This document shows, piece by piece, positions 1-64,000 of a stretch of DNA of 64,000 nucleotides (positions are counted from its first letter, which is position 1; each line of letters begins with the position of its first letter). The DNA comes from Bdellovibrio bacteriovorus str. Tiberius (GTDB lineage Bacteria; Bdellovibrionota; Bdellovibrionia; Bdellovibrionales; Bdellovibrionaceae). The stretch covers positions 620,001 through 684,000 of the forward strand of contig NC_019567.1 in assembly GCF_000317895.1 (NCBI RefSeq). Direction: 5' to 3'. Below the pieces are notes generated by a model. That model searched no databases. It was not told the DNA's origin and was given only the letters and a program-made list of their open reading frames with translations. A program made the position numbers and the translations under genes.

Positions 1-405
1 AAGATCCAGAAAAAAGAGCGCGACGAATTCACCAAAGATCTGGCGGACAAACGCAAGGCCTTCGCCAAAACGAAATCGACCTCTGACGAACGCAAAGAGT
101 TCTATGACGAACACGAATCCAAGCGCAAAGACTTCTACGAAAATCAGAAGGAAAAACGTGACCAGTTCGAGGCCGACATGCGCGACAAACGCAAAAACTT
201 CGATGACTACATCCGTTCAAAGACGGACGAATTCAATCAGCTTCACCGCGATTACACCAAGCGCTTTGATGAAAACAAAAAAGCCGTGGCTGATCAGAAG
301 AAACAAGCCGAGCTAAAAAAGAAACAGCAGCAGCAGGATCTGGATAAAGAATACGAAGCCATCCGCAAACAAGATCCAACGATCCTCGGACCTACCGGCG
401 AATAA
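1..405 (+). CDS. Charged coiled-coil protein with 11-residue repeats (3' part only)
   Basis: The gene enters from the left edge, so only its last 134 codons are seen; no start is available. The visible part is almost entirely Lys/Arg/Glu/Asp with periodic Phe. Phe occurs at visible residues 10, 21, 34, 45, 56, 67, 78 and 89, that is every 11 residues apart from one 13-residue step, usually in the setting KRxxF. Eleven-residue (hendecad) spacing is known for coiled coils with little or right-handed twist. A Lys/Gln-rich run and a short acidic tail follow. Function is unknown; a structural or filament-forming role is inference only. It converges on the DMT transporter gene, with a long imperfect hairpin between them. 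Confidence 0.85.
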   Translation, partial: KIQKKERDEFTKDLADKRKAFAKTKSTSDERKEFYDEHESKRKDFYENQKEKRDQFEADMRDKRKNFDDYIRSKTDEFNQLHRDYTKRFDENKKAVADQKKQAELKKKQQQQDLDKEYEAIRKQDPTILGPTGE

Positions 406-482
406 AAGGTGCCTGGTTGTTTTTTCTGGCTACGCAGCATCTAACGCAGGGTGGGCCTAAAAAAGAACCGGGAACCTTATTG
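405..482. repeat. Facing copies of a GGTNCC-type repeat forming a hairpin
   Basis: A 29-nt copy at 405-433 (core AAGGTGCCTGGTTG) faces an inverted, diverged copy at about 457-480 (core AGAACCGGGAACCTT). The arms pair with a few mismatches into a long hairpin between two convergent genes and reach the stop codon region of the transporter gene. A bidirectional terminator is the simplest role. Related copies lie near 1352, 55001 and 61386. Confidence 0.6.
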
Positions 483-1319
483 TCTGTCGGTAAAAAGAAG
501 TGCCAGCGAGGCACCGATGATCATCAGGCCGCTGACAACGACCCACAGGGTGATCGGCTGGCCGAAAAGAATTGCGGCGAAGGCGATTGCGTAAACGGGT
601 TCCAGGGCGATGAAGCCGCTGCAGGTTTTGGCTGACAGGCGGCTCAGAGCAAACAGATACAACTGATGCATCAATGCGGTTGTGACCACTCCTAAAACTA
701 CCAACCACATCCAGTCAGAGCCTCGTTCCGGCGCAGGTCCCATGAATCCCAAAAAGGGCAGCATGCTGACCACGACCACAATATTTTGAACAAATGAAAT
801 GGTGATTGGTCTCATGTACAAGGTCAGGCTTTTGGCGAATACTCCGAAAAAGGCAAAGGCCAGGGCCGAAGTAAGACCGATGACGGTGCCAAACAGTTTT
901 GCACCTTCGGCTTTCACATCCACAAGCATTCCGACGGCGATAACGATGACAGCGCCTGCGGCGATCTCAATCAGGTTGGGCCATGACTTCGCGCGGATAC
1001 TTTGCAGCAGAATCGTGAACAGCGGGAAGGTCGCAAAGGTCAGAGTCGCAATGGCGATATCAGCCATTTGAACCGAAGCAAAAAAGCTGACCCAGTGATA
1101 GCTCAGGAGAACACCGGTGATCACCAAAGGCTTTAGATGATTTTTTGCCGACGTCAGATTCAGGCCGCCAACAGTGAATGCATAGAAAAACAAAGTGATA
1201 GCCGCGAACAATCCCCGTGCCCCCACAATCCAAAATGGCGAAGCATGAAGCTCTCCGAAAAGAGCGGCGGAGCCAAAGATGATTGCTGCAAGATTGATTG
1301 CGATAAGACCAGCGTTCAT
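477..1319 (-). CDS. EamA/DMT-family transporter
   Basis: A 280-residue, very hydrophobic protein with about ten predicted membrane segments arranged as two similar halves, the usual size and form of drug/metabolite transporter (EamA/RhaT-like) inner-membrane permeases. The second half contains the typical stretch ALEPVYAIAFAAILFGQP. The substrate cannot be told from sequence; relatives export amino acids, sugars or drugs. The ATG at 1319 begins MNAGLIAINLAAIIFGSAAL, matching a family N-terminus, although no strong Shine-Dalgarno sequence precedes it. The gene ends inside the GGTNCC-type repeat pair. It lies downstream of the PilZ gene on the same strand, about 60 bases after its stop. Confidence 0.85.
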   Translation of the reverse strand: MNAGLIAINLAAIIFGSAALFGELHASPFWIVGARGLFAAITLFFYAFTVGGLNLTSAKNHLKPLVITGVLLSYHWVSFFASVQMADIAIATLTFATFPLFTILLQSIRAKSWPNLIEIAAGAVIVIAVGMLVDVKAEGAKLFGTVIGLTSALAFAFFGVFAKSLTLYMRPITISFVQNIVVVVSMLPFLGFMGPAPERGSDWMWLVVLGVVTTALMHQLYLFALSRLSAKTCSGFIALEPVYAIAFAAILFGQPITLWVVVSGLMIIGASLALLFTDRQ

Positions 1320-1351
1320 ACCGGGCCATTGAACACTTGATGAAGCGCTGT

Positions 1352-1382
1352 AGACCCGAAAAAGAACCGGGAACCTTTTTTA
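1352..1382 (-). repeat. GGTNCC-type repeat copy overlapping a stop codon
   Basis: This copy contains AAAAAGAACCGGGAACCTT, a 19-nt match to the copy at about 460-478. It contains a small CCCG...CGGG hairpin and covers the stop codon of the PilZ gene at 1380-1382, as the other copy covers the transporter stop. Confidence 0.55.
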
Positions 1383-2057
1383 GCGGCGGAAGACTTCTTT
1401 GTGGATTTCCAGGGTGATGGCGAAGAGTTTGTTTTCCAGGATTGCTGACAATGGAGTGAACTCGATGCCGAAGGTTTGGATGACCTTGTTGCCGTCGTCG
1501 ACTTTAATGTGGCGGACTTCGCCCTGCACTTCGATGGGACTGCGTTTGCCGATCAGGAGGTGACCTGTGACCTTGTCGCCCATCTTTAATAGCGGAGCAT
1601 CCAGTTTATAGACGACTCGGCAACCCTGACCGCTCAGGTCGGCCAATTGGCCGGTGATCTTCTGTGGTTTATCGTTCACCAGAATAATATTATAGAAAGC
1701 CTGATAGCCGTCAGGGATGTGCACGCGATAGTTCTGGCGACGCTGCAGGTGATACAGCTCCTGCGGAACCGGGATCAGCACCTTGCCGTTTACGACTTGC
1801 GCTTTGCTTTGGAAGTAGTACTTTTCACCACCCAAAAAGAAGTGGCCCAGATATTCTTCCTGATCTTTCATCAGTGTCGGGGATTCAAAAGTGCATTCCA
1901 AAGCCTGATGTTTGGAATTGAACAGAACGACCTTCAACTTGCAGATGGAATCTTCCGTGCCCTTGCACAGGAATTCGCCGCGGGCTTTGGCCATATCATC
2001 CCAAAGTTTTGCTTTTTCATCAGCGCGGGCTATGAGCTTGAAGGTGCTTTGATCCAT
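1380..2057 (-). CDS. YcgR-like PilZ protein, predicted c-di-GMP receptor
   Basis: A 225-residue cytosolic protein. Residues about 1-100 look like the beta-rich YcgR/flagellar-brake N-terminal domain. Residues about 104-220 form a PilZ domain with both c-di-GMP signatures: RRQNYR at 106-111 (RxxxR) and DLSGQG at 140-145 (D/NxSxxG). In the YcgR family c-di-GMP binding brakes flagellar rotation; whether that holds here is inference. The start overlaps the end of the upstream methyltransferase gene by 28 nt, implying co-transcription and probably translational coupling. Its stop codon sits inside a repeat copy. Confidence 0.9.
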   Translation of the reverse strand: MDQSTFKLIARADEKAKLWDDMAKARGEFLCKGTEDSICKLKVVLFNSKHQALECTFESPTLMKDQEEYLGHFFLGGEKYYFQSKAQVVNGKVLIPVPQELYHLQRRQNYRVHIPDGYQAFYNIILVNDKPQKITGQLADLSGQGCRVVYKLDAPLLKMGDKVTGHLLIGKRSPIEVQGEVRHIKVDDGNKVIQTFGIEFTPLSAILENKLFAITLEIHKEVFRR

Positions 2058-2932
2058 ACCGTGACCTCGTGCTTGTTGTGGTGCAAGTGCTGTATACGTA
2101 CATTATCGAGCGCCAGAAACTTTTTCAAAGTCTCGTAGTCGGTCTTACCTTGGAATTTTATCGTGCAAACGAAGTTTGAGCAAAGTCCTGAAGCTTGCCA
2201 ATTTTGAACTAACTCGAGCAATTTCTCGGGATAGCAGATGATGTCCGAGAAGAACCAATCAATGGCCCCAATGTCCTCGGGCTTTACGTTAAAGGCATTG
2301 GTCTTCATGAACTTCACGCCGGGCAATGCGGCGATATGTGGTTCCAGCGGGGCGCGGTCGATACTGACGACCTCACAACCCACGGTTTGCAGCACCCACG
2401 TCCAGCCCCCGGGGCAGCTTCCGAAGTCCACGACTCGTTGCCCTTTTTTGGGCTTGATGCCATGGACGGTGAATAGCTCCCACAGTTTCAGGTAGGCGCG
2501 AGACGGAGGATTCTTTTTGTCTTCATTGAACTGAATGTCCCCCAACGGAAATGGAGAGTTCGTCGTTGGCGAAGCCAGCAGCGTGTTTTTATCCAGCAGC
2601 ATCCACGCACCCAGATTGTTTTCTGGAAGTGGATCCAGGAAGTTAATCACACGCGGGCGCAGCTTCGGCAGCTGATCCTGGATCAATTGGGCTCGGCGGT
2701 GATTTTCGATAGTGTAGGGGGCCCACAGTTTGCCTAAAGCTTTTAAAGCCTTGGCGGCCTGGGTGATGGATTCAAAAGGAATGATTTCGGCATCAAGCCA
2801 AATATTTTGGGCCCATACAGGATTCTGCAGGGGCCCATCAGTAAGTACCAGATTTCCGTGAACTGATTTTACGTATTTAAGTTCTTCCAGAAGATCAGGC
2901 AGAAATTTTTCCGGGGCAAGATAAGCGATCAT
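2030..2932 (-). CDS. RlmM-like 23S rRNA 2'-O-methyltransferase
   Basis: A 300-residue protein with a C-terminal FtsJ/RrmJ-type Rossmann methyltransferase domain. It shows the SAM-binding motif DFGSCPGGWTW at residues 169-179, a preceding SRAYLKL segment whose Lys (about 149) fits the catalytic tetrad, then FSD, CTIK and HEVTV segments supplying the remaining K-D-K-E residues. The N-terminal 130 residues resemble the RlmM accessory region, and RlmM methylates C2498 of 23S rRNA. E. coli RlmM is longer (366 residues), so the exact target is uncertain. Its ATG overlaps the stop of the upstream small gene (ATGA), and it overlaps the PilZ gene downstream, giving a three-gene transcription unit. Confidence 0.8.
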   Translation of the reverse strand: MIAYLAPEKFLPDLLEELKYVKSVHGNLVLTDGPLQNPVWAQNIWLDAEIIPFESITQAAKALKALGKLWAPYTIENHRRAQLIQDQLPKLRPRVINFLDPLPENNLGAWMLLDKNTLLASPTTNSPFPLGDIQFNEDKKNPPSRAYLKLWELFTVHGIKPKKGQRVVDFGSCPGGWTWVLQTVGCEVVSIDRAPLEPHIAALPGVKFMKTNAFNVKPEDIGAIDWFFSDIICYPEKLLELVQNWQASGLCSNFVCTIKFQGKTDYETLKKFLALDNVRIQHLHHNKHEVTVWIKAPSSS

Positions 2933-3231
2933 GCCGCCTTAGTTGCCACAGCCGGAGTCAGAAGTCCACGGTTATCCCAAACAACCATGCAGTCTGCCCA
3001 GAACTTCTCTTTTAGTTTTACATCAGAAGGACCCATTTTCACTTTTGGGAAATCCTGTTTTTCAAAGTGTTCAGTGAACTGGGATTCGTTGCACGCGCGA
3101 ACCACTTTCATCATCAGATTAAAGTGCGCTTCAGTGAACGGCTTGTTGTCCACGAGCATTTTTCTGAGACCGCCCTCTGGAGTATGCAGAAGGAAATTAA
3201 AGAGGTTCGGTACATCATATTTTTGACTCAT
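2929..3231 (-). CDS. Conserved-looking 100-residue protein, first gene of the rRNA-methyltransferase unit
   Basis: I do not recognise a family. The start at 3231 (MSQKYDVPNLFNFLL) is chosen because GGGAG lies just upstream; the longer open frame to 3366 lacks a ribosome binding site. The protein is soluble, without a signal peptide. It ends ATGA, overlapping the methyltransferase start by 4 nt, so the two are probably translated together. A sigma-28-like promoter (3269-3295, minus strand) lies about 40 nt upstream of the start. Motility-linked expression of an rRNA methyltransferase/PilZ unit would follow if that promoter is real. Confidence 0.7.
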   Translation of the reverse strand: MSQKYDVPNLFNFLLHTPEGGLRKMLVDNKPFTEAHFNLMMKVVRACNESQFTEHFEKQDFPKVKMGPSDVKLKEKFWADCMVVWDNRGLLTPAVATKAA

Positions 3232-3268
3232 ATTGAGACTCCCTTTTTGTTGTTTACCTACCCCTTTA

Positions 3269-3295
3269 TTATCGGAGGACCCTTGGCAGTTCTTA
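3269..3295 (-). promoter_or_regulatory. Sigma-28-like promoter, TAAG-N15-TCCGATAA
   Basis: On the minus strand TAAG (3295-3292) is followed after exactly 15 nt by TCCGATAA (3276-3269). The known FliA consensus is TAAA-N15-GCCGATAA; each element has one mismatch. It points to the gene starting at 3231 and leaves a leader of about 30 nt with a normal Shine-Dalgarno sequence. Confidence 0.45.
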
Positions 3296-3377
3296 AACAC
3301 AAAGTACGGTCCTAGGTCCAGAGCGTTTCTGTTTATTAATTTTTCAGTTTTCCCGGACTTTACCAAGATCCTGAAAA

Positions 3378-3398
3378 CTGGACCTTAAAATGGTCCAG
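3378..3398. promoter_or_regulatory. Perfect 7-bp inverted repeat in a divergent promoter region
   Basis: CTGGACC and GGTCCAG are separated by TTAAAAT, 41 nt before the start of the secreted protein gene at 3439. It could be an operator or a leader hairpin; nothing in the sequence identifies the regulator. Confidence 0.3.
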
Positions 3399-3438
3399 AA
3401 CGCCTTTAGTCGCGCGACCTAACTCCGATCTAGGAGGT

Positions 3439-4665
3439 ATGAAAACACAAAAAAGCACAACCAACATCCTGATGGCTCTTCTAGTAACAACAACCGTTTC
3501 CTCCACGACCTTCGCCATGGCGAAGAAGCCGGTGAACTCTGGCGGTGGCAGTAACGCAGGCACAACTCCTCCTGCTACGACGCCTCCGACAACAACTCCA
3601 CCAACGACAACCCCTCCGGTTCGTGAACCAGCGGCGGTGACTGATTCCATCACTCCAGAAGGTTTCAACGTCTTTACCGAAGTTGCTTACCCGGTCGGTG
3701 GTGTGGTCGATACAAAATACAGTAACTACCGCGAACTTCTGCCAGTGCGTAATGCTCAGGAAGCTCATGCCACAGATAAATGTGACACAAATCTGGATAC
3801 AAACGACCGTTTTGCAGATCGTATCGCTTACGCGGTTGAACTGAAAATGCAGCCAAGCAAAGCGCAGCTGGGTTATGTGGCTTCTTATTTCAACCTGAAT
3901 AAAGACGTGAACACATATCTGCCAAACAGTTTGATTTCACATCCACTGTGTAACGTGACGTCCTCGACTTTGAACACGACCTTTGCGGGTAAAAATGTTC
4001 CAGGTGCAGCGACGATCAAAAAGATTAATGATTTCACAAATCTGATGAACGGCTATCGCCGTGAAGCTTTGTCCGGCAACCGCGAAGGTTACGTGAAAGC
4101 TTCCAAGTTGTGGTCCAAGTTCATGATGTGTCTGTCTTACATGGAGTCTTTGACGACAGCAGACACCGCGAAAGCTCAGAAAGTGGCGGATAAGTATGGT
4201 CCATCCGGCTATCGCCGCCCAGCAGGTGTGAACTTCTATGAAGATCCAAATCAGCCGGCGGAATCCCGCTTGAACATCGGTCTGTTCCAGTTCACTCCGG
4301 ATGCTGGTGGTAATATCCAGGCTTGTATCCGTGAATGGAATCAGTTGTACCCTAAGTGCGGTATCAAAACGAATGCATCCCAGTCTGAACTGATCCGTGT
4401 ATTGGGAAGCTCATTGCAAACCTTCAATGCCTTCTGTGCGGCAGCGAAAGTGACTGGCAGTTTCGCGGTTCAGGTGAATGCAACAAGTTCCAAGAACACG
4501 CACCCGTACAACGTGACTTCCAGCGGTTCTTTGAAAGCACCGGCAGAGCGTTGCGTAAGCCCGCACATGTCCGTGGGCAGATCTTACAACCACTTCGGTC
4601 CGTTCCAGAACACATCTGGTTTCACTCTGGACAACATCATCAGCTGTACAATGGCCGGTGAGTAG
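3439..4665 (+). CDS. Secreted protein with Thr/Pro linker and possible lysozyme-like domain
   Basis: A 408-residue exported protein. Residues 1-28 are a signal peptide (MKTQKSTTNILMALLVTTTV, then a site near AMA-KK). Residues about 33-62 are a low-complexity Gly/Ser and TTPP-repeat linker. The remaining part has even-spaced Cys residues and contains CLSYMES (Glu at 236) followed by GLFQF at 281-285. This pair resembles the catalytic Glu and GLMQ motif of lytic transglycosylase or lysozyme folds, so peptidoglycan cleavage is possible but not proven; the spacing of about 45 residues is longer than usual. The start is odd: AGGAGG at 3432-3437 leaves only one base before the ATG, yet the signal peptide supports this Met. 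Confidence 0.75.
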   Translation: MKTQKSTTNILMALLVTTTVSSTTFAMAKKPVNSGGGSNAGTTPPATTPPTTTPPTTTPPVREPAAVTDSITPEGFNVFTEVAYPVGGVVDTKYSNYRELLPVRNAQEAHATDKCDTNLDTNDRFADRIAYAVELKMQPSKAQLGYVASYFNLNKDVNTYLPNSLISHPLCNVTSSTLNTTFAGKNVPGAATIKKINDFTNLMNGYRREALSGNREGYVKASKLWSKFMMCLSYMESLTTADTAKAQKVADKYGPSGYRRPAGVNFYEDPNQPAESRLNIGLFQFTPDAGGNIQACIREWNQLYPKCGIKTNASQSELIRVLGSSLQTFNAFCAAAKVTGSFAVQVNATSSKNTHPYNVTSSGSLKAPAERCVSPHMSVGRSYNHFGPFQNTSGFTLDNIISCTMAGE

Positions 4666-4696
4666 TAAAAATTTAAAAATTGGTAGTGTGAAAAAG

Positions 4697-4728
4697 AAAA
4701 AGCCCGCTGTTGTAAGCGGGCTTTTTTA
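4697..4728. terminator. Bidirectional intrinsic terminator
   Basis: AGCCCGCT (4701-4708) pairs with AGCGGGCT (4715-4722) across a 6-nt loop, with an A-tract before and a T-tract after. It serves the convergent genes ending at 4665 and 4730. Confidence 0.9.
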
Positions 4729-4729
4729 T

Positions 4730-5257
4730 TTATTCGGCAGCAGGTTTGTGGCCGATTTCTTTCATTTGTTTGATCAGTCTTTCGAAGTAGCCGTTGATCT
4801 GATCTTTTTCCTGGGATGGGAATTCACTCCAGAATTTATTGATGCGGGTTTGATACTCCGGCAGGATCTCGCCGGTTTGTTTCTTGCCCTTTTCAGTCAG
4901 CTTGATCACGTAAGAACGGCCGTCTTTTTCGTGCGTAGTTCTTTGTACGATTTCGGACTTTTCAAGGCTGTTGATCAGACCTGAAATAGTGGCTTGAGTC
5001 ACACCCACCATCTGCGCCAACTCAGAAGGCATCAGACCGTCCACATATTTGTTCAGCAAAATCATCAGCGTGAAACGACCTGAGGACAAACTGTACTGCG
5101 AGAAAAATTTGTCCAGATTGATTTCAAACTCCGTGGTGATTTTGCGCAAAAGAATATGCGAGTACCAAGCCTCGGGATTTACCTGAGGATAAAGAACACC
5201 AGCCTCTTCTTGAATGGCTTCACGGGAGGGGATTTCGGTAAGGAACAGCTTTGCCAT
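4730..5257 (-). CDS. MarR-family transcriptional regulator
   Basis: A 175-residue protein with a winged helix-turn-helix core in residues about 60-130: GLMPSELAQMVGVTQATISG is the recognition helix region, followed by the wing segment RTTHEKDGRSYVIKLTEKGK, which is diagnostic of MarR proteins. These bind palindromic operators as dimers and often respond to phenolic or oxidative signals; the ligand is unknown here. The ATG at 5257 is chosen over an earlier one at 5281 because AGGAGG lies 4 nt upstream. No obvious target gene sits divergently next to it, so autoregulation or a distant target is likely. Confidence 0.9.
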   Translation of the reverse strand: MAKLFLTEIPSREAIQEEAGVLYPQVNPEAWYSHILLRKITTEFEINLDKFFSQYSLSSGRFTLMILLNKYVDGLMPSELAQMVGVTQATISGLINSLEKSEIVQRTTHEKDGRSYVIKLTEKGKKQTGEILPEYQTRINKFWSEFPSQEKDQINGYFERLIKQMKEIGHKPAAE

Positions 5258-5417
5258 AGAACCTCCTAGAACTGTCAGCAAGCATATTTAAGCTACCTTA
5301 CTATTTTAATTAGGGGGCTAATAGGTGGCAAGTAAAAGGACGCAAAAAAACTATTAGTTTGCTCACCTTTTTGTGCTCATTATGCGCTCATTTCGAGATG
5401 AGATTTTCCTGACGAAA

Positions 5418-5454
5418 ATAAAAAAAAGGAAGAAGTGTTGAAGCACTTCTTCCT
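5418..5454 (-). terminator. Intrinsic terminator of the 131-residue secreted protein gene
   Basis: GGAAGAAGTG (5428-5437) pairs with CACTTCTTCC (5444-5453). On the minus strand the stem is followed by a run of T (5420-5427). Confidence 0.85.
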
Positions 5455-5483
5455 GCAAGTGAACTGAGAATTGTGTGGAGCAA

Positions 5484-5879
5484 TTATTCCAGAGTGTAAA
5501 CGATCACTTTCACGAAATCTTTATCGCTCAAAGATCTTTCCAGACATGCGCGGGAAGTTTCAAAAGTGGATGGGGATTTTGTACCGGAGAAAGTGATCAG
5601 CACAACGCCGTTCATCGCTTCGCCCACCACCTGACAACGGTCGTCCATCAGTTTCAGAACGCGGCCTTTGGTTACAGGAAGCTCTCCGTCAGTTGTGAAC
5701 TTGATAGCGCAAGAAAAGAAGCTTTGAGGTTTGTCCGTAGCCCCAGAAACATTTTTCAAGCACGTGTTGTAAAGGTTGGAGATTTCTCTTTCAACAGCGA
5801 TGATGTTTCCGACTTTACGGTCAGAAGCTTGTGCAGAGAAAGCCACTAGCAAAGAAGCGATAGCAAAAAACAGTTTCAT
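5484..5879 (-). CDS. Small secreted protein, unknown function
   Basis: A 131-residue protein with a clear signal peptide (MKLFFAIASLLVAFSAQA, cleavage before SDRK). The mature part of about 113 residues has four Cys, enough for two disulfides, and no family I recognise. The start is supported by GGAGG a few bases upstream of the ATG. The gene is monocistronic, with its own terminator at 5418-5454. A periplasmic or exported role is implied by the signal peptide only. Confidence 0.75.
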   Translation of the reverse strand: MKLFFAIASLLVAFSAQASDRKVGNIIAVEREISNLYNTCLKNVSGATDKPQSFFSCAIKFTTDGELPVTKGRVLKLMDDRCQVVGEAMNGVVLITFSGTKSPSTFETSRACLERSLSDKDFVKVIVYTLE

Positions 5880-5971
5880 AAATCCTCCGGTTATTTTAGG
5901 AACGTAAACAGCCTTTCACCGTTTTCTTCCGGATTAAAGCCTTTAGGCAGCGTGTCGGGGAATCTAGTGTT

Positions 5972-6478
5972 TCAATTTCCTAGTCGATCCTTGATTTTGT
6001 CGATTCCAGCTTGAGCGCACTGGTCGTCCAAAGGACCGCCTGGAGCACCACCCACACCAATAGCACCAATGACGATACTGCCAGCTCGAATGGGAAGGCC
6101 CCCGCCGAGCAATAGGAATCCGTCAATGGCGCCAAGATTTTGAGCGGCAGGATTGCTTTGAGATGCTGCAAGCATTGCGGAGGTTCCGTTCTTTGCTGAA
6201 GCGGACGTGTAGGCTTTGCGGCGGCTGGCATCGACGGTATGAGGGCCCGCGCCATCGGCGCGAAACATGGCTTTAACGTCGCCTGCCTTATCGACGACGG
6301 TAGCGGCCACTTGATAGCCCTTGGTTGCGCAGTTGGCGACAGCTTCTTTGGCCGCTTCTTCAGCCAAAGCCAGAGTGATATTGGATTCGATTTTAAAGCC
6401 TGCAGACGGCGAGGCAGCATAAGCCAGAGGACTTGCCACCACCAAAGCCACAGACAGAGCGGCGATGCGTTTGTTCAT
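5972..6478 (-). CDS. GlcG/HbpS-family (DUF336) exported protein
   Basis: A 168-residue protein with a signal peptide (MNKRIAALSVALVVASPLAY, site near AYA-AS). The mature part matches the GlcG/HbpS fold, including VVDKAGDVKAMFRADGAGPH, RRKAYTSASA and a Gly-rich end (GLPIRAGSIVIGAIGVGGAP). Some members bind haem and sense redox state (HbpS); others, such as GlcG, are of uncertain function. No partner sensor kinase is adjacent, so haem binding is a possibility rather than a prediction. AGGAG precedes the start. It is transcribed away from the secreted protein gene on the same strand, with about 90 nt between. Confidence 0.85.
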   Translation of the reverse strand: MNKRIAALSVALVVASPLAYAASPSAGFKIESNITLALAEEAAKEAVANCATKGYQVAATVVDKAGDVKAMFRADGAGPHTVDASRRKAYTSASAKNGTSAMLAASQSNPAAQNLGAIDGFLLLGGGLPIRAGSIVIGAIGVGGAPGGPLDDQCAQAGIDKIKDRLGN

Positions 6479-6550
6479 AAGGTCTCCTAAGGGTGAGGAG
6501 AAAATCTTAGAACTTTTAAAAGGCCCTCTGCAAAGAAAGCCCTCGTGTAT

Positions 6551-7309
6551 TTAAACAGAATCAGGAATGGTCACGATCAGGGCGCGGTCCTTCAGAACCA
6601 CCATCGTGTGCTCGAACTGAGCGGTGCGATGTTCTTTGCCGGCCACCAGTGTCCAGTTGTCGGGTTCTTCATCGACGAATCTTGCGCCGGTGGAAACGAA
6701 AGGCTCAATGGTGATGACATGGCCTTCCTTCAGCTTTCGTTTGTCGTTTTTGTCAAAGTAACCCGCGATGAATTTCGGTTCTTCGTGCAGGCCGCGGCCC
6801 ACACCATGACTGCCCAGATTTTCAATAACGGTGTAACCGTGGGACTTGGCGACTTTTTCGATGTTATAGCCGATCACATTGATCAGCTCGCCGGCTTTCA
6901 CGGCCTTGATAGCCGTGTCGAGTGCCAGACGGGTGACTTTCAAAAGCTCTTCATCAGTTTTTTTTGCCGGAGGCACGATGAAGGATCCGCCGTTGTCGGC
7001 AAAGTAGCCGCCGAATTCAGCCGACACGTCGATGTTGATCAGGTCGCCGGCTTTGATGATCTTCTTGTCAGAGGGCACGCCGTGGGCGACTTCGTGATTC
7101 AGGCTGATGCAGTTGTAGCCCGGGAAGTTGTACGTTGCCATGGGACCGGACTTGGCGCCATGAAGCTCCAGATACTGGCCACCGAGATTGTCCAGTTCTT
7201 TGGTGCTCATGCCGGGTTCCATTTTGCGGGCCATGTACTGCAGGCAGTTGGCGACGATTTTCCCGATTTTTTTAAGACCTTCCAGGTCGGCTTCTGTCTT
7301 TACGATCAT
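6551..7309 (-). CDS. map: Type I methionine aminopeptidase
   Basis: A 252-residue cytosolic metalloprotease that removes the initiator Met from nascent proteins with small second residues. The pita-bread fold residues are visible: NHEVAHGVP with the substrate-binding His, the metal ligands Asp in INIDVSAEFGGYFADNGG, the His in SHGVGRGLHEEP, Glu in TIEPF and Glu in AQFEHTMVV. Length matches the bacterial family. The start at 7309 lies only 25 nt from the divergent start of the NAD(P)H-hydrate dehydratase gene, so the two promoters must overlap each other or the coding regions. Confidence 0.95.
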   Translation of the reverse strand: MIVKTEADLEGLKKIGKIVANCLQYMARKMEPGMSTKELDNLGGQYLELHGAKSGPMATYNFPGYNCISLNHEVAHGVPSDKKIIKAGDLINIDVSAEFGGYFADNGGSFIVPPAKKTDEELLKVTRLALDTAIKAVKAGELINVIGYNIEKVAKSHGYTVIENLGSHGVGRGLHEEPKFIAGYFDKNDKRKLKEGHVITIEPFVSTGARFVDEEPDNWTLVAGKEHRTAQFEHTMVVLKDRALIVTIPDSV

Positions 7310-7334
7310 GGATTTGGTTTATACACTAAGGTTT

Positions 7335-8183
7335 ATGGAAAAAGCCAATGATCCCGTTCGCATCCTGAAGAAATCAACCGCGCGGAAACTTTTACCCGCC
7401 GTTGGCACCCATGATAATAAAGCCACCAGGGGCCGCAGCCTTTTGCTGGCGGGCAGTGCCCAGTACCCCGGAGCCGGGATTCTGGCCGCCCGCGGGGCTT
7501 TGCGCATGGGCAGTGGTTACGTGATGCTGGCCCCGCAAGGGGTGATGATTTCGTCTTTGGAAAATCCGGATTTTTTGGTTTTGGATCTTAAGAAAAACCA
7601 CTGGCAGCAGCAAAAGTTCGATGCGCTTTTGTGCGGTCCCGGTTTTGGCGTCAATGAATTCACCGCTGAGGTGATTCGTGATCTGAAAGCCCGTAATGTC
7701 GAGCGGGTGGTGCTGGATGCCGATGCCCTGACCGTGTGTGCGGAACAGGATCTGTTTCCATTGCCTGCAACCTGGATCGTCACACCTCATACCGGGGAGC
7801 TTGCGCGCTGCCTGGGGGTGGAGGCCGAAGAAATCGCCGGCAACCGCTATGGATTTATTCGCATTGCTCAGGAGCTGATGGGCTGCGTGGTTTTGCTGAA
7901 AGGCCCACAAACTTTGGTGGCCGGTCCCAACCGAGTCTTTGGAATTTCCACCGGAAACGCTGCCTTGGCGAAATCCGGAACCGGGGATGTGCTGGCGGGG
8001 GTTATAACGGCTTTGAGGGCGCAAAAGGTGCCCGCTTTAAGAGCAGCCCTGCTCGGAGCCTATGTTCATGGCGCCACCGCGAATCTGTGGAAGTCGCAAA
8101 AGCGCGATCTTTTAAGCATGACGGCGTCCGACGTGGTCGAATACTTGCCTCAGGTGCTCTATAAATTACGTGAGGAATTTTAG
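7335..8183 (+). CDS. nnrD: ADP/ATP-dependent NAD(P)H-hydrate dehydratase (YjeF C-terminal type)
   Basis: A 282-residue ribokinase-like protein that dehydrates damaged (6S)-NAD(P)HX back to NAD(P)H. It shows the family features AGSAQYPGAGILAARGALRM near the N-terminus, the Asp-containing segment VVLDADALTV, TPHTGELAR, and the catalytic SGTGDVLAGVI near residues 214-223. The N-terminal epimerase half present in fused YjeF proteins is absent, so the epimerase must be encoded elsewhere. The start at 7335 (MEKANDPVRI, AAGG just upstream) is preferred to longer frames that run antisense into map. Confidence 0.92.
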   Translation: MEKANDPVRILKKSTARKLLPAVGTHDNKATRGRSLLLAGSAQYPGAGILAARGALRMGSGYVMLAPQGVMISSLENPDFLVLDLKKNHWQQQKFDALLCGPGFGVNEFTAEVIRDLKARNVERVVLDADALTVCAEQDLFPLPATWIVTPHTGELARCLGVEAEEIAGNRYGFIRIAQELMGCVVLLKGPQTLVAGPNRVFGISTGNAALAKSGTGDVLAGVITALRAQKVPALRAALLGAYVHGATANLWKSQKRDLLSMTASDVVEYLPQVLYKLREEF

Positions 8184-8273
8184 AAAAAACTACCTGCCCC
8201 GTTCCATAACAAAAGCATGACTTTCCTTTTCCCTCTTGGGCGGGTACAACCTGCCGAAACTTTGGGGGATTTA

Positions 8274-9212
8274 ATGACTAAAGGGCTTTTGTTCGCAGCG
8301 GTGCTGGGTCTTTCGTTGGCAGCCAACGCACAGACTTCTTCTACAACTCTTTCCACTCCATCTGTGGAATCCGGAACTCAGAAAACAACCACTTCTGTGG
8401 GCGACGTTCTGAAAAACAAAAAATTCGAAGACGACAAAGACATCACTGATTCCAAATTGAAAGCGGAATCCGGTTCATTGTCCCGTTACTCTTTGAAGTT
8501 CTCTTTGTCTTACTTCGGTCCTCCAATCGGCGATCTTGACAGCAAGTTGCAGCCCAATCCGGATGGTTCTATCGGTGTGAATCAGGTTTCCCTGAGCGGT
8601 TCCATCAGCGGTCGTTACCGTTTGGATTCCAAAGCGGCGATCAGCGCGGGCACGGGTATCAACGTTTTGACTCCGTTCCAGGGTGCTGAGCGCACGGATG
8701 TTAAAACTCCATTCATCAGCTATGACCGCAATGCGCGTTTGGGCGATGTTCAGGTTCGTAACTCTTACGGTGCTTCCCTGACGACAGTTCCAAACTTCCG
8801 TGACGTGGGTCAGTACTCTTCTCTTTCTTATGACAACTCTCTGGTTTACAACATCGGTTCTTCCGGTGTGGCCGTGGGTCTGGATACAGGCTTGAGCGTG
8901 TTCTTGTATGAGCGCGGTTATGAGCCAAAAGACGGTAAGGCTTCCCGTTACCACCTGGGTTTCTACCCACAAGTGAAATACAACTTCTCTGATAAATTGA
9001 ATGTGTACACTTCTGTGGCGATGAACTTCTGGAATCCACGTTACCGCGATGGCGAGATGGATTTGCTGAACAAAACCCTGAGCGGCCGTGTGGGTATGGG
9101 GTATGCGTTTTCTCGTGACATCTACTTTGCACCTTACCTGAATTACTACCCTAAGGATGCTCGTACCGAGTCCACGACTCTGAGCTTCTCCACGATCTTC
9201 TCGATCCTGTAG
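8274..9212 (+). CDS. Outer-membrane beta-barrel protein, unknown function
   Basis: A 312-residue protein with signal peptide (MTKGLLFAAVLGLSLAANAQ). After a Ser/Thr-rich and charged stretch of about 60 residues, the rest alternates polar and aromatic residues in repeated amphipathic strands (for example YSLKFSLSYFGPP, SGSISGRYRLDS, FSDKLNVYTSVAMNFW) and ends in a strand closing FSTIFSIL, consistent with a porin-like barrel. The specific family is not recognised. The ATG at 8274 is preferred because GGGGGA lies a few bases upstream and it begins the signal peptide. Confidence 0.75.
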   Translation: MTKGLLFAAVLGLSLAANAQTSSTTLSTPSVESGTQKTTTSVGDVLKNKKFEDDKDITDSKLKAESGSLSRYSLKFSLSYFGPPIGDLDSKLQPNPDGSIGVNQVSLSGSISGRYRLDSKAAISAGTGINVLTPFQGAERTDVKTPFISYDRNARLGDVQVRNSYGASLTTVPNFRDVGQYSSLSYDNSLVYNIGSSGVAVGLDTGLSVFLYERGYEPKDGKASRYHLGFYPQVKYNFSDKLNVYTSVAMNFWNPRYRDGEMDLLNKTLSGRVGMGYAFSRDIYFAPYLNYYPKDARTESTTLSFSTIFSIL

Positions 9213-9235
9213 TTTCAGACGGCATTTTAAAAAAC

Positions 9236-9273
9236 AAAAAAACCAGGGCGCCTTAATCGCTCTGGTTTTTTTA
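9236..9273. terminator. Intrinsic terminator
   Basis: AACCAGGGCG (9241-9250) pairs with CGCTCTGGTT (9258-9267), one G-T pair included, followed by a T run. An A-rich flank makes it possibly bidirectional. Confidence 0.88.
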
Positions 9274-9306
9274 TTTAATCACCAATCAAAAATCTGATCT
9301 TGTCAC

Positions 9307-9396
9307 TTAAGGCGGACCCGTCTCTGTCAGGAGAGCCAATTCACGAATCTCCCGGTTCCAGATATATTCCTTACGTACGACATGCTTTTTAGCCAT
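9307..9396 (-). CDS. Candidate small protein of 29 residues
   Basis: A short open frame begins MAKKHVVRKEYIWNREIREL and ends with Pro-Pro before TAA. Two independent signals support it: AAAGGAG lies 7 nt before the ATG, and a sigma-28-like promoter (9439-9465) points at it with a leader of about 35 nt. It is basic at the N-terminus and has no signal peptide. A 14-codon frame starting at 9433 ends across its start codon and could act as a leader peptide. It may instead be part of a small RNA. No homology is claimed. Confidence 0.4.
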   Translation of the reverse strand: MAKKHVVRKEYIWNREIRELALLTETGPP

Positions 9397-9438
9397 TCAA
9401 GGCTCCTTTCGCAGAACCTAACCTGAGGTTCATAAAAC

Positions 9439-9465
9439 TTATCGGCCAGACCTTTGGATAGTTGA
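9439..9465 (-). promoter_or_regulatory. Sigma-28-like promoter, TCAA-N15-GCCGATAA
   Basis: On the minus strand TCAA (9465-9462) lies exactly 15 nt before a perfect GCCGATAA (9446-9439). The rest of the gap between the terminator at 9273 and the Nudix gene stop at 9592 holds the candidate 29-residue ORF and no other feature I can support. Confidence 0.5.
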
Positions 9466-9591
9466 GCGACTTTTTTTAAATTCTGGAAAAAACCGAACGT
9501 CGTCCAATCGTGAGACGTGAAAAGCGCCGCTGTACGAGCGAAAAAAGGGGTGTCGTTCTTTTTGACGATCAGGGGTGAGACAATTTGATGG

Positions 9592-10188
9592 TTATTTGTT
9601 CGCGGCTGCCAGAACTTCGAGCAGATTCAGGGTCATCATGTACGACAATCCCCACAGTGGCGGCTCACGATCCAGATACACGGCAGGAAGCTCCAGGCCG
9701 ATATTATCCCGCTGCAGACGGTAGGTGGTCTTTCTTTGTGGATTCTGGATTTCTTTCAGCGGAATCCAGAAAAAATCAGCCACTTCAGTCGGATCCAGCA
9801 CAATATTGAAATCACGCTCGGTGAAAAACACAAACGGGCGGATATAAAAATCCAGCATCGTTCCGGCCTTGCGTGCCTGGATGTCGTTCAGGCGACCCAG
9901 CAGTTCCGGATTGGTCAGAGCAATGCCGACTTCTTCCTGCGTTTCGCGTAGGGCGGCATCCAGATCGGTTTTGTCGGTGTCTTCGCGTTTGCCGCCGGGA
10001 AAAGCCAGCTGTCCTGACCAGCGGTCAGATTCGCTGAAGGCCCTCTGGATAAAACCCAGCTGCAGATTTTCGAAAGAATCCCCGCGCAGGATCAAGGCCA
10101 CGCAGGCATGGCGACCCAGCTGCGTGGAAAGGTCCACGGGCATGGTCAGGTTGATGGTGGAATAAAGAGATTCTTTGAGGGAGCTCAT
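9592..10188 (-). CDS. CoA-type Nudix hydrolase (NudL-like)
   Basis: A 198-residue protein with the extended signature of coenzyme A pyrophosphatases: WSGQLAFPGGKRED followed by the Nudix box ending RETQEEVGI (residues about 65-89). As in other CoA Nudix enzymes, the box starts with Asp-rich spacing rather than the standard early Glu. The predicted reaction is hydrolysis of CoA to phosphopantetheine and 3',5'-ADP; other acyl-CoA substrates are possible. The start is notable: a perfect 12-bp inverted repeat (10172-10202) puts the Shine-Dalgarno sequence in a stem and the ATG in its loop, suggesting translational control. Confidence 0.88.
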   Translation of the reverse strand: MSSLKESLYSTINLTMPVDLSTQLGRHACVALILRGDSFENLQLGFIQRAFSESDRWSGQLAFPGGKREDTDKTDLDAALRETQEEVGIALTNPELLGRLNDIQARKAGTMLDFYIRPFVFFTERDFNIVLDPTEVADFFWIPLKEIQNPQRKTTYRLQRDNIGLELPAVYLDREPPLWGLSYMMTLNLLEVLAAANK

Positions 10189-10202
10189 GACTCCCTCAAA
10201 GA
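10172..10202 (-). promoter_or_regulatory. Start-codon hairpin of the Nudix gene
   Basis: TCTTTGAGGGAG (10172-10183) and CTCCCTCAAAGA (10191-10202) form a perfect 12-bp stem around a 7-nt loop. On the minus strand the loop reads TCATGAG and holds the ATG, one arm holds the Shine-Dalgarno GAGGGAG, and the other arm codes for residues 3-6. The mRNA stem would hide the ribosome binding site. Confidence 0.65.
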
Positions 10203-10218
10203 TAACCGGAAATACGAA

Positions 10219-10638
10219 CTAGCGGCAAGATCTGCGCGACACGGTCTCGTTCTTTTGATTGCAGGAAGTGATGCGGCAGTTGGAATAGCGATAGTGGCAA
10301 CGGTCAATGGCTTCACGTTCAGCCTGGTACTGGGATGGGCTGGTGGATTCGATGGTCATGCGGTATCCGCGATAATCGACACCTTCAGCGGTGCAGGAAT
10401 AGTATTTGGCAGAACAGGTTTCGATACAGTTGCCATGTTTTTTCAGACACTCTCGACAATCACCGTGTCCAGACCAATGTTCTTCCCAGCCATCATCAGA
10501 AGCTGAGCAAGTGACTTGCAGACGACCAGAGCCGGGACGATCCCCGGGGCGGTCGGGTTTGATCCAACCCAATATATCCGCGGCAAACGCGTTCATCGTG
10601 AACAGACAGATCATTGCAAAAGTCATTAGTGGTTTCAT
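10219..10638 (-). CDS. Cys-rich secreted protein
   Basis: A 139-residue protein with signal peptide (MKPLMTFAMICLFTMNAFAA). The mature part carries at least ten Cys, including CRECLKKHGNCIETCSAKYY, suggesting several disulfides and export from the cytoplasm. No known family is recognised. The start at 10638 is chosen because AAGGAGGG lies just upstream; a longer frame to 10782 lacks such a signal. It sits between the Nudix and hemolysin-III genes on the same strand. Confidence 0.75.
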   Translation of the reverse strand: MKPLMTFAMICLFTMNAFAADILGWIKPDRPGDRPGSGRLQVTCSASDDGWEEHWSGHGDCRECLKKHGNCIETCSAKYYSCTAEGVDYRGYRMTIESTSPSQYQAEREAIDRCHYRYSNCRITSCNQKNETVSRRSCR

Positions 10639-10715
10639 TTTCCCTCCTTGAATAGGTACGAAGGGAAATATTTCAAAGTTGGTGCCAGCCCGGTCAGGGT
10701 CAATGTGACACTTAC

Positions 10716-11363
10716 TTATATCAGATAGAACAAGATGCAGAAGTACTGACACGCACTTCCGCCCAGGACAAACAGATGCCAAATACCATGGAAGTGTTTG
10801 ACCTTTTCATCATACAAAAAGAATCCGATGCCACCCGTATACAGCAACCCGCCCAGTGCCAGCCAGAAAATTCCTGTCGCCGGTAATGCCGCCGTCAGGG
10901 GTTTCATTGCGACAACGACAAGCCATCCCATCAATACATAAATAATCATCGAAGGGATGCGCGTGCGATGTGACAGCGTCAGTTCGTAGGTGATGCCCAG
11001 AAGTGCCAGTGCCCAGTTGATACCAAACAGCCACCAGCCCCATGGACCGCGCAAAGTGATCAGAGTGAAGGGAGTGTAAGTTCCGGCGATCAAAAGATAG
11101 ATGGCGATATGATCCAGTTTCTGGAAGATCTGTTTCGAGCGTCCTTGGAAACTGTGATACAGCGTCGAGATGGTATAGAGCAAAACCAGCATACCACCAT
11201 AAACACTGGTGGCCACGATTTTCCAGATATCACCAGTGATGGTAGCCAGGGTGATCAGGACAGAGGTGCCTGCCACCGACAGAGCGGCGCCAATCAAGTG
11301 GGTGATGCTGTTAAAGCGTTCGCCGTGATAGATAAGGACCTCCCGATTTTTCCAGCATAACAT
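10716..11363 (-). CDS. Hemolysin III / PAQR-family membrane protein
   Basis: A 215-residue protein with about seven membrane segments and the family's conserved polar residues: an early Glu-Arg-Asn segment (GERFNSITHLIGA), YHS with LDHIAIYLLIAGTYTP, and the C-terminal FHGIWHLFVLGG. This is the YqfA/HlyIII (TIGR01065) group, related to eukaryotic PAQR receptors; the His/Asp residues are thought to bind zinc. Despite the name, haemolytic activity is rarely shown. The ATG at 11363 is used, but GGGAGG lies about 20 nt inside the frame, so the true start may be slightly downstream. Confidence 0.9.
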   Translation of the reverse strand: MLCWKNREVLIYHGERFNSITHLIGAALSVAGTSVLITLATITGDIWKIVATSVYGGMLVLLYTISTLYHSFQGRSKQIFQKLDHIAIYLLIAGTYTPFTLITLRGPWGWWLFGINWALALLGITYELTLSHRTRIPSMIIYVLMGWLVVVAMKPLTAALPATGIFWLALGGLLYTGGIGFFLYDEKVKHFHGIWHLFVLGGSACQYFCILFYLI

Positions 11364-11429
11364 GGATGCCAGTAAAACGAGAGGTCAAGATTTGATGAAA
11401 GCCGAACGAGAAAGTTAGGGAAACTCTGT

Positions 11430-12629
11430 TTAAGCTTTGCGGCGGTACATGATCGCCCATGAAATCAAACAGATCAGCGCGCCAAAATAATATGGTGCGC
11501 CGGGGAGGTAGAGAGCACCTTCCTGATTCGAAGAGAAATGTGCGAACAGTTTTGTTGTCACCAGTGGAGTGATGATCGCGGCCAGGCTGGAAAGACTGAC
11601 CAAAGACCCTTGCAGCTCGCCTTGTTCCTGCGGTGGTGTTTTTTGACTGATCAAAGACTGCAATGCAGGAGGGGAGGTCCAGAAGACCGCTGACAAAATC
11701 AGAATCGCATACATCATCCATCCCTCGGTGGCCAAACCAAAGAAGATAAATGAAATCGCATAACCAAACGAACCGATCACCACCGTGCGGTGTTCACCGA
11801 ACTTGGGGATCACCAGTCGGGTCAGCCAGCCTTGGGCAATGGCGGATAAAATTCCCACGACGGCCAAAGACAAACCGACTTGAGCTGTTGTCCAGCCGTA
11901 CCGGGTTTCCGTGTACAACGTCCAGATGGAAGGATGTGTCTGACCTGCCAGCTGGAAGAAGAAGTAAACCAGCAACAGAGCTAACAGATGTTTAGAGCGC
12001 AGAATTCCCACCAGCGAATAAAGCGGATTGGTACGACGCAAGTCGATTTTGCGTCGCATGTTTTTTGGAAGTGATTCCGGCAGAACGAACAAACCAAAGA
12101 AGAAATTCAGCAGATTCAAGCCTGCTGCCACCAGGAACGGATACTCAGGCCCCAAGTGCCCCAAAAGTCCCCCGATAGCCGGGCCGATAATAAAGCCCAA
12201 TCCAAAGGCGGCGCCCACCATCCCGAAGTTGGCCGAACGATTTTCATCATTACTGACGTCGGCAATGTAAGCCATCGCCACGGTGATGTTGGCTCCTGTC
12301 AGGCCGGCGATGATTCGTCCGGCAAAAAGGATCTCAAGCGTGGGAGCATAAGCCATCAGGATATAGTCAAAGCCCGCCACCAAAAGTGAAATCAACAATA
12401 CGGATCGGCGACCGAAGCGGTCCGACAAGGCCCCCAAAAGTGGCGAGGCCAGAAACTGCATCAACGCATAAATCGAAATGAAATAGCCAAAGTATTCCGT
12501 GACCGAGGTTTCACTGGATACAAAACGGCGCATGATGTCCGGAAGGGACGGGATCACCAAACCCAGTCCGATCATGTCCAAAGTCACGGTGATAAAAATA
12601 AACCAGATGCCTGCAGTTTTCTTTGTCAT
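11430..12629 (-). CDS. TCR/Tet-type MFS efflux transporter
   Basis: A 399-residue major facilitator protein with twelve predicted membrane segments. It shows the motif A region GALSDRFGRRSVLL between segments 2 and 3 and the antiporter-type glycine-rich segment GAAFGLGFIIGPAIGG in segment 5, as in TetA-like drug:H+ antiporters. The drug or metabolite exported is unknown. The start at 12629 (MTKKTAGIWFIF) is chosen at the beginning of the first membrane segment; the longer frame to 12710 would run into the divergent antiporter gene start. Those two genes share a 79-bp promoter region. Confidence 0.9.
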   Translation of the reverse strand: MTKKTAGIWFIFITVTLDMIGLGLVIPSLPDIMRRFVSSETSVTEYFGYFISIYALMQFLASPLLGALSDRFGRRSVLLISLLVAGFDYILMAYAPTLEILFAGRIIAGLTGANITVAMAYIADVSNDENRSANFGMVGAAFGLGFIIGPAIGGLLGHLGPEYPFLVAAGLNLLNFFFGLFVLPESLPKNMRRKIDLRRTNPLYSLVGILRSKHLLALLLVYFFFQLAGQTHPSIWTLYTETRYGWTTAQVGLSLAVVGILSAIAQGWLTRLVIPKFGEHRTVVIGSFGYAISFIFFGLATEGWMMYAILILSAVFWTSPPALQSLISQKTPPQEQGELQGSLVSLSSLAAIITPLVTTKLFAHFSSNQEGALYLPGAPYYFGALICLISWAIMYRRKA

Positions 12630-12708
12630 AGGCCCCAGCCTAAAAGATCGTTCCCGGCTTGTCACAGGAATCTTGCCGGGATCAAAACAGCTTGATACCT
12701 TCGTTAAC

Positions 12709-14526
12709 ATGATTTTACATGAGCAGCTTCTGCAGATTCTTGCGTTCCTTGGTTTTTCCGTCGTTCTTGTTTCATTGTTTCAAAAGCTGGGCTTGGGAAC
12801 CATTCTGGGTTATCTGGCGGCCGGGATTTTGATTGGTCCTTTGGGATGGGGATTGATTTCGGACTTCCATTTTGTGCAAACCATTGCGGAATTTGGCGTG
12901 GTCTTCCTGCTCTTTATTATTGGTTTGGAGCTTCAGCCTAAAAAACTATGGGGCTTGCGAAAAACCCTGTTGGGTTTCGGTGGCTTGCAGATCCTGTTCT
13001 GTACCGTGGTTTTCACCCTGGCGGGACATCAGCTGGGGATTTCCTGGGCCAGCGCTGCCGTGGTGGGTTTTGCCCTGTCACTGTCTTCCACGGCGTTTGC
13101 ATTGCAAAGCCTGTCTGAAAGAAAAGTTTTAAACACCGAATTTGGTCGCGCTTCTTTTGCGATCCTGCTGATGCAGGACGTGGTGGCCATTCCGGCCTTG
13201 GCAGTGATTCCAAGTCTGGGACTGGTGACAGCTTCCACCCGTGAAGTGAACTGGGGCGGGGCCCTGGCGATCTTTATCGGTTTGGCCTTGGGCAGCCGTA
13301 TTTTGATGGGCCGATTCCTGCAAGTGGTGGCCGAAACCCGCAGCCGTGAGCTGTTCACTGGGGTGACGTTGTTGACGGTGATCGGCGTGGCCTTCTTGAT
13401 GGAAAGCGTGGGCCTGTCCATGGCTTTGGGGGCCTTCCTGGCCGGGGTGCTGTTGTCTGAATCTGAATATCGTCACGAACTGGAAGCCGATCTTGAACCT
13501 TTCAAAGGTTTGCTGATGGGTCTGTTCTTTGTTTCCGTGGGCATGTCCGTGAAGCTGTCACTGCTGATCCAGAATCCAGGGCTGATTCTGGGGATCACCG
13601 TGGGTTACATGGTGCTGAAAGGCTTCCTGATTTACGGCGTGGGCCGTGTGATGAAGCTTCACCGTCCGGCTTCCAATAATCTGGCCGTCTATCTGGTGCA
13701 AGGCGGGGAGTTCGCCTTTGTGATCTTCGGGGTTGGTCAGAGTGCGCAGGTGCTTTCGCCGGAATGGACTCAACGGTTCACCTTGGTGGTGACTCTTTCC
13801 ATGATCGCAAGCCCGATCATCATTGTGCTGAATGAAAAGATTCAGGCCATGATTGCCTGCAAGACTCCGGCCGGGGGGCCGCAGTACGACAAGATTGATG
13901 AAGCGGACAATGGCAATACGGTGATCATCGCAGGTTTTGGCCGGGTCGGTCAGATCTTTGGCCGTATTCTGCGCACGCAGAATGTGAAATTCACCGCGAT
14001 TGAACATGACACTGAACAAATCGACATGCTTCGCCGCTTTGGCAACAAGGTTTATTACGGAGATGCTTCCCGCCCCGAGATTCTGGAGGCGGCAGGTATT
14101 AAAAATGCGAAGTACTTTGTACTGGCGGTGGACGATGTTGAGACCTCGAACAACATCGCGCAGATTCTGCACACCGATTACCCGCATGTGAAAGTCTTTG
14201 CCCGGTCCCGCAACCGTCAGCACACGTTTGATCTGATGGAAGCTGGCGTGACCCATGTTCGCCGTGAAACGATTGATTCCAGCGTGGCGCTTTCTGAACA
14301 GTTGCTGGTGGCGATGGGAACCCCAGCCAAACGCGCGCATGAGATCATCGAGCGCTTCCGTCTGCACGATGAACTGATGTTGCAAGAACAATTCAAGGTT
14401 CGTCACGATCAGAAGTCCTTTATCGACGTTTCCCGCCAGGCGACCCAGCAGCTGGCTCAGGTCCTTAAAGAGGACGCGGAAAAGACATATATTGATCCTC
14501 AGCACCCGCCAGAGGCCTCTAAATAA
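12709..14526 (+). CDS. KefB/KefC-type cation:proton antiporter with RCK domain
   Basis: A 605-residue inner-membrane protein. Residues 1-380 are a CPA2-type exchanger with 12-13 membrane segments, including GYLAAGILIGPLG and AFLAGVLLSESEYRHELEADL followed by GLLMGLFFVSVGM, the hallmark of Kef proteins. Residues about 400-520 form a TrkA-N/RCK nucleotide-binding domain (VIIAGFGRVGQIFGRIL, and AIEHD ending the second strand). Kef systems release K+ in exchange for H+ and are gated by glutathione adducts in E. coli; that gating is not shown here and no KefF/KefG partner gene is adjacent. Confidence 0.92.
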   Translation: MILHEQLLQILAFLGFSVVLVSLFQKLGLGTILGYLAAGILIGPLGWGLISDFHFVQTIAEFGVVFLLFIIGLELQPKKLWGLRKTLLGFGGLQILFCTVVFTLAGHQLGISWASAAVVGFALSLSSTAFALQSLSERKVLNTEFGRASFAILLMQDVVAIPALAVIPSLGLVTASTREVNWGGALAIFIGLALGSRILMGRFLQVVAETRSRELFTGVTLLTVIGVAFLMESVGLSMALGAFLAGVLLSESEYRHELEADLEPFKGLLMGLFFVSVGMSVKLSLLIQNPGLILGITVGYMVLKGFLIYGVGRVMKLHRPASNNLAVYLVQGGEFAFVIFGVGQSAQVLSPEWTQRFTLVVTLSMIASPIIIVLNEKIQAMIACKTPAGGPQYDKIDEADNGNTVIIAGFGRVGQIFGRILRTQNVKFTAIEHDTEQIDMLRRFGNKVYYGDASRPEILEAAGIKNAKYFVLAVDDVETSNNIAQILHTDYPHVKVFARSRNRQHTFDLMEAGVTHVRRETIDSSVALSEQLLVAMGTPAKRAHEIIERFRLHDELMLQEQFKVRHDQKSFIDVSRQATQQLAQVLKEDAEKTYIDPQHPPEASK

Positions 14527-14583
14527 TTATTTAACCGACCGAAGCCCTGCTTGGTTCCTATTAATAGGAACAGGAGGGCACGG

Positions 14584-14823
14584 ATGCGCTTCTTAATAAT
14601 TTCACTGATTTTAATGTCTGCTTCGTTATCCCAAGCTGAGGTTCAGGGATTCAACGAAATGATCAAGGAAGCCTCAGTCAGCGAAAAGATTCTGCGCAAA
14701 AGGTTGCTCAGAATTCTGAATAGCTCGGAAGTGGCGATTGCCGCCAACGAACAAGCCCAGGAACAGCTTCAAAAAAGCCCCTCCCAGGATTTTGAAGTGA
14801 AACTGGTGCGAGTGAATCAATAA
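14584..14823 (+). CDS. Small secreted protein, 79 residues
   Basis: A signal peptide (MRFLIISLILMSASLSQAEV) is followed by about 60 charged, helix-prone residues; no domain is recognised. AGGAGG lies 7 nt upstream of the ATG at 14584, which decides the start against an earlier in-frame GTG at 14551. It follows the antiporter gene by 57 nt and ends in front of a strong terminator. Confidence 0.7.
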   Translation: MRFLIISLILMSASLSQAEVQGFNEMIKEASVSEKILRKRLLRILNSSEVAIAANEQAQEQLQKSPSQDFEVKLVRVNQ

Positions 14824-14836
14824 GTTATCCCCCGAA

Positions 14837-14866
14837 AGACCGCCATCCCCCGGCGGTCTTTTTTTT
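14837..14866 (+). terminator. Intrinsic terminator
   Basis: AGACCGCC (14837-14844) pairs with GGCGGTCT (14852-14859), followed by eight T. Confidence 0.9.
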
Positions 14867-14989
14867 GGCCTTGTGAAAAAGGTCCATCTCCTTCGTTGTC
14901 GGCCCGCCTTCTCGCTCCGACGTGCTTGGAGCACGCCTGCGCTGCGAGGGCAGGCTTCCGCCTCGGACTTGAGCCCTTTTGACAAGGCC
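14867..14989. repeat. Long structured palindromic element, REP-like
   Basis: Outer arms GGCCTTGTGAAAAAGG (14867-14882) and CCTTTTGACAAGGCC (14975-14989) pair with one mismatch and a bulge. Inside are further complementary pieces, including CGTGCT-TGG-AGCACG and GC-rich arms around CTCGC/GCGAG. It fills the gap between convergent genes. It could be an interspersed repeat or a structured RNA. Confidence 0.5.
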
Positions 14990-15011
14990 ACAGTTCTGAT
15001 AGGTGATCTTT

Positions 15012-16106
15012 TTAGTAGATGTCTTTGTAGAAGACCCGTTCTGGGTTGTTTGATTCTAATTTAATTACTTTGAAATAGATGCGTCCGATTTCGCGGCCGT
15101 CGGTGGTTTCCACGCTGATGCGCCAGTCACCGGCAGAATAGTTTTGCTTTGAGGCAAAACCGCGATAGCCGTTTTTACGGCCTCCGGTGATGTTCATGGG
15201 GATCTTGTCGGTGGTTTGCCAGCCGCGAACGGGATCTTTGTAATACCAGTGCAGGATCACGGAATCACTGAATCTTGCCGGGGAAAAGATCTCGGCAAAG
15301 AAGTAAACTGTGTCACCGGGTTCAGCATAGAATTCCTGATCCCCGCGGCGCCAGAATCTCCATGAAGCCTGTTCGTGGGACAGGATGTATTTGCCTTCGG
15401 ATTTTTCCACGCTGTGATAGATGCCCATGTTCTGAATCGACAGCGGCACCGGTGGAATCCAGCCCACCAGATAGAAAGCCAGAAACAGCGTTAAAATTGT
15501 AGCGCCCGGAAGCAGCAGATACTTCTGCAACATACGCTGGTCCTGGATTTTTCTTTTCAGCAGCAGGAACGCCCCATAGATCGCAACCCCCGTGAAGGCA
15601 ATCGCCAGCAGGAACGGGAACAGCCCGACAAACCCCAGAATCACCGGGATCGTCATGGAAAAGAATGAAAACACGCAGATCACATACAAGCCGATCTTGA
15701 TGTTGATCTCGCTGCGCTGAACCCGCTTCATTTCATTGGCGACCATCAGACCCATCAGCAGGGCGACAAAGACCGCCGACGAAAACAGCGATGCACTTTT
15801 CAGGAAGAACAGCGAATACACACTAAGCAGGCTTCCCAGCAGGAAGTGCACGATCAGTTGGCGGTAATCCCAGACTTTTTCCAGACGACGGGAAGGCTGA
15901 AACAGCCCATGAGTGAACAGGAAGTCATAGTAAAGCACGGATCCCAGAATCAGCAGATAGATGATTTGTTGGGAAATACCCAACAGATCATCAATGGCCG
16001 AAAGGGTCAGGATATCAAAGAAGAAACCCCCCAGGAAAAAGCCGATGTCGACCTTGATTTCGTTTTCTTCATAGAATTTTAACAGGCGCTCTTTAAGTTC
16101 GGTCAT
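15012..16106 (-). CDS. Membrane protein with C-terminal DUF2914 domain
   Basis: A 364-residue protein. Residues about 20-235 contain some seven or eight hydrophobic segments. The last 100 residues fit DUF2914: strands ending SDSVILHWYYKDPVRGW, then TGGRKNGYRGFASKQNYSAG and DWRISVETTDGREIGRIYF. The DUF2914 domain would lie on the periplasmic side after the last membrane segment. The function of this domain family is not established. The gene is single, on the minus strand, divergent from the secreted protein gene at 16212. Confidence 0.8.
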   Translation of the reverse strand: MTELKERLLKFYEENEIKVDIGFFLGGFFFDILTLSAIDDLLGISQQIIYLLILGSVLYYDFLFTHGLFQPSRRLEKVWDYRQLIVHFLLGSLLSVYSLFFLKSASLFSSAVFVALLMGLMVANEMKRVQRSEINIKIGLYVICVFSFFSMTIPVILGFVGLFPFLLAIAFTGVAIYGAFLLLKRKIQDQRMLQKYLLLPGATILTLFLAFYLVGWIPPVPLSIQNMGIYHSVEKSEGKYILSHEQASWRFWRRGDQEFYAEPGDTVYFFAEIFSPARFSDSVILHWYYKDPVRGWQTTDKIPMNITGGRKNGYRGFASKQNYSAGDWRISVETTDGREIGRIYFKVIKLESNNPERVFYKDIY

Positions 16107-16211
16107 GAAACGAAGCTACCACATGACAGTCCCTTAATGAAGGCATGTTAATTTGTCTCAAGAAAAGTTCTGCACTATCCCTTATGTTCCTCACAATAAG
16201 GAGTTCGTTTA

Positions 16212-16775
16212 ATGAAAACATGGATTGTTCTATCCATTCTGGGTTCTTTTGTCTTTTCTTCCGCCGCTTTTGCCGCAGAAAGCCGCCAATTTACCAAAGT
16301 TGATACGGAACGGGCTGTGGTCAAAATCGTCACCGATGAAGGGCAGGGAATTCAGGCCGCCGTGTTTGTCGATGGTGAAGAAAACGAAAAGTTCATGAAG
16401 ATGCTTTTGGATGATTCCAATACGCGTTTGGCAAGTCTGCGCGATGAACTGGAAAAAGAAAACTGTGATCCGGCAGCTCCACGCTTTGACAGCTGGATCG
16501 AGGATTGTGGTTCTGTTGAATTCACCGATCCTGTGCAAACTTCATTTGCTCGTGGTGGGTGGATGAGTGCCGGCGCTCAGTACACTTACTTTGTGGGCTT
16601 CCGCCATGCGGGGACCGGCCATATCTTTGAAGCGACCTACATGGTTGTGATTCAAGAGGAAGTGAACGCTGAAATGAATCAGCAAAACGGAACTCCAAGT
16701 GTTCTGAAGAAGGACCTGTCCCTGGTTCGCATTGTGCGCATGCCGGGTCAGATCCGTATTCTTCCTATCCGCTAG
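16212..16775 (+). CDS. Secreted protein, 187 residues
   Basis: A signal peptide (MKTWIVLSILGSFVFSSAAF, site near AFA-AE) precedes a mature domain with a Cys pair (NCDP and EDCGS) and no family I recognise. AAGGAG precedes the ATG. A promoter-like TTGTCT-N17-TATCCC lies at 16153-16181. Its stop overlaps the convergent protease gene stop by 4 nt, so no room is left for a terminator between them. Confidence 0.7.
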   Translation: MKTWIVLSILGSFVFSSAAFAAESRQFTKVDTERAVVKIVTDEGQGIQAAVFVDGEENEKFMKMLLDDSNTRLASLRDELEKENCDPAAPRFDSWIEDCGSVEFTDPVQTSFARGGWMSAGAQYTYFVGFRHAGTGHIFEATYMVVIQEEVNAEMNQQNGTPSVLKKDLSLVRIVRMPGQIRILPIR

Positions 16776-17581
16776 TTTTTCTTGGGATTGAGGATGGCCA
16801 GTTGCTCCTCAATCCAGTCGCTGTACCTGGAGACTTTCATATAAGCCCCTCTACGGCGGCACTTGTCTTCAGGTTGTTCTCCCACCACGTTCATATAAGC
16901 ATGATTTACACCGACAATCAGAGGTTCAGATCCCGTGATGTCCAGAAGGGGACCACCGGAATCACCGTGGCAGATTCCACTGGTTTTTTGATTGGCCACA
17001 AGGTACGTGTCTTTTTCTTCCTGAATCAGAACCCCCGCAGTGCGCAGAATTCCAAGACCCGCAGGGTTGCCGGTGTTGGAGTAAGCACCATAGCCGATAG
17101 CCAGAAGGCTTTTTGGCAGAATCAGGGGCTGATGATCCTGGCTCCATTTTAGGATTTTCATTTCTTTGGGTTTGCTGCCGTCGATACGGATCAAAGCCAT
17201 GTCGTGGCGACCCACGAATTTTTCCGGCGCGATATAGTCCCTGTGCAGAACAACTTTTTCCACGGAATGTTTGGCGGATTTCGCAGATTCAAGGGCATAA
17301 CTGATCTTAAATTCCATTGAAGGGTCTTTTACACAGTGAGCGGCTGTCAGGATGACGTTTTCAGAAACGAAGGCGCCAGTGCAGATTTGGTACGGGCGCA
17401 GCAGAGCAAACCGTTTGGGTTGTATTTTGATTCTGACCACCAGTTTGGCCAGAGCATCGTTCGGGGCCACATCGCGGCCCCCGGCAATGGCGGTGTCTTG
17501 AAGCAGATTCTGAAGTTCATGCTGGGATTGGTCTGCACAGGCAGACACCAGTACCATCAGGGTTAAGACCAGATATCTCAT
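16772..17581 (-). CDS. Trypsin-like serine protease lipoprotein
   Basis: A 269-residue S1-family protease with a lipoprotein signal (MRYLVLTLMVLVSACADQ; Cys in LVSAC). The catalytic triad is seen as His in TAAHC, Asp in HDMALI and Ser in GDSGGP. AIAGGRDVAP resembles the zymogen activation site. The residue six before the active Ser is Gly (in SGICHGDSGG), so trypsin-type Arg/Lys preference is not expected. The start at 17581 is chosen for its signal peptide over a longer frame to 17647. Such proteases are abundant in predatory bacteria and may act on prey proteins. Confidence 0.9.
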   Translation of the reverse strand: MRYLVLTLMVLVSACADQSQHELQNLLQDTAIAGGRDVAPNDALAKLVVRIKIQPKRFALLRPYQICTGAFVSENVILTAAHCVKDPSMEFKISYALESAKSAKHSVEKVVLHRDYIAPEKFVGRHDMALIRIDGSKPKEMKILKWSQDHQPLILPKSLLAIGYGAYSNTGNPAGLGILRTAGVLIQEEKDTYLVANQKTSGICHGDSGGPLLDITGSEPLIVGVNHAYMNVVGEQPEDKCRRRGAYMKVSRYSDWIEEQLAILNPKKN

Positions 17582-17744
17582 GGGATCCTTCTTTCGTGGG
17601 GCAAATCTTTGTATCGCCTTACTATTGCGAAGCCAGTGCCGGGTCAAGAAGCAGCCTATTAAGATTGGTTCATTAATATTGTTGAAGTTTCACTGTGTGG
17701 GGCGCAAAGGGGCCTTGGTGTTTCGTCCACGATGTTCGGGGAAT

Positions 17745-17778
17745 CGAAAAAAGAAGCGGGACCTTGGGGTCCCCGCTT
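17745..17778 (-). terminator. Intrinsic terminator
   Basis: AAGCGGGACC and GGTCCCCGCTT pair with one bulge around TTGG; on the minus strand a T-rich run follows. It ends the lipoprotein gene 17809-18537. Confidence 0.75.
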
Positions 17779-17808
17779 TAACGGAAGAAAATGGAATGTT
17801 GGAAAGTA

Positions 17809-18537
17809 TTATTCGCTGAACGTCTGAGTGGCAGAAGATGGATAAGATCCTGCCTGACCCAAGTTCCATAGCTGAACCATATCACCCACGGTGACTACCG
17901 TGCTTCCTGGTGTGGAGTCCGTCAGGGCGATGGAGTCATAGAAGACAGTTCCAAGCGGAGCAAACTCTGGGAAAGCAAAGTCAGGATTCGACACTTTGGA
18001 GCAAGTCAGGCCAGTGACTTCGTTGGTGTCTGTCGCATTTGTATCTACGACCAAATCGCTGCCGCCCACACATGTTGCGGTATCAAAGTAACCTGCCCAA
18101 GTGGTTTCGTTCGCTCCTGCACCACCATAATTAGTCAGTACCGTGCCAATGGCCGTATAGACAATCTGAGTTGCGCCGGAATCAAGAAGTCCGCCCGTCT
18201 GGAATGTTCCTGCCTGGCTGACTGTAAACAGGTGGTCACCCCCCATAGCACAACTTGCCCCGGTGAAGAACAGAGTCGAGATACCGTAGGTGCCATCAGC
18301 CATTAAGCTCATACCACGCATATAGGAAAGCCCGTTCACAGCTGCACCAAAGGTGGCGGCGCTGCTGACGGCTGTACAGCTTGACCAGCGATTGCCAGCC
18401 ACTTCAGCTGCTGTCAGGCCGCCTGTGCCGATGCTGGGTGTTTCTTCTTCCTTTTTAGCGCATCCGAAGAACAGGGCGGTCAGAGTGATTGCGATTACTG
18501 CTTTATGATTCAACGTACCGTTTGAGAATAATTTCAT
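17809..18537 (-). CDS. Lipoprotein, unknown function
   Basis: A 242-residue protein with a lipobox at FFGC (about residue 26), so it is probably anchored in a membrane by a lipid. The mature part is rich in Gly, Ser, Thr and Ala with several Cys and reads as beta-structure; it contains no domain I can name. It has its own terminator downstream and a 395-nt gap upstream. Confidence 0.75.
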   Translation of the reverse strand: MKLFSNGTLNHKAVIAITLTALFFGCAKKEEETPSIGTGGLTAAEVAGNRWSSCTAVSSAATFGAAVNGLSYMRGMSLMADGTYGISTLFFTGASCAMGGDHLFTVSQAGTFQTGGLLDSGATQIVYTAIGTVLTNYGGAGANETTWAGYFDTATCVGGSDLVVDTNATDTNEVTGLTCSKVSNPDFAFPEFAPLGTVFYDSIALTDSTPGSTVVTVGDMVQLWNLGQAGSYPSSATQTFSE

Positions 18538-18932
18538 TTGAGTTTCCTTATGGTTTAATAACTACCCCAATCAGGGGACCCCTTATTGATCGGGAGGTTC
18601 TTGAAAATCACTAAGGGCTATTTAGGAAATTTCAGCAATGCAATAGTCCCGCTTTGTTACACGGATAGAAAAGCCACATCCTTGATTTTGTTGAATTGTT
18701 CAAAGATTCCTTCACTTGAAGAAGTCGTCTCAGTTTCGACATAAACAAAAACAACTAGTAAAGACGGCAGTGGCTTGAGTGGAATTTGAATGTGTTTTTC
18801 AGTCTGAGTTTTGTGAGTATATTCACAGAATTGTCTCAAATTTACTATTTAGTCTAAGCCCTTCAGGCGGTCCTGATTTTCTCCGAAAATAGGAAGTCTC
18901 TTTTAACAATTCTCAGAGGTTTCAAAAAAATT
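18538..18932. other. Divergent intergenic region of 395 nt
   Basis: This gap separates the lipoprotein gene (minus) from the chemotaxis receptor gene (plus). It contains one TTGTCTCA element at 18831-18838, a possible -35 of a receptor promoter. A weak TCCGAAAA at 18882-18889 is too far from the sigma-28 consensus to call. A 60-codon minus-strand frame at 18657-18839 lacks coding support. I see nothing else definite. Confidence 0.4.
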
Positions 18933-20588
18933 ATGGCAATCAGTTCTTGGTTCAAGGGTATTAAAGGCAAGCTTTTTGTGTGTGCTTTGATTCCGATGGC
19001 GGGCTTCGCGGCTCTGGGGTGGGTGGCGTACAAAGATATGAGCATCGTCGGCAGTATGCTGAATGAAGCTTATGTCGACGTCATTCCGAACATGAAAGCC
19101 ATGGGCGAGGTTGAAGGCAGTCGTGCACGTATTGGTCAGTACCTGTGGGGTGCTTTGGCCAACAAGGACGTGCCAAAACATCGTGACAGCTATGTTGGCA
19201 AAGCCAAAACAGCCATCACTGAATATAAAGAAGCGATAAAGGTTTATGAAGCGGCTTCCTTCCAGCCGGGCGAGGCTGAATTGTACGAGCCGGCAAAAAA
19301 GGTCAATGCCGAATACATTCAGGAAGTCGAGCAGTTGATTGCATCTTTGGACAAGCCGGATGCTGACTTTGACAAGTTGCGCGAGGTGATGACGGAAGGT
19401 TCTTATCTGAAGCATTCCACGGTCATCAAAAAAACCGCCGGTGATGTGGTGGCAATGTATGAAAAGATGGCCGCTGACAATAATCTGCTGCAAAAATCCG
19501 AAACCAAAAAAGGCATGATCATGCTGGCGGCCATTGGCGGTGTTTCCGCAATGCTGGTGTTTGGTTTGCTGATGTTTATCGGTATGGCTTTAAGCCGCAC
19601 GGTAAACAGCACCGTTTCCCGTCTGGCGGGTGCCGGACACCAGGTGAATGAAGCCATCACCCAGCTGACATTGGCGGGTCAGGGTTTGTCTCAGTCCTCC
19701 ACTTCGGCGGCGGCTTCTTTGGAAGAAACCGTGGCGTCCCTGGAAGAAATGACTTCCATGGTGAAAATGAATTCCGACAATGCGAAACAGGCTGCATCTT
19801 TATCGCAGACGTCGCGTTCAGCGGCTGAAGATGGCGAACGCGAGATCAAGAATCTGGTCGAGTCCATGCGTGATATCTCTCAATCATCCAAAAAGATCGA
19901 AGAGATCATCAATGTCATCGACGATATCGCCTTTCAGACGAATTTGCTGGCACTGAATGCGGCCGTGGAAGCAGCCCGTGCCGGAGAGCAGGGGAAAGGC
20001 TTTGCGGTTGTGGCGGAAGCGGTTCGCGCCTTGGCCCAAAGATCCGCGTCAGCGGCAAAAGACATCACGTCTTTGATTAAAGACTCGGTGGAAAAAATTG
20101 AAAATGGAACTCACATTGCGGATAAGTCCGGGGATGTTCTGAATAACATCGTCAATTCCATCAAAAAGGTGGCGGATCTGAATAACGAAATCTCTGCGGC
20201 CAGTGCCGAACAGACGACCGGTATTCAGCAGATTAACAAGGCGATGAATCAATTGGATCAAAGCTCCCAGTCCAATGCGGCTTCTTCTGAAGAAATCGCA
20301 GCGACATCGGAAGAGATTTCATCCCAGTCTGATCAAATGCAGATCATGGTGCGTGAACTGAGCAGCTTCGTCACCGGCTCGGCTGATGTTGAAGCTGCGG
20401 CGGAAACGCCAGCGCCGTCCCGTGTGTCCTCTGCCAAAGCTCCGAAAAAACCAGAAGCTAAATCGGCGAAGGTGATGAAGTTCACTCCTCCACCAAAGAA
20501 AGCGGCGGCTCCGGCCGCGGCCGCAGTCATTCCGTTTGATTCCGATGAAGACCCGCGCGCCAAAGTCGGCACGACCGACGGATTCTGA
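18933..20588 (+). CDS. Methyl-accepting chemotaxis protein
   Basis: A 551-residue receptor. A first membrane segment (about 11-30) and a second (about 195-220) bound a periplasmic, helix-rich sensor domain of the four-helix-bundle type. The cytoplasmic part carries the signalling hairpin, with IDDIAFQTNLLALNAAVEAA and GEQGKGFAVVAEAVRALAQR in residues about 325-370, which binds CheW/CheA. The tail after residue 490 is Ala/Pro/Lys-rich and ends without a CheR-binding pentapeptide. Gln/Glu pairs flanking the hairpin are the likely methylation sites. No other che gene is in the window. Confidence 0.95.
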   Translation: MAISSWFKGIKGKLFVCALIPMAGFAALGWVAYKDMSIVGSMLNEAYVDVIPNMKAMGEVEGSRARIGQYLWGALANKDVPKHRDSYVGKAKTAITEYKEAIKVYEAASFQPGEAELYEPAKKVNAEYIQEVEQLIASLDKPDADFDKLREVMTEGSYLKHSTVIKKTAGDVVAMYEKMAADNNLLQKSETKKGMIMLAAIGGVSAMLVFGLLMFIGMALSRTVNSTVSRLAGAGHQVNEAITQLTLAGQGLSQSSTSAAASLEETVASLEEMTSMVKMNSDNAKQAASLSQTSRSAAEDGEREIKNLVESMRDISQSSKKIEEIINVIDDIAFQTNLLALNAAVEAARAGEQGKGFAVVAEAVRALAQRSASAAKDITSLIKDSVEKIENGTHIADKSGDVLNNIVNSIKKVADLNNEISAASAEQTTGIQQINKAMNQLDQSSQSNAASSEEIAATSEEISSQSDQMQIMVRELSSFVTGSADVEAAAETPAPSRVSSAKAPKKPEAKSAKVMKFTPPPKKAAAPAAAAVIPFDSDEDPRAKVGTTDGF

Positions 20589-20616
20589 TTTTTCTAAAAC
20601 AAGTGTACCGACCATG

Positions 20617-20647
20617 GGCCTTTGACGAAAGTCAGAGGCCTTTTTGT
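20617..20647 (+). terminator. Intrinsic terminator
   Basis: GGCCTTTGAC and GTCAGAGGCC form a stem closed by a GAAA tetraloop, followed by five T. Confidence 0.9.
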
Positions 20648-20712
20648 TTTCATACAGATGGCTCGTTCACAGGCATTGGTGTGCAATGGTTGTAAACAGG
20701 GAGTGATTATCT

Positions 20713-21774
20713 ATGAAAACACTGACAGTGCTTTTATGTCTGCTCTTGGTTGTTCCTGCGTATCCGTGCACGCGGATTTTGTGGGACGGGAAAAATCAGG
20801 ATGTGATCGTCGGGCGTAACATGGACTGGTCCGAAGACACCGGATCTAATCTGTGGCTTTTCCCGCGGGGGATGGAACGTGAGGGGATGGCCGACACCAA
20901 TCCGGCAAAGTGGACCTCAAAATACGGCAGTGTGATTTTGTCCATGTACGATGTGGGCACGGCCGATGGGCTGAATGAAAAAGGGCTGACGGCCAATTTG
21001 CTGTACTTGTCTGAAAGTCACTTCGGCATCCGCGATGAACGACTGCCGGGTTTGTCCGTAAGTCAGTGGGCGCAGTATTTTCTGGATAACTTTGCCACGG
21101 TGTCTGAAGCCATGGCGTCGTTGGAAAAATCACCAATTCAGGTGATGATGGCCAGTGTGCCTACGGCTCACGGAGTGCGCCAGGGTACGGTGCATTTGGC
21201 CTTATCAGACAAGACCGGGGATTCCGTGGTGATGGAATACATTGATGGCAAAACCAAGATCTATCACGGCAAAGAATATCGCTTTATGACGAATTCTCCG
21301 CCCTTTGATCAGCAGTTGAAATCCATGAAGCAGTATCAGGGGTTTGGCGGCAGTAAAAAACTGCCGGGCACCACCGAGGCGGCGGATCGTTTTGTGCGTG
21401 CGGCCTTCTATACGGAGCGTCTGCCTGAACCCAAGGACTATCGTGAAGCGGTGGCAGGGGTGTTGAGTGTGATGCGAAACGTGTCGCAGCCTTTTGGCGC
21501 CCCGGATCCGGCGCGTCCGTATATTTCCACCACGCGCTGGCGCACGGTTGCGGATCTGACCCGTGGTCTTTACTTTTATGAAAGTACTTTGAGCCCCTAT
21601 CTGGTTTGGGTTGAATTACCTAAATTGGATTTCAAAAAAGGGGCTACGGTGAAGAAGATCACCCTGGTCAAGAACTATGACCTGATCGGGGATATCACTG
21701 CGAAATTCAAAACCACGCCGGTGTTTCGCTTCCTAAGACCTGATGCCGAAGGTTCTTTGAAGGCTCAGAATTAA
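20713..21774 (+). CDS. Secreted Ntn-hydrolase, choloylglycine hydrolase/penicillin V acylase family
   Basis: A 353-residue protein with a signal peptide ending at YP, leaving Cys19 (PCTRILW) as the mature N-terminus; in this family that Cys is the nucleophile. The segment GRNMDW and later Asn residues fit the linear-amide C-N hydrolase group. Substrates of relatives include bile-salt amides, penicillin V and N-acyl homoserine lactones; which applies here is unknown. Export suggests action in the periplasm or outside. AGGGAG precedes the ATG. It stands between a terminator and the thioesterase gene 68 nt downstream. Confidence 0.87.
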   Translation: MKTLTVLLCLLLVVPAYPCTRILWDGKNQDVIVGRNMDWSEDTGSNLWLFPRGMEREGMADTNPAKWTSKYGSVILSMYDVGTADGLNEKGLTANLLYLSESHFGIRDERLPGLSVSQWAQYFLDNFATVSEAMASLEKSPIQVMMASVPTAHGVRQGTVHLALSDKTGDSVVMEYIDGKTKIYHGKEYRFMTNSPPFDQQLKSMKQYQGFGGSKKLPGTTEAADRFVRAAFYTERLPEPKDYREAVAGVLSVMRNVSQPFGAPDPARPYISTTRWRTVADLTRGLYFYESTLSPYLVWVELPKLDFKKGATVKKITLVKNYDLIGDITAKFKTTPVFRFLRPDAEGSLKAQN

Positions 21775-21842
21775 GTCCGTTTTGACTTCGTAAAGCCCTG
21801 CTTGTTAGGCTTTATATCGGCCCTGGGGCTTTCGAGGTTTTT

Positions 21843-22376
21843 ATGAATTTGTTTTTCCGTCTTTTGCATGTTCTGATTTTTTCCCGTTTCCGTTCCCGCG
21901 TGGGCATTATGGATGAATGCGCGACACCGTTTAGAGTGTGGCCGACAGATCTGGATGTTCTTCGTCACATGAACAATGGGGTCTATCTGTCTTTGCAGGA
22001 TCTGGCGCGCACCGATTACATGATCCGTGCTCAGGCCGCGGGGGCGATTGCCGCTGAAGGCTGGTATCCGGTGGTGGCCTCTGAAACCATCCGCTTTCGC
22101 AGGTCTTTGAAGGTCTTTCAGAAATTCCATCTGCACACACGACTGATCACCTGGGATGATAAGTATCTTTATCTTGAACACAAGTTCACCAGTCGCGGGG
22201 ACCTTGTGGCTATCGGGATGATTCGCGCGCGCTTCTTAAGTAAAAAGGGCGGGACGGTATCACCCGCGGAGCTGATGAAGGCCGTGGGCGAAAACCTGAC
22301 AGCGCCCCTTATGCCGGAATACCTGCAGGCTTGGATCGCTGCCGATCAGGAGCAGTCGAAAGCCGCGGGCGTCTGA
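21843..22376 (+). CDS. Hotdog-fold acyl-CoA thioesterase-like protein
   Basis: A 177-residue protein with the 4HBT-type core: VWPTDLDVLRHMNNGVYLSL places Asp and the HMNN segment as in YbgC-like and THEM6-like thioesterases, followed by ETIRFRRSLKVFQKF and LYLEHKFTSRG strands. The first 20 residues are hydrophobic and basic and may attach it to the inner membrane, as in THEM6-type proteins. The acyl substrate is unknown. The preceding gap carries a small hairpin but no clear terminator, so co-transcription with the Ntn-hydrolase gene is possible. Its stop is one base from the convergent Tsx-like gene. Confidence 0.8.
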   Translation: MNLFFRLLHVLIFSRFRSRVGIMDECATPFRVWPTDLDVLRHMNNGVYLSLQDLARTDYMIRAQAAGAIAAEGWYPVVASETIRFRRSLKVFQKFHLHTRLITWDDKYLYLEHKFTSRGDLVAIGMIRARFLSKKGGTVSPAELMKAVGENLTAPLMPEYLQAWIAADQEQSKAAGV

Positions 22377-22377
22377 T

Positions 22378-23187
22378 TCAGAACTTGTATCCCAAAACCA
22401 CATAGTGTCCGAGGCCGGAGGTTTCTCCGGCAATACCGCCGTCGACAAACTGTCCATAGTCTTTGTAGTACTTCAATCCATAGCCCAATGAATAATCGGC
22501 TTGATGCCAGTAAAAGCCGTTGTACCAAGCCACCGAACTGGTGGTTCGGCCGGGCTCTTGACCGATCTCGTCGGCAGAGAAAATGAAATCCAGATATCCC
22601 TGATAAGAAATGAAACTTTGATTGGCGAAGTGATAAAACGGAGCAAACCAGTTCGCCGCCAGAAAGTATCCATCCCAAGTGTGTTCATTCACGGCGCCAT
22701 AGTTTTCACGGACATAGCGGGCCATCAGATTCGCGCCCAGTTTTCCATTCCAGGGCACTTTGAAATCCACACCCAGACCGACGCATTCTTCAAACAGCGC
22801 CCGGTCACCAACAATCAACAGTGTCGCCAGATACCATTCCTTAACCGGCCCCTACGAAAGGTCCTTCTGCACAATGTGATTGATGGAAAAGCGCGGGAAG
22901 GTTTTCAGAAACAGATTGTCGCTGTCATGAAAGTCACTGTCTTTGGAATCAAAAATATCAAAGACGTCAAAGAATCCGTAAAAGTCCAAAAAGCCCGAAC
23001 GGCCCCCGAACTCCATCTCGATGTAGGTGTCGTCTTGCTGGTCAAAAGGATTTTTGTTGTCAAAGCCCTTGTACAGATTGAACTGCAGCCAGCTGAAGTT
23101 CTGCGACTTTGCGGCCTCTTGAGAAAACGCGTCCGGGGACAGTGCCAGTGCCATTGTCAGCGCAAGCAGGGGCAGAACTTTGAACAT
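22378..23187 (-). pseudogene. Tsx-like nucleoside channel with in-frame amber codon
   Basis: Two open frames, 22852-23187 and 22378-22818, are the front and back of one Tsx-type outer-membrane channel. The front has a signal peptide (MFKVLPLLALTMALALSPDA), then DTYIEMEFGGRSGFLDFYGF and FPRFSINHIVQKDLS. The back continues in the same frame with GPVKEWY and ends HYVVLGYKF, like the Tsx C-terminus. The single interruption is TAG at 22852-22854 (codon 112 of 270) where E. coli Tsx has Phe in DLSFGPFKEWY. There is no frameshift. It may be a pseudogene, a readthrough gene or a sequencing error. AGGAGG precedes the start, 11 nt after the upstream gene ends. Confidence 0.85.
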
Positions 23188-23198
23188 GGATCCTCCTG

Positions 23199-24653
23199 TC
23201 AGTGCAGATAAGAAGGTGCAAAGATCTTTTGCAGTCGGCCGGATTTTGAAAGTTCCTGAATGGCCGAATTTATTTCCTCGATTTTCAAGGTGGATTTTTT
23301 CGAGACCGCACATTTCACATCCACAGAATCAATTTCCAGCGGGGCTTTTTGCAGGCGGGAATCGTTGCTTTTGTAATAGCTGTATTCAAGGCTGTTCAGC
23401 AGAATCAACGGCACCCGCTTCACACTGAGTTTTTCCACGTTGGCAGCGCCCGAACCGGCGTCTTCGCGTTCAAGGCTCTTGTCGTTAAAGTAGGGCGTCA
23501 GGGCCGGATAGACAAAGTTCAGCACTGCACCAATGCGTTTGCCTTTCAGGTCGTCTGTCGTCCGAATCTTGGCGACTTCAGGATCACCAGCGTGGCCCAC
23601 GATCAAATCACTTTGGCGGAAGATAGGGGAACTCCAGTGGTACTGTTTTGCGTACTGACCGGCCCAGGCTTCGGTGTCATAGCAGACCAGCTCAATCTGC
23701 CCGGAAGCAAGGCGCGCATCCAGACGGCCTCGTGGCAGCAGCACGAAGGTGATGGGGCGTTGGATCTTTTTACCGATTTCCAGAGCTATATCGAAAAAGA
23801 CCCCGCCACGCACGATGCCGTCGTTGTCTGAAGATTTGTCGAAGTGAATGAACGGAGGCGAGTCATTACTGTTCAGACCATAGGTCACAGGTTTGGGAAT
23901 GGTGTTTGGATCTGCGTAGCGCTTGTATATTTTGCTGATCACCTGGCGGTCTTGAAGTTTGTCGATGGCACGGTTGAGTTTTGCCAGGGTCAGGGTGGAT
24001 TTTTTTGATAGCGAACACTGGATTTCTGTTTTATCCAGTGCAAAAGAACTGCGATGCAGGGACGGGTAAATGCTTTTGTAATAGCTGTATTCGATTTCAC
24101 CAAGAATGATATAAGGAACCCGGCCAGTCAGCAGCTTCTTAATGCTGACTTCGATGGTCGGGCTGTCGTTTCGGGTCAGTTCGTTGGTGCGGAAGCGGTC
24201 GTCTAAATCAGCATAGAAATAGTTTTCAACAGTTCCAATGGCCCCTTTGATCTGATCTGGGGTTGCAAATGGGACATCGCCCAGTCCGACCAGAACGTTG
24301 GCGTGGGTGTAAAGTGTTTTGCTCCACAGGGCCCCGTCGGCAAAGGGCAGGCGCCAGCGTTTGCTGTTATGGCAGACCAGATCAATTTTATTGTTAATGA
24401 TATTGGTGGCGACGCGTTTTCGCGGAATTCGTCCGATGGTGTAGTCACCGCCCAGTTCATCACCGATGGCGACCGCCATTTCGTAAATCAATCCACCGGT
24501 GGGAATTGGATTGTTCTGATTTTCAAACTGGAACAGAAGTGGTGGGGCATTGCTGGCAATGAAACCAAATTTGATAGCGCCCGAAGCCTCGGCAGAGGCC
24601 ACCTGATAGACAGCAGCAGATACAAGAATCAGGATAAGGCGGCGAAAGTTCAT
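23199..24653 (-). CDS. Periplasmic protein with two tandem family-3 solute-binding domains
   Basis: A 484-residue exported protein with signal peptide (MNFRRLILILVSAAVYQVAS). It is an internal duplication: each half has a domain starting with a GxxxSNxxPP-like strand, a RIPRKR or LLPRGR segment, LVCHNS or LVCYDT, EYSYYKS, and SKKSTL. Residues about 25-250 and 255-484 each match one SBP_bac_3 domain. No ABC permease or kinase domain is attached, so it may sense or scavenge rather than feed an ABC transporter. It forms an operon with the Tsx-like channel, which suggests uptake of a small polar solute. Confidence 0.85.
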   Translation of the reverse strand: MNFRRLILILVSAAVYQVASAEASGAIKFGFIASNAPPLLFQFENQNNPIPTGGLIYEMAVAIGDELGGDYTIGRIPRKRVATNIINNKIDLVCHNSKRWRLPFADGALWSKTLYTHANVLVGLGDVPFATPDQIKGAIGTVENYFYADLDDRFRTNELTRNDSPTIEVSIKKLLTGRVPYIILGEIEYSYYKSIYPSLHRSSFALDKTEIQCSLSKKSTLTLAKLNRAIDKLQDRQVISKIYKRYADPNTIPKPVTYGLNSNDSPPFIHFDKSSDNDGIVRGGVFFDIALEIGKKIQRPITFVLLPRGRLDARLASGQIELVCYDTEAWAGQYAKQYHWSSPIFRQSDLIVGHAGDPEVAKIRTTDDLKGKRIGAVLNFVYPALTPYFNDKSLEREDAGSGAANVEKLSVKRVPLILLNSLEYSYYKSNDSRLQKAPLEIDSVDVKCAVSKKSTLKIEEINSAIQELSKSGRLQKIFAPSYLH

Positions 24654-24734
24654 GCCACTAGTTAGTGAGTTTGCCCCACTGTTGTCAAAATTTTTTCACC
24701 GCTTTTGTCACACACTTTGGCAATCCATTGAATG

Positions 24735-24992
24735 CTATTGATGACAGTCAGAAATGTCCTCGCTGGCCACAAGCTCACCCGTGTTTGTCCACGCAAGTAA
24801 CACTTTCGCATCTGAGGAGAGCTCAAATACCAAGTCGTCTCTGTGCAGTTCATTCTGGATTTTTTCCATGTGATTTTCCAGGCACGATTCAAATCCCGAA
24901 GAGTCGCCGCCACCTTCCTTCACGCCGCGGGCGAAGGCATTCGTTGAAAGAGCGGTCAGGATCAGGAAACAAGCGGTGAAAACATTTTTCAT
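24735..24992 (-). CDS. Small secreted protein coupled to a TIGR02147 regulator
   Basis: An 85-residue protein with signal peptide (MKNVFTACFLILTALSTNAF, site near AFA-RG). The mature part has two Cys and a Gly-rich start; no family is recognised. Its ATG overlaps the stop of the regulator gene by 4 nt, so both are expected from one mRNA. Confidence 0.7.
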   Translation of the reverse strand: MKNVFTACFLILTALSTNAFARGVKEGGGDSSGFESCLENHMEKIQNELHRDDLVFELSSDAKVLLAWTNTGELVASEDISDCHQ

Positions 24993-25792
24993 ACATTGTC
25001 CTTTTGTTTGGTCATTGGGAAAAAGCTGACTTGCAGTTGATAAACTTCTTTGGCCTTGCGCGGTTGAAAGTCCCGCGCAAAGGCGCGGCGAAAATCGGCA
25101 ATGCGCTCAATCGCCGGGGCCAGATCCTCGGGATCAAAACACAAAGTGGCCGAAGTGTGATTGCGTCGGTTCAGTGGCACTTCCTGCACGGCTTTTTGGG
25201 ACAGCTCCAGCAGTTGGATCTGATATTTTCTGGCGGCATCCGAGGTTTCGGTCGGGCTCAGATGGGTCAGTTCGCCATTTTCAGAGGCATCGATCCACTT
25301 GCCTTTGGTATTCTTCTTTAAAAGTCCCAGGCGCATCAGGCGTTCGACGGCAATATTCACTTCAGACTTGGTAATTCCCAAACGCTGACTGATCCAGGCA
25401 CTGTCAGATTTGAAATCATCCACATAAGTCAGTTCCAGAATTGCATAGTGGTACCAGTCCGAAATGACAGCAAAGGTGTCCAGGGTCAGTTGCTGGAATT
25501 TAGCTTTGGCATGGCTATTTTCCGAAGCCGCCTCGGGCGTTGTTGGCAGCTGGCGCAGCTGATCCGTCGAAAGACCCAGCGCCATTCCCAGACGCATTTT
25601 CATTTTTTCGGTGATCGGGCGCTTGCCATTGATCATCTGGGAAAGGGCGGAAGGTTCTACTTGCAGCGAACGCGCGAAAGATCGAAGCGAATAGTTGGGA
25701 TTGGTCCGGCAGCGGGCCACCAGCTCATCTTGTAAGAGCTGTTTAAAGCTGCGGGCTTGGATTCTTTTGCTTTTAAGTCGGGTCAGTTCCAT
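24989..25792 (-). CDS. TIGR02147-family HTH regulator
   Basis: A 267-residue protein. Residues about 15-75 carry an XRE-like helix-turn-helix (SLRSFARSLQVEPSALSQMI, NGKRPIT), the middle (about 100-185) a second winged-helix-like segment with RLGITKSEVNIAVERLMRLG, and the C-terminus the typical end FDPEDLAPAIERIADFRR and YQLQVSFFPMT. The family is abundant in Bdellovibrio and Fibrobacter and lacks a defined role. The ATG at 25792 is the first giving a compact N-terminus; a longer frame to 25867 runs into the palindromes. Two palindromes upstream, shared with a divergent secreted protein gene, are candidate operators. Confidence 0.85.
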   Translation of the reverse strand: MELTRLKSKRIQARSFKQLLQDELVARCRTNPNYSLRSFARSLQVEPSALSQMINGKRPITEKMKMRLGMALGLSTDQLRQLPTTPEAASENSHAKAKFQQLTLDTFAVISDWYHYAILELTYVDDFKSDSAWISQRLGITKSEVNIAVERLMRLGLLKKNTKGKWIDASENGELTHLSPTETSDAARKYQIQLLELSQKAVQEVPLNRRNHTSATLCFDPEDLAPAIERIADFRRAFARDFQPRKAKEVYQLQVSFFPMTKQKDNV

Positions 25793-25839
25793 GGCGAGCA
25801 AGGTCTTAGCATTGATGGCAAGGTAAAAGCCAGATTTAT

Positions 25840-25856
25840 TGACACAACCCGTGTCA
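25840..25856. promoter_or_regulatory. Candidate operator TGACAC-N5-GTGTCA
   Basis: A perfect 6-bp inverted repeat lies 48 nt upstream of the TIGR02147 regulator start, in the divergent promoter region. It is the partner of the stronger palindrome at 25897; a loose half-site, TGACACA, lies between them at 25862. Confidence 0.6.
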
Positions 25857-25896
25857 GCTTTTGACACATGTAATGAATCAGGGGTGTGTCGGTATT

Positions 25897-25913
25897 TGAC
25901 ACACTTTGTGTCA
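25897..25913. promoter_or_regulatory. Candidate operator TGACACA-CTT-TGTGTCA
   Basis: A perfect 7-bp inverted repeat with a 3-nt spacer, centred 57 nt from the palindrome at 25840, on the side of the plus-strand secreted protein gene. The divergent regulator is the obvious candidate to bind it. Confidence 0.65.
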
Positions 25914-25983
25914 AAGTAACTTGGCTTTTTCAGACGATCTTTTTAATAACGAGGGCAGGAATCAACAAACGAAAGGAATTAAA

Positions 25984-26334
25984 ATGAAAACGATGATCTT
26001 GGCAGGTGTGATGGTGGTGGCGGCTTCTGTGGCTCAGGCGTCTGATGGGCAGGTGCTGTTCCATTGTGAAAGTCTTCCGACTGTGGATTCGGCATTAACC
26101 GTGATGGGAGTGGCGGATGAGATCACTGCTGATGTGGATGTCGTGGTGATGGTGGCCGGACAGGTTAAAACGCAAGACCGCGGCGGTTTGCTTGAGGGAG
26201 CGACTCGTTTTGAAGGACAGATCTTTGATATCGAGTTTGATCATGTGACCCGCATTATCGCCAAACAGGCCAACGAGGTCTTGAGTGTGGGGCAGGCAGA
26301 TTCATTGGTCTGCACTTATCCATCGTTGCCGTAA
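25984..26334 (+). CDS. Secreted protein, 116 residues, divergent from a TIGR02147 regulator
   Basis: A signal peptide (MKTMILAGVMVVAASVAQAS) precedes a small beta-rich mature domain with two Cys (FHCESLP and LVCTYP), probably one disulfide. No family is recognised. AAGGAA lies 7 nt before the ATG at 25984, deciding against the longer frame from 25906 that would cross the operator. It is likely under control of the divergent regulator through the two palindromes. Confidence 0.72.
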   Translation: MKTMILAGVMVVAASVAQASDGQVLFHCESLPTVDSALTVMGVADEITADVDVVVMVAGQVKTQDRGGLLEGATRFEGQIFDIEFDHVTRIIAKQANEVLSVGQADSLVCTYPSLP

Positions 26335-26338
26335 ATAA

Positions 26339-26371
26339 AAAAAAGGCCGCGGGATTCGCGGCCTTTTTTAA
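26339..26371. terminator. Bidirectional intrinsic terminator
   Basis: AAAGGCCGCG and CGCGGCCTTT pair across GGATT with A and T runs on either side, between convergent genes ending at 26334 and 26390. Confidence 0.9.
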
Positions 26372-26389
26372 CAGGTCAGAAGTTCAGAC

Positions 26390-26728
26390 CTATTTGCAGG
26401 TCAAAATGCCTTTTTCAGTGTTGAAACCTGGAGTGTTGCTTTCCTGGGATACGTAAGCTTTGTCAGCACCCATTGCAAACTGAACAACATACTTGTTGCC
26501 GCCAGGGATGATTTCCACACACTCATAAACCGGAATGTCAGCTGCATAACCTTGGCAGTCCATGTCGATCACGAACTCACGATAGTCAAAAGCCAAAGTC
26601 GCCTTGCCAGTCGCAGGCATTTCAAATTCTGCATAAGTGCCAGAGTTCAGGGGGCCTTCGCATTTGATAGAATCAGCGAATGCCGGGCCAGAGATCAAAA
26701 GAGCGGAAAGTGCGATCAGGTGTTTCAT
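26390..26728 (-). CDS. Secreted protein, 112 residues
   Basis: A signal peptide (MKHLIALSALLISGPAFADS) and a mature domain with four Cys, ending LTCK. Even strand-like spacing and the Cys placement suggest a small disulfide-bonded beta domain, like several others in this window (54554-54886, 36151-36540). No function can be named. Confidence 0.72.
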   Translation of the reverse strand: MKHLIALSALLISGPAFADSIKCEGPLNSGTYAEFEMPATGKATLAFDYREFVIDMDCQGYAADIPVYECVEIIPGGNKYVVQFAMGADKAYVSQESNTPGFNTEKGILTCK

Positions 26729-26841
26729 GATAAATCCTCTTGGTTAAAGTGTGTTTTGCACGGACCTTGTAACCTAAAAGGGGAGCTTTGAGTGTTTGGA
26801 TCCCGTTAAGACGCCGGGAAGTGTTCCGGTCTTTTCCGGGA

Positions 26842-26868
26842 ATAAAAAAAGCCACCCGGAGGTGGCTT
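26842..26868 (-). terminator. Intrinsic terminator
   Basis: GCCACC (26851-26856) pairs with GGTGGC (26861-26866); on the minus strand seven T follow. It ends the gene 26894-27394. Confidence 0.85.
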
Positions 26869-26893
26869 TCAGACTATAACTGCGAATTTATTA

Positions 26894-27394
26894 CTATTCT
26901 TGGAAGTCTTCGATCGCGTTTTCGTCACGCAGGTGGAATTTGAAATCCGGGCTGACATAGATCCCGCTGGAGATATAGCCCGGGGTGCAGTTTTCTTTCA
27001 TGTAGTCCTGGATCACGCTGTCGTCTTCTTCGTAAGGAATGTCACAGCTGCCAGTGTCGTAGGCTTCATGCTGGATAAGGCCCTTGTAGGCAATGAATTC
27101 ACCTTTTGCAGAATACATCTTGGTCAGGGAACCATATTCCACGCTGGCGTCGGCTTTCAGCTGATAGTCGCCTTCCAGAATGGTGTCGTACCAGATGTTG
27201 GATTCATATTCAGCGGCTTTCAAAAGAGCGGCTTGGTCCTGGGCACTCAGGCTGTCCAGTTCAATTTCTTCAAAAGTCTCGGTGCCGGATTCGACCACCG
27301 CATACAGCTTTTTAAGGAAGGCTTGTTCCGCTTTGGAAGAAGCAACGGCATTTACAGAGAAAACAGAAAGCATTAGTGCCAATAGGATTTTCAT
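26894..27394 (-). CDS. Secreted acidic protein, 166 residues
   Basis: A signal peptide (MKILLALMLSVFSVNAVASS) is followed by an acidic mature protein with two Cys (SCDIPYEE and ENCTPGY). No family is recognised. The start at 27394 is chosen at the signal peptide; the frame upstream to 27556 has no ribosome binding site. It has its own terminator at 26842-26868. Confidence 0.72.
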   Translation of the reverse strand: MKILLALMLSVFSVNAVASSKAEQAFLKKLYAVVESGTETFEEIELDSLSAQDQAALLKAAEYESNIWYDTILEGDYQLKADASVEYGSLTKMYSAKGEFIAYKGLIQHEAYDTGSCDIPYEEDDSVIQDYMKENCTPGYISSGIYVSPDFKFHLRDENAIEDFQE

Positions 27395-27696
27395 GGGGAC
27401 TCCAGTTCGTTTGATGGGCCTGTTGTAGTCCCGCAGAGAAGCGAAGTAAATTGCATACACTGAAAGAATATATGCTTTGAAAGAATAATAAACTCCGGGC
27501 CGGTGCCGGAACTGATACAGAATGAGACTGGGAAAAGCGGCCTTTTTCCCAAGCAAAATTGGTAATGCTCAGTGCTTGTTCACTTTGCTCCGGACAAAAG
27601 ACGAAGAAAGTGTAAATGCCATGAATAACTCGTAATTTAGGATCCACTCCGTCAGTTATCTGCCGAAAAGCAGATATCACGAGGTAAACTCTAACT
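27395..27696. other. Divergent intergenic region of 302 nt with two hairpins
   Basis: The gap separates the acidic secreted protein gene (minus) from the DUF1592 gene (plus). TGGGAAAA and TTTTCCCA pair around a 6-7 nt centre near 27529-27550. TATCTGC-CGAAAA-GCAGATA, a perfect 7-bp hairpin, spans 27657-27676, just upstream of the DUF1592 start. Either could be a leader hairpin or an operator. No gene is supported here. Confidence 0.45.
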
Positions 27697-29664
27697 ATGG
27701 ACGTTAAAGCTGCTTACAGACTTGGAGCCTTTTTGGTCGTCACGCTGCCGATGATGGTGGCCTTTCAGAACTGTAGCGCCTTGGACATGGGGCCTGCCGA
27801 GTTAAGAACGGGTACACCTGTTGTCACGGAAGAAGTGCAGCAGGGGCAAAAGCTGTATGTTGAAAACTGCGCCAGCTGCCATGGTTCGGTGAAGTCGACA
27901 GCAAAGCGTTCACGCACGGCCGAACAGATCTCTATCGCCATTAAAACAGAATCCCAGATGCGTATGATTTCTTTAAGTCAGGGCGAGCTGGAGTTGATTG
28001 CCAAAGCCCTGTCCCCTGATGCCTACAATCCACCACCAGTGGTGAATGAAGACAATCGTCAGGAATTTGCCTGCACACCAGGACAGTTGCAAAATACCCC
28101 GATGGTCAGGCTGACCAACCGTGAATACAAAACAGCTTTGTTTGCTTTGTTGGATGATTTTGCGCCCACTTTAAAAAGTGATACCACATTGGTTTCAAAG
28201 ATCGGCGCCATTCCAACGGATGTTGCCACGGAAAACCGTGACACATTGAAAGAGCAGTCTTTGTTGATGACTGCGCCTATTTCCAACGCCTTGTTTGAAT
28301 CAGCCTTCCGTGCATCAGAACTGGTGGTCGGGGCAACGACGGGTTTACGAAACTATCCGAACACCAATCAGTGTCTGAATGCGGGCAGCATCACCCAGTC
28401 CTGTCATCAGTTGTTTGTGAAAGAGCTGGGCAGCCGTGCTTTCCGCCGTCCTCTAAGCACAACCGAAGCCAACGAAGTGGCGGCCCGTTTCTGGGATGCC
28501 TCTTTGACCAAGTCAGAACTGTTGCAGGTGACCTTCACCGGTGTTGCGACCATGCCGGACTTCCTTTACAAAATCTATGACCGCGGCAGCGCCGTTGTTG
28601 GCAGCACCACAGTGCTGAGTCTTTCTGCGCATGAGCTGGCGACGAAGATGGCCTTCTTCCTGACGGGGTCTCCGCCGGACAACACATTGAAAGGTCTGGC
28701 TGACAACGGGCAGATCCTGGATGACACGGTTCTTGGTCAGCAGATCGATCGACTGATGGCGACTCCGGGCGCGAAAGACATGATCCGCCGTTTGTTCCGT
28801 GAATCTTACGGTTACGATGTCTTTGATCGTTTGCAGTACGATTCTGGCTTTATCGGCGGTGTCAATACCAGTGGCCTTGGCGAAGTGATGGCCTCAGAGC
28901 TTGACGGATACTTTGAAGAAGTTGTGCTGAATCGCTCGGGGACTTTCCTGGATATCATGACTTCCAGATTCACCAACGCCACGGACGGGCGCATGGGTGT
29001 GATTTACAACGTCAATGCCGTGACTGACACACTGGCTGAAGACCGATCCGGATTCCTGAGTCGCGCAGCGATGTTGACCAAACGATCCGGCTTCACGGCG
29101 TCACCGATCAAGCGTGGTTTGAGCATTGTTGAACACGTGCTTTGTCAGGATATTGGTCTGCCGCCACCAAGTGCTCCGACCTCATTGCCTGTTCTGACTG
29201 AAGACATGATTACCACCCGTTATCGCACGGCTCATTCCACCGAAGCATCGGGAACAACCTGCGTGGGTTGCCATTCCAGATTTAATACTCTGGGTTATGC
29301 CTTTGAAGGCTTCGACAGCTTCGGCCGTTCCCGTACTTCCGAGACAATCTATAAGAACAATCAGGCCATTGGATCACTTCCGGTGGACACCTCCTATTCG
29401 ACCAAAGAAATCACCGGAAAATCAGTTTCCGGATCCGGCGCCCGTCAGATGTCAGAACAACTGGGCGTCAGTGATCGCGCGATGATGTGCTTTACAAAAC
29501 ATCTGAAGCGGTTTGAGGCTCGCGTGCCGGCGGATGCCAACGCGAACTGCCAGATGAATCGCAGTTTAACAACATTGTACGGGAAAGACGGGACTCAGGG
29601 CTCTATCAAGGGCGCTATCAAAAGCCTGGTTCTTTCACCTGAATTCAGACGCTGGAAATACTAA
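27697..29664 (+). CDS. DUF1592/DUF1588-type multidomain cytochrome c
   Basis: A 655-residue exported protein. After an N-terminal membrane/signal segment (residues 9-25), a c-type haem motif CASCH lies at about 58-62. The following regions match the DUF1595/DUF1592/DUF1588/DUF1585 architecture known from planctomycetes and myxobacteria: SRAFRRPLSTTEANEVAARF, LSAHELATKMAFFL, FLSRAAMLTKRSG...SPIKRG, and a second haem motif CVGCH near residue 522. Function of the family is not known; it is nearly always paired with DUF1552, as here with the gene 9 nt downstream. The pair likely acts in the periplasm. Confidence 0.87.
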   Translation: MDVKAAYRLGAFLVVTLPMMVAFQNCSALDMGPAELRTGTPVVTEEVQQGQKLYVENCASCHGSVKSTAKRSRTAEQISIAIKTESQMRMISLSQGELELIAKALSPDAYNPPPVVNEDNRQEFACTPGQLQNTPMVRLTNREYKTALFALLDDFAPTLKSDTTLVSKIGAIPTDVATENRDTLKEQSLLMTAPISNALFESAFRASELVVGATTGLRNYPNTNQCLNAGSITQSCHQLFVKELGSRAFRRPLSTTEANEVAARFWDASLTKSELLQVTFTGVATMPDFLYKIYDRGSAVVGSTTVLSLSAHELATKMAFFLTGSPPDNTLKGLADNGQILDDTVLGQQIDRLMATPGAKDMIRRLFRESYGYDVFDRLQYDSGFIGGVNTSGLGEVMASELDGYFEEVVLNRSGTFLDIMTSRFTNATDGRMGVIYNVNAVTDTLAEDRSGFLSRAAMLTKRSGFTASPIKRGLSIVEHVLCQDIGLPPPSAPTSLPVLTEDMITTRYRTAHSTEASGTTCVGCHSRFNTLGYAFEGFDSFGRSRTSETIYKNNQAIGSLPVDTSYSTKEITGKSVSGSGARQMSEQLGVSDRAMMCFTKHLKRFEARVPADANANCQMNRSLTTLYGKDGTQGSIKGAIKSLVLSPEFRRWKY

Positions 29665-29673
29665 GGGGACGTT

Positions 29674-31131
29674 ATGTCGATGTACTATTGCAAGAAAACC
29701 CGTCGTCAGTTTTTGGTCGGATCCGGAAAAACACTTCTGGCCCTGCCACTGTTGCCAAGTCTGATGCCGGTGGAAGCTTTCGCACAAGCTGCGACTCCGC
29801 CGAAGCGTATGATGATGTTCTGGTTTGACCACGGTAATGTGAACGTCCTTTGGCCCGCAAAAAGTGCGGCAACGACCGCGGTGGGTTCCAGTGGAATGAA
29901 AGAAGTGCTGCTGCGAAATCTGGGTACGGCCAGCACCATCAGTCCGGTGCTGAACAACCCGTTGTATGAAACTTTGAAAAACAACGACCAGATGACGATT
30001 GTTCGCGGTCTGGATGCTTCAGTTCGCTGGGGTTCGGCTCACGGGAATTTTGTGGTGGCCTCTGCGCAGGATCGAAATTCAGAAGGGGGATTCCCTTCGA
30101 TTGAATCTGTTTTGGAAGCTTCAAAAACTCTTTATCCGGATTCAACACCGGCCTATGTTCGTAAATCCATCCGGGTCAGTCTGATGGGGGCTGGGCCCTT
30201 GTTCTATCAGAAGGTCGGCAGCAATGTGCAGGTCATCCCGCACTATGAAGACTGGACGATCCGCAACTTCTATAACGAAGTGTTTGGCAGTTTGACCGCG
30301 GGAACGACGGCTCCGGCGGATAACACGAATGAATTGAAATCCAATATTTTGAATCGGGTTTTCGGGGCTTACACGGGTTTTAAAAACAGCCGCAAGATTT
30401 CAGCCGAAGACAAAGCTCGTCTTGAGCAACACATGGGCTATATCTCGGATTTGCAGAAATCCCTGGTGCAGGTGGCGCCGACCCCAACATGTTCGAAACC
30501 GGCTGATCCGGGTTCGGTTTCCGATCCGGCTTTGTGCAATCGAATTTATATGGACCTGTTGGCTGTGGCCTTTAAGTGTGGTCTTACCAAAGTGGGCGTC
30601 ATGGCTTTGGAGGCGCAGGACCCTCAGTGGATTCCGGGTTTAAGCGGACTGGGTACCAACGTGCACGATGCCATGCACGGCAGCCGTGGCAGCGCTATTC
30701 AAAGAACCGCGTTTGAGGTTTGGTGGAAATACTTTGCCAATATGATTGCCGACCGCTTTTTGGCGCCGTTGAATGTCGAAGAAGGTGTTACGGGGCGGAC
30801 TTATTTGGAAAACATGGTGACGGGGATGCTGTGTGCCGGTGGCATGGGCGACCTCGGTGATGACAACGGCCACCAAGGCTATGATTCCCAGCAGGTATTG
30901 ATTGGAAATATGGGCGGGGCTTTGCGTTCGGGTCGTTATATGACGATGCCGTCTGCGGGTTTGCCATACAACTGTTTCCTGATCACCCTGTTGCAGTTGA
31001 TGGGTGTGCCGCCGTCTGAATACGCCTTTGCGACGCCAAACGGACAGGGCTTTGGTTATTATGGGGAATTCCCGGCCAATCACGTTTTAAAGGGCAGATT
31101 CTATCAGCCGATTTCAGAGATTCTGACTTAA
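29674..31131 (+). CDS. DUF1552-family protein, Tat-exported
   Basis: A 485-residue protein whose N-terminus (KKTRRQFLVGSGKTLLAL) is a twin-arginine signal, so it is exported folded, possibly with a cofactor. The body matches DUF1552 with MMMFWFDHGNVN near the start, a long central helical region and VHDAMHGSRGS, as well as GDDNGHQGYDSQQ near the C-terminus. The His/Asp-rich segments could bind metal, as in sulfatase-like folds; this is inference. It forms an operon with the upstream DUF1592 cytochrome (9-nt gap) and ends before a strong terminator. Confidence 0.87.
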   Translation: MSMYYCKKTRRQFLVGSGKTLLALPLLPSLMPVEAFAQAATPPKRMMMFWFDHGNVNVLWPAKSAATTAVGSSGMKEVLLRNLGTASTISPVLNNPLYETLKNNDQMTIVRGLDASVRWGSAHGNFVVASAQDRNSEGGFPSIESVLEASKTLYPDSTPAYVRKSIRVSLMGAGPLFYQKVGSNVQVIPHYEDWTIRNFYNEVFGSLTAGTTAPADNTNELKSNILNRVFGAYTGFKNSRKISAEDKARLEQHMGYISDLQKSLVQVAPTPTCSKPADPGSVSDPALCNRIYMDLLAVAFKCGLTKVGVMALEAQDPQWIPGLSGLGTNVHDAMHGSRGSAIQRTAFEVWWKYFANMIADRFLAPLNVEEGVTGRTYLENMVTGMLCAGGMGDLGDDNGHQGYDSQQVLIGNMGGALRSGRYMTMPSAGLPYNCFLITLLQLMGVPPSEYAFATPNGQGFGYYGEFPANHVLKGRFYQPISEILT

Positions 31132-31178
31132 AAGACGGATTCCTGGAAAGGGGATGTTGTCGCAGAATTTGAACAATA

Positions 31179-31208
31179 AAAAAGCCGACTTTGCAGTCGG
31201 CTTTTTTG
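31179..31208. terminator. Bidirectional intrinsic terminator
   Basis: AGCCGACT (31183-31190) pairs with AGTCGGCT (31195-31202) with A and T runs, between convergent genes. Confidence 0.9.
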
Positions 31209-31234
31209 TATTCGGAATGAACAACAACTAAAAA

Positions 31235-32068
31235 CTAGAAGTTGAAACGACCTGCTACAGACAGAACGATAACATTGTACTTGTCAGCTTCGCTGTTAGA
31301 GAAATCGTAATCCAAACGAGGGATCAACGCGAAAGTACCCATTGGCATTACAGAGTATGCAGAAAGACCCAATTTGTTGTAAGAGTCAGTAGCCGTGGTG
31401 CCATTTTCATTTTCAGTTTCTGCGAAGCTTACGTAGTTCAAAGCACCACCGAAAGTGATGTCAGTAACTTTTGTTTCGTAGAATGCAGACAGACCCATTA
31501 CGTTGCCACCTTTGGTTTTAACGTCGCCGAAGCCTTCAACATCAGTCGTGCGCTCAGTTTTGATCACATAGTTCAAACGACCGCCGATAACGCCGCCAGC
31601 TGCTTCAGTGTCCATACCTACATATGGATTGAAAGAGTAGCCGCCAGTTGCTGCAGAAGTTTCGTTGCCATCAATTTTTGCTTTTTGAAGACCCAAAGAC
31701 ACACCCAAACCGTAACGAAGAGTGGAAGCTCCCATGTTGGAAGTACCTTTCAAAGTTACTGTTGGATCCTGAAGGCCGGTTGTTTTGTTTTTTGGAGTGG
31801 AATCGTCTTCTACGGAAGTGAACGCCAAAGCGCCTTCGATAGAGAACTGATCGTTGATACCGTATTCGTAAGAAGCACCAGTGTTGATAAGACCAGTGTA
31901 TTTGGTCTCATCAGAAGCACTGTCTGCTTTGATGGACGTGGAAAGAAGGCCCAAACGTGCCGTCACATCAGACTGACCCGCTTTGGATTGGAAGAAGAAT
32001 TCATTGTCTGCTGCATTTGCAGATACGGAAGCCAATACGATGGCTGCTGCGATTACTTTAGAAAACAT
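31235..32068 (-). CDS. Outer-membrane beta-barrel protein, 277 residues
   Basis: A signal peptide (MFSKVIAAAIVLASVSANAA) is followed by repeated amphipathic beta-strands (ARLGLLSTSIKAD, GASYEYGINDQFSIEGALAF, STLRYGLGVSLGLQ and others) and a C-terminal strand ending in Phe (VLSVAGRFNF), the usual signal for outer-membrane assembly. Size suggests a barrel of about 12 strands. The specific role, such as porin or lipid transport, cannot be told. GGAGC lies just upstream of the start. Codon choice is unusually uniform, which may mark strong expression. Confidence 0.8.
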   Translation of the reverse strand: MFSKVIAAAIVLASVSANAADNEFFFQSKAGQSDVTARLGLLSTSIKADSASDETKYTGLINTGASYEYGINDQFSIEGALAFTSVEDDSTPKNKTTGLQDPTVTLKGTSNMGASTLRYGLGVSLGLQKAKIDGNETSAATGGYSFNPYVGMDTEAAGGVIGGRLNYVIKTERTTDVEGFGDVKTKGGNVMGLSAFYETKVTDITFGGALNYVSFAETENENGTTATDSYNKLGLSAYSVMPMGTFALIPRLDYDFSNSEADKYNVIVLSVAGRFNF

Positions 32069-32380
32069 TTGGAGCTCCTTAAGCTGTTAATACTCAGTTG
32101 AGTCCAAATATTCCAAAGCTGTTTAACTTAATAGTCAACAGTCGACATTTAACATAAAGAATCAAATTACCTGAATTGGTCAGTTATTAGGTGGCTTTCT
32201 TCTTCCATCTGACCGGTGTGGCTCTAGGAAATAGCCATGTCGATGTATAGGCCAGTGTACAGCATTTTTTTCACAGGGGTGGTGCCAGATTCAACAGGCT
32301 GGTGTTGGGGGTGGTGTTTTGGTTGGCATAGGATTTGGATTAAAGGGTCACCAATAAGATTCAACAAACAAGGAAACACT
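32069..32380. other. Divergent intergenic region of 312 nt
   Basis: This gap lies between the outer-membrane protein gene (minus) and the secreted protein gene (plus). An open plus frame begins at 32237 but is an upstream extension without a ribosome binding site. I see no convincing promoter, operator or RNA structure. Confidence 0.4.
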
Positions 32381-32851
32381 ATGAAAAACACGTTTGGTAA
32401 AATTTTGGCTTCTGCAATTCTATTGTCTTCCATTTCTGCCTCTGCTGGTGGCAATGACTTCTTGAAGCGCCTTAAAGCCCTTGATGGTCGCGAAGGCAAA
32501 ATCGTGGCTTCTTATGATGAAAGCAACACGGGCATGTGCCGTGTAGAGCTTCAAACCTATGACAGTCTTGATGGCGGTCAGGGTCTGGCAGTTTATCTGC
32601 AGGACACAGGTATGTACTTCACGCCAAGTGCGGGTCTTGATAAAGACACCAAACTGACAGATGCCAACACAGCTCTGGTGAGCACAAGTTCCAAGCGCCC
32701 AGGTGGTGATGCTTGTGGTGATTTCGGAGGCGCTATCGGTTACAAAAAGGTTCTTGTTTTGGATGGCAACCAACTGACTATCCGTGAAACCTTCCGTTGC
32801 ATGATGGATGGCTTTAAGAAATACGATCTTTCCACGACTTGCGAGTTCTAA
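32381..32851 (+). CDS. Secreted protein, 156 residues
   Basis: A signal peptide (MKNTFGKILASAILLSSISA, site near ASA-GG) precedes a mature domain with four Cys (MCRVEL, DACGDFG, FRCMMDG, TTCEF). No family is recognised. AAGGAAA precedes the ATG. The gene ends before a strong terminator that also insulates the following cassette. Confidence 0.72.
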   Translation: MKNTFGKILASAILLSSISASAGGNDFLKRLKALDGREGKIVASYDESNTGMCRVELQTYDSLDGGQGLAVYLQDTGMYFTPSAGLDKDTKLTDANTALVSTSSKRPGGDACGDFGGAIGYKKVLVLDGNQLTIRETFRCMMDGFKKYDLSTTCEF

Positions 32852-32880
32852 TCTGAATTAAACAGGTTGATGATCGAAGA

Positions 32881-32910
32881 ACCCACACTGAACAGGTGTG
32901 GGTTTTTTAT
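32881..32910 (+). terminator. Intrinsic terminator
   Basis: ACCCACAC (32881-32888) pairs with GTGTGGGT across a short loop, followed by six T. Confidence 0.9.
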
Positions 32911-32923
32911 TTTCAAAGGTGAA

Positions 32924-32938
32924 GTCTCATCCTGAGAC
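32924..32938. promoter_or_regulatory. Candidate operator GTCTCA-TCC-TGAGAC
   Basis: A perfect 6-bp inverted repeat with a 3-nt spacer, 43 nt upstream of the sigma-28-like -10 element that drives the gene at 32996. The same arms and spacing occur at 37501-37515. Confidence 0.6.
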
Positions 32939-32962
32939 GCGAATCTTCACAAAAGTCCGGTC

Positions 32963-32988
32963 AGTTTACCGTCCTAAATCACCGATAA
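32963..32988 (+). promoter_or_regulatory. Sigma-28-like promoter of the secreted cassette
   Basis: ACCGATAA (32981-32988) differs from GCCGATAA by one base; the -35 is poor (TCAGTTT near 32961). The -10 ends 7 nt before the ATG at 32996, with no Shine-Dalgarno sequence. CCGATAAGTCC-N3-ATG is identical in layout to the site at 35310. Confidence 0.45.
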
Positions 32989-32995
32989 GTCCGGA

Positions 32996-34549
32996 ATGCA
33001 CGTCCCCGCGCTTGTGATGCTATTCTTGCTTGTTCTGTGTTCGCCAATTCTGGCGACGGCGGACTCTAATTTGGAACTGCTGTACACCAAGCAAATCGCC
33101 TGGACGGCAGCAAATCTGGAAGACCCCGAGGTCGTCGGTGCTTTCCGCGCCTCATTCAAGGACCTGGTCGCTGATAAATCCAAAATCGCCCAACTACAGA
33201 CGACTGAAGGAAAAAAGATTCTGCAGCAGGGGCAAAGCCTGCTCTCGGTGATTCAGTTGAAAGAAAACCTGCAAAAGTGTTTGCTGTCCCATGCAGCAGC
33301 CAAGGGGGTTTCTGAAGCATTAGCCAAGGCTTTGGATTCTCAAGTGTTGAATGGCGCTGTGTGTGCCGAGGTTGTGGCCGAAGAAAAGAAGATGCAGGCC
33401 TTTGGCAAAGACATGGAAAAGGCGTTCAAAGAAGACGCCCGCAATAAGATCCTGAATACGGCCAAAAAGCAGCTTCAGGTCACGCAGACCTATTGGAAGG
33501 AAGCCGCCAAGCAAGACACCCTGGACATCGCGGTAGAGCTGACGGACCGGGAACGTGAAATGAAGGTCAAACCTCCGCAAGCCGGAACAGAGCTGCTGCT
33601 TTATACAAAAGCCATTCGCGAAAGAAGAAACAAAAACGTCATCGTTCAAAACGACGTGAAGAAAGCCTTCTCGGAAGTTCAAACGGAACTAAAAAATCAC
33701 GAGGACTATTTAAACGAAGCAGCCCAGGGCAGCGTTGACGAGACTTTGCAAAGCCTGCTGGTGACGAACCCAGCGGCCAGTGCGCAGTTTTTGATGGAAA
33801 ACCCAGGAGCTTCTGATCTGATCTGTAAGATCCTGCAGGGTTACGACAAGAAAGCCCAGAAAAACGAAATTCTGGATAAAGCCATGTTCTGGGGCGGACT
33901 TGTGGTTGGCGGTGTATTGCTGGCGACAGGGATTGGTGCCGGGGTGGGCGCGATGGTTCTTTCTGGAACTGCCGCGGCAGGAACTTTGACAACAGTCGCT
34001 GCCGGAGCCGCCTTGGCGGGCACTATTGCTGCTGGTGGGGAAACAGTCTATGCGTCCTCAAAAGCCCATGAATCCTTTATCGAAGCCCGAAATCTGCGAG
34101 CTTCGGCATTTGCGGAAGGGTCTTCCAACGAATCCTTCAACAAGGCTGACGCCGCCAAAGATCAGGCTTATTCAGACCTTGCGGAAGCAGGCTTTTCAGC
34201 CGCATCCATCATCCCGTTTGGTGCGGGTTTGAAGGTCATGAAAAACGCCGCTCAGGCTTCGCGCTTGGGGTCTTATGCAAAAGTGGCCAAAGAAGGTGCC
34301 AAGGTTGAAGCGGACGCCGTGAAGTCCATGGCAACATCATTGAAAGAAATCTCTTCCGACAAAGACGTTTTAAAGGTTCTGGAAACCAGCCAGAAGCAGG
34401 TGAATTCAGAAGAGATGGGGATGTTCCTGGGTTATCTGTCCGATTTACCTAAAGATCAGCGTAAGGAAGTTCTGGCACTGTTGAAGAAGAAGCCGGAAAA
34501 AGCTGCTGATGCCATTCGTGAATCTTCCAAATCGGGGGTGTGCAAATGA
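32996..34549 (+). CDS. Secreted helical protein with Gly/Ala-rich hydrophobic hairpin
   Basis: A 517-residue protein with signal peptide (MHVPALVMLFLLVLCSPILA). Residues about 30-290 are charged and helical. Residues about 297-347 form a long Gly/Ala-rich hydrophobic stretch (FWGGLVVGGVLLATGIGAGV, then Ala/Gly-rich) that could be a membrane hairpin. Residues about 395-425 (SAASIIPFGAGLKVMKNAAQ) resemble the hydrophobic pre-toxin segments seen in polymorphic toxins; this likeness is my reading, not a database match. It ends overlapping the J-domain gene by ATGA. The start follows a sigma-28-like -10 by 7 nt and lacks a Shine-Dalgarno sequence, so a leaderless mRNA is predicted. Confidence 0.75.
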   Translation: MHVPALVMLFLLVLCSPILATADSNLELLYTKQIAWTAANLEDPEVVGAFRASFKDLVADKSKIAQLQTTEGKKILQQGQSLLSVIQLKENLQKCLLSHAAAKGVSEALAKALDSQVLNGAVCAEVVAEEKKMQAFGKDMEKAFKEDARNKILNTAKKQLQVTQTYWKEAAKQDTLDIAVELTDREREMKVKPPQAGTELLLYTKAIRERRNKNVIVQNDVKKAFSEVQTELKNHEDYLNEAAQGSVDETLQSLLVTNPAASAQFLMENPGASDLICKILQGYDKKAQKNEILDKAMFWGGLVVGGVLLATGIGAGVGAMVLSGTAAAGTLTTVAAGAALAGTIAAGGETVYASSKAHESFIEARNLRASAFAEGSSNESFNKADAAKDQAYSDLAEAGFSAASIIPFGAGLKVMKNAAQASRLGSYAKVAKEGAKVEADAVKSMATSLKEISSDKDVLKVLETSQKQVNSEEMGMFLGYLSDLPKDQRKEVLALLKKKPEKAADAIRESSKSGVCK

Positions 34550-35253
34550 AGAATCTGATTCTGATGCTGTTGCTGCCTTTGGTTTTGCCGGTTGTGACAC
34601 TGGCACAGACTGCGGATGAAGTTCGCCGTATCATGAATTCACAAAGCAGCCATTATGACATTTTGAATGTCAGTAAGAACGCTTCAGAGGCCGAGATCCG
34701 CACAGCCTATCGTCGCCTGATGAAAACCTATCATCCGGATCGCTATCAAAACGATCCGCAAAAACTGCGCGCCGCAACCGAAGTGATGAAAAAGCTGAAC
34801 GTGTCCCGCGACACTCTGATGGACCCGATGGCCCGCCAAAGATACGACGCCACGGTGAAGTCCGCACCAAAAACGACCGCCAAGCCGGCATCGACGGCGC
34901 AGCCTTCCGCAAAAACAGAATCTGTAAATCCAAAACCGGAACAAAAAAAATGGTCAGGACCGGATTTCGAAGCTGCCGCCAAGGCCGCAGCGAAAGCAAA
35001 TGCCAAAACTGCCGAGCCACCAAAACAAGAAACAAAATCTTCCGCGCAGGAAGCCCCAAAGCCTGCCTCTGAATCCAAGGTTTCCAGCCGGGCCGAGTCT
35101 TCCAAGCCTGCGACAGTCGATACTGCGAAAGACGCCACTGTGCGAACCGAGCAACCGATGAACCACCGAACCAAACAAGCCGTGAAATTCTATGAAGACA
35201 CCGCCAAGTGCGGCGCAGGTTTCTATAAATCCTTTGTGGATATGATGCTGTAG
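34546..35253 (+). CDS. Exported J-domain protein
   Basis: A 235-residue protein with a signal peptide (MKNLILMLLLPLVLPVVTLA) followed directly by a DnaJ domain at residues about 36-98, with the HPD motif at 63-65 (TYHPDRY) and the flanking helices (HYDILNVSKNASEAEIRTAY; DPMARQRYD). From residue 100 on it is an Ala/Lys/Pro/Ser low-complexity linker, then a short C-terminal segment with one Cys (KCGAGFYKSF). J-domains activate cytosolic Hsp70, so a periplasmic one has no obvious partner. The ATG overlaps the stop of the upstream secreted protein gene, implying coupled translation and a joint role. Confidence 0.88.
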   Translation: MKNLILMLLLPLVLPVVTLAQTADEVRRIMNSQSSHYDILNVSKNASEAEIRTAYRRLMKTYHPDRYQNDPQKLRAATEVMKKLNVSRDTLMDPMARQRYDATVKSAPKTTAKPASTAQPSAKTESVNPKPEQKKWSGPDFEAAAKAAAKANAKTAEPPKQETKSSAQEAPKPASESKVSSRAESSKPATVDTAKDATVRTEQPMNHRTKQAVKFYEDTAKCGAGFYKSFVDMML

Positions 35254-35289
35254 GGACTGATTCCCATTCTGAGTCATTGGCGACCTGGC

Positions 35290-35316
35290 TAATGGTCCAG
35301 CGTGTTTCGCCGATAA
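35290..35316 (+). promoter_or_regulatory. Sigma-28-like promoter, TAAT-N15-GCCGATAA
   Basis: TAAT (35290-35293) stands exactly 15 nt before a perfect GCCGATAA (35309-35316), the FliA spacing. The -10 ends 7 nt before the ATG at 35324 and no Shine-Dalgarno sequence is present, so the transcript should be leaderless. Confidence 0.6.
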
Positions 35317-35323
35317 GTCCTTC

Positions 35324-35749
35324 ATGAGATCTCGAAGACGACGCCTTAGTCTCATTCGCTTTGTCTGGCTTGTTGCAAGTCTTCCGGTTAAATTGATCTT
35401 TTTGCCGTTATCGTGGCTTCTGTCTTCAAAAAACCGAGATGGTTATGTTCTTAGAAAGTCAACCTATGGAAGACCTCGGTACGAGCATCGCGTGGTCGCC
35501 GAAAGAATCCTGGGACGACGATTGAAGCCGTGGGAAGTCGTCCATCACATCAATGGCCGTCGCAGTGACAACCGGCCCTCAAACTTGTGTGTGATGCCGC
35601 GAAACGATCATGAACGCTATCACCGCTGGTACGACCGAATCCGCGCAAACTATGGCAGGTACCCAAAAAAAGAAACTCAGCTTGTTAAGCTCAAAGAACG
35701 ATTCAACGGAATACTGCTGGGTGAACCTGTAAATAGAAAAGCGGGATAA
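35324..35749 (+). CDS. Membrane-anchored HNH endonuclease-like protein
   Basis: A 141-residue protein. The N-terminus is strongly basic (MRSRRRRLSLIR) and followed by a hydrophobic stretch (about 12-34), a membrane anchor or uncleaved signal. Residues about 50-100 form an HNH_3-type nuclease core: YEHRVVAERILGRRLKPWEV, VHHINGRRSDNRPSNL (His74-His75, Asn83, Asn87) and NDHERYH. These residues are the metal and catalytic positions of phage and mobile HNH enzymes. No intron, intein or phage genes surround it. Its sigma-28-like promoter matches that of the secreted cassette 70 nt upstream. A nuclease facing the periplasm or prey is an inference. Confidence 0.8.
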   Translation: MRSRRRRLSLIRFVWLVASLPVKLIFLPLSWLLSSKNRDGYVLRKSTYGRPRYEHRVVAERILGRRLKPWEVVHHINGRRSDNRPSNLCVMPRNDHERYHRWYDRIRANYGRYPKKETQLVKLKERFNGILLGEPVNRKAG

Positions 35750-35755
35750 ATGAAA

Positions 35756-35780
35756 GAAGCCAACTTGTTCAGTCGGCTTC
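35756..35780. terminator. Terminator-like hairpin between convergent genes
   Basis: GAAGCCAAC and GTCGGCTTC pair with one mismatch across TTGTTCA. It is very similar in sequence to the terminator hairpin at 38582. Confidence 0.6.
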
Positions 35781-35810
35781 ATTGGAATTATTCTTTCGGT
35801 TTGCTTGGGA

Positions 35811-36095
35811 TTATTGGCAAGTGGCGATGTTTTCAACCTTATAGCCAACGACTGCATCGTTGGAGATGATGTACGTCAAGCCTACGATCGTTTGGCAGCT
35901 GTCGGAAGTGATTTGAACGTCAAGATTGTCATCACCACCAATTTCCACTTTTTGCACGGCTTCGCCTTTCAGGGCAGATGCAACGCTAGCATCAGTTAGT
36001 GCAGCACTGATTTTTTGCAAAGAATCGCTGTAGTTGGCAAAGGCAGAAGAAGCGGTCATAACTGTGAATAGAGATACCAAGATCATGTTTTTCAT
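35811..36095 (-). CDS. Small secreted protein, 94 residues
   Basis: A signal peptide (MKNMILVSLFTVMTASSAFA) precedes a mature domain of about 73 residues with two Cys (SDSCQTI and IATCQ at the end), probably one disulfide. It resembles other tiny secreted proteins here in layout but has no known family. AAGGAG lies just upstream of the ATG. Confidence 0.7.
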   Translation of the reverse strand: MKNMILVSLFTVMTASSAFANYSDSLQKISAALTDASVASALKGEAVQKVEIGGDDNLDVQITSDSCQTIVGLTYIISNDAVVGYKVENIATCQ

Positions 36096-36150
36096 AAAAA
36101 CTCCTTAAGATTATTTTTTACGTTATTTCTTTTCTAAATATTTATTTGGG

Positions 36151-36540
36151 TTATTTGCAGGTGTACCTTGCCCAGATGCCGCCGATGCTGACATCAGCAA
36201 GGTCGACGGTTGCATTCGGACTGATGGAGGCATAACCTTCGCTGGTAGAGAGCCACTGGATATTATTGTAGGTGGTGCAGGTCGTGTTGGTTCTGCCATC
36301 GTGTTCGAAATAGGCGGCATAGTGACCTTCGCTTCCCATGAACTTTACGTCACCAATACATGTCCCGGTTGTGCCAGTGCCCTTGACTGCCACTTTGCCG
36401 TTTTTAAATTGAATCAGAACTTCAGAATCCGCTTGTACTGAGTTACCGGCGTAATTCAGGTTGCAGGTATAGTAGGGCTTAGCGGCGAAGGATGTAGAAG
36501 CCAGACCCAGGATCATAAGTGCACAGAACGCTTGTTTCAT
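36151..36540 (-). CDS. Small secreted protein, 129 residues
   Basis: A signal peptide (MKQAFCALMILGLASTSFAA) is followed by a small beta-rich domain with four Cys (YYTCNLN, GTCIGD, TTCTTY, RYTCK). The layout (Cys early, C-terminal Cys-Lys) is like the 112-residue protein at 26390-26728, suggesting a family of disulfide-bonded exported proteins. Function unknown. AAAGGAG precedes the start. It is divergent from a TIGR02147 gene. Confidence 0.72.
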   Translation of the reverse strand: MKQAFCALMILGLASTSFAAKPYYTCNLNYAGNSVQADSEVLIQFKNGKVAVKGTGTTGTCIGDVKFMGSEGHYAAYFEHDGRTNTTCTTYNNIQWLSTSEGYASISPNATVDLADVSIGGIWARYTCK

Positions 36541-36602
36541 TGAGAACTCCTTTAAGGTTGTTTTTCGTTATTCGTAAACTCAAATGCAAGATACCCGAGG
36601 CA

Positions 36603-36631
36603 TTGTCTCAAAAAAATATAGATGTTATTAA
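36603..36631 (+). promoter_or_regulatory. Promoter-like TTGTCT-N17-TATTAA
   Basis: TTGTCT (36603-36608) and TATTAA (36626-36631) are spaced 17 nt apart, upstream of the TIGR02147 gene at 36697. The -35 octamer TTGTCTCA recurs in other intergenic regions of the window. Confidence 0.4.
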
Positions 36632-36696
36632 TTAGTAAACGTTATGTTCATTATTAGTGTACAATTGTCTAAACTTTAGCGAGTGGGTATTGGCTG

Positions 36697-37494
36697 ATGA
36701 ATATATTTGATTTCAAGTCTTATAAGACGTTCTTAAGAGCCTATTGCGACTCCGAAAGGGGTGCGCTGACCCGGCTGTCGGAGGCCGCCAATACCCAAAA
36801 GTCATATTTGTCAGCCTGTCTGAATGGAAAAGGGCAGTTGAGCCTGGATCAGGCCTTCGGAGTCGCCGAATATCTGAATATGTCTGACTATGAGCAGGAC
36901 TATTTCTATCTGTTGATTGATAAGGAAAAGGCTGTCACTCCGGCACTTCGCCGCCGCCTTGAATCCAAAGCCAGGGAAATGAGCCGCGAGGCCTTCAGGC
37001 TTAAGAATCAGCAGAAGGACTCTGTGATCGTTTCTGAGCAGGATTCAAACATCGGCTTTTATTATGCTACCTGGCTTGCGACGGCTATCCATACCCTGAC
37101 GTCGGTGCCGCAGTTTCAAAGTATAGCGAGCCTTGAAAAACGGCTGAATCTAAATCAGGCAAGTGTTGCCACGGTTATCGGCTATCTTGAGAAAATGGAA
37201 CTTATCAAAAAAAGTGGTGATAAATATCGCTGGAACTCATCGAATATTCATCTGGAAGACAGCAGCGTCTGGATCAGCAGTCATCATACGAACTGGCGTG
37301 CGCGCGCCATGGATAATGTTCAAAAGAATGACCGGGAGGCCACTCACTATAGTTCTATTCAGTCCTTCTCTGAAGAGGACTTTGAAAAGTTGAAGAAAAA
37401 GATCGCCTACTTCATCAGTGATTTTAATAAGGTCGCTGACCCGTCAGAGCCCGAAGACGCCTATTGCTTTAATATAGATCTTTTCCGGGTTTAG
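36697..37494 (+). CDS. TIGR02147-family HTH regulator
   Basis: A 265-residue protein with the family N-terminus (IFDFKSYKTFLRAYCDSERG), a helix-turn-helix at about 25-60 (LSEAANTQKSYLSACLNGKG), the middle winged-helix-like segment (SIASLEKRLNLNQASVATVI) and the C-terminal half around FSEEDFEKLKKKIAYFISDF. Family members regulate unknown targets. It precedes a secreted protein gene on the same strand, with the palindrome GTCTCA-CTA-TGAGAC in between, which is a candidate operator. The ATG lacks a strong Shine-Dalgarno sequence. Confidence 0.87.
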   Translation: MNIFDFKSYKTFLRAYCDSERGALTRLSEAANTQKSYLSACLNGKGQLSLDQAFGVAEYLNMSDYEQDYFYLLIDKEKAVTPALRRRLESKAREMSREAFRLKNQQKDSVIVSEQDSNIGFYYATWLATAIHTLTSVPQFQSIASLEKRLNLNQASVATVIGYLEKMELIKKSGDKYRWNSSNIHLEDSSVWISSHHTNWRARAMDNVQKNDREATHYSSIQSFSEEDFEKLKKKIAYFISDFNKVADPSEPEDAYCFNIDLFRV

Positions 37495-37500
37495 ATGGCC

Positions 37501-37515
37501 GTCTCACTATGAGAC
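37501..37515. promoter_or_regulatory. Candidate operator GTCTCA-CTA-TGAGAC
   Basis: A perfect 6-bp inverted repeat with 3-nt spacer just after the TIGR02147 gene stop and 57 nt before the secreted protein gene. The arms are identical to those at 32924-32938. Confidence 0.65.
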
Positions 37516-37572
37516 ACGACTGTGGTATGTCCCTTGCTTTCTTAGGAGTTAAAGAATGCAAAGGACACTTAA

Positions 37573-38556
37573 ATGATCTGCACGAAATTTTGCGAAAAAA
37601 TTTTGATCACCTGTGTGACGCTTTTTGCGTTGAATACCTTTGCATTGGATGCTGGGACCGAAAAGTTAAAGCTACCTCAGTTGTCGCAGGTAAAGGCGCC
37701 TGATGCCGTTCGTATCGAAGTTAAGCCCGTGGCTCGACCGGAAGGATCTTTGATTCTGGACAATGCCTTGGGTAAAAACCTCAAGGACTTTCAGACATTT
37801 TTGAAAACACAGGGGCCTCGTACTGGGGGCGGTGGAAATTCTTGTGCTCTTTCCATTCACCAGAACACAGAGAAGCTGGTCAGTTTACTTGCTGAGATGC
37901 CCACGCTGTTGAGCGAGGGGCAAAGAGCTTTCTTGCTGCACAAGATATCAGTGGCTAAGTTTTACCTAAGTGAAAATCTGACTCTGGATGGGCAGACAAA
38001 GGATGCAATTAACTATTCTGACACCAATGAGATTTATTTATCCAATAAGCTATGCGGGCTGGACTTGCTGGAAGTGCAGAGTCGTGCGATGGCGATTCTT
38101 CTTCACGAATATCTGGGGCTTGCTAACATTGATGATCGTCGGTACCAGATATCCGGTGCCTTCCTGCAAAACTATTCAACTTTCAATGCCCGTGGATATA
38201 CCTTCACTGCTGATAATTCATATAAAGCGCATACGGGACAATGTGTTCAGTCTGTTCTTCAGATGCAGCAGATTGGAAACAATTTAATTATTTCAACTTC
38301 GTCGAAACCTGGCGCGAGGATCATTCCGTTGTCGCGTCAACATATTGAAGAATTCCAGGCCTTGGGTGAACGAATTTGGGGAGCTGAAAAAACGGTCACC
38401 GTAGCCGACAGGGAAATGGGTGTGGACTATGTGTTCTCCAGCGAAAATTGCGGCACCGTGAGTTGTGAATACTTAAGAATTAAAAAGGGCGATGTAGCCA
38501 TAAAGACGATTAGGAATGCCACCAAGGGGCTGTCGACTATTGATTGCAAACGCTAG
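37573..38556 (+). CDS. Secreted protein with a HExxG segment
   Basis: A 327-residue protein with an N-terminal signal segment (ILITCVTLFALNTFALDAGT). A Gly-rich stretch (TGGGGNSC) lies near residue 88. The segment AILLHEYLGLANIDDRRYQI near residues 176-195 places His-Glu in a helix like metalloprotease motifs, but the second His of HExxH is Gly, so zinc protease activity is uncertain. Later Cys residues suggest disulfides. It lies directly downstream of a TIGR02147 regulator and a palindrome, the same arrangement as other regulator/secreted-protein pairs here. The exact start among nearby codons is not certain. Confidence 0.7.
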   Translation: MICTKFCEKILITCVTLFALNTFALDAGTEKLKLPQLSQVKAPDAVRIEVKPVARPEGSLILDNALGKNLKDFQTFLKTQGPRTGGGGNSCALSIHQNTEKLVSLLAEMPTLLSEGQRAFLLHKISVAKFYLSENLTLDGQTKDAINYSDTNEIYLSNKLCGLDLLEVQSRAMAILLHEYLGLANIDDRRYQISGAFLQNYSTFNARGYTFTADNSYKAHTGQCVQSVLQMQQIGNNLIISTSSKPGARIIPLSRQHIEEFQALGERIWGAEKTVTVADREMGVDYVFSSENCGTVSCEYLRIKKGDVAIKTIRNATKGLSTIDCKR

Positions 38557-38576
38557 TGGACTCAGATTTCGGGCAT

Positions 38577-38609
38577 AAAAAAAGCCGACTTATTCAGTCA
38601 GCTTCTTTT
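38577..38609. terminator. Terminator-like hairpin
   Basis: AAGCCGAC and GTCAGCTT pair with one mismatch around TTATTCA, with an A run before. It lies between the secreted protein gene and the convergent tRNA, and would serve both. Confidence 0.7.
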
Positions 38610-38634
38610 GCGGATCTTTCCCAAGGGAAAGATT

Positions 38635-38717
38635 TGGTGCCCCGCGAGGGACTTGAACCCCCACGCTTGCGCACTAGATCCTAAGTCTAGCGTGTCTGCC
38701 AATTTCACCAGCGGGGC
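38635..38717 (-). tRNA. tRNA-Leu(UAG)
   Basis: On the minus strand the acceptor arms GCCCCGC (38717-38711) and GCGGGGC (38645-38639) pair fully, followed by discriminator A and an encoded CCA. The anticodon stem-loop CTAGA-CTTAGGA-TCTAG gives anticodon UAG. A class II variable arm (TGCGCAAGCGT) and the T-arm GGGGGTTCAAGTCCCTC are visible. It lies downstream of gcvH on the same strand. Confidence 0.97.
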
Positions 38718-38773
38718 ACACCTTAAATTCGAAGAACATTGATAGCCTAGTTACCTAGGCTAATGCAAGAAAA

Positions 38774-39163
38774 TTACTTCTCGCTGATCAATTTTTTGTA
38801 ATCTGGAGCTCTCATCAGGTTTGCCAGCTCTTTTTCGGTATCCATTTCGATACGAACCAACCAGCCTTCATTTACTGGATCGTCGTTCAAAACAGAAGGA
38901 TCGTCGCCCAGGGACGCGTTTACTTCGATTACAGTGCCGGAAACAGGAGCGTAAAGGTCGCTCACGGCTTTTACGGACTCAATAACACCGAAAGTTTGGC
39001 CTTGAGTGATTTTTTGACCTTCTTCTGGAAGTTCCACGTAAACCACTTCACCCAATTGGTCTTGAGCGAACTCAGTGATACCTACGGTTACGATGTTCTC
39101 GTCAACTTGAGCCCATTCGTGTTCTTTTGTGTAGTAGTAGTCTTCAGGGATATGAAATGCCAT
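38774..39163 (-). CDS. gcvH: Glycine cleavage system H protein
   Basis: A 129-residue lipoyl carrier that shuttles the aminomethyl group between the P, T and L proteins of glycine cleavage. The lipoylated Lys is residue 65 in GVIESVKAVSDLYAPVSGTV, the strictly conserved context. Start and length match the family (EHEWAQVDENIVTVGITEFA). It follows gcvT by 10 nt, forming a gcvT-gcvH unit; gcvP is encoded separately about 8 kb further on. GAGGC precedes the ATG. Confidence 0.97.
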   Translation of the reverse strand: MAFHIPEDYYYTKEHEWAQVDENIVTVGITEFAQDQLGEVVYVELPEEGQKITQGQTFGVIESVKAVSDLYAPVSGTVIEVNASLGDDPSVLNDDPVNEGWLVRIEMDTEKELANLMRAPDYKKLISEK

Positions 39164-39173
39164 TTGAGGCTCC

Positions 39174-40256
39174 TTATTTCGTTACAAACGGGGTTTTACA
39201 AACCACGGCTTTCACCTTACGGCCGCGGATATCCAGAAGGAATTCAGTTCCTTCTTTCGCGTAAGCCACATCGATAAAAGCAATACCGATAGGCTCGTCC
39301 AGGGTCGGTGAGTGTGTACCACTAGTTACCTTGCCGATTTCTTTGTTGTCAAAAGAAAACAGGCTGTATCCCTGACGGGGGATGCCCTTCTCAAGCATCT
39401 TAAATCCCACAAGATTTCTGGTTAGGCCGGCTTCTTTTTTGCCCACGATTTGGGCTTTATTCATGAAGTCCTTTTTAGCCGGTTTAATAACCCAGCCAAG
39501 GCCCGCTTCGTATGGATTCGTTGTGTCATCGATCTCATGACCGTACAGGGAATACTTCATTTCGGTTCTCAGAGTGTCACGAGCGCCCAAACCGATGCCC
39601 ATGCAGCCCAGGTCTTTGCCTGTTTCCAGTAAAGTCATCCACAGGTCCGCCGTGCCCGCCGCCTCGACAAAGACTTCACAGCCTTTTTCGCCGGTGTAGC
39701 CAGTGGTGGCGATCATGATCTTGTGGCCCTTGAAAGTGCCGGATTTTACGGTGAAGGACTTCATTTCACTGACTTTGATGTCAAAGACACGGTCGCACAG
39801 CTCCAAAGCTTTCGGGCCTTGAATGGCGATCTGACCCCAAAGATCGGATTCGTCCGTCATATCAGAGCCCTTGTTGTGTTTGGTCATCCAGGCAAAGTCT
39901 TTGTCTTTGTTGGAGGCGTTCACACACACCAGATAGTCAGAATCTTTAGACAGGCAGTAAACGATGATATCGTCAACCAGGCCGCCCTGATCATTCGGCA
40001 GCAAAGAATACTGTGCTTCGCCGTCGTTCAGTTTGGAAACGTCATTGGTCGTCAGCCATTCCAAGGTTTCCACGGCTTTAGGGCCTTTCACACGGATTTC
40101 GCCCATGTGGGAAACGTCGAACAGGCCTACGTTCGTGCGCACGTTGTTGTGCTCTTCACGAAGACCGATGTATTGAACGGGCATATACCAACCGGCAAAG
40201 TCGACCATGCGGGCGCCCAGCTTTTCATGTGTGTCTGCTAAAGGTGTCTTTTTCAT
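39174..40256 (-). CDS. gcvT: Glycine cleavage system T protein (aminomethyltransferase)
   Basis: A 360-residue enzyme that transfers the one-carbon unit from the H-protein-bound intermediate to tetrahydrofolate and releases ammonia. Family segments are clear: FAGWYMPVQYIGLREEHNNV, GLFDVSHMGEIRVKGP, GYTGEKGCEVFVEA, LGARDTLRTEMKYSLYGHEI and the conserved Asp used in catalysis. Length is typical. It heads the gcvT-gcvH unit and is divergent from a TrmK-like gene with only 59 nt between; this leaves no space for a glycine riboswitch. Confidence 0.97.
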   Translation of the reverse strand: MKKTPLADTHEKLGARMVDFAGWYMPVQYIGLREEHNNVRTNVGLFDVSHMGEIRVKGPKAVETLEWLTTNDVSKLNDGEAQYSLLPNDQGGLVDDIIVYCLSKDSDYLVCVNASNKDKDFAWMTKHNKGSDMTDESDLWGQIAIQGPKALELCDRVFDIKVSEMKSFTVKSGTFKGHKIMIATTGYTGEKGCEVFVEAAGTADLWMTLLETGKDLGCMGIGLGARDTLRTEMKYSLYGHEIDDTTNPYEAGLGWVIKPAKKDFMNKAQIVGKKEAGLTRNLVGFKMLEKGIPRQGYSLFSFDNKEIGKVTSGTHSPTLDEPIGIAFIDVAYAKEGTEFLLDIRGRKVKAVVCKTPFVTK

Positions 40257-40315
40257 GCGGTTGCATAATCCTTTCCCCGTGACATTCAGTCAATGAGGAT
40301 TCTATCTTGCGCCCT

Positions 40316-40822
40316 ATGTTCAAACTCTCGCGTCGCATGCAGCTTATTTACGATCATCTTTTGCCCGGAAAGCCTGTCTGGGACTTCTGCTGCGACCACG
40401 GCTATATGGGTTTAAACGCCTATGAAAGCGGTTTGTTCACCGAGGTTCACTTTGTCGACCAGGTCCCGCACATCATCGAGCGTCTGGAGCAGCGCTTTCA
40501 GAATGAATACTTCCGCGACGATTCGGCCTGTCAGGCGTTTTTCCATCCGCGGCCGGGAGGACAGCTTGAACAGCCCGTTCAAGGCAGCGTGGTGATCGCC
40601 GGTGTCGGTGCACACACGATTCTGGAAATTGTTCGCTCTTTGACTGAAACGGGTGTTTTAAGTGCGGACCGATTGATACTGGGGCCACAACGTGACGAGG
40701 AAAAACTGTTTGTGTGGCTGCAAAATTTGGCGAATTTTTCGTACAAAAGTGATTCCGAAATCATTGCGATCGATGAAAGAGGTCGAAACCGTAAGTTGTT
40801 GATATTCGATAAAATTCTGTAA
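40316..40822 (+). CDS. TrmK-like SAM-dependent methyltransferase
   Basis: A 168-residue protein with LSRRMQLIYDHLLPGKPVWD and the motif I region WDFCCDHGYMGLNAYESG, similar to the DIGSDHAYLP segment of tRNA adenine-22 N1-methyltransferase (TrmK/YqfN), and VVIAGVGAHTILEIV in place of the GMGG segment. It is shorter than Bacillus TrmK (about 235) and lacks the C-terminal coiled coil, so the exact substrate is uncertain. The ATG at 40316 is used; TTG at 40307 is an alternative. Confidence 0.72.
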   Translation: MFKLSRRMQLIYDHLLPGKPVWDFCCDHGYMGLNAYESGLFTEVHFVDQVPHIIERLEQRFQNEYFRDDSACQAFFHPRPGGQLEQPVQGSVVIAGVGAHTILEIVRSLTETGVLSADRLILGPQRDEEKLFVWLQNLANFSYKSDSEIIAIDERGRNRKLLIFDKIL

Positions 40823-40925
40823 TGTTCGGCGAGTTTTTGACGCGCTCCGAATGGCTATATTAAATGTCTGTAAGACTGTGAACAAAATATTGATTATCAG
40901 GGGCCCTGCACATAATTGTGTCCTC

Positions 40926-41402
40926 ATGCAGGATGTAAATAAAAACTCAGATTTTAGACAATTTCTTGAAGATGAATTGGCTCGTCGTAGCCAAAACTAT
41001 CCCCGTTACTCTTTGCGTGCGTTCGCCCGTCACCTGGAAGTGGACTCGTCTTTCTTGTCCAAAATCCTAAACGGCAAACGTACCGTAACGATGAGAACAA
41101 TTCGTATGTTCGGGGAGCGTTTGAACCTTAACACGGATGAACTTCAGCGTTTTGGTGAAATCAGCCGCGAGAAAAAAATGAAGCGCAAGCTGGAGCGTCT
41201 ATTGGAGAAGATGCCTAGTGAAGAGCGCGAGCATTCCACGATCACTATCAATGTGGATGAAGCTCGTTTGGACGAGGCTAAAGAGAAAATCAAAGGCTTC
41301 CGTCGTGAACTGGCTCAGTTCCTTGATAATGGCGTGATTCAGGGCAAGACTTACCAGATTTCTGTTTCTTTGATTCCTGTTGCCAGCTACGCAGCTGAAT
41401 AA
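40926..41402 (+). CDS. Short TIGR02147-like protein lacking the middle domain
   Basis: A 158-residue protein. Residues about 5-70 are an HTH close to that of the regulator at 24989 (YSLRAFARHLEVDSSFLSKI and NGKRTVT). The last 45 residues match the family's C-terminal end (FRRELAQFL...TYQISVSLIPV). The 90 or so middle residues with the second winged helix are missing, so this is a compact version, not a truncated end. The start at 40926 is the Met nearest the HTH; earlier in-frame codons add an unlikely leader. It ends before a terminator. Confidence 0.75.
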   Translation: MQDVNKNSDFRQFLEDELARRSQNYPRYSLRAFARHLEVDSSFLSKILNGKRTVTMRTIRMFGERLNLNTDELQRFGEISREKKMKRKLERLLEKMPSEEREHSTITINVDEARLDEAKEKIKGFRRELAQFLDNGVIQGKTYQISVSLIPVASYAAE

Positions 41403-41433
41403 GCGCGCGTTTTAAATATCAACTCGACACTGA

Positions 41434-41464
41434 AAACCGAGGGAATCCCCCTCGGTTTTTTTAT
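41434..41464. terminator. Bidirectional intrinsic terminator
   Basis: AACCGAGGG and CCCTCGGTT pair across a short loop, flanked by A and T runs, between convergent genes. Confidence 0.9.
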
Positions 41465-44400
41465 TGAACATCGAAGATCGGGTTGGGCACCATCAGGCGC
41501 GGGTATGGCACGACGTTGTTTAAGCGGGTGTCGTACTTGAACACCAGGTTTCCGACGGCGAACAGGGCCCAAGGTGAAATCACCGAGCCCCGGAATTCGC
41601 CATAGTAACGGCTGTGCACGTTTTGCGCGTTGATGCGCACGTGATCAAAGATCGTTGAATGGCGGGTGGTGTTGACCGTGGCAGCGCCCACGCGATCAGG
41701 TTGTTCACCCCAGTATCCGGACCAAGCCCAGCTATGGGCGGCATAGTTCGACATCTGATAAGCACCGTTCACGCGGCACATGGTTTCGTAAGCAACCACC
41801 GGGTTCACCAGCGTGCCGCTGCGGTTGATGACCTTTTCATCCAGAACATGATCATAGTTTGAAACGACTCCGACCCAGTTGTTGAAAAGCTCTTTGGCGA
41901 AATTACATTTCCACGGGTCCACGGAGGCATCACAAGCCCCATAGTTTCCGTTCGAGATGTATTTGCCTTCCAAATAAAGCGCGTGTTCCGGGCGCAGTGG
42001 ACAGCGCATCCATTCCCAGGCGCCGGCATCGTTGTTGGATTTGATTGTCAGGGCACCTTCGGCAGCATCACGAAGACCTGCCGGGTTTGCGGCGTTCACA
42101 ATTTTTTGCGCATCTTCAAAGTTATTCAAAGAGCGGCGAATATAGCGGATGTCATACAAGCCCACACCCATGTGCAGATTGCGCGAACTGGTGATTTGCA
42201 GGGTCGGAGAGGCCGCGCCGCCTGTATATTGGATGGCCGTGCCGCGATTGGTTTCAATGAACACATTCCCCGCAACATAGATAGAACAGCCCACATCATC
42301 TGTTTGGATGTCGGGGTTGTTCAGGTACAGAGTTCCGCTGATAATAATGCTTCCGTGGCAGATGATGGTTCCGTTGTTGCGTACGAACTGACCATAACCA
42401 AAGTCATGAACCTGCAAACCGCTGAAGGCCGGTTTGGAATTCGGGCCTTTGTAGACGAAGGCTGTGGTGCCCGCCGACAGCGAGCTGTCCAGGGCCAGAA
42501 CTTCGGCATCGGAAGGCGCGCGGATGGTGATGGCGGTCTTCAGCTGCAAGCCGCCTTGAACTTTCGGGGCCACCAGCTGCGCAGCTTTAGCGACCGGTGT
42601 TGGATCCACCTGCATAAAGCCATCGCCATCCATCAGAATCGTGCCCTGACTGTCGGTGATCGGAGAATACTGGTTCCAGCTGTTTTGCAGGAAGGATCTT
42701 AAATTCACCGCGGCCGAGTTCGGATTCCCGGTGGTTTGTTTGATAAAGTTTTTGTCTGTCACAGTGATGTTCGGCATGTAGATGGAACCGGTCACCGAGA
42801 AATCAATCACCGAGTTGTCGTTGTGATACATGTGGGATCCGGCCAGATTGGCGACGCCCAGAATGTTGTTGGCATTGCCGTAATTGGCCTGGGCGATTCC
42901 AAAGTCCGTTACGATGTCAGCCTGGATGTTGGCGTGACACAGGATACACGAAAGCTGACGGCTGACGGCCAGGGCCGGGTACATGCTCATCACATAGTTA
43001 TCAACATGCAGACTGAACGATTCAGAGTCATTCCCGATGCCATCGTTTACTGTCAGAGTGATTGATGTGCCGTCCGTGGAGGAAGCGTGCGCGCTGCCCA
43101 TTTGCACGGATAAAGTGCCGGTGTTGCCGGAAAGGGAACAACTGGCGATATCCACATAGTAAGCATCAGCGGTAATTGCTGAGCAGGTTACTGTCTGCGG
43201 GTCCGGATAAGTGGCGTTACCGCCCGGGGACACCGTGAAACTTAAATCAAAGATCGAATTGGCAAAACATTTGTTGCCGCATTTTTCCAAAGCACTTCCG
43301 TTGGTGCCGGGCCAAGCGGTGATTTGCACAGGTTCATTCACAAAATTTACAGTGACGGCCACATCGGCTGTCACACTATGGGCGGTCGGCTGAACCCGGT
43401 CGGCAAATTGAACTTTGATATTGCAAGGGCCACCATGGTGATCCGCGCCGCTATAGCGGTTGAAATAGTGTGCCGCCGGGGCAAACGTCAAAGCCCCGTT
43501 GCTGGCGTTGATGGAAACGCTTCCGTGATCGGAACAGGCCGGCGCATCGGCAGCTGGCAGTGAATAACTACCAAGCCCTTCTTCATCAGAATCGACCACG
43601 GCGTCAGCAAGAATCACGGTGCTTGCGCTGTTGCGATTGAGGCTGGCGGTGGCAGGCATCGAAAGACTTGGCGTGGTCGTATCAAGTGTGATGGTGATCT
43701 GGTTACTGGAAGAAATATTTCCGGCTTCATCGCGGGCCCACATTATAAGTGTATGATCCCCGTCAGCACCGGTCAGGGGCACATTGTTGATACCAGCGGC
43801 ACAAGTCATCCAATTCGGGTTGTCCAGCGCCGGAGGTGCTGAACTGTCCTGTACGAAGATCACTTGATAGAAAGAATCCGGTGTTTGGTTGTCGTCATCG
43901 CACGAGATGACATCCACACCCACGGGATCATCCTGAACCGTCCCATGGGCCACGGCGATGGATGGCAGTGACGGTTCGGTGTGATCCAGAGTGTAAGCCA
44001 AAGGGAAGGGATAGCAATGGATGTTGCCAGCGGCGTCCCGGGCCTGAACACTCCACGCGTAAGCTCCTTCGCTGGTCAGGGCATTTCCAAGTGGGAACTC
44101 AAAATTTCCGGTGATGGCATCGGCCGTAGAATCAGCCAGTTTGTCGCCAGTACAGGCCAGTGAATTGTATAAAGTGACGATGGCTTTGGGTTCCGTCGTT
44201 CCGCCCACGGAGGGGATCGGGTTGGGGCTGACAGCGGCGGGCAGAATCGTAGCTGTGCCAATCGTAGGCAGAATGCTGTCATAGTAAACTTCGAACACTC
44301 CGGATTCAGTGTTGGTTTCACCGCGATTTCCGACGGCTGTGCCTTTCGGCAAATTTACACGCACTTCGCCTTGATTGGTTGGAATTAGTTGCACACGATA

Positions 44401-44664
44401 GGTGACCTTGTCCACCTGGACGATGGAACCCATGGTGGCATTTTCAAGAGTGAAGTTTTCAGGATAGAACTGATCAGGCGCGCGGTTGAAAACAATCAGG
44501 ACTTCGATCGGGTTTTTATTTGTGAAGTAAGAGGAATCACTTTCAGAAGCCAGATCGGCTTTCAGTTCGCCATTATGAACGCTGGCGCGAATACATCCCG
44601 TCAGTCCTAAAATAGACGCAAAAAGAAGAACAATGAATGTTTCCATAACGTGCCGTATATTCAT
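41461..44664 (-). CDS. Large lipoprotein with Ig-like repeats and a haem motif
   Basis: A 1067-residue protein with a lipoprotein signal (lipobox ILGLTGC). The N-terminal half is a row of Ig-like/cadherin-like beta domains (for example AYAWSVQARDAAGNIHCYPF and DHTLIMWARDEAGNISSSNQ). One c-type haem motif CILCH lies near residue 571. A later part (TIICHGSIIISGTLYLNNPD, SIYVAGNVFIETN) reads like a right-handed beta-solenoid. The start at 44664 has AAGGAA at good spacing. A cell-surface adhesin or matrix role is inferred. A sigma-28-like promoter (44687-44714) lies just upstream. Confidence 0.8.
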   Translation of the reverse strand: MNIRHVMETFIVLLFASILGLTGCIRASVHNGELKADLASESDSSYFTNKNPIEVLIVFNRAPDQFYPENFTLENATMGSIVQVDKVTYRVQLIPTNQGEVRVNLPKGTAVGNRGETNTESGVFEVYYDSILPTIGTATILPAAVSPNPIPSVGGTTEPKAIVTLYNSLACTGDKLADSTADAITGNFEFPLGNALTSEGAYAWSVQARDAAGNIHCYPFPLAYTLDHTEPSLPSIAVAHGTVQDDPVGVDVISCDDDNQTPDSFYQVIFVQDSSAPPALDNPNWMTCAAGINNVPLTGADGDHTLIMWARDEAGNISSSNQITITLDTTTPSLSMPATASLNRNSASTVILADAVVDSDEEGLGSYSLPAADAPACSDHGSVSINASNGALTFAPAAHYFNRYSGADHHGGPCNIKVQFADRVQPTAHSVTADVAVTVNFVNEPVQITAWPGTNGSALEKCGNKCFANSIFDLSFTVSPGGNATYPDPQTVTCSAITADAYYVDIASCSLSGNTGTLSVQMGSAHASSTDGTSITLTVNDGIGNDSESFSLHVDNYVMSMYPALAVSRQLSCILCHANIQADIVTDFGIAQANYGNANNILGVANLAGSHMYHNDNSVIDFSVTGSIYMPNITVTDKNFIKQTTGNPNSAAVNLRSFLQNSWNQYSPITDSQGTILMDGDGFMQVDPTPVAKAAQLVAPKVQGGLQLKTAITIRAPSDAEVLALDSSLSAGTTAFVYKGPNSKPAFSGLQVHDFGYGQFVRNNGTIICHGSIIISGTLYLNNPDIQTDDVGCSIYVAGNVFIETNRGTAIQYTGGAASPTLQITSSRNLHMGVGLYDIRYIRRSLNNFEDAQKIVNAANPAGLRDAAEGALTIKSNNDAGAWEWMRCPLRPEHALYLEGKYISNGNYGACDASVDPWKCNFAKELFNNWVGVVSNYDHVLDEKVINRSGTLVNPVVAYETMCRVNGAYQMSNYAAHSWAWSGYWGEQPDRVGAATVNTTRHSTIFDHVRINAQNVHSRYYGEFRGSVISPWALFAVGNLVFKYDTRLNNVVPYPRLMVPNPIFDVQ

Positions 44665-44686
44665 ATGTGCGTTCCTTACCCAGTAC

Positions 44687-44714
44687 ATATCGGCTTGTTT
44701 GTTCCCAATATTTA
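44687..44714 (-). promoter_or_regulatory. Sigma-28-like promoter, TAAA-N16-GCCGATAT
   Basis: On the minus strand a perfect TAAA (44714-44711) is followed after 16 nt by GCCGATAT (44694-44687), one mismatch from GCCGATAA. It would give a leader of about 15 nt carrying the AAGGAA ribosome binding site of the large lipoprotein gene. Confidence 0.5.
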
Positions 44715-44745
44715 TAGGTATTTGCGGAATGACATTCGCGTAATT

Positions 44746-44765
44746 GTCTCGTCTTAAATCGAGAC
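44746..44765. promoter_or_regulatory. Inverted repeat GTCTCG-N8-CGAGAC
   Basis: A 6-bp perfect inverted repeat with a wider spacer than the GTCTCA-N3-TGAGAC sites, in the divergent promoter region of the large lipoprotein and a solute-binding protein. The relation to those sites is uncertain. Confidence 0.4.
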
Positions 44766-44819
44766 CTCTTGTTCGGTCTTTGTTGTGGTAGAATGACAGT
44801 ACAGACCAAGGGGAATACT

Positions 44820-45602
44820 ATGCGTCTGCTCTGGATCGTATCGGCACTGCTTTGTTATTCCGTTATCACTTCCGCTGCGCAAGTGATCGAGATGGTTTCG
44901 CCTTACGACACTCCTCCTTTTGTAGTTGATCAAAAAAAAGAACAGGGTCTGGTCTATGATTTGGCATCACTTCTGACGGTGCGATCACAGGGGAAATATC
45001 AATTTAAAGTTGTGGTCGTGCCGCGTGCGCGGTTGCAGAAAATTCTTGAGCGTAGCGGGGTCTATGTCGTCCCGTTGGTGTCACCAAAGTGGTTCGGCGA
45101 TCAAAACGAAAAGAAATATCTTTGGACATCGGCTTTGATGGAAGATGAAAATCTGGTGCTTTCGCCTCGCAAGCGAGCTTTGGAGTATGAGAACTCTGCC
45201 TCGTTGCAGGGGAAAAAAACTTCGATTGTTCTGGGGCATGCTGTAGAACCTGTGCAGCAGCTGGAAAAAGCCGGAGTCGTCAAATCAGAATCCACGCAAT
45301 CCTTCAACAACAGTCTGCGCATGCTGGCACGGGGACGGATTGATTTCGTTATCATGGGCCGGATTGTGGCTGTGTATCTGATCCGGGATCTGGGGCTGGA
45401 AGATCAGATTCATATCTCGGACAAAACCATTGAACGCTTTGACAGAAAGATTCTGGTGTCACCGCAGTCGCAGAAAGATCTGCACAAGTGGCTGGAAGGT
45501 GAAATCCAGCGCCTGCGCCGATCCGGTCAGTGGAAGAAATACCTGCGGGCCGAGACACCCTTAAAGGACGTTGATTTCGTGGCTTACGCGCAACTCATTT
45601 GA
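44820..45602 (+). CDS. Periplasmic solute-binding protein, family 3-like
   Basis: A 260-residue exported protein with signal peptide (MRLLWIVSALLCYSVITSAA). The fold signature of PBPb proteins is visible: MVSPYDTPPFVVDQKKEQGL at the start, VVVPRARLQKILERSGVYVV, and LARGRIDFVIMGRIVAVYLI in the second lobe. It is a single-domain counterpart of the double protein at 23199-24653. No transporter gene is next to it, so it may act in sensing. CAAGGGG lies just upstream of the ATG. Its 3' end overlaps the convergent methyltransferase gene by 42 nt. Confidence 0.8.
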   Translation: MRLLWIVSALLCYSVITSAAQVIEMVSPYDTPPFVVDQKKEQGLVYDLASLLTVRSQGKYQFKVVVVPRARLQKILERSGVYVVPLVSPKWFGDQNEKKYLWTSALMEDENLVLSPRKRALEYENSASLQGKKTSIVLGHAVEPVQQLEKAGVVKSESTQSFNNSLRMLARGRIDFVIMGRIVAVYLIRDLGLEDQIHISDKTIERFDRKILVSPQSQKDLHKWLEGEIQRLRRSGQWKKYLRAETPLKDVDFVAYAQLI

Positions 45603-46577
45603 AACTTTTTGAATGTCATCAGGGATGTCGACCAGAACCCCGCGTGGGATTTCCTGTTCGATCTTGGTTTTATGAAGCCAGGCCAAAAATTCACGCTCTG
45701 AACCCCGGCAGATCATCTGGCGATCTTTGCCTTTTTCTTTCAAACGATCACCGACCACGCGCGCAGCCTTGATGACTTCAGGTTTGGTTTTTCTCATCAG
45801 CACATAGCTCATGGTCAGGGTGCGGTTTTTCATCGGAAGCTCGGCTTCTAATGAAGTGAACCACGCAGGCGCTTTAAAGTGAACGCGGTCATGGCACCAG
45901 TCGGTTTTAGACTGGGTTAAAAGGGGACAAGCCTGTTCATGCGTGCACGGGGCCCACACGTGATAGCCTTTTTCCAGAAGCCTCTGGCGCAGCTGTAAAA
46001 GCTTGCGGCCATCTTGCTGCGTGGAAGGTTCGACCAGCATCAGGGCTTCGCATTGATATGCCCAGTCCGGCAGATCGGTCAGTTCGGTCAATGAATACGA
46101 AAACAGCGCCAGGGTCTTGGCACCGTCTTTCAGGCGGGCACCGCTGAAGGTGCGCAGCCATTCCTGCGGTGGAAACTGCGGGAAGTGCTTTTCAATCAGG
46201 CTTTGTGGCTCGGCCGCACGTTCGATCAGCTGATAGCTGAACTTGTGCTTTTCATTCAGGGTCATTGATGCTGTCGCCAGACCCGCACCGAAATCAATCA
46301 CATGGGAAAGGCCGCTGAAGAATCCGCGCTTGTCGGCTTCTTCAATCAGTCCGGTCAGGCGGGTTGAATTCAGTGGCAGGTAATAACAAAGATAAGCCAC
46401 CTGCGCCCAGGATTCGTTCCACGGGGTGGGGCTGTCAGGTTTGGCGATAAAGAAGTCCGACAAAGCCAGCACACATTTGGCCAGGGCTTTGGAATCCTTC
46501 AACGACAACTTGTAAGTGGCTAGCGCACGGTTGATGGATTCTTCAAAAGAAGCGGGACAGGTGAATTCTCTTTGCAT
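45561..46577 (-). CDS. Rsm22-like rRNA methyltransferase
   Basis: A 338-residue protein of the Rsm22/METTL17 family: SHVIDFGAGLATASMTLNE is the SAM-binding region, and WAPCTHEQACPLLTQSKTDW with the following CHDRVHF carries the characteristic Cys/His set that binds an iron-sulfur cluster or metal in this family. Mitochondrial relatives act in small-subunit assembly; bacterial function is poorly known. It is downstream of the GT9 gene (9-nt gap) and probably in the same operon. Its last 42 nt overlap the convergent solute-binding protein gene. Confidence 0.82.
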   Translation of the reverse strand: MQREFTCPASFEESINRALATYKLSLKDSKALAKCVLALSDFFIAKPDSPTPWNESWAQVAYLCYYLPLNSTRLTGLIEEADKRGFFSGLSHVIDFGAGLATASMTLNEKHKFSYQLIERAAEPQSLIEKHFPQFPPQEWLRTFSGARLKDGAKTLALFSYSLTELTDLPDWAYQCEALMLVEPSTQQDGRKLLQLRQRLLEKGYHVWAPCTHEQACPLLTQSKTDWCHDRVHFKAPAWFTSLEAELPMKNRTLTMSYVLMRKTKPEVIKAARVVGDRLKEKGKDRQMICRGSEREFLAWLHKTKIEQEIPRGVLVDIPDDIQKVSNELRVSHEINVL

Positions 46578-46586
46578 GGGGGTATT

Positions 46587-47588
46587 CTAAAGGGAGGAAA
46601 GGGTCTGAAGCAAATCTTCGACCTTTATTTTTGCCATACAGTGAAATTCTTCACAGTGGGTGCCGTCGCAGACACTTCCATCGGCATTTTGAGTCGGGGC
46701 TTCGAAAATATGAACCTGAGGCCCACGGGCCGCCCAACGCAGGGGTTTTTGCACGCGCACATGCGGATAGATGCCCAGAACCTGAGTCCCCAGGGAAGCC
46801 GCCATGTGGGCCACACCTGTGCTTGGTACCACGACCGCTTTGGCGTTTTTAAGCACCGTGAATAGTTCGGTCGCGGTCAGCAGGCTTTGCAGGCTTAGGA
46901 CGTTTTTGTGGTCCTTGAAAGTCGCTTTGATTTCAGTCAGCCATTTTTCATCTGCCGGGGTGCCGGTCAGAACCACCTGGGTGGTTTCAGACACTTTTCT
47001 GATCAGTTCAATGTAATTGGCAATCGGCCAGTTCAGGGCGGACCCTGCCATACCGGGATGAACCACGACATAGTTTTTGGTTATAAGGCCGTGTTTGGAC
47101 AGAAGCTCCGGGTTTTCCGGGGCGGTCAGTTTCAAAACCGGGGTTTTAATGTTTTCGCTGATATGCAGGGCGTGTTTCAGGATATCCAGATTGTAATCAG
47201 CCTCGTGTTGAACCGCGAGACTGCGATGCTGGCGCAGGCCTTTATTCAAAAACAGAAAGCTGTGCCATTGCGAACGCACACCCGCGCGAACCGGCACACC
47301 TTCAGCCCACAGCGCATAGCTGACCCACCATGGGGCCTGCAGGCTGACGGCGACGTCAGGGCGGTATTCGCGTAAGAAGGCTCTTAGCTTGGGTAAGGAT
47401 TCCTTGGCGTCGTCTTTTTTCAGTTCCAGAAATTTTCTTTGAGGGTCGGCGTTTTCAGGGACGAATCCCAGGCCTTTGGCGATCACCCAGTGCTTATCCC
47501 AGCCTTCTAAAAAAGAAACCTGATCTACAGGCATGCTGCAGATCAGGTCACCGATTTTATCTAAGCGGATAAGAAGGATGCGCTTCAT
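46587..47588 (-). CDS. Glycosyltransferase family 9 (heptosyltransferase-like)
   Basis: A 333-residue protein of the ADP-heptose:LPS heptosyltransferase superfamily. It begins RILLIRLDKIGDLICSMPVD, the family N-terminal signature, and has YVVVHPGMAGSALNWPIANY and VVPSTGVAHMAASLGTQVLG in the donor-binding C-terminal half. It likely adds a sugar to the LPS core at the inner-membrane face; donor and acceptor are unknown. Its start overlaps the gcvP stop by one base (TAATG), so it is translated from the gcvP mRNA. No other LPS gene is nearby. Confidence 0.9.
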   Translation of the reverse strand: MKRILLIRLDKIGDLICSMPVDQVSFLEGWDKHWVIAKGLGFVPENADPQRKFLELKKDDAKESLPKLRAFLREYRPDVAVSLQAPWWVSYALWAEGVPVRAGVRSQWHSFLFLNKGLRQHRSLAVQHEADYNLDILKHALHISENIKTPVLKLTAPENPELLSKHGLITKNYVVVHPGMAGSALNWPIANYIELIRKVSETTQVVLTGTPADEKWLTEIKATFKDHKNVLSLQSLLTATELFTVLKNAKAVVVPSTGVAHMAASLGTQVLGIYPHVRVQKPLRWAARGPQVHIFEAPTQNADGSVCDGTHCEEFHCMAKIKVEDLLQTLSSL

Positions 47589-50464
47589 TACGCCTGATAG
47601 TCTTCAATCGAAGGGCAGGAGCAAATCAGGTTTCTGTCGCCGTAAGCGTTGTCGACACGGCCAACAACTGGCCAGAACTTGTTACCACGCAACCATTCAA
47701 CTGGGTACACAGCCTCTTCACGGCTGTACGGATGATTCCATTCAGGTTTCATCAGCATCTGCGCTGTGTGAGGAGCATTTTTAAGGGCGTTGTTTTCTTT
47801 GTCCATCTTGCCGGTTTCAACCGCAGTGATTTCCTTGCGGATGGTCACCATGGATTCAATGAAACGATCCAGTTCTTTTTTGGATTCAGATTCAGTTGGC
47901 TCGATCATCAGCGTGCCCGCTACCGGGAAGCTCATGGTCGGAGCATGGAAACCGAAGTCCATCAGACGTTTTGCAACGTCAGTCACGTCAACGCCAGAGG
48001 TTTTTTTGATTTCGCGAACGTCCACGATACACTCGTGCGCCACCAGACCGTTTTTACCTTTGTAAAGAACAGGGTAATGAGTTTCCAGTTTCTTCGCGAT
48101 GTAGTTCGCGCTCAGGATACTGACCAAAGTGGCTTTGCGCAGACCTTGAGAGCCCATCATGGTGATATAAGCCCAGGAGATCGGCAGGATGCTGGCGCTG
48201 CCCCAAGGAGCTGACGTCGTCGCAGAAATACCATTCGCAGGACCCGCTTCAGGCACCAAAGAATGCTTCGGCAGGAATTCCGCCAAATGCGCGCCCACAC
48301 CGATAGGACCCACGCCCGGACCGCCACCACCGTGAGGGATCGAGAAGGTCTTGTGCAGATTCATGTGGGAAACGTCCGGACCGAACACGCCTGGGCGGCA
48401 CATGCCAACCAAAGCATTCATGTTCGCGCCGTCCATGTAAACTTGACCGCCGTTGTCGTGGATGATCTTGCAGATTTCCACGATACCTTCCTCGAACACA
48501 CCGTGTGTGGAAGGGTAAGTGATCATCAACGCTGCCAGATTGTCTTTGTGTTGTTCAGCCTTGAGTTTAAGGTCTGCCACATCGACGTTACCCTGATCGT
48601 CACACGCCACAACCACAACCTGCATGTTCACCAGGGCTGCGGATGCTGGATTTGTTCCGTGCGCGGAAGATGGGATCAAGCAGATGTTGCGATGACCCTG
48701 ACCACGGGATTGGTGGTACTTGCGGATCACCAAAAGACCCGCGTATTCACCCTGAGAACCCGCATTCGGCTGCAAGCTGACTGCTGCAAAGCCGGTGATG
48801 TCGCAAAGCTTTTTCTCTAGGTCGTGGATCATTTCAATCAGGCCCACCGCTTGTGCGGTTGGTGCAAACGGGTGCAGCTTGCTGATTTCAGGCCATGAAA
48901 CCGGCACAAGCTCGGTTGTCGCATTCAGTTTCATCGTGCAAGAACCCAGCGGAATCATGGAATGAGTCAGCGTCAGATCCTTGTTTTGCAGATGGTGAAT
49001 GTAGCGAAGCATTTCGGTTTCGCTGTGGTGAGAATTAAACACCTGATGAGTCATGTAAGCCGTGGAGCGAGTCAAGGCTGCTGGCAAAGTCACATCTGCC
49101 AAAGACTCATCAACAGACAATGCTGTGAAGCCGGCTGCTTTGCCAAGGTTGAAGGCCGCCCAGATGTTTTCAACGTCTTCCAACGTTGTTGCTTCATTCA
49201 GCGAAACACCCAGCTTGCCGCCGCCGTAGTTGCGGAAGTTCATTTGCAGCTTTTCAGCCTGAGCAATGATCTCTGCCGCTTTGTCAGTTTTTACAGTCAC
49301 AGTGTCAAACACCGTTCCTGCACCGACTTCAAGGTTCAATTTCTTAAGACCCGCAGAAAGAATCGCCGTCAGGCGCTGAACGCGCAGAGCGATTTTCTTT
49401 AGTCCTGCAGGGCCATGGTAAACCGCGTACATGGAAGCCATGTTCGCCAGAAGCACCTGAGCCGTACAGATGTTGGAAGTCGCTTTTTCACGACGGATGT
49501 GTTGTTCACGAGTTTGCAAAGCCAGACGCAAAGCAGACTTGCCTTGAGAGTCCACGCTGACACCCACCAGACGGCCTGGCATCAAACGTTTGAAAGCATC
49601 TTTCGTTGCCAGGTAACCTGCGTGAGGACCACCGAAGCCCAGTGGTACACCAAAGCGCTGGGAATTACCCACCACCATGTCGGCACCCCATTCACCCGGA
49701 GGAGTCAGCAATGTCATCGCCAGAAGATCCGTGGAAGCTGTCACCAGCGCACCATGGTCTTTGTACTTTTTTGCGATGGCAGCATAGTCTTCAACCGTGC
49801 CGTTGGTGTTTGGATACTGGAAGAACACACCGAACACTGGTTTTGCAAAATCATATTTCGCCGGATCCATCACGATCATCTCAAAACCCAGAGGCTCTGC
49901 ACGAGTGCTGATAACCTCGATCACATGCGGGTGCATGTCCGGGGATACGACAAAGGCATTTGCTTTGTTTTTGCAAAGAGAGTGCGCCATGAACATGGCT
50001 TCAGCTGCGGCCGTGCCTTCATCAAGCAAAGAGGCGTTGGCGATTTCCATGCCGTTCAGATCCGCGATCATCGTTTGGAAGTTCAACAGCGCTTCCAGAC
50101 GACCTTGGGAAATTTCCGGCTGATATGGAGTGTAGGCTGTGTACCACACTGGATTTTCAAAGATGTTTCTTTGAATCACAGTCGGAGTGATGGTGTCGTG
50201 GTAACCCATGCCGATATAGTTTTTGTAAACTTTGTTTTTGGAAACCATCTGTTTTAGATGATTCAAAAGCCCGTGCTCAGAAATGCCGGTGCCCACATCT
50301 GCGTAAGTGTGGTTCGTGCGGATTTGTGCCGGGATAACTTTGTCAGCCATTTGATCCAGGGAATTGAAACCCAGAGTTTTCAGCATCTCGTGGATGTCTG
50401 AGTCAGTCGGACCAATGTGACGGGGGATAAACTCATTCGTAGGAGAAAGATCAGCGATTTTCAT
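47588..50464 (-). CDS. gcvP: Glycine dehydrogenase (decarboxylating), P protein
   Basis: A 958-residue pyridoxal-phosphate enzyme that decarboxylates glycine and passes the aminomethyl group to GcvH. It is the single-chain (alpha2) form: the N-terminal half starts [19 protein letters not shown], and the C-terminal half holds the PLP Lys in [20 protein letters not shown] near residue 704. Full length, with no interruption. It is not next to gcvT-gcvH, from which it is separated by about 7.3 kb, and is followed by a one-base overlap with the GT9 gene. Confidence 0.97.
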
Positions 50465-50565
50465 TCACACCTCTATAAACGCCCCGAGACTAACATAACC
50501 ACCCTCAAGGATGAAAGTTCTGCAACGAGAGCGCTTGAGCTAATGCGAGGCGAAATGGGTATAGA

Positions 50566-51750
50566 TTAGGCTATTTTGGCGGCGGCCGCTCGGTTTTTCT
50601 GCCCCCGGCGGAAAATGAGGGTCGCGATAAGGCAAAAGCCGAGCCCACCCAGGCTGACGGCAGGCCATTGGCCCCAGCTCCACAAAGCCGAACCCACGTA
50701 AGACCCGAGGCTTCCTCCGGTAAAGTAGGCAAAGATGTAGATCGTGTTCAGGCGAGAGTGGTATTCCGGCGCATGGCTAAACACGCGTGATTGGTTGGAA
50801 ATATGGGCAACCTGAATGCCCAGATCCAGCACCAAAACACCCAGAACGATGCCCGCCACGAAAGTGGAGGAAAGTGCTAGCAGGGCAAAGGCCCCCATAG
50901 AACAATATAGTCCCATGCGGATGGTGGCAGCGGCCCCTTTTTTGTCGGCATAGCGTCCAGCCAGTGGAGCCGCCAAAGCGCCGATCATCCCCAAAGCTCC
51001 AAACAGGCCGATGGTTTTCGGGTCATAGTTAAAGGGTGCAGCCTCCAGCAGGAAGGTCAGCGTTGTCCAGAATGCCGAGAAGGTCCCGAACAGGATTGCG
51101 CCCATCAAAGCAGCTTCGCGCATGGTGGGAAGCTCACGGAAAAGTTTAGCCGTGGAAAGCAGCAGCTGTTTGTACGTGCCTTTGAAGTTTGGTTCTGACA
51201 TCGGCAGTACGAATTGCGACACGATGGAAAGAATCAGACTGACTGCGCCGGCAAAAATGAAAACGGTTTTCCAGCCGAAGTACTGCGCGATGAAACCCGC
51301 CAGAGTCCTTGCCATCAGCGAGCCGATCAGAATACCGGAAAGCACGATGCCGACGACCTTGCCGCGCTCTTCAGGTTTGGCCAGGTTTGCCGCAAAGGGA
51401 ATCAAAACAGACTGGGACACGTTGAAGAAACCCATCACACAGCTGATCGCACAGAACACACCCAGGGTGGGACTGAAAGGCAGTGCGATCGCCAGCAGGC
51501 CTGCCATGGTCATAGAGCCTTGAATAAGTTTACGGCGTTCGATCATGTCGCCCATCGGAACCAGGAACAAAATCCCCAGTGCATAGCCGATCAAGGTGAA
51601 GGCTGGAACCAAAGACACTTTGCTTTCAGTCACACCAAATTCACGCGCCAGAATCCCCAGCAACGGTTGGTTGTAGTACATATTGCCCACGACCAGAATG
51701 CAGGTCAGGGTCATGAAGAAAACTTGTGTGCGAGAAAGGCCTTTACCCAT
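50566..51750 (-). CDS. MFS transporter, YnfM/AraJ-like
   Basis: A 394-residue major facilitator protein with twelve predicted membrane segments. The N-terminus VVGNMYYNQPLLGILAREFG and the motif A loop PMGDMIERRKLIQG are characteristic of the YnfM-like group of H+-coupled exporters. Substrate unknown. The start at 51750 lies about 30 nt before repeated ATTCA-type elements on the minus strand, which could be a regulator site. It is monocistronic. Confidence 0.88.
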   Translation of the reverse strand: MGKGLSRTQVFFMTLTCILVVGNMYYNQPLLGILAREFGVTESKVSLVPAFTLIGYALGILFLVPMGDMIERRKLIQGSMTMAGLLAIALPFSPTLGVFCAISCVMGFFNVSQSVLIPFAANLAKPEERGKVVGIVLSGILIGSLMARTLAGFIAQYFGWKTVFIFAGAVSLILSIVSQFVLPMSEPNFKGTYKQLLLSTAKLFRELPTMREAALMGAILFGTFSAFWTTLTFLLEAAPFNYDPKTIGLFGALGMIGALAAPLAGRYADKKGAAATIRMGLYCSMGAFALLALSSTFVAGIVLGVLVLDLGIQVAHISNQSRVFSHAPEYHSRLNTIYIFAYFTGGSLGSYVGSALWSWGQWPAVSLGGLGFCLIATLIFRRGQKNRAAAAKIA

Positions 51751-51808
51751 AGGATCCTATAGGTAGTTCATTTGAATGTGATATTCAATCAATAGATGCG
51801 AATGTGAA

Positions 51809-52588
51809 TTATTGCTGCGACATTACTGAGTCGCACTCTGAAATAATCTGTTTCGCAGGTTTGCCTTTGTGGCAGGACTTGCGCAGATCGCGAATCAGCT
51901 TCATTTTTTTGTCTTCGGATTTCAGCGCTTCAACGTCGTGAACAAATCCATAGAAGTCACTTAGCACGGCACCTTGAATTTCAGCGGTGATAACCAGTTT
52001 GTCCGTGGTGCTGACGCCATCGGGATTCTGCTGGCGTTCTTTCAGGCGATCAATCTTACTCATGATCTTGTGGGCCGGAACCATCAGGCGGTGAATGCGG
52101 CTGATATCATCTGTGATCAGGCGGAAATCAGGATCCTGCAGGGCACGGGTGCCTTGCTGTTGATAATATTTTTCCAGATAAGCGACTTTGTTTTCTCTCA
52201 GTTGTTCGCGGTCCATGTGACTGGCATCGCACAATGACGGGCACAGCGGCGGCGGGTTGGTTTTTTCAAGCTTGCGCACCAGATCGCCGATTTCAGAACT
52301 CATCATCACAAATGACCTTGAAGTGTCGAAGGCCTTGCGGAAGTTTTCTTTCGAGGATGCCGGAATCAGCTCTTGTGCCGGAGCCTGATCGCCGGTTTTC
52401 AGATCCGGAGTCAAAGTGGCTTTGGCCACCGGGTAGGGTTTTTTCTGAACTGTGGTGGTGTTCGTGGGGTTTTGGATTAGATAATCAACCGTGTAGTAGG
52501 TGATGACAGCCATTCCAACAAAGGCGCAGGTCACGATTCCCAACGTGAAAAACATCAGATACTTCAATGTGCTGCGCAGAAACTTCAT
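51809..52588 (-). CDS. Membrane-anchored periplasmic protein, unknown function
   Basis: A 259-residue protein with one N-terminal membrane segment (about 10-36) and a charged helical periplasmic part. Four Cys occur, two of them in CPSLCDASHM. No domain is recognised. It follows the PLD-like gene by 38 nt on the same strand and is probably its operon partner. Confidence 0.7.
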   Translation of the reverse strand: MKFLRSTLKYLMFFTLGIVTCAFVGMAVITYYTVDYLIQNPTNTTTVQKKPYPVAKATLTPDLKTGDQAPAQELIPASSKENFRKAFDTSRSFVMMSSEIGDLVRKLEKTNPPPLCPSLCDASHMDREQLRENKVAYLEKYYQQQGTRALQDPDFRLITDDISRIHRLMVPAHKIMSKIDRLKERQQNPDGVSTTDKLVITAEIQGAVLSDFYGFVHDVEALKSEDKKMKLIRDLRKSCHKGKPAKQIISECDSVMSQQ

Positions 52589-52626
52589 GAACAGAAAATT
52601 AGCAGAAGCCGGTGAATCTGTCAGCC

Positions 52627-54381
52627 TTATTGATCTCTTTCCATGGATTCATCGCCCACAGTCTCGTCCGGGGAAGGAAGCGCCTTCAGATTGCGTTTAT
52701 TTGCTTCCTGGGTCACAGACCGGGCTGACTGTTGGTACAGATATCCGAACAGACCTCGGGCTTGTTCCACAATCGCGGCATCTTTAACGATCACGATCTG
52801 CTCGTTGTTGTTTTCGGCGTTTTCACTTGGATTGAAGGATGTTCCCAAAACAGCCATCGAATCCTCGGGGAAGATAAACACCTTGTGGTGAATTTTGGAT
52901 GTGGTCTTCACGGAAGTCCCGTCTTCCAGACGGAAATGGCGTTCACCATAAATAGAAGGCGCTGTGCGGATCTTGGTCTGAAGGTCCGTCACTCCCGCAG
53001 CGCCCAAGGCCTGCAGAATCGGCGCTTCGCCATCGGTCAGATATTTGCCCGAAGGCAGATCCTTCTTCAGACCCGACAACAACAGGAACGCACTCCATTC
53101 GCGCATGGCAAAGGGGGTGTCGCCGACAGAACGGAAATCAAACTGACCTTTTTCACTCATGTCCCGGGCCGCACGTTCAATCAGCGCGCTTTGAATTTGC
53201 TTGGAGGAAAACGCAAAGTGCACAGCCTCGATCGGACCCTTCGAGTTTTGAATCAACGGAACAAAGATGCTTTTGTTCACATCGCCTTCACCGCCGTTCG
53301 GCGAGAATGAAAGGACGATGTAAGAGGGCTCTTCATTGGGGCTTTTCTTTTCGCCCATGATTTTGTAACTGCCACTGATTGGGTACTGGCTTTGACCACG
53401 GATTTTGTATTCCAGGGTTTTTTTAAGTTCGGCCTTGGTGGCTTGTGCTGGCAAAGTTCCCAGGATCATCAAAGCATGATTGGCGTTGGGGATAGAAAAC
53501 TCATTGCGTTTTTCCGGCGGCAGATTCACAAGATCCCCTTCAGGACCAATGCAGCTTTGTGTGAAGTTGCCAGACAGGAACAGCACCGCGGCTTTTGGAC
53601 CAAAAGGGTCACGCAGAATGATCTTCTGGTGATTCAGGCCCACGGATTTCACTGCGACGGTTTTAAATTTATCACTTTCCAAAGTGGCAAGGTCATCAAA
53701 GATGGCTTTCACTTCAGGGCGGGTGCTGATGGTGCCGGCGTCAATTCCACCTGTGACCTTCACGCCTTTTTTCGTGTGCTGGTTCTTTAGTGCATCCGCG
53801 ATTACTTTCAGATCGAAATCAAATACATTGTACCAGATTTCCTGCTCGGCTCCGGCGATGAAGTCCACGACAACTTTGCGCAGATCATCGCCCGGCAATG
53901 TGCGGGTCTTGCCTTTGATGGTTTTTAAGTGCGGGTGATTAATGAACAGACGCATGCCACGAAACCCCGGAGATCCACCGGGCAGATCCATCGTCAGGGG
54001 CTGAGACGGGCTTTCGTATTTCGCCAGTTGTTCAGCAAAGCGCGGGGTTTGCACCACGGTTTTAAGCTGGGTTTTGACTTCTTTTAGATAAGCCGTGTAA
54101 GCCTCGGGCGATTCACTTTGGGCCTTGGCCAATTTCGCGGTCGTATCTTCAAGGATCGCGATGTATTCAGGATTTTTCTTCAGTAAAAACACCAGCTGAC
54201 TTTGAGTCAGGGGATTTTTCTGCTGCACGATAGATTCGTTCAGGGCCTTATAAAGGTCTTTTTGAGTCATGGTTTTAAAGGCCACATCAAAGATCCGGGC
54301 ATAGTCGTAGCTGTCGGCTAGTGCCGGGGCCACCAGGATCTGAAGAACGAACAAACTAAAGAATAATAGCTTCTTAACCAT
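52627..54381 (-). CDS. Exported phospholipase D-like protein
   Basis: A 584-residue protein with signal peptide (MVKKLLFFSLFVLQILVAPA). Two PLD half-sites are seen. The first is complete: NHQKIILRD near residue 250 fits HxKx4D, followed by SGNFTQS. The second, near residue 497, reads IHHKVFIFPED: the His and Lys are present but Pro occupies the Asp position, with GTSFNPSENAENNNEQ after it. Such proteins cleave phosphodiesters in lipids or nucleic acids. Export suggests action on the envelope or on prey. The start at 54381 fits the signal peptide; earlier frame codons do not. Confidence 0.85.
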   Translation of the reverse strand: MVKKLLFFSLFVLQILVAPALADSYDYARIFDVAFKTMTQKDLYKALNESIVQQKNPLTQSQLVFLLKKNPEYIAILEDTTAKLAKAQSESPEAYTAYLKEVKTQLKTVVQTPRFAEQLAKYESPSQPLTMDLPGGSPGFRGMRLFINHPHLKTIKGKTRTLPGDDLRKVVVDFIAGAEQEIWYNVFDFDLKVIADALKNQHTKKGVKVTGGIDAGTISTRPEVKAIFDDLATLESDKFKTVAVKSVGLNHQKIILRDPFGPKAAVLFLSGNFTQSCIGPEGDLVNLPPEKRNEFSIPNANHALMILGTLPAQATKAELKKTLEYKIRGQSQYPISGSYKIMGEKKSPNEEPSYIVLSFSPNGGEGDVNKSIFVPLIQNSKGPIEAVHFAFSSKQIQSALIERAARDMSEKGQFDFRSVGDTPFAMREWSAFLLLSGLKKDLPSGKYLTDGEAPILQALGAAGVTDLQTKIRTAPSIYGERHFRLEDGTSVKTTSKIHHKVFIFPEDSMAVLGTSFNPSENAENNNEQIVIVKDAAIVEQARGLFGYLYQQSARSVTQEANKRNLKALPSPDETVGDESMERDQ

Positions 54382-54493
54382 TCCGTGAAGTACAGCAAAT
54401 CCCCCGCCATTCGGAGGAAAGCTTATATTTGATATGGAACCCATAGGCCGGGGTTTGAGGGCCCAAAACCGTCACCGGGGGGCCTTTTAGGGA

Positions 54494-54529
54494 ATAAAAA
54501 ACGGACCGAAGGTGGTTCGGTCCGTTTTA
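54494..54529 (-). terminator. Intrinsic terminator
   Basis: ACGGACCGAA (54501-54510) pairs with TTCGGTCCGT (54516-54525); on the minus strand a T run follows. It ends the gene 54554-54886. Confidence 0.88.
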
Positions 54530-54553
54530 AGGTTTGGTTCGAACGGATGAAGA

Positions 54554-54886
54554 CTAGATCGCCAGACGGCAGGAAGCTTCCATCAGAATTTCACGACTCC
54601 ACAGGGTCCATTTGGTTTCGTCCTCTTCGGTGCGCAGAACGCCGTCAGCATAAGAACGGGACACGTTGGTTTCGTAAACTTCGATATAGAATTTGCCAGC
54701 GCCCTGATTGCGCACGCTGATTTGATAGTTGTCGTAAGTGCCGATAGCAGCATTCTTGCCGACAACAGTGGACACCTTCGTGTCGACCATCACTTCGCTG
54801 TTCACCGTAAGCTTGCAGAAAAGATCCTGAGCCTGAGCCGCAGCGCCAGACAACAAAACTGTGAGTGAAAGAAGCAGGTGTTTCAT
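54554..54886 (-). CDS. Small secreted protein, 110 residues
   Basis: A signal peptide (MKHLLLSLTVLLSGAAAQAQ) precedes a small beta-rich domain with two Cys (LFCKLTV and ASCRLAI) near the ends of the mature chain, likely one disulfide. The layout resembles the proteins at 26390 and 36151. No function can be named. GGAGG lies upstream of the ATG. Confidence 0.72.
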   Translation of the reverse strand: MKHLLLSLTVLLSGAAAQAQDLFCKLTVNSEVMVDTKVSTVVGKNAAIGTYDNYQISVRNQGAGKFYIEVYETNVSRSYADGVLRTEEDETKWTLWSREILMEASCRLAI

Positions 54887-55000
54887 AGTAGTTCCTCCAT
54901 GGATGTCTATTCATGCTGTCAGTGCCAAACACAAAGTGTCCACAGTTTATCGCGGAACAAGACAAAAGGTCCTTAAAGCCACAAGATCAAGGACCGGGAA

Positions 55001-55105
55001 CCAAAAAGGTACCTGCTTACTTTTGCATAAACGACGCATCAAAAAAGAGGCCTCTGTTATGCGCTCAACGCAGTGTTTATGCAAAAGTAAGCAGGTACTT
55101 TTTGG
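55001..55105. repeat. Large near-perfect hairpin built from GGTNCC-type repeats
   Basis: Arms at 55001-55032 (core GGTACCTGCTTACTTTTGCA) and 55075-55105 pair over 31 bp with a one-base bulge. The loop has inner pairing (CGCAT/ATGCG) and GAGGCCTC. The adjoining ACCGGGAACC at 54993-55002 matches the copies near 467 and 1366. The element sits in a 288-nt gap. Confidence 0.8.
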
Positions 55106-55114
55106 GGATGGGGA

Positions 55115-55150
55115 ATAAAAAAAGGGAAGGTTTATGCCTTCCCTTTTTTT
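55115..55150. terminator. Bidirectional intrinsic terminator
   Basis: AAAGGGAAGG (55121-55130) pairs with CCTTCCCTTT across TTTATG, with A and T runs on both sides. It ends the Lys-rich coiled-coil gene. Confidence 0.88.
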
Positions 55151-55174
55151 AACTCTGAAAATGTCAGAAAAGAA

Positions 55175-55648
55175 TTACTTCTTTTTGGAAACTTTCTTGG
55201 TTGTTTTTTTCGCAGCAGCTTTTTTCACTGTCGCTTTTTTCTTCGTAGTTGCAGCAGGTTTAGCAGCTGCTTTTTTGGAAGAAGCTTTTTTAGTCGTTTG
55301 TTTTTTGAACAAGGACTTTTCTAGCTTGGTCTTTTGAACGATGGCTTTCTTTTTGTAAGCCTGGATGTTTTTTTCCAGATCGTCAGCGGACTTTTTGATT
55401 TTGGAAATAGTGCTGTTCACTTCTTTTTCCAATTTAGCTTCGGAAGTGGAAAGAACTTTTACGATCTCCTGATATTTCTTCCAAGCCAGTTCGATCTTGT
55501 CTTCTTTTTCCTGATCAAAACGGCCTTTAAGTTCAGACTCTTTCTTTTTGATCTCGTCGCTCAGCTTCTGGAAGCTTTCAAGAAGGTTTTGAACGTTTTT
55601 GTTGCCAGAAAGATTTTCAAGAATTTTTTGGAAAGCTGCAGTTGCCAC
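55175..55648 (-). CDS. Coiled-coil protein with histone H1-like Lys/Ala tail
   Basis: A 157-residue protein. Residues about 10-110 are charged, heptad-like coiled coil (ESFQKLSDEIKKKESELKGR and later). The last 45 residues are almost only Lys, Ala and Thr (for example KKASSKKAAAKPAATTKKKA), like histone H1-type or AlgP-type DNA-binding tails, so nucleoid or DNA binding is probable but unproven. The start is a GTG at 55648: AAAGGAG lies 5 nt upstream, whereas the longer frame from 55687 has no such signal. Confidence 0.78.
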   Translation of the reverse strand: MATAAFQKILENLSGNKNVQNLLESFQKLSDEIKKKESELKGRFDQEKEDKIELAWKKYQEIVKVLSTSEAKLEKEVNSTISKIKKSADDLEKNIQAYKKKAIVQKTKLEKSLFKKQTTKKASSKKAAAKPAATTKKKATVKKAAAKKTTKKVSKKK

Positions 55649-55698
55649 AAGGTCTCCTTTGTTTACATCCCCAACATACACCCGCAAGAGGGGAATTC

Positions 55699-55716
55699 AT
55701 AGCCCCTCGGGGCTAT
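55699..55716. promoter_or_regulatory. Perfect 8-bp inverted repeat at a stop codon
   Basis: ATAGCCCC and GGGGCTAT with a 2-nt centre overlap the TAG stop of the DUF4286 gene. On the plus strand four T follow. It may act as a processing or attenuating hairpin between the DUF4286 and coiled-coil genes. Confidence 0.5.
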
Positions 55717-56036
55717 TTTGACGTAAAATTAATAGTTTCAAGCCATACTTCGCGCTGGGCAGAGAACTGACCCGAGAACTTCTCCAGTCCTTTTTCGCGC
55801 ATTTGCATTGCGTATTCAGACATATAGGTCTTTACCGCCTCTTCATCCTTGAGGGTGTAGATGATCTTCACGTCTTTGCTGGAGGCTTCCATGGCGCCAC
55901 CTTTACGCAAGCAAAGCTCCGCTTTGATAAAGCCGGGTAGAGCAAGTACTTCAGCGATGTGTTCGTTTTTAAGCCAGTCGACGTACTCAGGGTAAGTCTC
56001 CCAACGAACTGCCAGTTGAACGATATAGGTAACCAT
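55713..56036 (-). CDS. DUF4286-like protein
   Basis: A 107-residue cytosolic protein that fits DUF4286: YIVQLAVRWETYPEYVDWLK then EHIAEVLALPGFIKAELCLR, a dimeric alpha/beta-barrel (ferredoxin-like) fold with the typical W and H positions. Function of the family is unknown. It follows the TldE gene by 8 nt in the same direction, so it probably belongs to the tldD-tldE operon. Confidence 0.75.
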   Translation of the reverse strand: MVTYIVQLAVRWETYPEYVDWLKNEHIAEVLALPGFIKAELCLRKGGAMEASSKDVKIIYTLKDEEAVKTYMSEYAMQMREKGLEKFSGQFSAQREVWLETINFTSK

Positions 56037-56044
56037 GACGCTCC

Positions 56045-57385
56045 TTAAAGAGTGAATTTAAAGTCCTTGATTAGCATGCCCGGCACTTTTTTGCCACCTA
56101 AAGCACGGCTTTCGTAAGTCGACACCATGGGGTCGACCTCTTGGAAGTCCGTCACTGCCAGCAGGTTTTCACCCAGGCAGTCAAACAGGCTTTCATCAAA
56201 ACGCAGATCCGCGATCGGCGCCACGATTTCACCGTTTTCAACCCAGAAGCACGCATAGCGGGTCATCCCGGTGATACGCGCATTCAGACGGTCCGACCAA
56301 TTCAAGTAATGCAGGTTGGACAAATAGAGTCCGGTGCCTAGTTCTTTCAAAATGTCGTCTTTTTTCAAGGCCCCAGGCAGGATCTCCATCGCGCGAGGAC
56401 CTTCATGGGAATCCCCCGCGTTGCTCTGAACGCCGTATTCTTTAGCCGAACGGCTGCTGATCACATAGCTGTCCAACTGTCCTTTGGTGATCAAGCCCAG
56501 TGTTTCCGGAGCCAGTTCACCCAAAGAGTTATAACGATGAGTCAGACCCATGCCATAGTTTTCGCGCATGTTGAACAGCGGCGACAGGGACTTTTCCTTG
56601 TCCGCCAGTTTCATCAAAGCACTGCCACCTTGTTTGTGGGCATTAAAGCTCAATGCCCCCCAAGAGAACATCGAAGCCAGTTCCGCCACCGCGCCCGGAG
56701 CCAGATAAGTGCGGTAAGCACCTGGCTGCAGGACTTTCTTCGGGCGGTCCATCAGGCTGAGCTGATTTTTGCTTTGGGCAATGCTGGCATCAAAAGCTTT
56801 TTGGTCCCAGTGAGTGCCGGCATAAATCGACTTCACGGCTTTTTCACCCATGTACAGGGAATAATCCACGAAGAAGTTTTCGGTCGCAAACCAGTGGCTT
56901 TGGCCAGCCGAGTTTTTATTCGCAGAAATGATAGGACCTGCGCAATAAAGCCCAGCAAAGTCAGCACCCGCTGCCGGAGTCGTGATCGCTTTGATCACGT
57001 CTTCGTCTTTCAGCAAAGAACCTTTGAAGGTGTTGTCGCTGGTGCCGTTGTTGACGATGGCCACCTGATACGGATCTTCAGGAAGAAGCGCACATTCCTG
57101 ACGGGCTTGGTCCAGCCAGAATTCAACACGCTGTTTGTCTTCATCAACTTCGCCGGTGATGGAAAAACTGATGTTCGCGGTCTTGCCGTCTTTTTGCAGG
57201 GTCAAAGTCAAAGAACGCTGTTCAACGTGGGTGTTCTGGCGGACTTTGTTCGCGTTGAAACGCACAAACAAAGATTCTTCCGCATGCAGGTTCACATTCG
57301 CAGCTTCATTCTTTTCAAGCTTTGCTAAAAGGTGATCCGCCACGATGTTGAAGGACTGTTTTGTTTTTTCTGTAAAATTAAGCAC
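56045..57385 (-). CDS. TldE/PmbA-family metalloprotease subunit
   Basis: A 446-residue protein of the TldD/PmbA (TldE) family; it lacks the zinc motif and pairs with TldD to form a heterodimeric protease that degrades unfolded peptides and matures some RiPPs such as microcin B17. The start is a GTG at 57385 with GGAGG 6 nt upstream, giving MLNFTEKTKQ; it overlaps the TldD stop by 8 nt. The family fold is recognisable from RITGMTRYACFWVENGEIVA near the end. Confidence 0.87.
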   Translation of the reverse strand: MLNFTEKTKQSFNIVADHLLAKLEKNEAANVNLHAEESLFVRFNANKVRQNTHVEQRSLTLTLQKDGKTANISFSITGEVDEDKQRVEFWLDQARQECALLPEDPYQVAIVNNGTSDNTFKGSLLKDEDVIKAITTPAAGADFAGLYCAGPIISANKNSAGQSHWFATENFFVDYSLYMGEKAVKSIYAGTHWDQKAFDASIAQSKNQLSLMDRPKKVLQPGAYRTYLAPGAVAELASMFSWGALSFNAHKQGGSALMKLADKEKSLSPLFNMRENYGMGLTHRYNSLGELAPETLGLITKGQLDSYVISSRSAKEYGVQSNAGDSHEGPRAMEILPGALKKDDILKELGTGLYLSNLHYLNWSDRLNARITGMTRYACFWVENGEIVAPIADLRFDESLFDCLGENLLAVTDFQEVDPMVSTYESRALGGKKVPGMLIKDFKFTL

Positions 57386-58799
57386 CGAAAACCTCCACAT
57401 CTGCAAACAGGCAATAAGGCGTGGTGTGTCCCACACGGATCACCTGATTTGGTTCCCCTTTACCACAGTACGGAGATCCAAAGGTCTCGCGGTTTTCACT
57501 GACGGCTTTCAGGTTGTTCCAGAACTTCACGGTGGTGCCGCGATAGTTTGGATTTTTCACGGTCTTGGTCAGTTTGCCGTTTTCAATCAGTTTACCGTAT
57601 TCACAGCCGAACTGGAATTTGTTGCGGTAATCATCAATGGACCAGGACTTGTTCGCCAGCATGAATACACCGCGCTCAACGGAAGCAATCATGTCTTCCA
57701 GTTTGGAAGTGCCCGGCTCAAGGTTGATGTTCGCCATACGGTCAATCGGCGCACGATTCCAGGATGAAGATCTTGAATTCGCCACACCTGGCAGGTTCAG
57801 ACGGCTTTGTGATTCAAGACCGCCCAAGCCACGCACCAGCAGGCCGTTGTGAATCAGGAATTCTTTGGTTGCCGGGTGACCGGAATCATCAAACGCATAA
57901 GATGCCAGAGCGTCTTCGATGGTCGGATCGAAAGTCACGTTCATCAGTTTGGAACCATACTGCAGGTGTCCGAAGTCATCTGGTTTTACGAAGCTCCAGC
58001 CGGCATAGTTTCTTTCATCACCCAAAATACGATCGTATTCCAGCGGGTGACCGATGGATTCGTGCACTTGCAAAGTCATCTGGTCTGGAGCCAGCAAAAG
58101 ATCCATGGAAGTGTCCGGGCAGTTTTCGGCAGAAAGCAGCTCGACGGCTTCTTCCGCCAGTTTTTTGGAACGTTCCAGGATGGAAGCGCGGTCAAAGACC
58201 TCAGCCCCCACCTGAAGGCAACGTGCCAAACCGCCGCTGTCGGAACGGGTCTGGGTTTCGCCACCGGCCGCCGCGGTTGCCGAGAAGTCCGTGTTCACGA
58301 TTGAAAAGCTTTGTTCGAAATCAGATCCGGAAGATGTCACCGTGTGGAAGTGAGTTTCCACGATCATCGCGGTGGCAGAACGGCTGACGATCTTGTCAGA
58401 AACCTTCATGGCACGAGTTGCGTCCACGAAAATGTCTGAAATTTCCTTCGCCGAGAAAGAATCCAAAGGTTTTACCACCGGGGATTTGTAAGAGCCTTGT
58501 GCCACCGGGCGCTGGTCCACAGAGAAATTGTGAACTTTGTGTGAGCTTGCAGCTTTCGCCATCATGATGGCTTTATCCAAAGCGCGTTTGATGCCGGTGC
58601 CGCTCAGGTCACTGGTGCCGGAAAAACCAAAGTGGCCGTTTACCAAAACCTCGACCATGACCCCTTGATCGAAACTGATCACATTACGGTCCGGCTTTTC
58701 ATCGCGAACCATGCGGTAGGTGGTTTTTTCAGTCACGTGACGCAAACTGACCCAGTCAGCGGATCCTTTGAGCGTGTGGAGGGTTCTTTGTAAATCCAT
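57378..58799 (-). CDS. tldD: TldD-family zinc metalloprotease
   Basis: A 473-residue protein with the HExxxH zinc site HESIGHPLE near residues 246-254 and the family segments SGGLARCLQVGAEVFDRASI, TFDPTIEDALASYAFDDSGH and HNGLLVRGLGGLESQSRLNL. It is the catalytic partner of the adjacent TldE-like protein, with which it shares an 8-nt overlap, so the two are translated together. In E. coli TldDE removes leader peptides and cleaves CcdA; a general peptide-clearing role is likely here. No RiPP gene is visible nearby. Confidence 0.93.
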   Translation of the reverse strand: MDLQRTLHTLKGSADWVSLRHVTEKTTYRMVRDEKPDRNVISFDQGVMVEVLVNGHFGFSGTSDLSGTGIKRALDKAIMMAKAASSHKVHNFSVDQRPVAQGSYKSPVVKPLDSFSAKEISDIFVDATRAMKVSDKIVSRSATAMIVETHFHTVTSSGSDFEQSFSIVNTDFSATAAAGGETQTRSDSGGLARCLQVGAEVFDRASILERSKKLAEEAVELLSAENCPDTSMDLLLAPDQMTLQVHESIGHPLEYDRILGDERNYAGWSFVKPDDFGHLQYGSKLMNVTFDPTIEDALASYAFDDSGHPATKEFLIHNGLLVRGLGGLESQSRLNLPGVANSRSSSWNRAPIDRMANINLEPGTSKLEDMIASVERGVFMLANKSWSIDDYRNKFQFGCEYGKLIENGKLTKTVKNPNYRGTTVKFWNNLKAVSENRETFGSPYCGKGEPNQVIRVGHTTPYCLFADVEVFGA

Positions 58800-59026
58800 T
58801 AAAGACCTCTTTTCCGAGTAGAATTAAGCACTTCCAATAACCAATCATGCCCGAAAAGACAACCTCGAAGGGTGCTTTCTGAAAAGTCTTATCAAGCGGT
58901 ACCCCTCGGGGCGAGGGTGGGCGAGATGGAGGGTCGAGTGTCAGAATGGGTTGGCAAGGCCTTTGCTTTATACGTTCTCAGGGAGGTTGCTGGTGTCATA
59001 AAGAACCAGCAAAAAAGGGGATGAAT

Positions 59027-59266
59027 ATGAGAGTACTTCTAGCACTTCTAGCAACAGGTTTCATGATCATGATCACTTACTTCGGTCCGGCAAATGCTTC
59101 GACCTTGGCGACCCCAAGTTGCAAAATGACTTCCGAGGGCATCTTTGATGGTTCTTGGGTGAAGCACCGTATCGTGGTGAACGAAGATGTTGTTTATGGT
59201 GCGAATGACATGGATTCCATCCTGTCCCAGCTTGATTCCTTGCGTGATCAGGGCCTTTGCCGCTAA
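59027..59266 (+). CDS. Small secreted protein, 79 residues
   Basis: A signal peptide (MRVLLALLATGFMIMITYFG, site near ANA-ST) is followed by about 55 mature residues with two Cys (PSCKMTS and GLCR at the end). No family is recognised. Of two in-frame ATGs, 59027 is preferred since AAGGGG is at proper spacing from it and touches the earlier one at 59021. It ends 12 nt before the EpmA-like gene and may share its transcript. Confidence 0.7.
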   Translation: MRVLLALLATGFMIMITYFGPANASTLATPSCKMTSEGIFDGSWVKHRIVVNEDVVYGANDMDSILSQLDSLRDQGLCR

Positions 59267-59278
59267 AGTGGCAGGGCT

Positions 59279-60490
59279 TTGAACCGAAATGACTTTTTAA
59301 CCCAGATTTGGAAACCCTATCCCGCGATGCCTGAAAATGCTCAGGCGGCAGGGCGTATTTATCAGATCGAGCGCGATGGCGAGGCTTTAAAGCTGGTTCT
59401 GCACCGCGATTCCGAAACTCATAAAATCCAATTTGAAAAAGCCCCGAAATACTCTGAATTTCTGATTGAGGGTGACATCGTCGCCGTTGTTTCGGCCACT
59501 GAAGTGGTGCTGCTGGCTCCGCAAAAGCAATTCCTGCCGAACCGGTCGTTCGACAAAGACTTGACCCTGAAATGGGGCACCTATCTGCAATCTTTGCGTG
59601 AATTCTTTGTTTCCCAAGGCTTTGTGGAATTAAAAACGCCTTCTTTGGTTGTGTGCCCGGGCACGGAACCCAGTCTGGATGTTTTTTCCACGAACCTGAA
59701 GGTCGGCTCGCGTAAAGAAAATCTGTTTTTACCCACCAGCCCGGAACTGCATTTGAAAAAAGCCCTGGCTTTGGGCGCTGAAAAAATATTTGAGCTGGCT
59801 CCGTGTTTCCGTAACGGTGAAGTCACCGAAAGACATCAGCCCGAATTCCTGATGCTGGAATGGTACCGCGCCTATGCTTCACTGAAGCTGATCAAAGAAG
59901 ACACGATTAAACTTGTAAATCATCTGGCGCAGGCGATGAAGGTCGCAGGCCCGGCAAAGGTGACTTCTTATTCCGTGGCCGAGCTTTTCAAAATTCACTG
60001 TGGTTTTGAATTGAAGCCCGACACTTCCAAAGAAGAACTGAAAGCACTGGCCGGGAAAATCGGTGTCGATGTTCGCAGCGCTGAAAGTATTGATGATTAT
60101 TTCTTCCTGATCTTCATGGATAAAATCGAAAGTCAGTTGCCCCATGACGAGCTGGTATTTGTTGAAAAATATCCGCCGTATCAGGCGGCGCTGGCGCGTT
60201 TGACGTCTGATGGCTGGGGTGATCGCTTCGAGGCGTACTGGAAGGGCATGGAGCTTTGCAATGCCTTCCACGAACTGAATGATCCAAAGATCCAGCGCCT
60301 GCGTTCGAAAGAAGACCTGCAAAAGAAATTAGAAATGGGCAAAGAGGCTGTCAGTCTGGACGAAGAATTCTTCCAGTGTCTGGAGGCGGGTTTGCCTCCA
60401 TCAGGCGGGATTGCCTTGGGTGTGGAACGTCTGTTCATGGCGCTTCAGGGCCTGCACAGTATTTCAAGTCTGCGTCTTTTCCCTCAATAA
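59279..60490 (+). CDS. EpmA/GenX-like class II lysyl-tRNA synthetase paralogue
   Basis: A 403-residue protein whose C-terminal 310 residues match EpmA (PoxA/GenX): SFDKDLTLKWGTYLQSLREF, FLPTSPELHLKKALALGAEK, FRNGEVTERHQPEFLMLEWY and LPPSGGIALGVERLFMALQG, which are class II motifs 2 and 3. EpmA attaches beta-lysine to elongation factor P. Unlike E. coli EpmA (325 residues), it has about 85 extra N-terminal residues that read like an OB fold (GRIYQIERDGEALKLVLHRD, DIVAVVSATEVVLL). The start is a TTG at 59279 following GCAGGG. Confidence 0.82.
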   Translation: MNRNDFLTQIWKPYPAMPENAQAAGRIYQIERDGEALKLVLHRDSETHKIQFEKAPKYSEFLIEGDIVAVVSATEVVLLAPQKQFLPNRSFDKDLTLKWGTYLQSLREFFVSQGFVELKTPSLVVCPGTEPSLDVFSTNLKVGSRKENLFLPTSPELHLKKALALGAEKIFELAPCFRNGEVTERHQPEFLMLEWYRAYASLKLIKEDTIKLVNHLAQAMKVAGPAKVTSYSVAELFKIHCGFELKPDTSKEELKALAGKIGVDVRSAESIDDYFFLIFMDKIESQLPHDELVFVEKYPPYQAALARLTSDGWGDRFEAYWKGMELCNAFHELNDPKIQRLRSKEDLQKKLEMGKEAVSLDEEFFQCLEAGLPPSGGIALGVERLFMALQGLHSISSLRLFPQ

Positions 60491-60491
60491 T

Positions 60492-61307
60492 CTATTTACC
60501 GCTTAAAACTTTTTGAATCCACGGCAGAGCGTGGGAAACGGCCGCGTAGCCTCCGACCGAGGAACCTTTGGCGCGGAAGCCTGAGCACGCGGAACCCCAG
60601 CTGACGACACCAACCTGAACAGCTTTGCCTGGTTTTTGGATGAACACAGGACCACCGCTGTCACCCGGGCAGGAGGAATGCTGGTGCTGAAAGGTATTGA
60701 TACAAAGTGTTTCAGGCCCCAGCACATAGCCACGTTTTTTCGGAAAATCATCCTGGGCACATAATGACCGTGGCAGCAAAGGGGCTTCCAGTTTCTTCAA
60801 CCAGTCACTTGTTTTTGCGCCTTCACTGTCCGTCAGACCCCAGCCAGTGATCATCACAGGTTCATTGGAATCACCCAAATCCACGGTGTTAAGTTCAACC
60901 GGCGTGATGTCCATCACAGCTTCAGAAAGCTCAATCAATGCGATATCGGATTTCGGCCAGTTGAAATCAGGATGAGTCTGAATAGAACGGATTTTAAGAC
61001 GACGACTGTCCTGACCGGACTGGGCAATGCCACCGATGTAAAGTACCAGCTTGGCCGGCGCAACAATTCGCTGACGGGTTTCTGATTCATCTTCGAGCAC
61101 ACAATGAGCTGCAGTCAGCACCCAGCGCGGGGCGATCAGGCTGCCACCGCAGTGATGGGACACATAGTTTTCTTTCGGATCATTGAACCAGATGTTCACC
61201 ATGAACGGGAATTCACCTGCAGAGGCAAACGTACCGCCAGTAATTGCCGGGGAAACCGAGGTCAGGCTAAAAATAAAAATGAACAGGCAAACCGAGAAGC
61301 GAAGCAT
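60492..61307 (-). CDS. Secreted chymotrypsin-like serine protease
   Basis: A 271-residue S1 protease with signal peptide (MLRFSVCLFIFIFSLTSVSP). AITGGTFASAGEFPFMV is the likely activation site and mature N-terminus. The triad is His in LTAAHCV, Asp in SDIALIEL, Ser in GDSGGPV. The residue six before the active Ser is Ser (SSCPGDSGG), as in chymotrypsin, so trypsin-type specificity is unlikely. Several Cys pairs match the family's disulfides. The start at 61307 fits the signal peptide; the longer frame to 61424 does not. It converges with the EpmA-like gene with one base between. Confidence 0.92.
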   Translation of the reverse strand: MLRFSVCLFIFIFSLTSVSPAITGGTFASAGEFPFMVNIWFNDPKENYVSHHCGGSLIAPRWVLTAAHCVLEDESETRQRIVAPAKLVLYIGGIAQSGQDSRRLKIRSIQTHPDFNWPKSDIALIELSEAVMDITPVELNTVDLGDSNEPVMITGWGLTDSEGAKTSDWLKKLEAPLLPRSLCAQDDFPKKRGYVLGPETLCINTFQHQHSSCPGDSGGPVFIQKPGKAVQVGVVSWGSACSGFRAKGSSVGGYAAVSHALPWIQKVLSGK

Positions 61308-61385
61308 ACTCTTGTCATATTCGAGTCCTGCCAAGACATCACACGAATTAAGAGACAAGACCGAACACTTGTATATTTTTCCCAG

Positions 61386-61414
61386 AAAGGTGCCTGGTTG
61401 TTTTTTCTGGCTAC
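61386..61414 (+). repeat. GGTNCC-type repeat copy
   Basis: All 29 bases are identical to 405-433. Here the repeat also forms its own hairpin: CCAGAAA (61383-61389 region) pairs with TTTCTGG near its end. It lies in the intergenic region upstream of the fibre gene. Confidence 0.7.
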
Positions 61415-61445
61415 AACGTATCATTTTGTTACAGGGCTTCTGTCT

Positions 61446-61504
61446 TGGATTTCAGGCCCATATAGGGTGAGCTGATTGCATGTGAATTATCCTTCTGAAA
61501 TCCA
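61446..61504. promoter_or_regulatory. Perfect 10-bp inverted repeat before the fibre gene
   Basis: TGGATTTCAG (61446-61455) and CTGAAATCCA (61495-61504) are exact complements 39 nt apart; the right arm ends 2 nt before the -35 of the predicted sigma-28 promoter. A dimeric regulator or DNA loop is possible. Confidence 0.5.
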
Positions 61505-61506
61505 GC

Positions 61507-61534
61507 TAAAGACTCAGTAAAAACAAGCCGTTAA
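61507..61534 (+). promoter_or_regulatory. Sigma-28-like promoter, TAAA-N16-GCCGTTAA
   Basis: TAAA (61507-61510, within TAAAG) is followed after 16 nt by GCCGTTAA (61527-61534), one mismatch from consensus. The -10 ends 7 nt before the ATG at 61542; no Shine-Dalgarno sequence is present. Confidence 0.5.
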
Positions 61535-61541
61535 GTCATTT

Positions 61542-64000
61542 ATGGGAACATTTAAGGCACGTACTGGCATTCTCAGCTTTTTCCTCATTCTTTTGGCGGC
61601 GGTGGCGCAGGCGACTCCGACAACTTTGAATTATCAGGGACGCATTTTAAAAACTGACGGGACGGCATTGGAATACAACAATGTCAGCTTTGCTTTTGAG
61701 GTGACCAACGTCACTGGCACGTGCGTGTTCTATCGTGAACAAAGAAACAACGTGAACATGCAGGGATCCAAAGGGGTCTTTGATATTCCCATCGGTGAAG
61801 GCACAAAGTTGTATCCGACGGACCCTGGTTACAGTCTGCGTGATGTTTTTAACAACGCCATTGAGCACAATTGCGATGGGAGTGCGAAGTACACTCCGTC
61901 CCACGATGAAGTGCGAGTGTTGCGTGTGCAGTTTCATGACGGAAGTGGCTGGAAAGCGATCACTCCAAACAACATCATCCGCTCGGTGCCTTTTGCAAAC
62001 TTCGCTTATTCAGCGGCTCGTCTGGGTGACAAACTTTCCACTGACTTTGTTCTGAAAGACGCCGTCTCGACCTGTCTGAGTGGTCAGTATTTGACCTTTG
62101 ATGGCGCAGACTTCGTCTGTCAAAACGATGCCGGTGGAGCCGGCATGGTTTCAGACATCAATGCGACGGGTCCTTACCTGACGAAAGCTGGAACGGCCAG
62201 CATTCCGGTGATTTCGGCCAACGTCGGAACCGCGGCGGGAACTATGGCAGCGGGGAATGATTCAAGATTTTTGAATGCTGAAAAGATCCGGGGACAGGAT
62301 ATCAGTGCGACACTGGCGACTTCCGGCCAGGTTTTAAAGATGAACGGTTCCAATACTTGGGTTCCTGCGACACTGACATCTGCTGATATTTCGGGATTGT
62401 CGACGTCTTTGAACAACAAGATCGACGCTACGATGTTCCCAACCTCTTGCACGGCAGGACAGTCGCTGGTGTTTGTGACTCCGGCCAACAAGTTTGATTG
62501 CTACAGCATTTCGATTACGGAATCCCAGATCACTGGCACGATTTCCGGAGCGAAGATTGCCGGAAATATTTCCGGCAAAGCCGCAGGCATCAACGGCGTT
62601 TTGCCGGTCAGCGAAGGCGGAACGGGCAGTGGTGTGACCTTGAACAACAACCGCCTGATGGTTTCATCAGCGGGGAAAATTGTTGAGTCCGTCGCATTGA
62701 CGGATGGACAGATTCTGATTGGTAAAACCGGGGATGCCCCGCAAGCCGCCAATATTCAGGCGGGTTCAGGTGTCAGTATCAGCAATGGAGCTGGCGGGAT
62801 CACAATCAGCGCAACGGGTACGGGTGGCACTATCACGGGTGTGACTGCGGGCACAGGTCTTGGTGGCGGCGGCAGTACAGGCAATGTGACTTTGAATCTG
62901 GCAAACACAACGGTGACTGCAGGCACCTACGGGACAGCCACCAAGGTTCCTCAAGTTGTTGTTGATGCTCAAGGCCGACTGACTTCTGTGACTGAAGTGA
63001 CTGTGTCTGGTGTGGCACCAGCCGGTACAGCAGGTGGCGATCTGGGCGGCACCTATCCAAATCCGGATGTTGTCAGACTTCGTGGTAAAGCTATTTCTGC
63101 GACGGCCCCCACAGCGGCGGGACAGTTGCTTCGTTATGATGGTACAAGTTACGTTCCGAACTTCCTGAGTCTTGCTGATATTCGTTCGACAGTGACTCCG
63201 GCAAATACCATTTTCCCGGGAACGGCTTGTTCCAGCGCGCAGACATTGACGTGGTCGTCCCTGACGGATTCTTTCAGCTGTCAGGCGATTTCGATTTCAG
63301 AGTCCAATATATCAGGAACTATTGCCTCGTCTAAAGTGAGCTTTGGATCACAGTCGGCCAGGACTTTCTTTGCGGCGCCGACAGGGGCTGCAGGTGCGCC
63401 GTCGTTCAGGACAATTGCGGCGGCTGATTTGCCAACCAGTGGAGTGGGTGCCGGTACCTATTCGTCAGTCACCGTGGATACCTATGGCCGAGTGACAGCA
63501 GCGACCAGTCCCACGACAGTGAGCGGGTATGGCATCACAGATGCATTCTCTCAGAATGGAAATTCCTTTGGTGCAGCGGCGGTACTTGGAACCAACGATG
63601 CCCAAAGCCTGCAGCTTGAAACCAGTGGCACTGCAAAAATGACGATTCTTTCCTCGGGGAACGTGGGTGTGGGAACTGAAACGCCTTCCACGCTGTTGCA
63701 CCTCAGTCGTAGCCTTCCCAACGGGACAAACCCTTTAGCGGTGTTCGAAAATACAAATTCGACGATCTCGGGATTGACCACTTTTGCTGCGCTGGCTCCG
63801 AATATCGGGGACACGTACAGCAAGACCAATATCATTATTGGTAAAGCTCACAGCAACTATCAGGCTGGTAGCATTGAATACAATTACAATTCTTCAGATA
63901 CAGCACAAAGACGGTTGAGTCTGGGGCATAAGGGTTATTCCCCGAATTTCCATATTACCGAGCCGGGCAATGTGGGGATCGGTACAACCAGTCCGACAGC
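61542..64000 (+). CDS. Long tail-fibre-like surface protein (5' part), candidate prey-recognition fibre
   Basis: The frame is open from the ATG to the window edge (more than 819 codons). A signal peptide (MGTFKARTGILSFFLILLAA, site near AQA-TP) is followed by a small globular domain (TPTTLNYQGRILKTDG...), and then long low-complexity Gly/Thr/Ser beta-repeats typical of phage tail fibres: LPVSEGGTGSGV, GGDLGGTYPNPDVVRLRGKA and GNVGVGTETPSTLLHLS, repeated later as GNVGIGTTSPT. Proteins with this head-group usually end in an S74 chaperone domain, which would lie beyond the edge. B. bacteriovorus is known to use such trimeric chimeric fibres in prey recognition. No Shine-Dalgarno sequence precedes the start. 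Confidence 0.85.
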   Translation, partial: MGTFKARTGILSFFLILLAAVAQATPTTLNYQGRILKTDGTALEYNNVSFAFEVTNVTGTCVFYREQRNNVNMQGSKGVFDIPIGEGTKLYPTDPGYSLRDVFNNAIEHNCDGSAKYTPSHDEVRVLRVQFHDGSGWKAITPNNIIRSVPFANFAYSAARLGDKLSTDFVLKDAVSTCLSGQYLTFDGADFVCQNDAGGAGMVSDINATGPYLTKAGTASIPVISANVGTAAGTMAAGNDSRFLNAEKIRGQDISATLATSGQVLKMNGSNTWVPATLTSADISGLSTSLNNKIDATMFPTSCTAGQSLVFVTPANKFDCYSISITESQITGTISGAKIAGNISGKAAGINGVLPVSEGGTGSGVTLNNNRLMVSSAGKIVESVALTDGQILIGKTGDAPQAANIQAGSGVSISNGAGGITISATGTGGTITGVTAGTGLGGGGSTGNVTLNLANTTVTAGTYGTATKVPQVVVDAQGRLTSVTEVTVSGVAPAGTAGGDLGGTYPNPDVVRLRGKAISATAPTAAGQLLRYDGTSYVPNFLSLADIRSTVTPANTIFPGTACSSAQTLTWSSLTDSFSCQAISISESNISGTIASSKVSFGSQSARTFFAAPTGAAGAPSFRTIAAADLPTSGVGAGTYSSVTVDTYGRVTAATSPTTVSGYGITDAFSQNGNSFGAAAVLGTNDAQSLQLETSGTAKMTILSSGNVGVGTETPSTLLHLSRSLPNGTNPLAVFENTNSTISGLTTFAALAPNIGDTYSKTNIIIGKAHSNYQAGSIEYNYNSSDTAQRRLSLGHKGYSPNFHITEPGNVGIGTTSPT

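Follow-up and report, generated by a model that had tools for sequence, protein, structure and literature searches.

A single in-frame amber codon in the only tsx gene of Bdellovibrio bacteriovorus Tiberius, probably a recent nonsense mutation

The tsx locus of strain Tiberius

The genome of Bdellovibrio bacteriovorus strain Tiberius is a single contig of 3,988,594 bp (accession CP002930; PMC3539863), and the window analysed here is the stretch of 64,000 bases from 620001 to 684000 of that contig, in whose numbering coordinates are given unless otherwise stated. Within it lies a minus-strand gene for a nucleoside-specific channel of the Tsx family, whose reading frame opens with an ATG at 23187, closes with a TGA ending at 22378 and is interrupted once by a TAG. 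The features of the locus, in the order of transcription of tsx, are the following.

23199..24653, minus strand: upstream gene, 11 bases from tsx, whose 484-aa product has two SBP_bac_3 stretches (open reading frame and profile match)
23192..23197, minus strand: Shine-Dalgarno sequence AGGAGG, spaced 4 bases from the tsx ATG (sequence; conserved in HD100 and G006)
22378..23187, minus strand: tsx gene of 269 codons and a TGA, with the interruption at codon 112 (reading frame; PF03502 at 5.5e-84, 1tlw at 1.9e-18)
22855..23187, minus strand: translatable 5′ part of tsx, 111 aa, encoding the signal peptide and predicted strands 1-4 of 12 (reading frame; AlphaFold model)
22852..22854, minus strand: in-frame TAG (amber) at codon 112 (reading frame and codon alignment)
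22378..22851, minus strand: part of tsx behind the stop, 157 codons, with predicted strands 5-12 and a persisting mark of purifying selection (codon comparison; AlphaFold model)
21843..22376, plus strand: convergent gene for a 4HBT_2 thioesterase-like protein (open reading frame and profile match)

The first-pass annotation had read this region, without naming the strand, as a Tsx-like channel with one amber codon, and both the identity and the interruption are borne out. The residues KDLS before the TAG and GPVKEWY after it share one frame; the protein read through the stop spans positions 2-244 of the 244 in the PF03502 (Channel_Tsx) profile with an E-value of 5.5e-84 and a score of 282.2 bits, against a family cut-off of 27.2, and it matches Escherichia coli Tsx (1tlw) at 1.9e-18. 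The interrupted match is thus far beyond chance, and it is the sole Tsx that a genome-wide scan of Tiberius returned, with one TAG inside. No second lesion accompanies the TAG anywhere in the 269 codons, and there is no frameshift.

The gene for the 484-aa protein, whose two SBP_bac_3 stretches are apparently two solute-binding domains on one chain, is probably co-transcribed with tsx. The two genes are neighbours in Tiberius, HD100 and G006 alone, and the full-length form of the protein likewise appears only there. No minus-strand gene lies directly behind tsx, where it would be exposed to polarity of the stop, and a polar effect on a downstream gene is not expected because the next gene is convergent. 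A paralogous SBP_bac_3 match elsewhere in Tiberius (contig positions 1863834-1864538) has one TGA and one TAG inside the aligned stretch, and is perhaps a decayed paralogue or else an alignment overrunning a gene end.

Predicted structure of the interrupted channel

When the read-through sequence is modelled with AlphaFold (mean pLDDT 76), residue 112 falls just before strand 5 of 12, if the short pair 92-96/99-101 is counted as one strand, and the best PDB match of the model is the Tsx structure 1tlw, with a TM-score of 0.70-0.75. The read-through protein shares with the Tsx family (PF03502; E. coli Tsx, PDB 1tlw/1tly/1tlz) a match to the full-length profile, a predicted 12-stranded barrel, a signal peptide and a C-terminal Phe, and it differs in having a TAG at codon 112. 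Against the enterobacterial NCBIfam subfamily model for Tsx it reaches 118.9 of 311 bits, which is below the cut-off. The substrate would, judging from the family, be a nucleoside.

The 12-stranded outer-membrane barrel is predicted for the read-through sequence and not for the 111-aa product, which would have only 4 strands; going by the model, the latter should neither close into a barrel nor work as a channel.

Codon 112 in relatives

Tsx was found in 17 of 66 genomes of the bacterium's family, Tiberius included, and the stop occurs only in Tiberius, none of the other 16 tsx genes having an internal stop. The first-pass annotation had proposed an alignment with other strains at codon 112. 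In a codon alignment the position is a sense codon in all 13 aligned relatives, namely TGG (Trp) in the two closest, HD100 and G006, and a codon for Leu, Val, Ile, Ala, Met or Gln in the others, so that Trp is not conserved and yet the column is always sense. The in-frame stop is accordingly absent from the orthologues, as is looked for in a pseudogene. The intact tsx genes of HD100 and G006 lie in the same neighbourhood as that of Tiberius, with the tandem SBP gene upstream and the convergent thioesterase gene, and differ from it in having Trp instead of TAG at codon 112; the HD100 protein is 84% identical in amino acids to Tiberius Tsx.

Selection behind the stop

The part of the gene that would no longer be translated has the appearance of a selected coding sequence. 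By the NG86 method, comparison with HD100 and with G006 gives the same dN/dS of 0.045 behind the stop, which is not above the value before the stop, although with synonymous sites near saturation these ratios are rough. In the region behind the stop, 25 synonymous and 6 nonsynonymous changes fall on the Tiberius branch after polarisation (upper 95% limit for the latter, 13), where about 88 nonsynonymous changes would be expected under neutrality (104 synonymous and 367 nonsynonymous sites). The two sister branches together show 47 to 20, a ratio not different from that of the Tiberius branch (Fisher p 0.33), and at none of the 75 columns that are invariant in the 13 relatives has Tiberius changed.

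Going by these counts, of the 88 changes expected under neutrality no more than about 13, or some 15% of the branch, could have accumulated unselected, and the true share of the branch without selection is probably near nil. Neither relaxed selection nor further lesions were thus found behind the stop, both of which are expected of an old pseudogene and not of a young one. The 25 synonymous against 6 nonsynonymous changes and the unchanged invariant columns indicate that the gene was selected until very recently, and hence that the stop either is young or does not exist in the organism itself.

Origin of the amber codon

Three options had been put forward in the first-pass annotation, a recent nonsense mutation, readthrough and a base-call error, and they do not stand equally: the mutation is the best supported, the error is less likely and the evidence speaks against readthrough. 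That no further decay is seen does not by itself separate the three, since a wrong base call and readthrough are as compatible with it as is a very recent mutation.

If the deposited base were wrong, through a base-call or assembly error, the organism would have an intact tsx, in keeping with a gene that shows purifying selection and no other flaw. The last base of the amber codon also belongs to a run of five G. Sequencing by 454 errs for the most part by inserting or deleting bases in homopolymers, which shifts the frame, and not by substitution, and the change at codon 112 is a substitution and not a frame-shifting insertion or deletion. Tiberius was sequenced with 454 and conventional gap closing, which leaves room for such an error, but at a reported depth of 60-fold (PMC3539863), which argues against it. 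The quality of the assembly around the gene points the same way. Of the HD100 open reading frames, 134 had a match in the 164 kb of Tiberius with which they were compared: 119 were intact orthologues, 13, tsx among them, appeared interrupted, and two more were partial hits without stops. Apart from tsx, the apparent interruptions with internal stops were put down either to start calls that made the frame over-long (for example h550900, h612210 and h640564) or to spurious reading frames antisense to real genes (h596241, h556790 and h608132). This leaves tsx with the sole mid-gene stop in the approximately 160 kb compared, among about 120 orthologues, which implies that the assembly is otherwise clean there. 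An error at this base is on the whole unlikely, and we infer that the TAG is real in the organism.

A real TAG could still be decoded, by a programmed signal or by a suppressor, so that the full-length channel is made, and the intact and selected frame behind the stop would be explained in this way. Other evidence is against this. The search for a suppressor tRNA, also proposed in the first-pass annotation, came back empty, none of the 35 tRNA genes found in the Tiberius genome having a CUA anticodon; a tRNA-Leu with anticodon UAG (38635-38717) was rejected as an amber suppressor, since it reads CUA leucine codons. Release factor RF1 is present and intact, and TAG ends 36 of 121 genes (30%), counted over non-overlapping long open reading frames around the window. 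The stop occurs in no relative, which speaks against a conserved recoding signal, the RNA downstream of it folds no better than shuffled sequences (z 0.36), no Rfam family was matched and no other interrupted gene lies nearby. Neither a CUA suppressor tRNA nor a conserved recoding element was thus found, and dedicated readthrough is very improbable, as is the related notion that the amber codon is read through to keep Tsx at a regulated low level in a strain that grows with and without prey. Natural low-level misreading of TAG may take place.

Hardly credible at all is a gene in two parts, in which translation would reinitiate behind the stop, for instance at TTG 22818, to give a second polypeptide that assembles with the first. 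An open reading frame of 146 aa does begin at this TTG, but no well-placed Shine-Dalgarno site precedes it, the gene is split in no relative, and the second polypeptide, lacking a signal peptide, would be barred from the usual route to the outer membrane.

It is therefore likely that one nonsense substitution inactivated tsx very recently, either in the lineage of Tiberius or within the culture that was sequenced, and a recent nonsense pseudogene or strain polymorphism, an ordinary event, is the best reading of the locus. A single nonsense substitution at codon 112, in the lineage or in the culture, would end translation after 111 residues, and the exported remnant, a signal peptide followed by four strands of the barrel, would be unable to close the 12-stranded pore, so that no working Tsx would be made. 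Tiberius tsx shares with young bacterial single-nonsense pseudogenes the one disabling change, the lack of further decay and the uneven occurrence of the gene within the genus, and, provided that the base is real, does not differ from them substantially. In E. coli, loss of Tsx is known as an escape from phage or bacteriocin, and by analogy a similar escape may be considered for Tiberius.

Biological weight of the probable loss and distribution of tsx

The loss of a nucleoside channel had been judged notable in a predator that feeds on prey nucleosides, a view that the wider comparison weakens. Tsx was detected in 13 of 24 Bdellovibrio genomes, the other 11 being without detectable Tsx, and its distribution on an rpoB tree of 22 of these genomes needs four changes, three of them forced by well-supported branches, so that losses or gains of tsx are repeated on this tree. 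G009 (90% complete), the sister of the group of Tiberius, HD100 and G006, is among those without Tsx. Tiberius and HD100 do have a tsx gene, yet in neither is a partner detectable in the form of the inner-membrane nucleoside transporters NupC (PF07662) and NupG (PF03825). With this patchy distribution, and with NupC and NupG not detectable in these two, tsx seems dispensable in Bdellovibrio and its loss less notable than first held.

Tiberius is known for its ability to grow with prey as well as without it. The main text of its genome paper mentions neither Tsx nor nucleosides nor pseudogenes (PMC3539863), and papers naming both Bdellovibrio and Tsx are, by their titles and abstracts, on other subjects. 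If real, the stop would mean one more dispensable outer-membrane channel lost in Bdellovibrio, and would matter mainly for annotation and for models of nucleoside uptake in Tiberius; nothing in the biology of translation or of the channel is altered by it. As to the wider relationships of the protein, Tsx of the bee-gut bacterium Gilliamella bombicola (NZ_FMAQ01000002.1) is 46-47% identical to the Bdellovibrio form, while those of Salinicola and Kushneria are only 32-36% identical, a closeness that may hint at lateral transfer.
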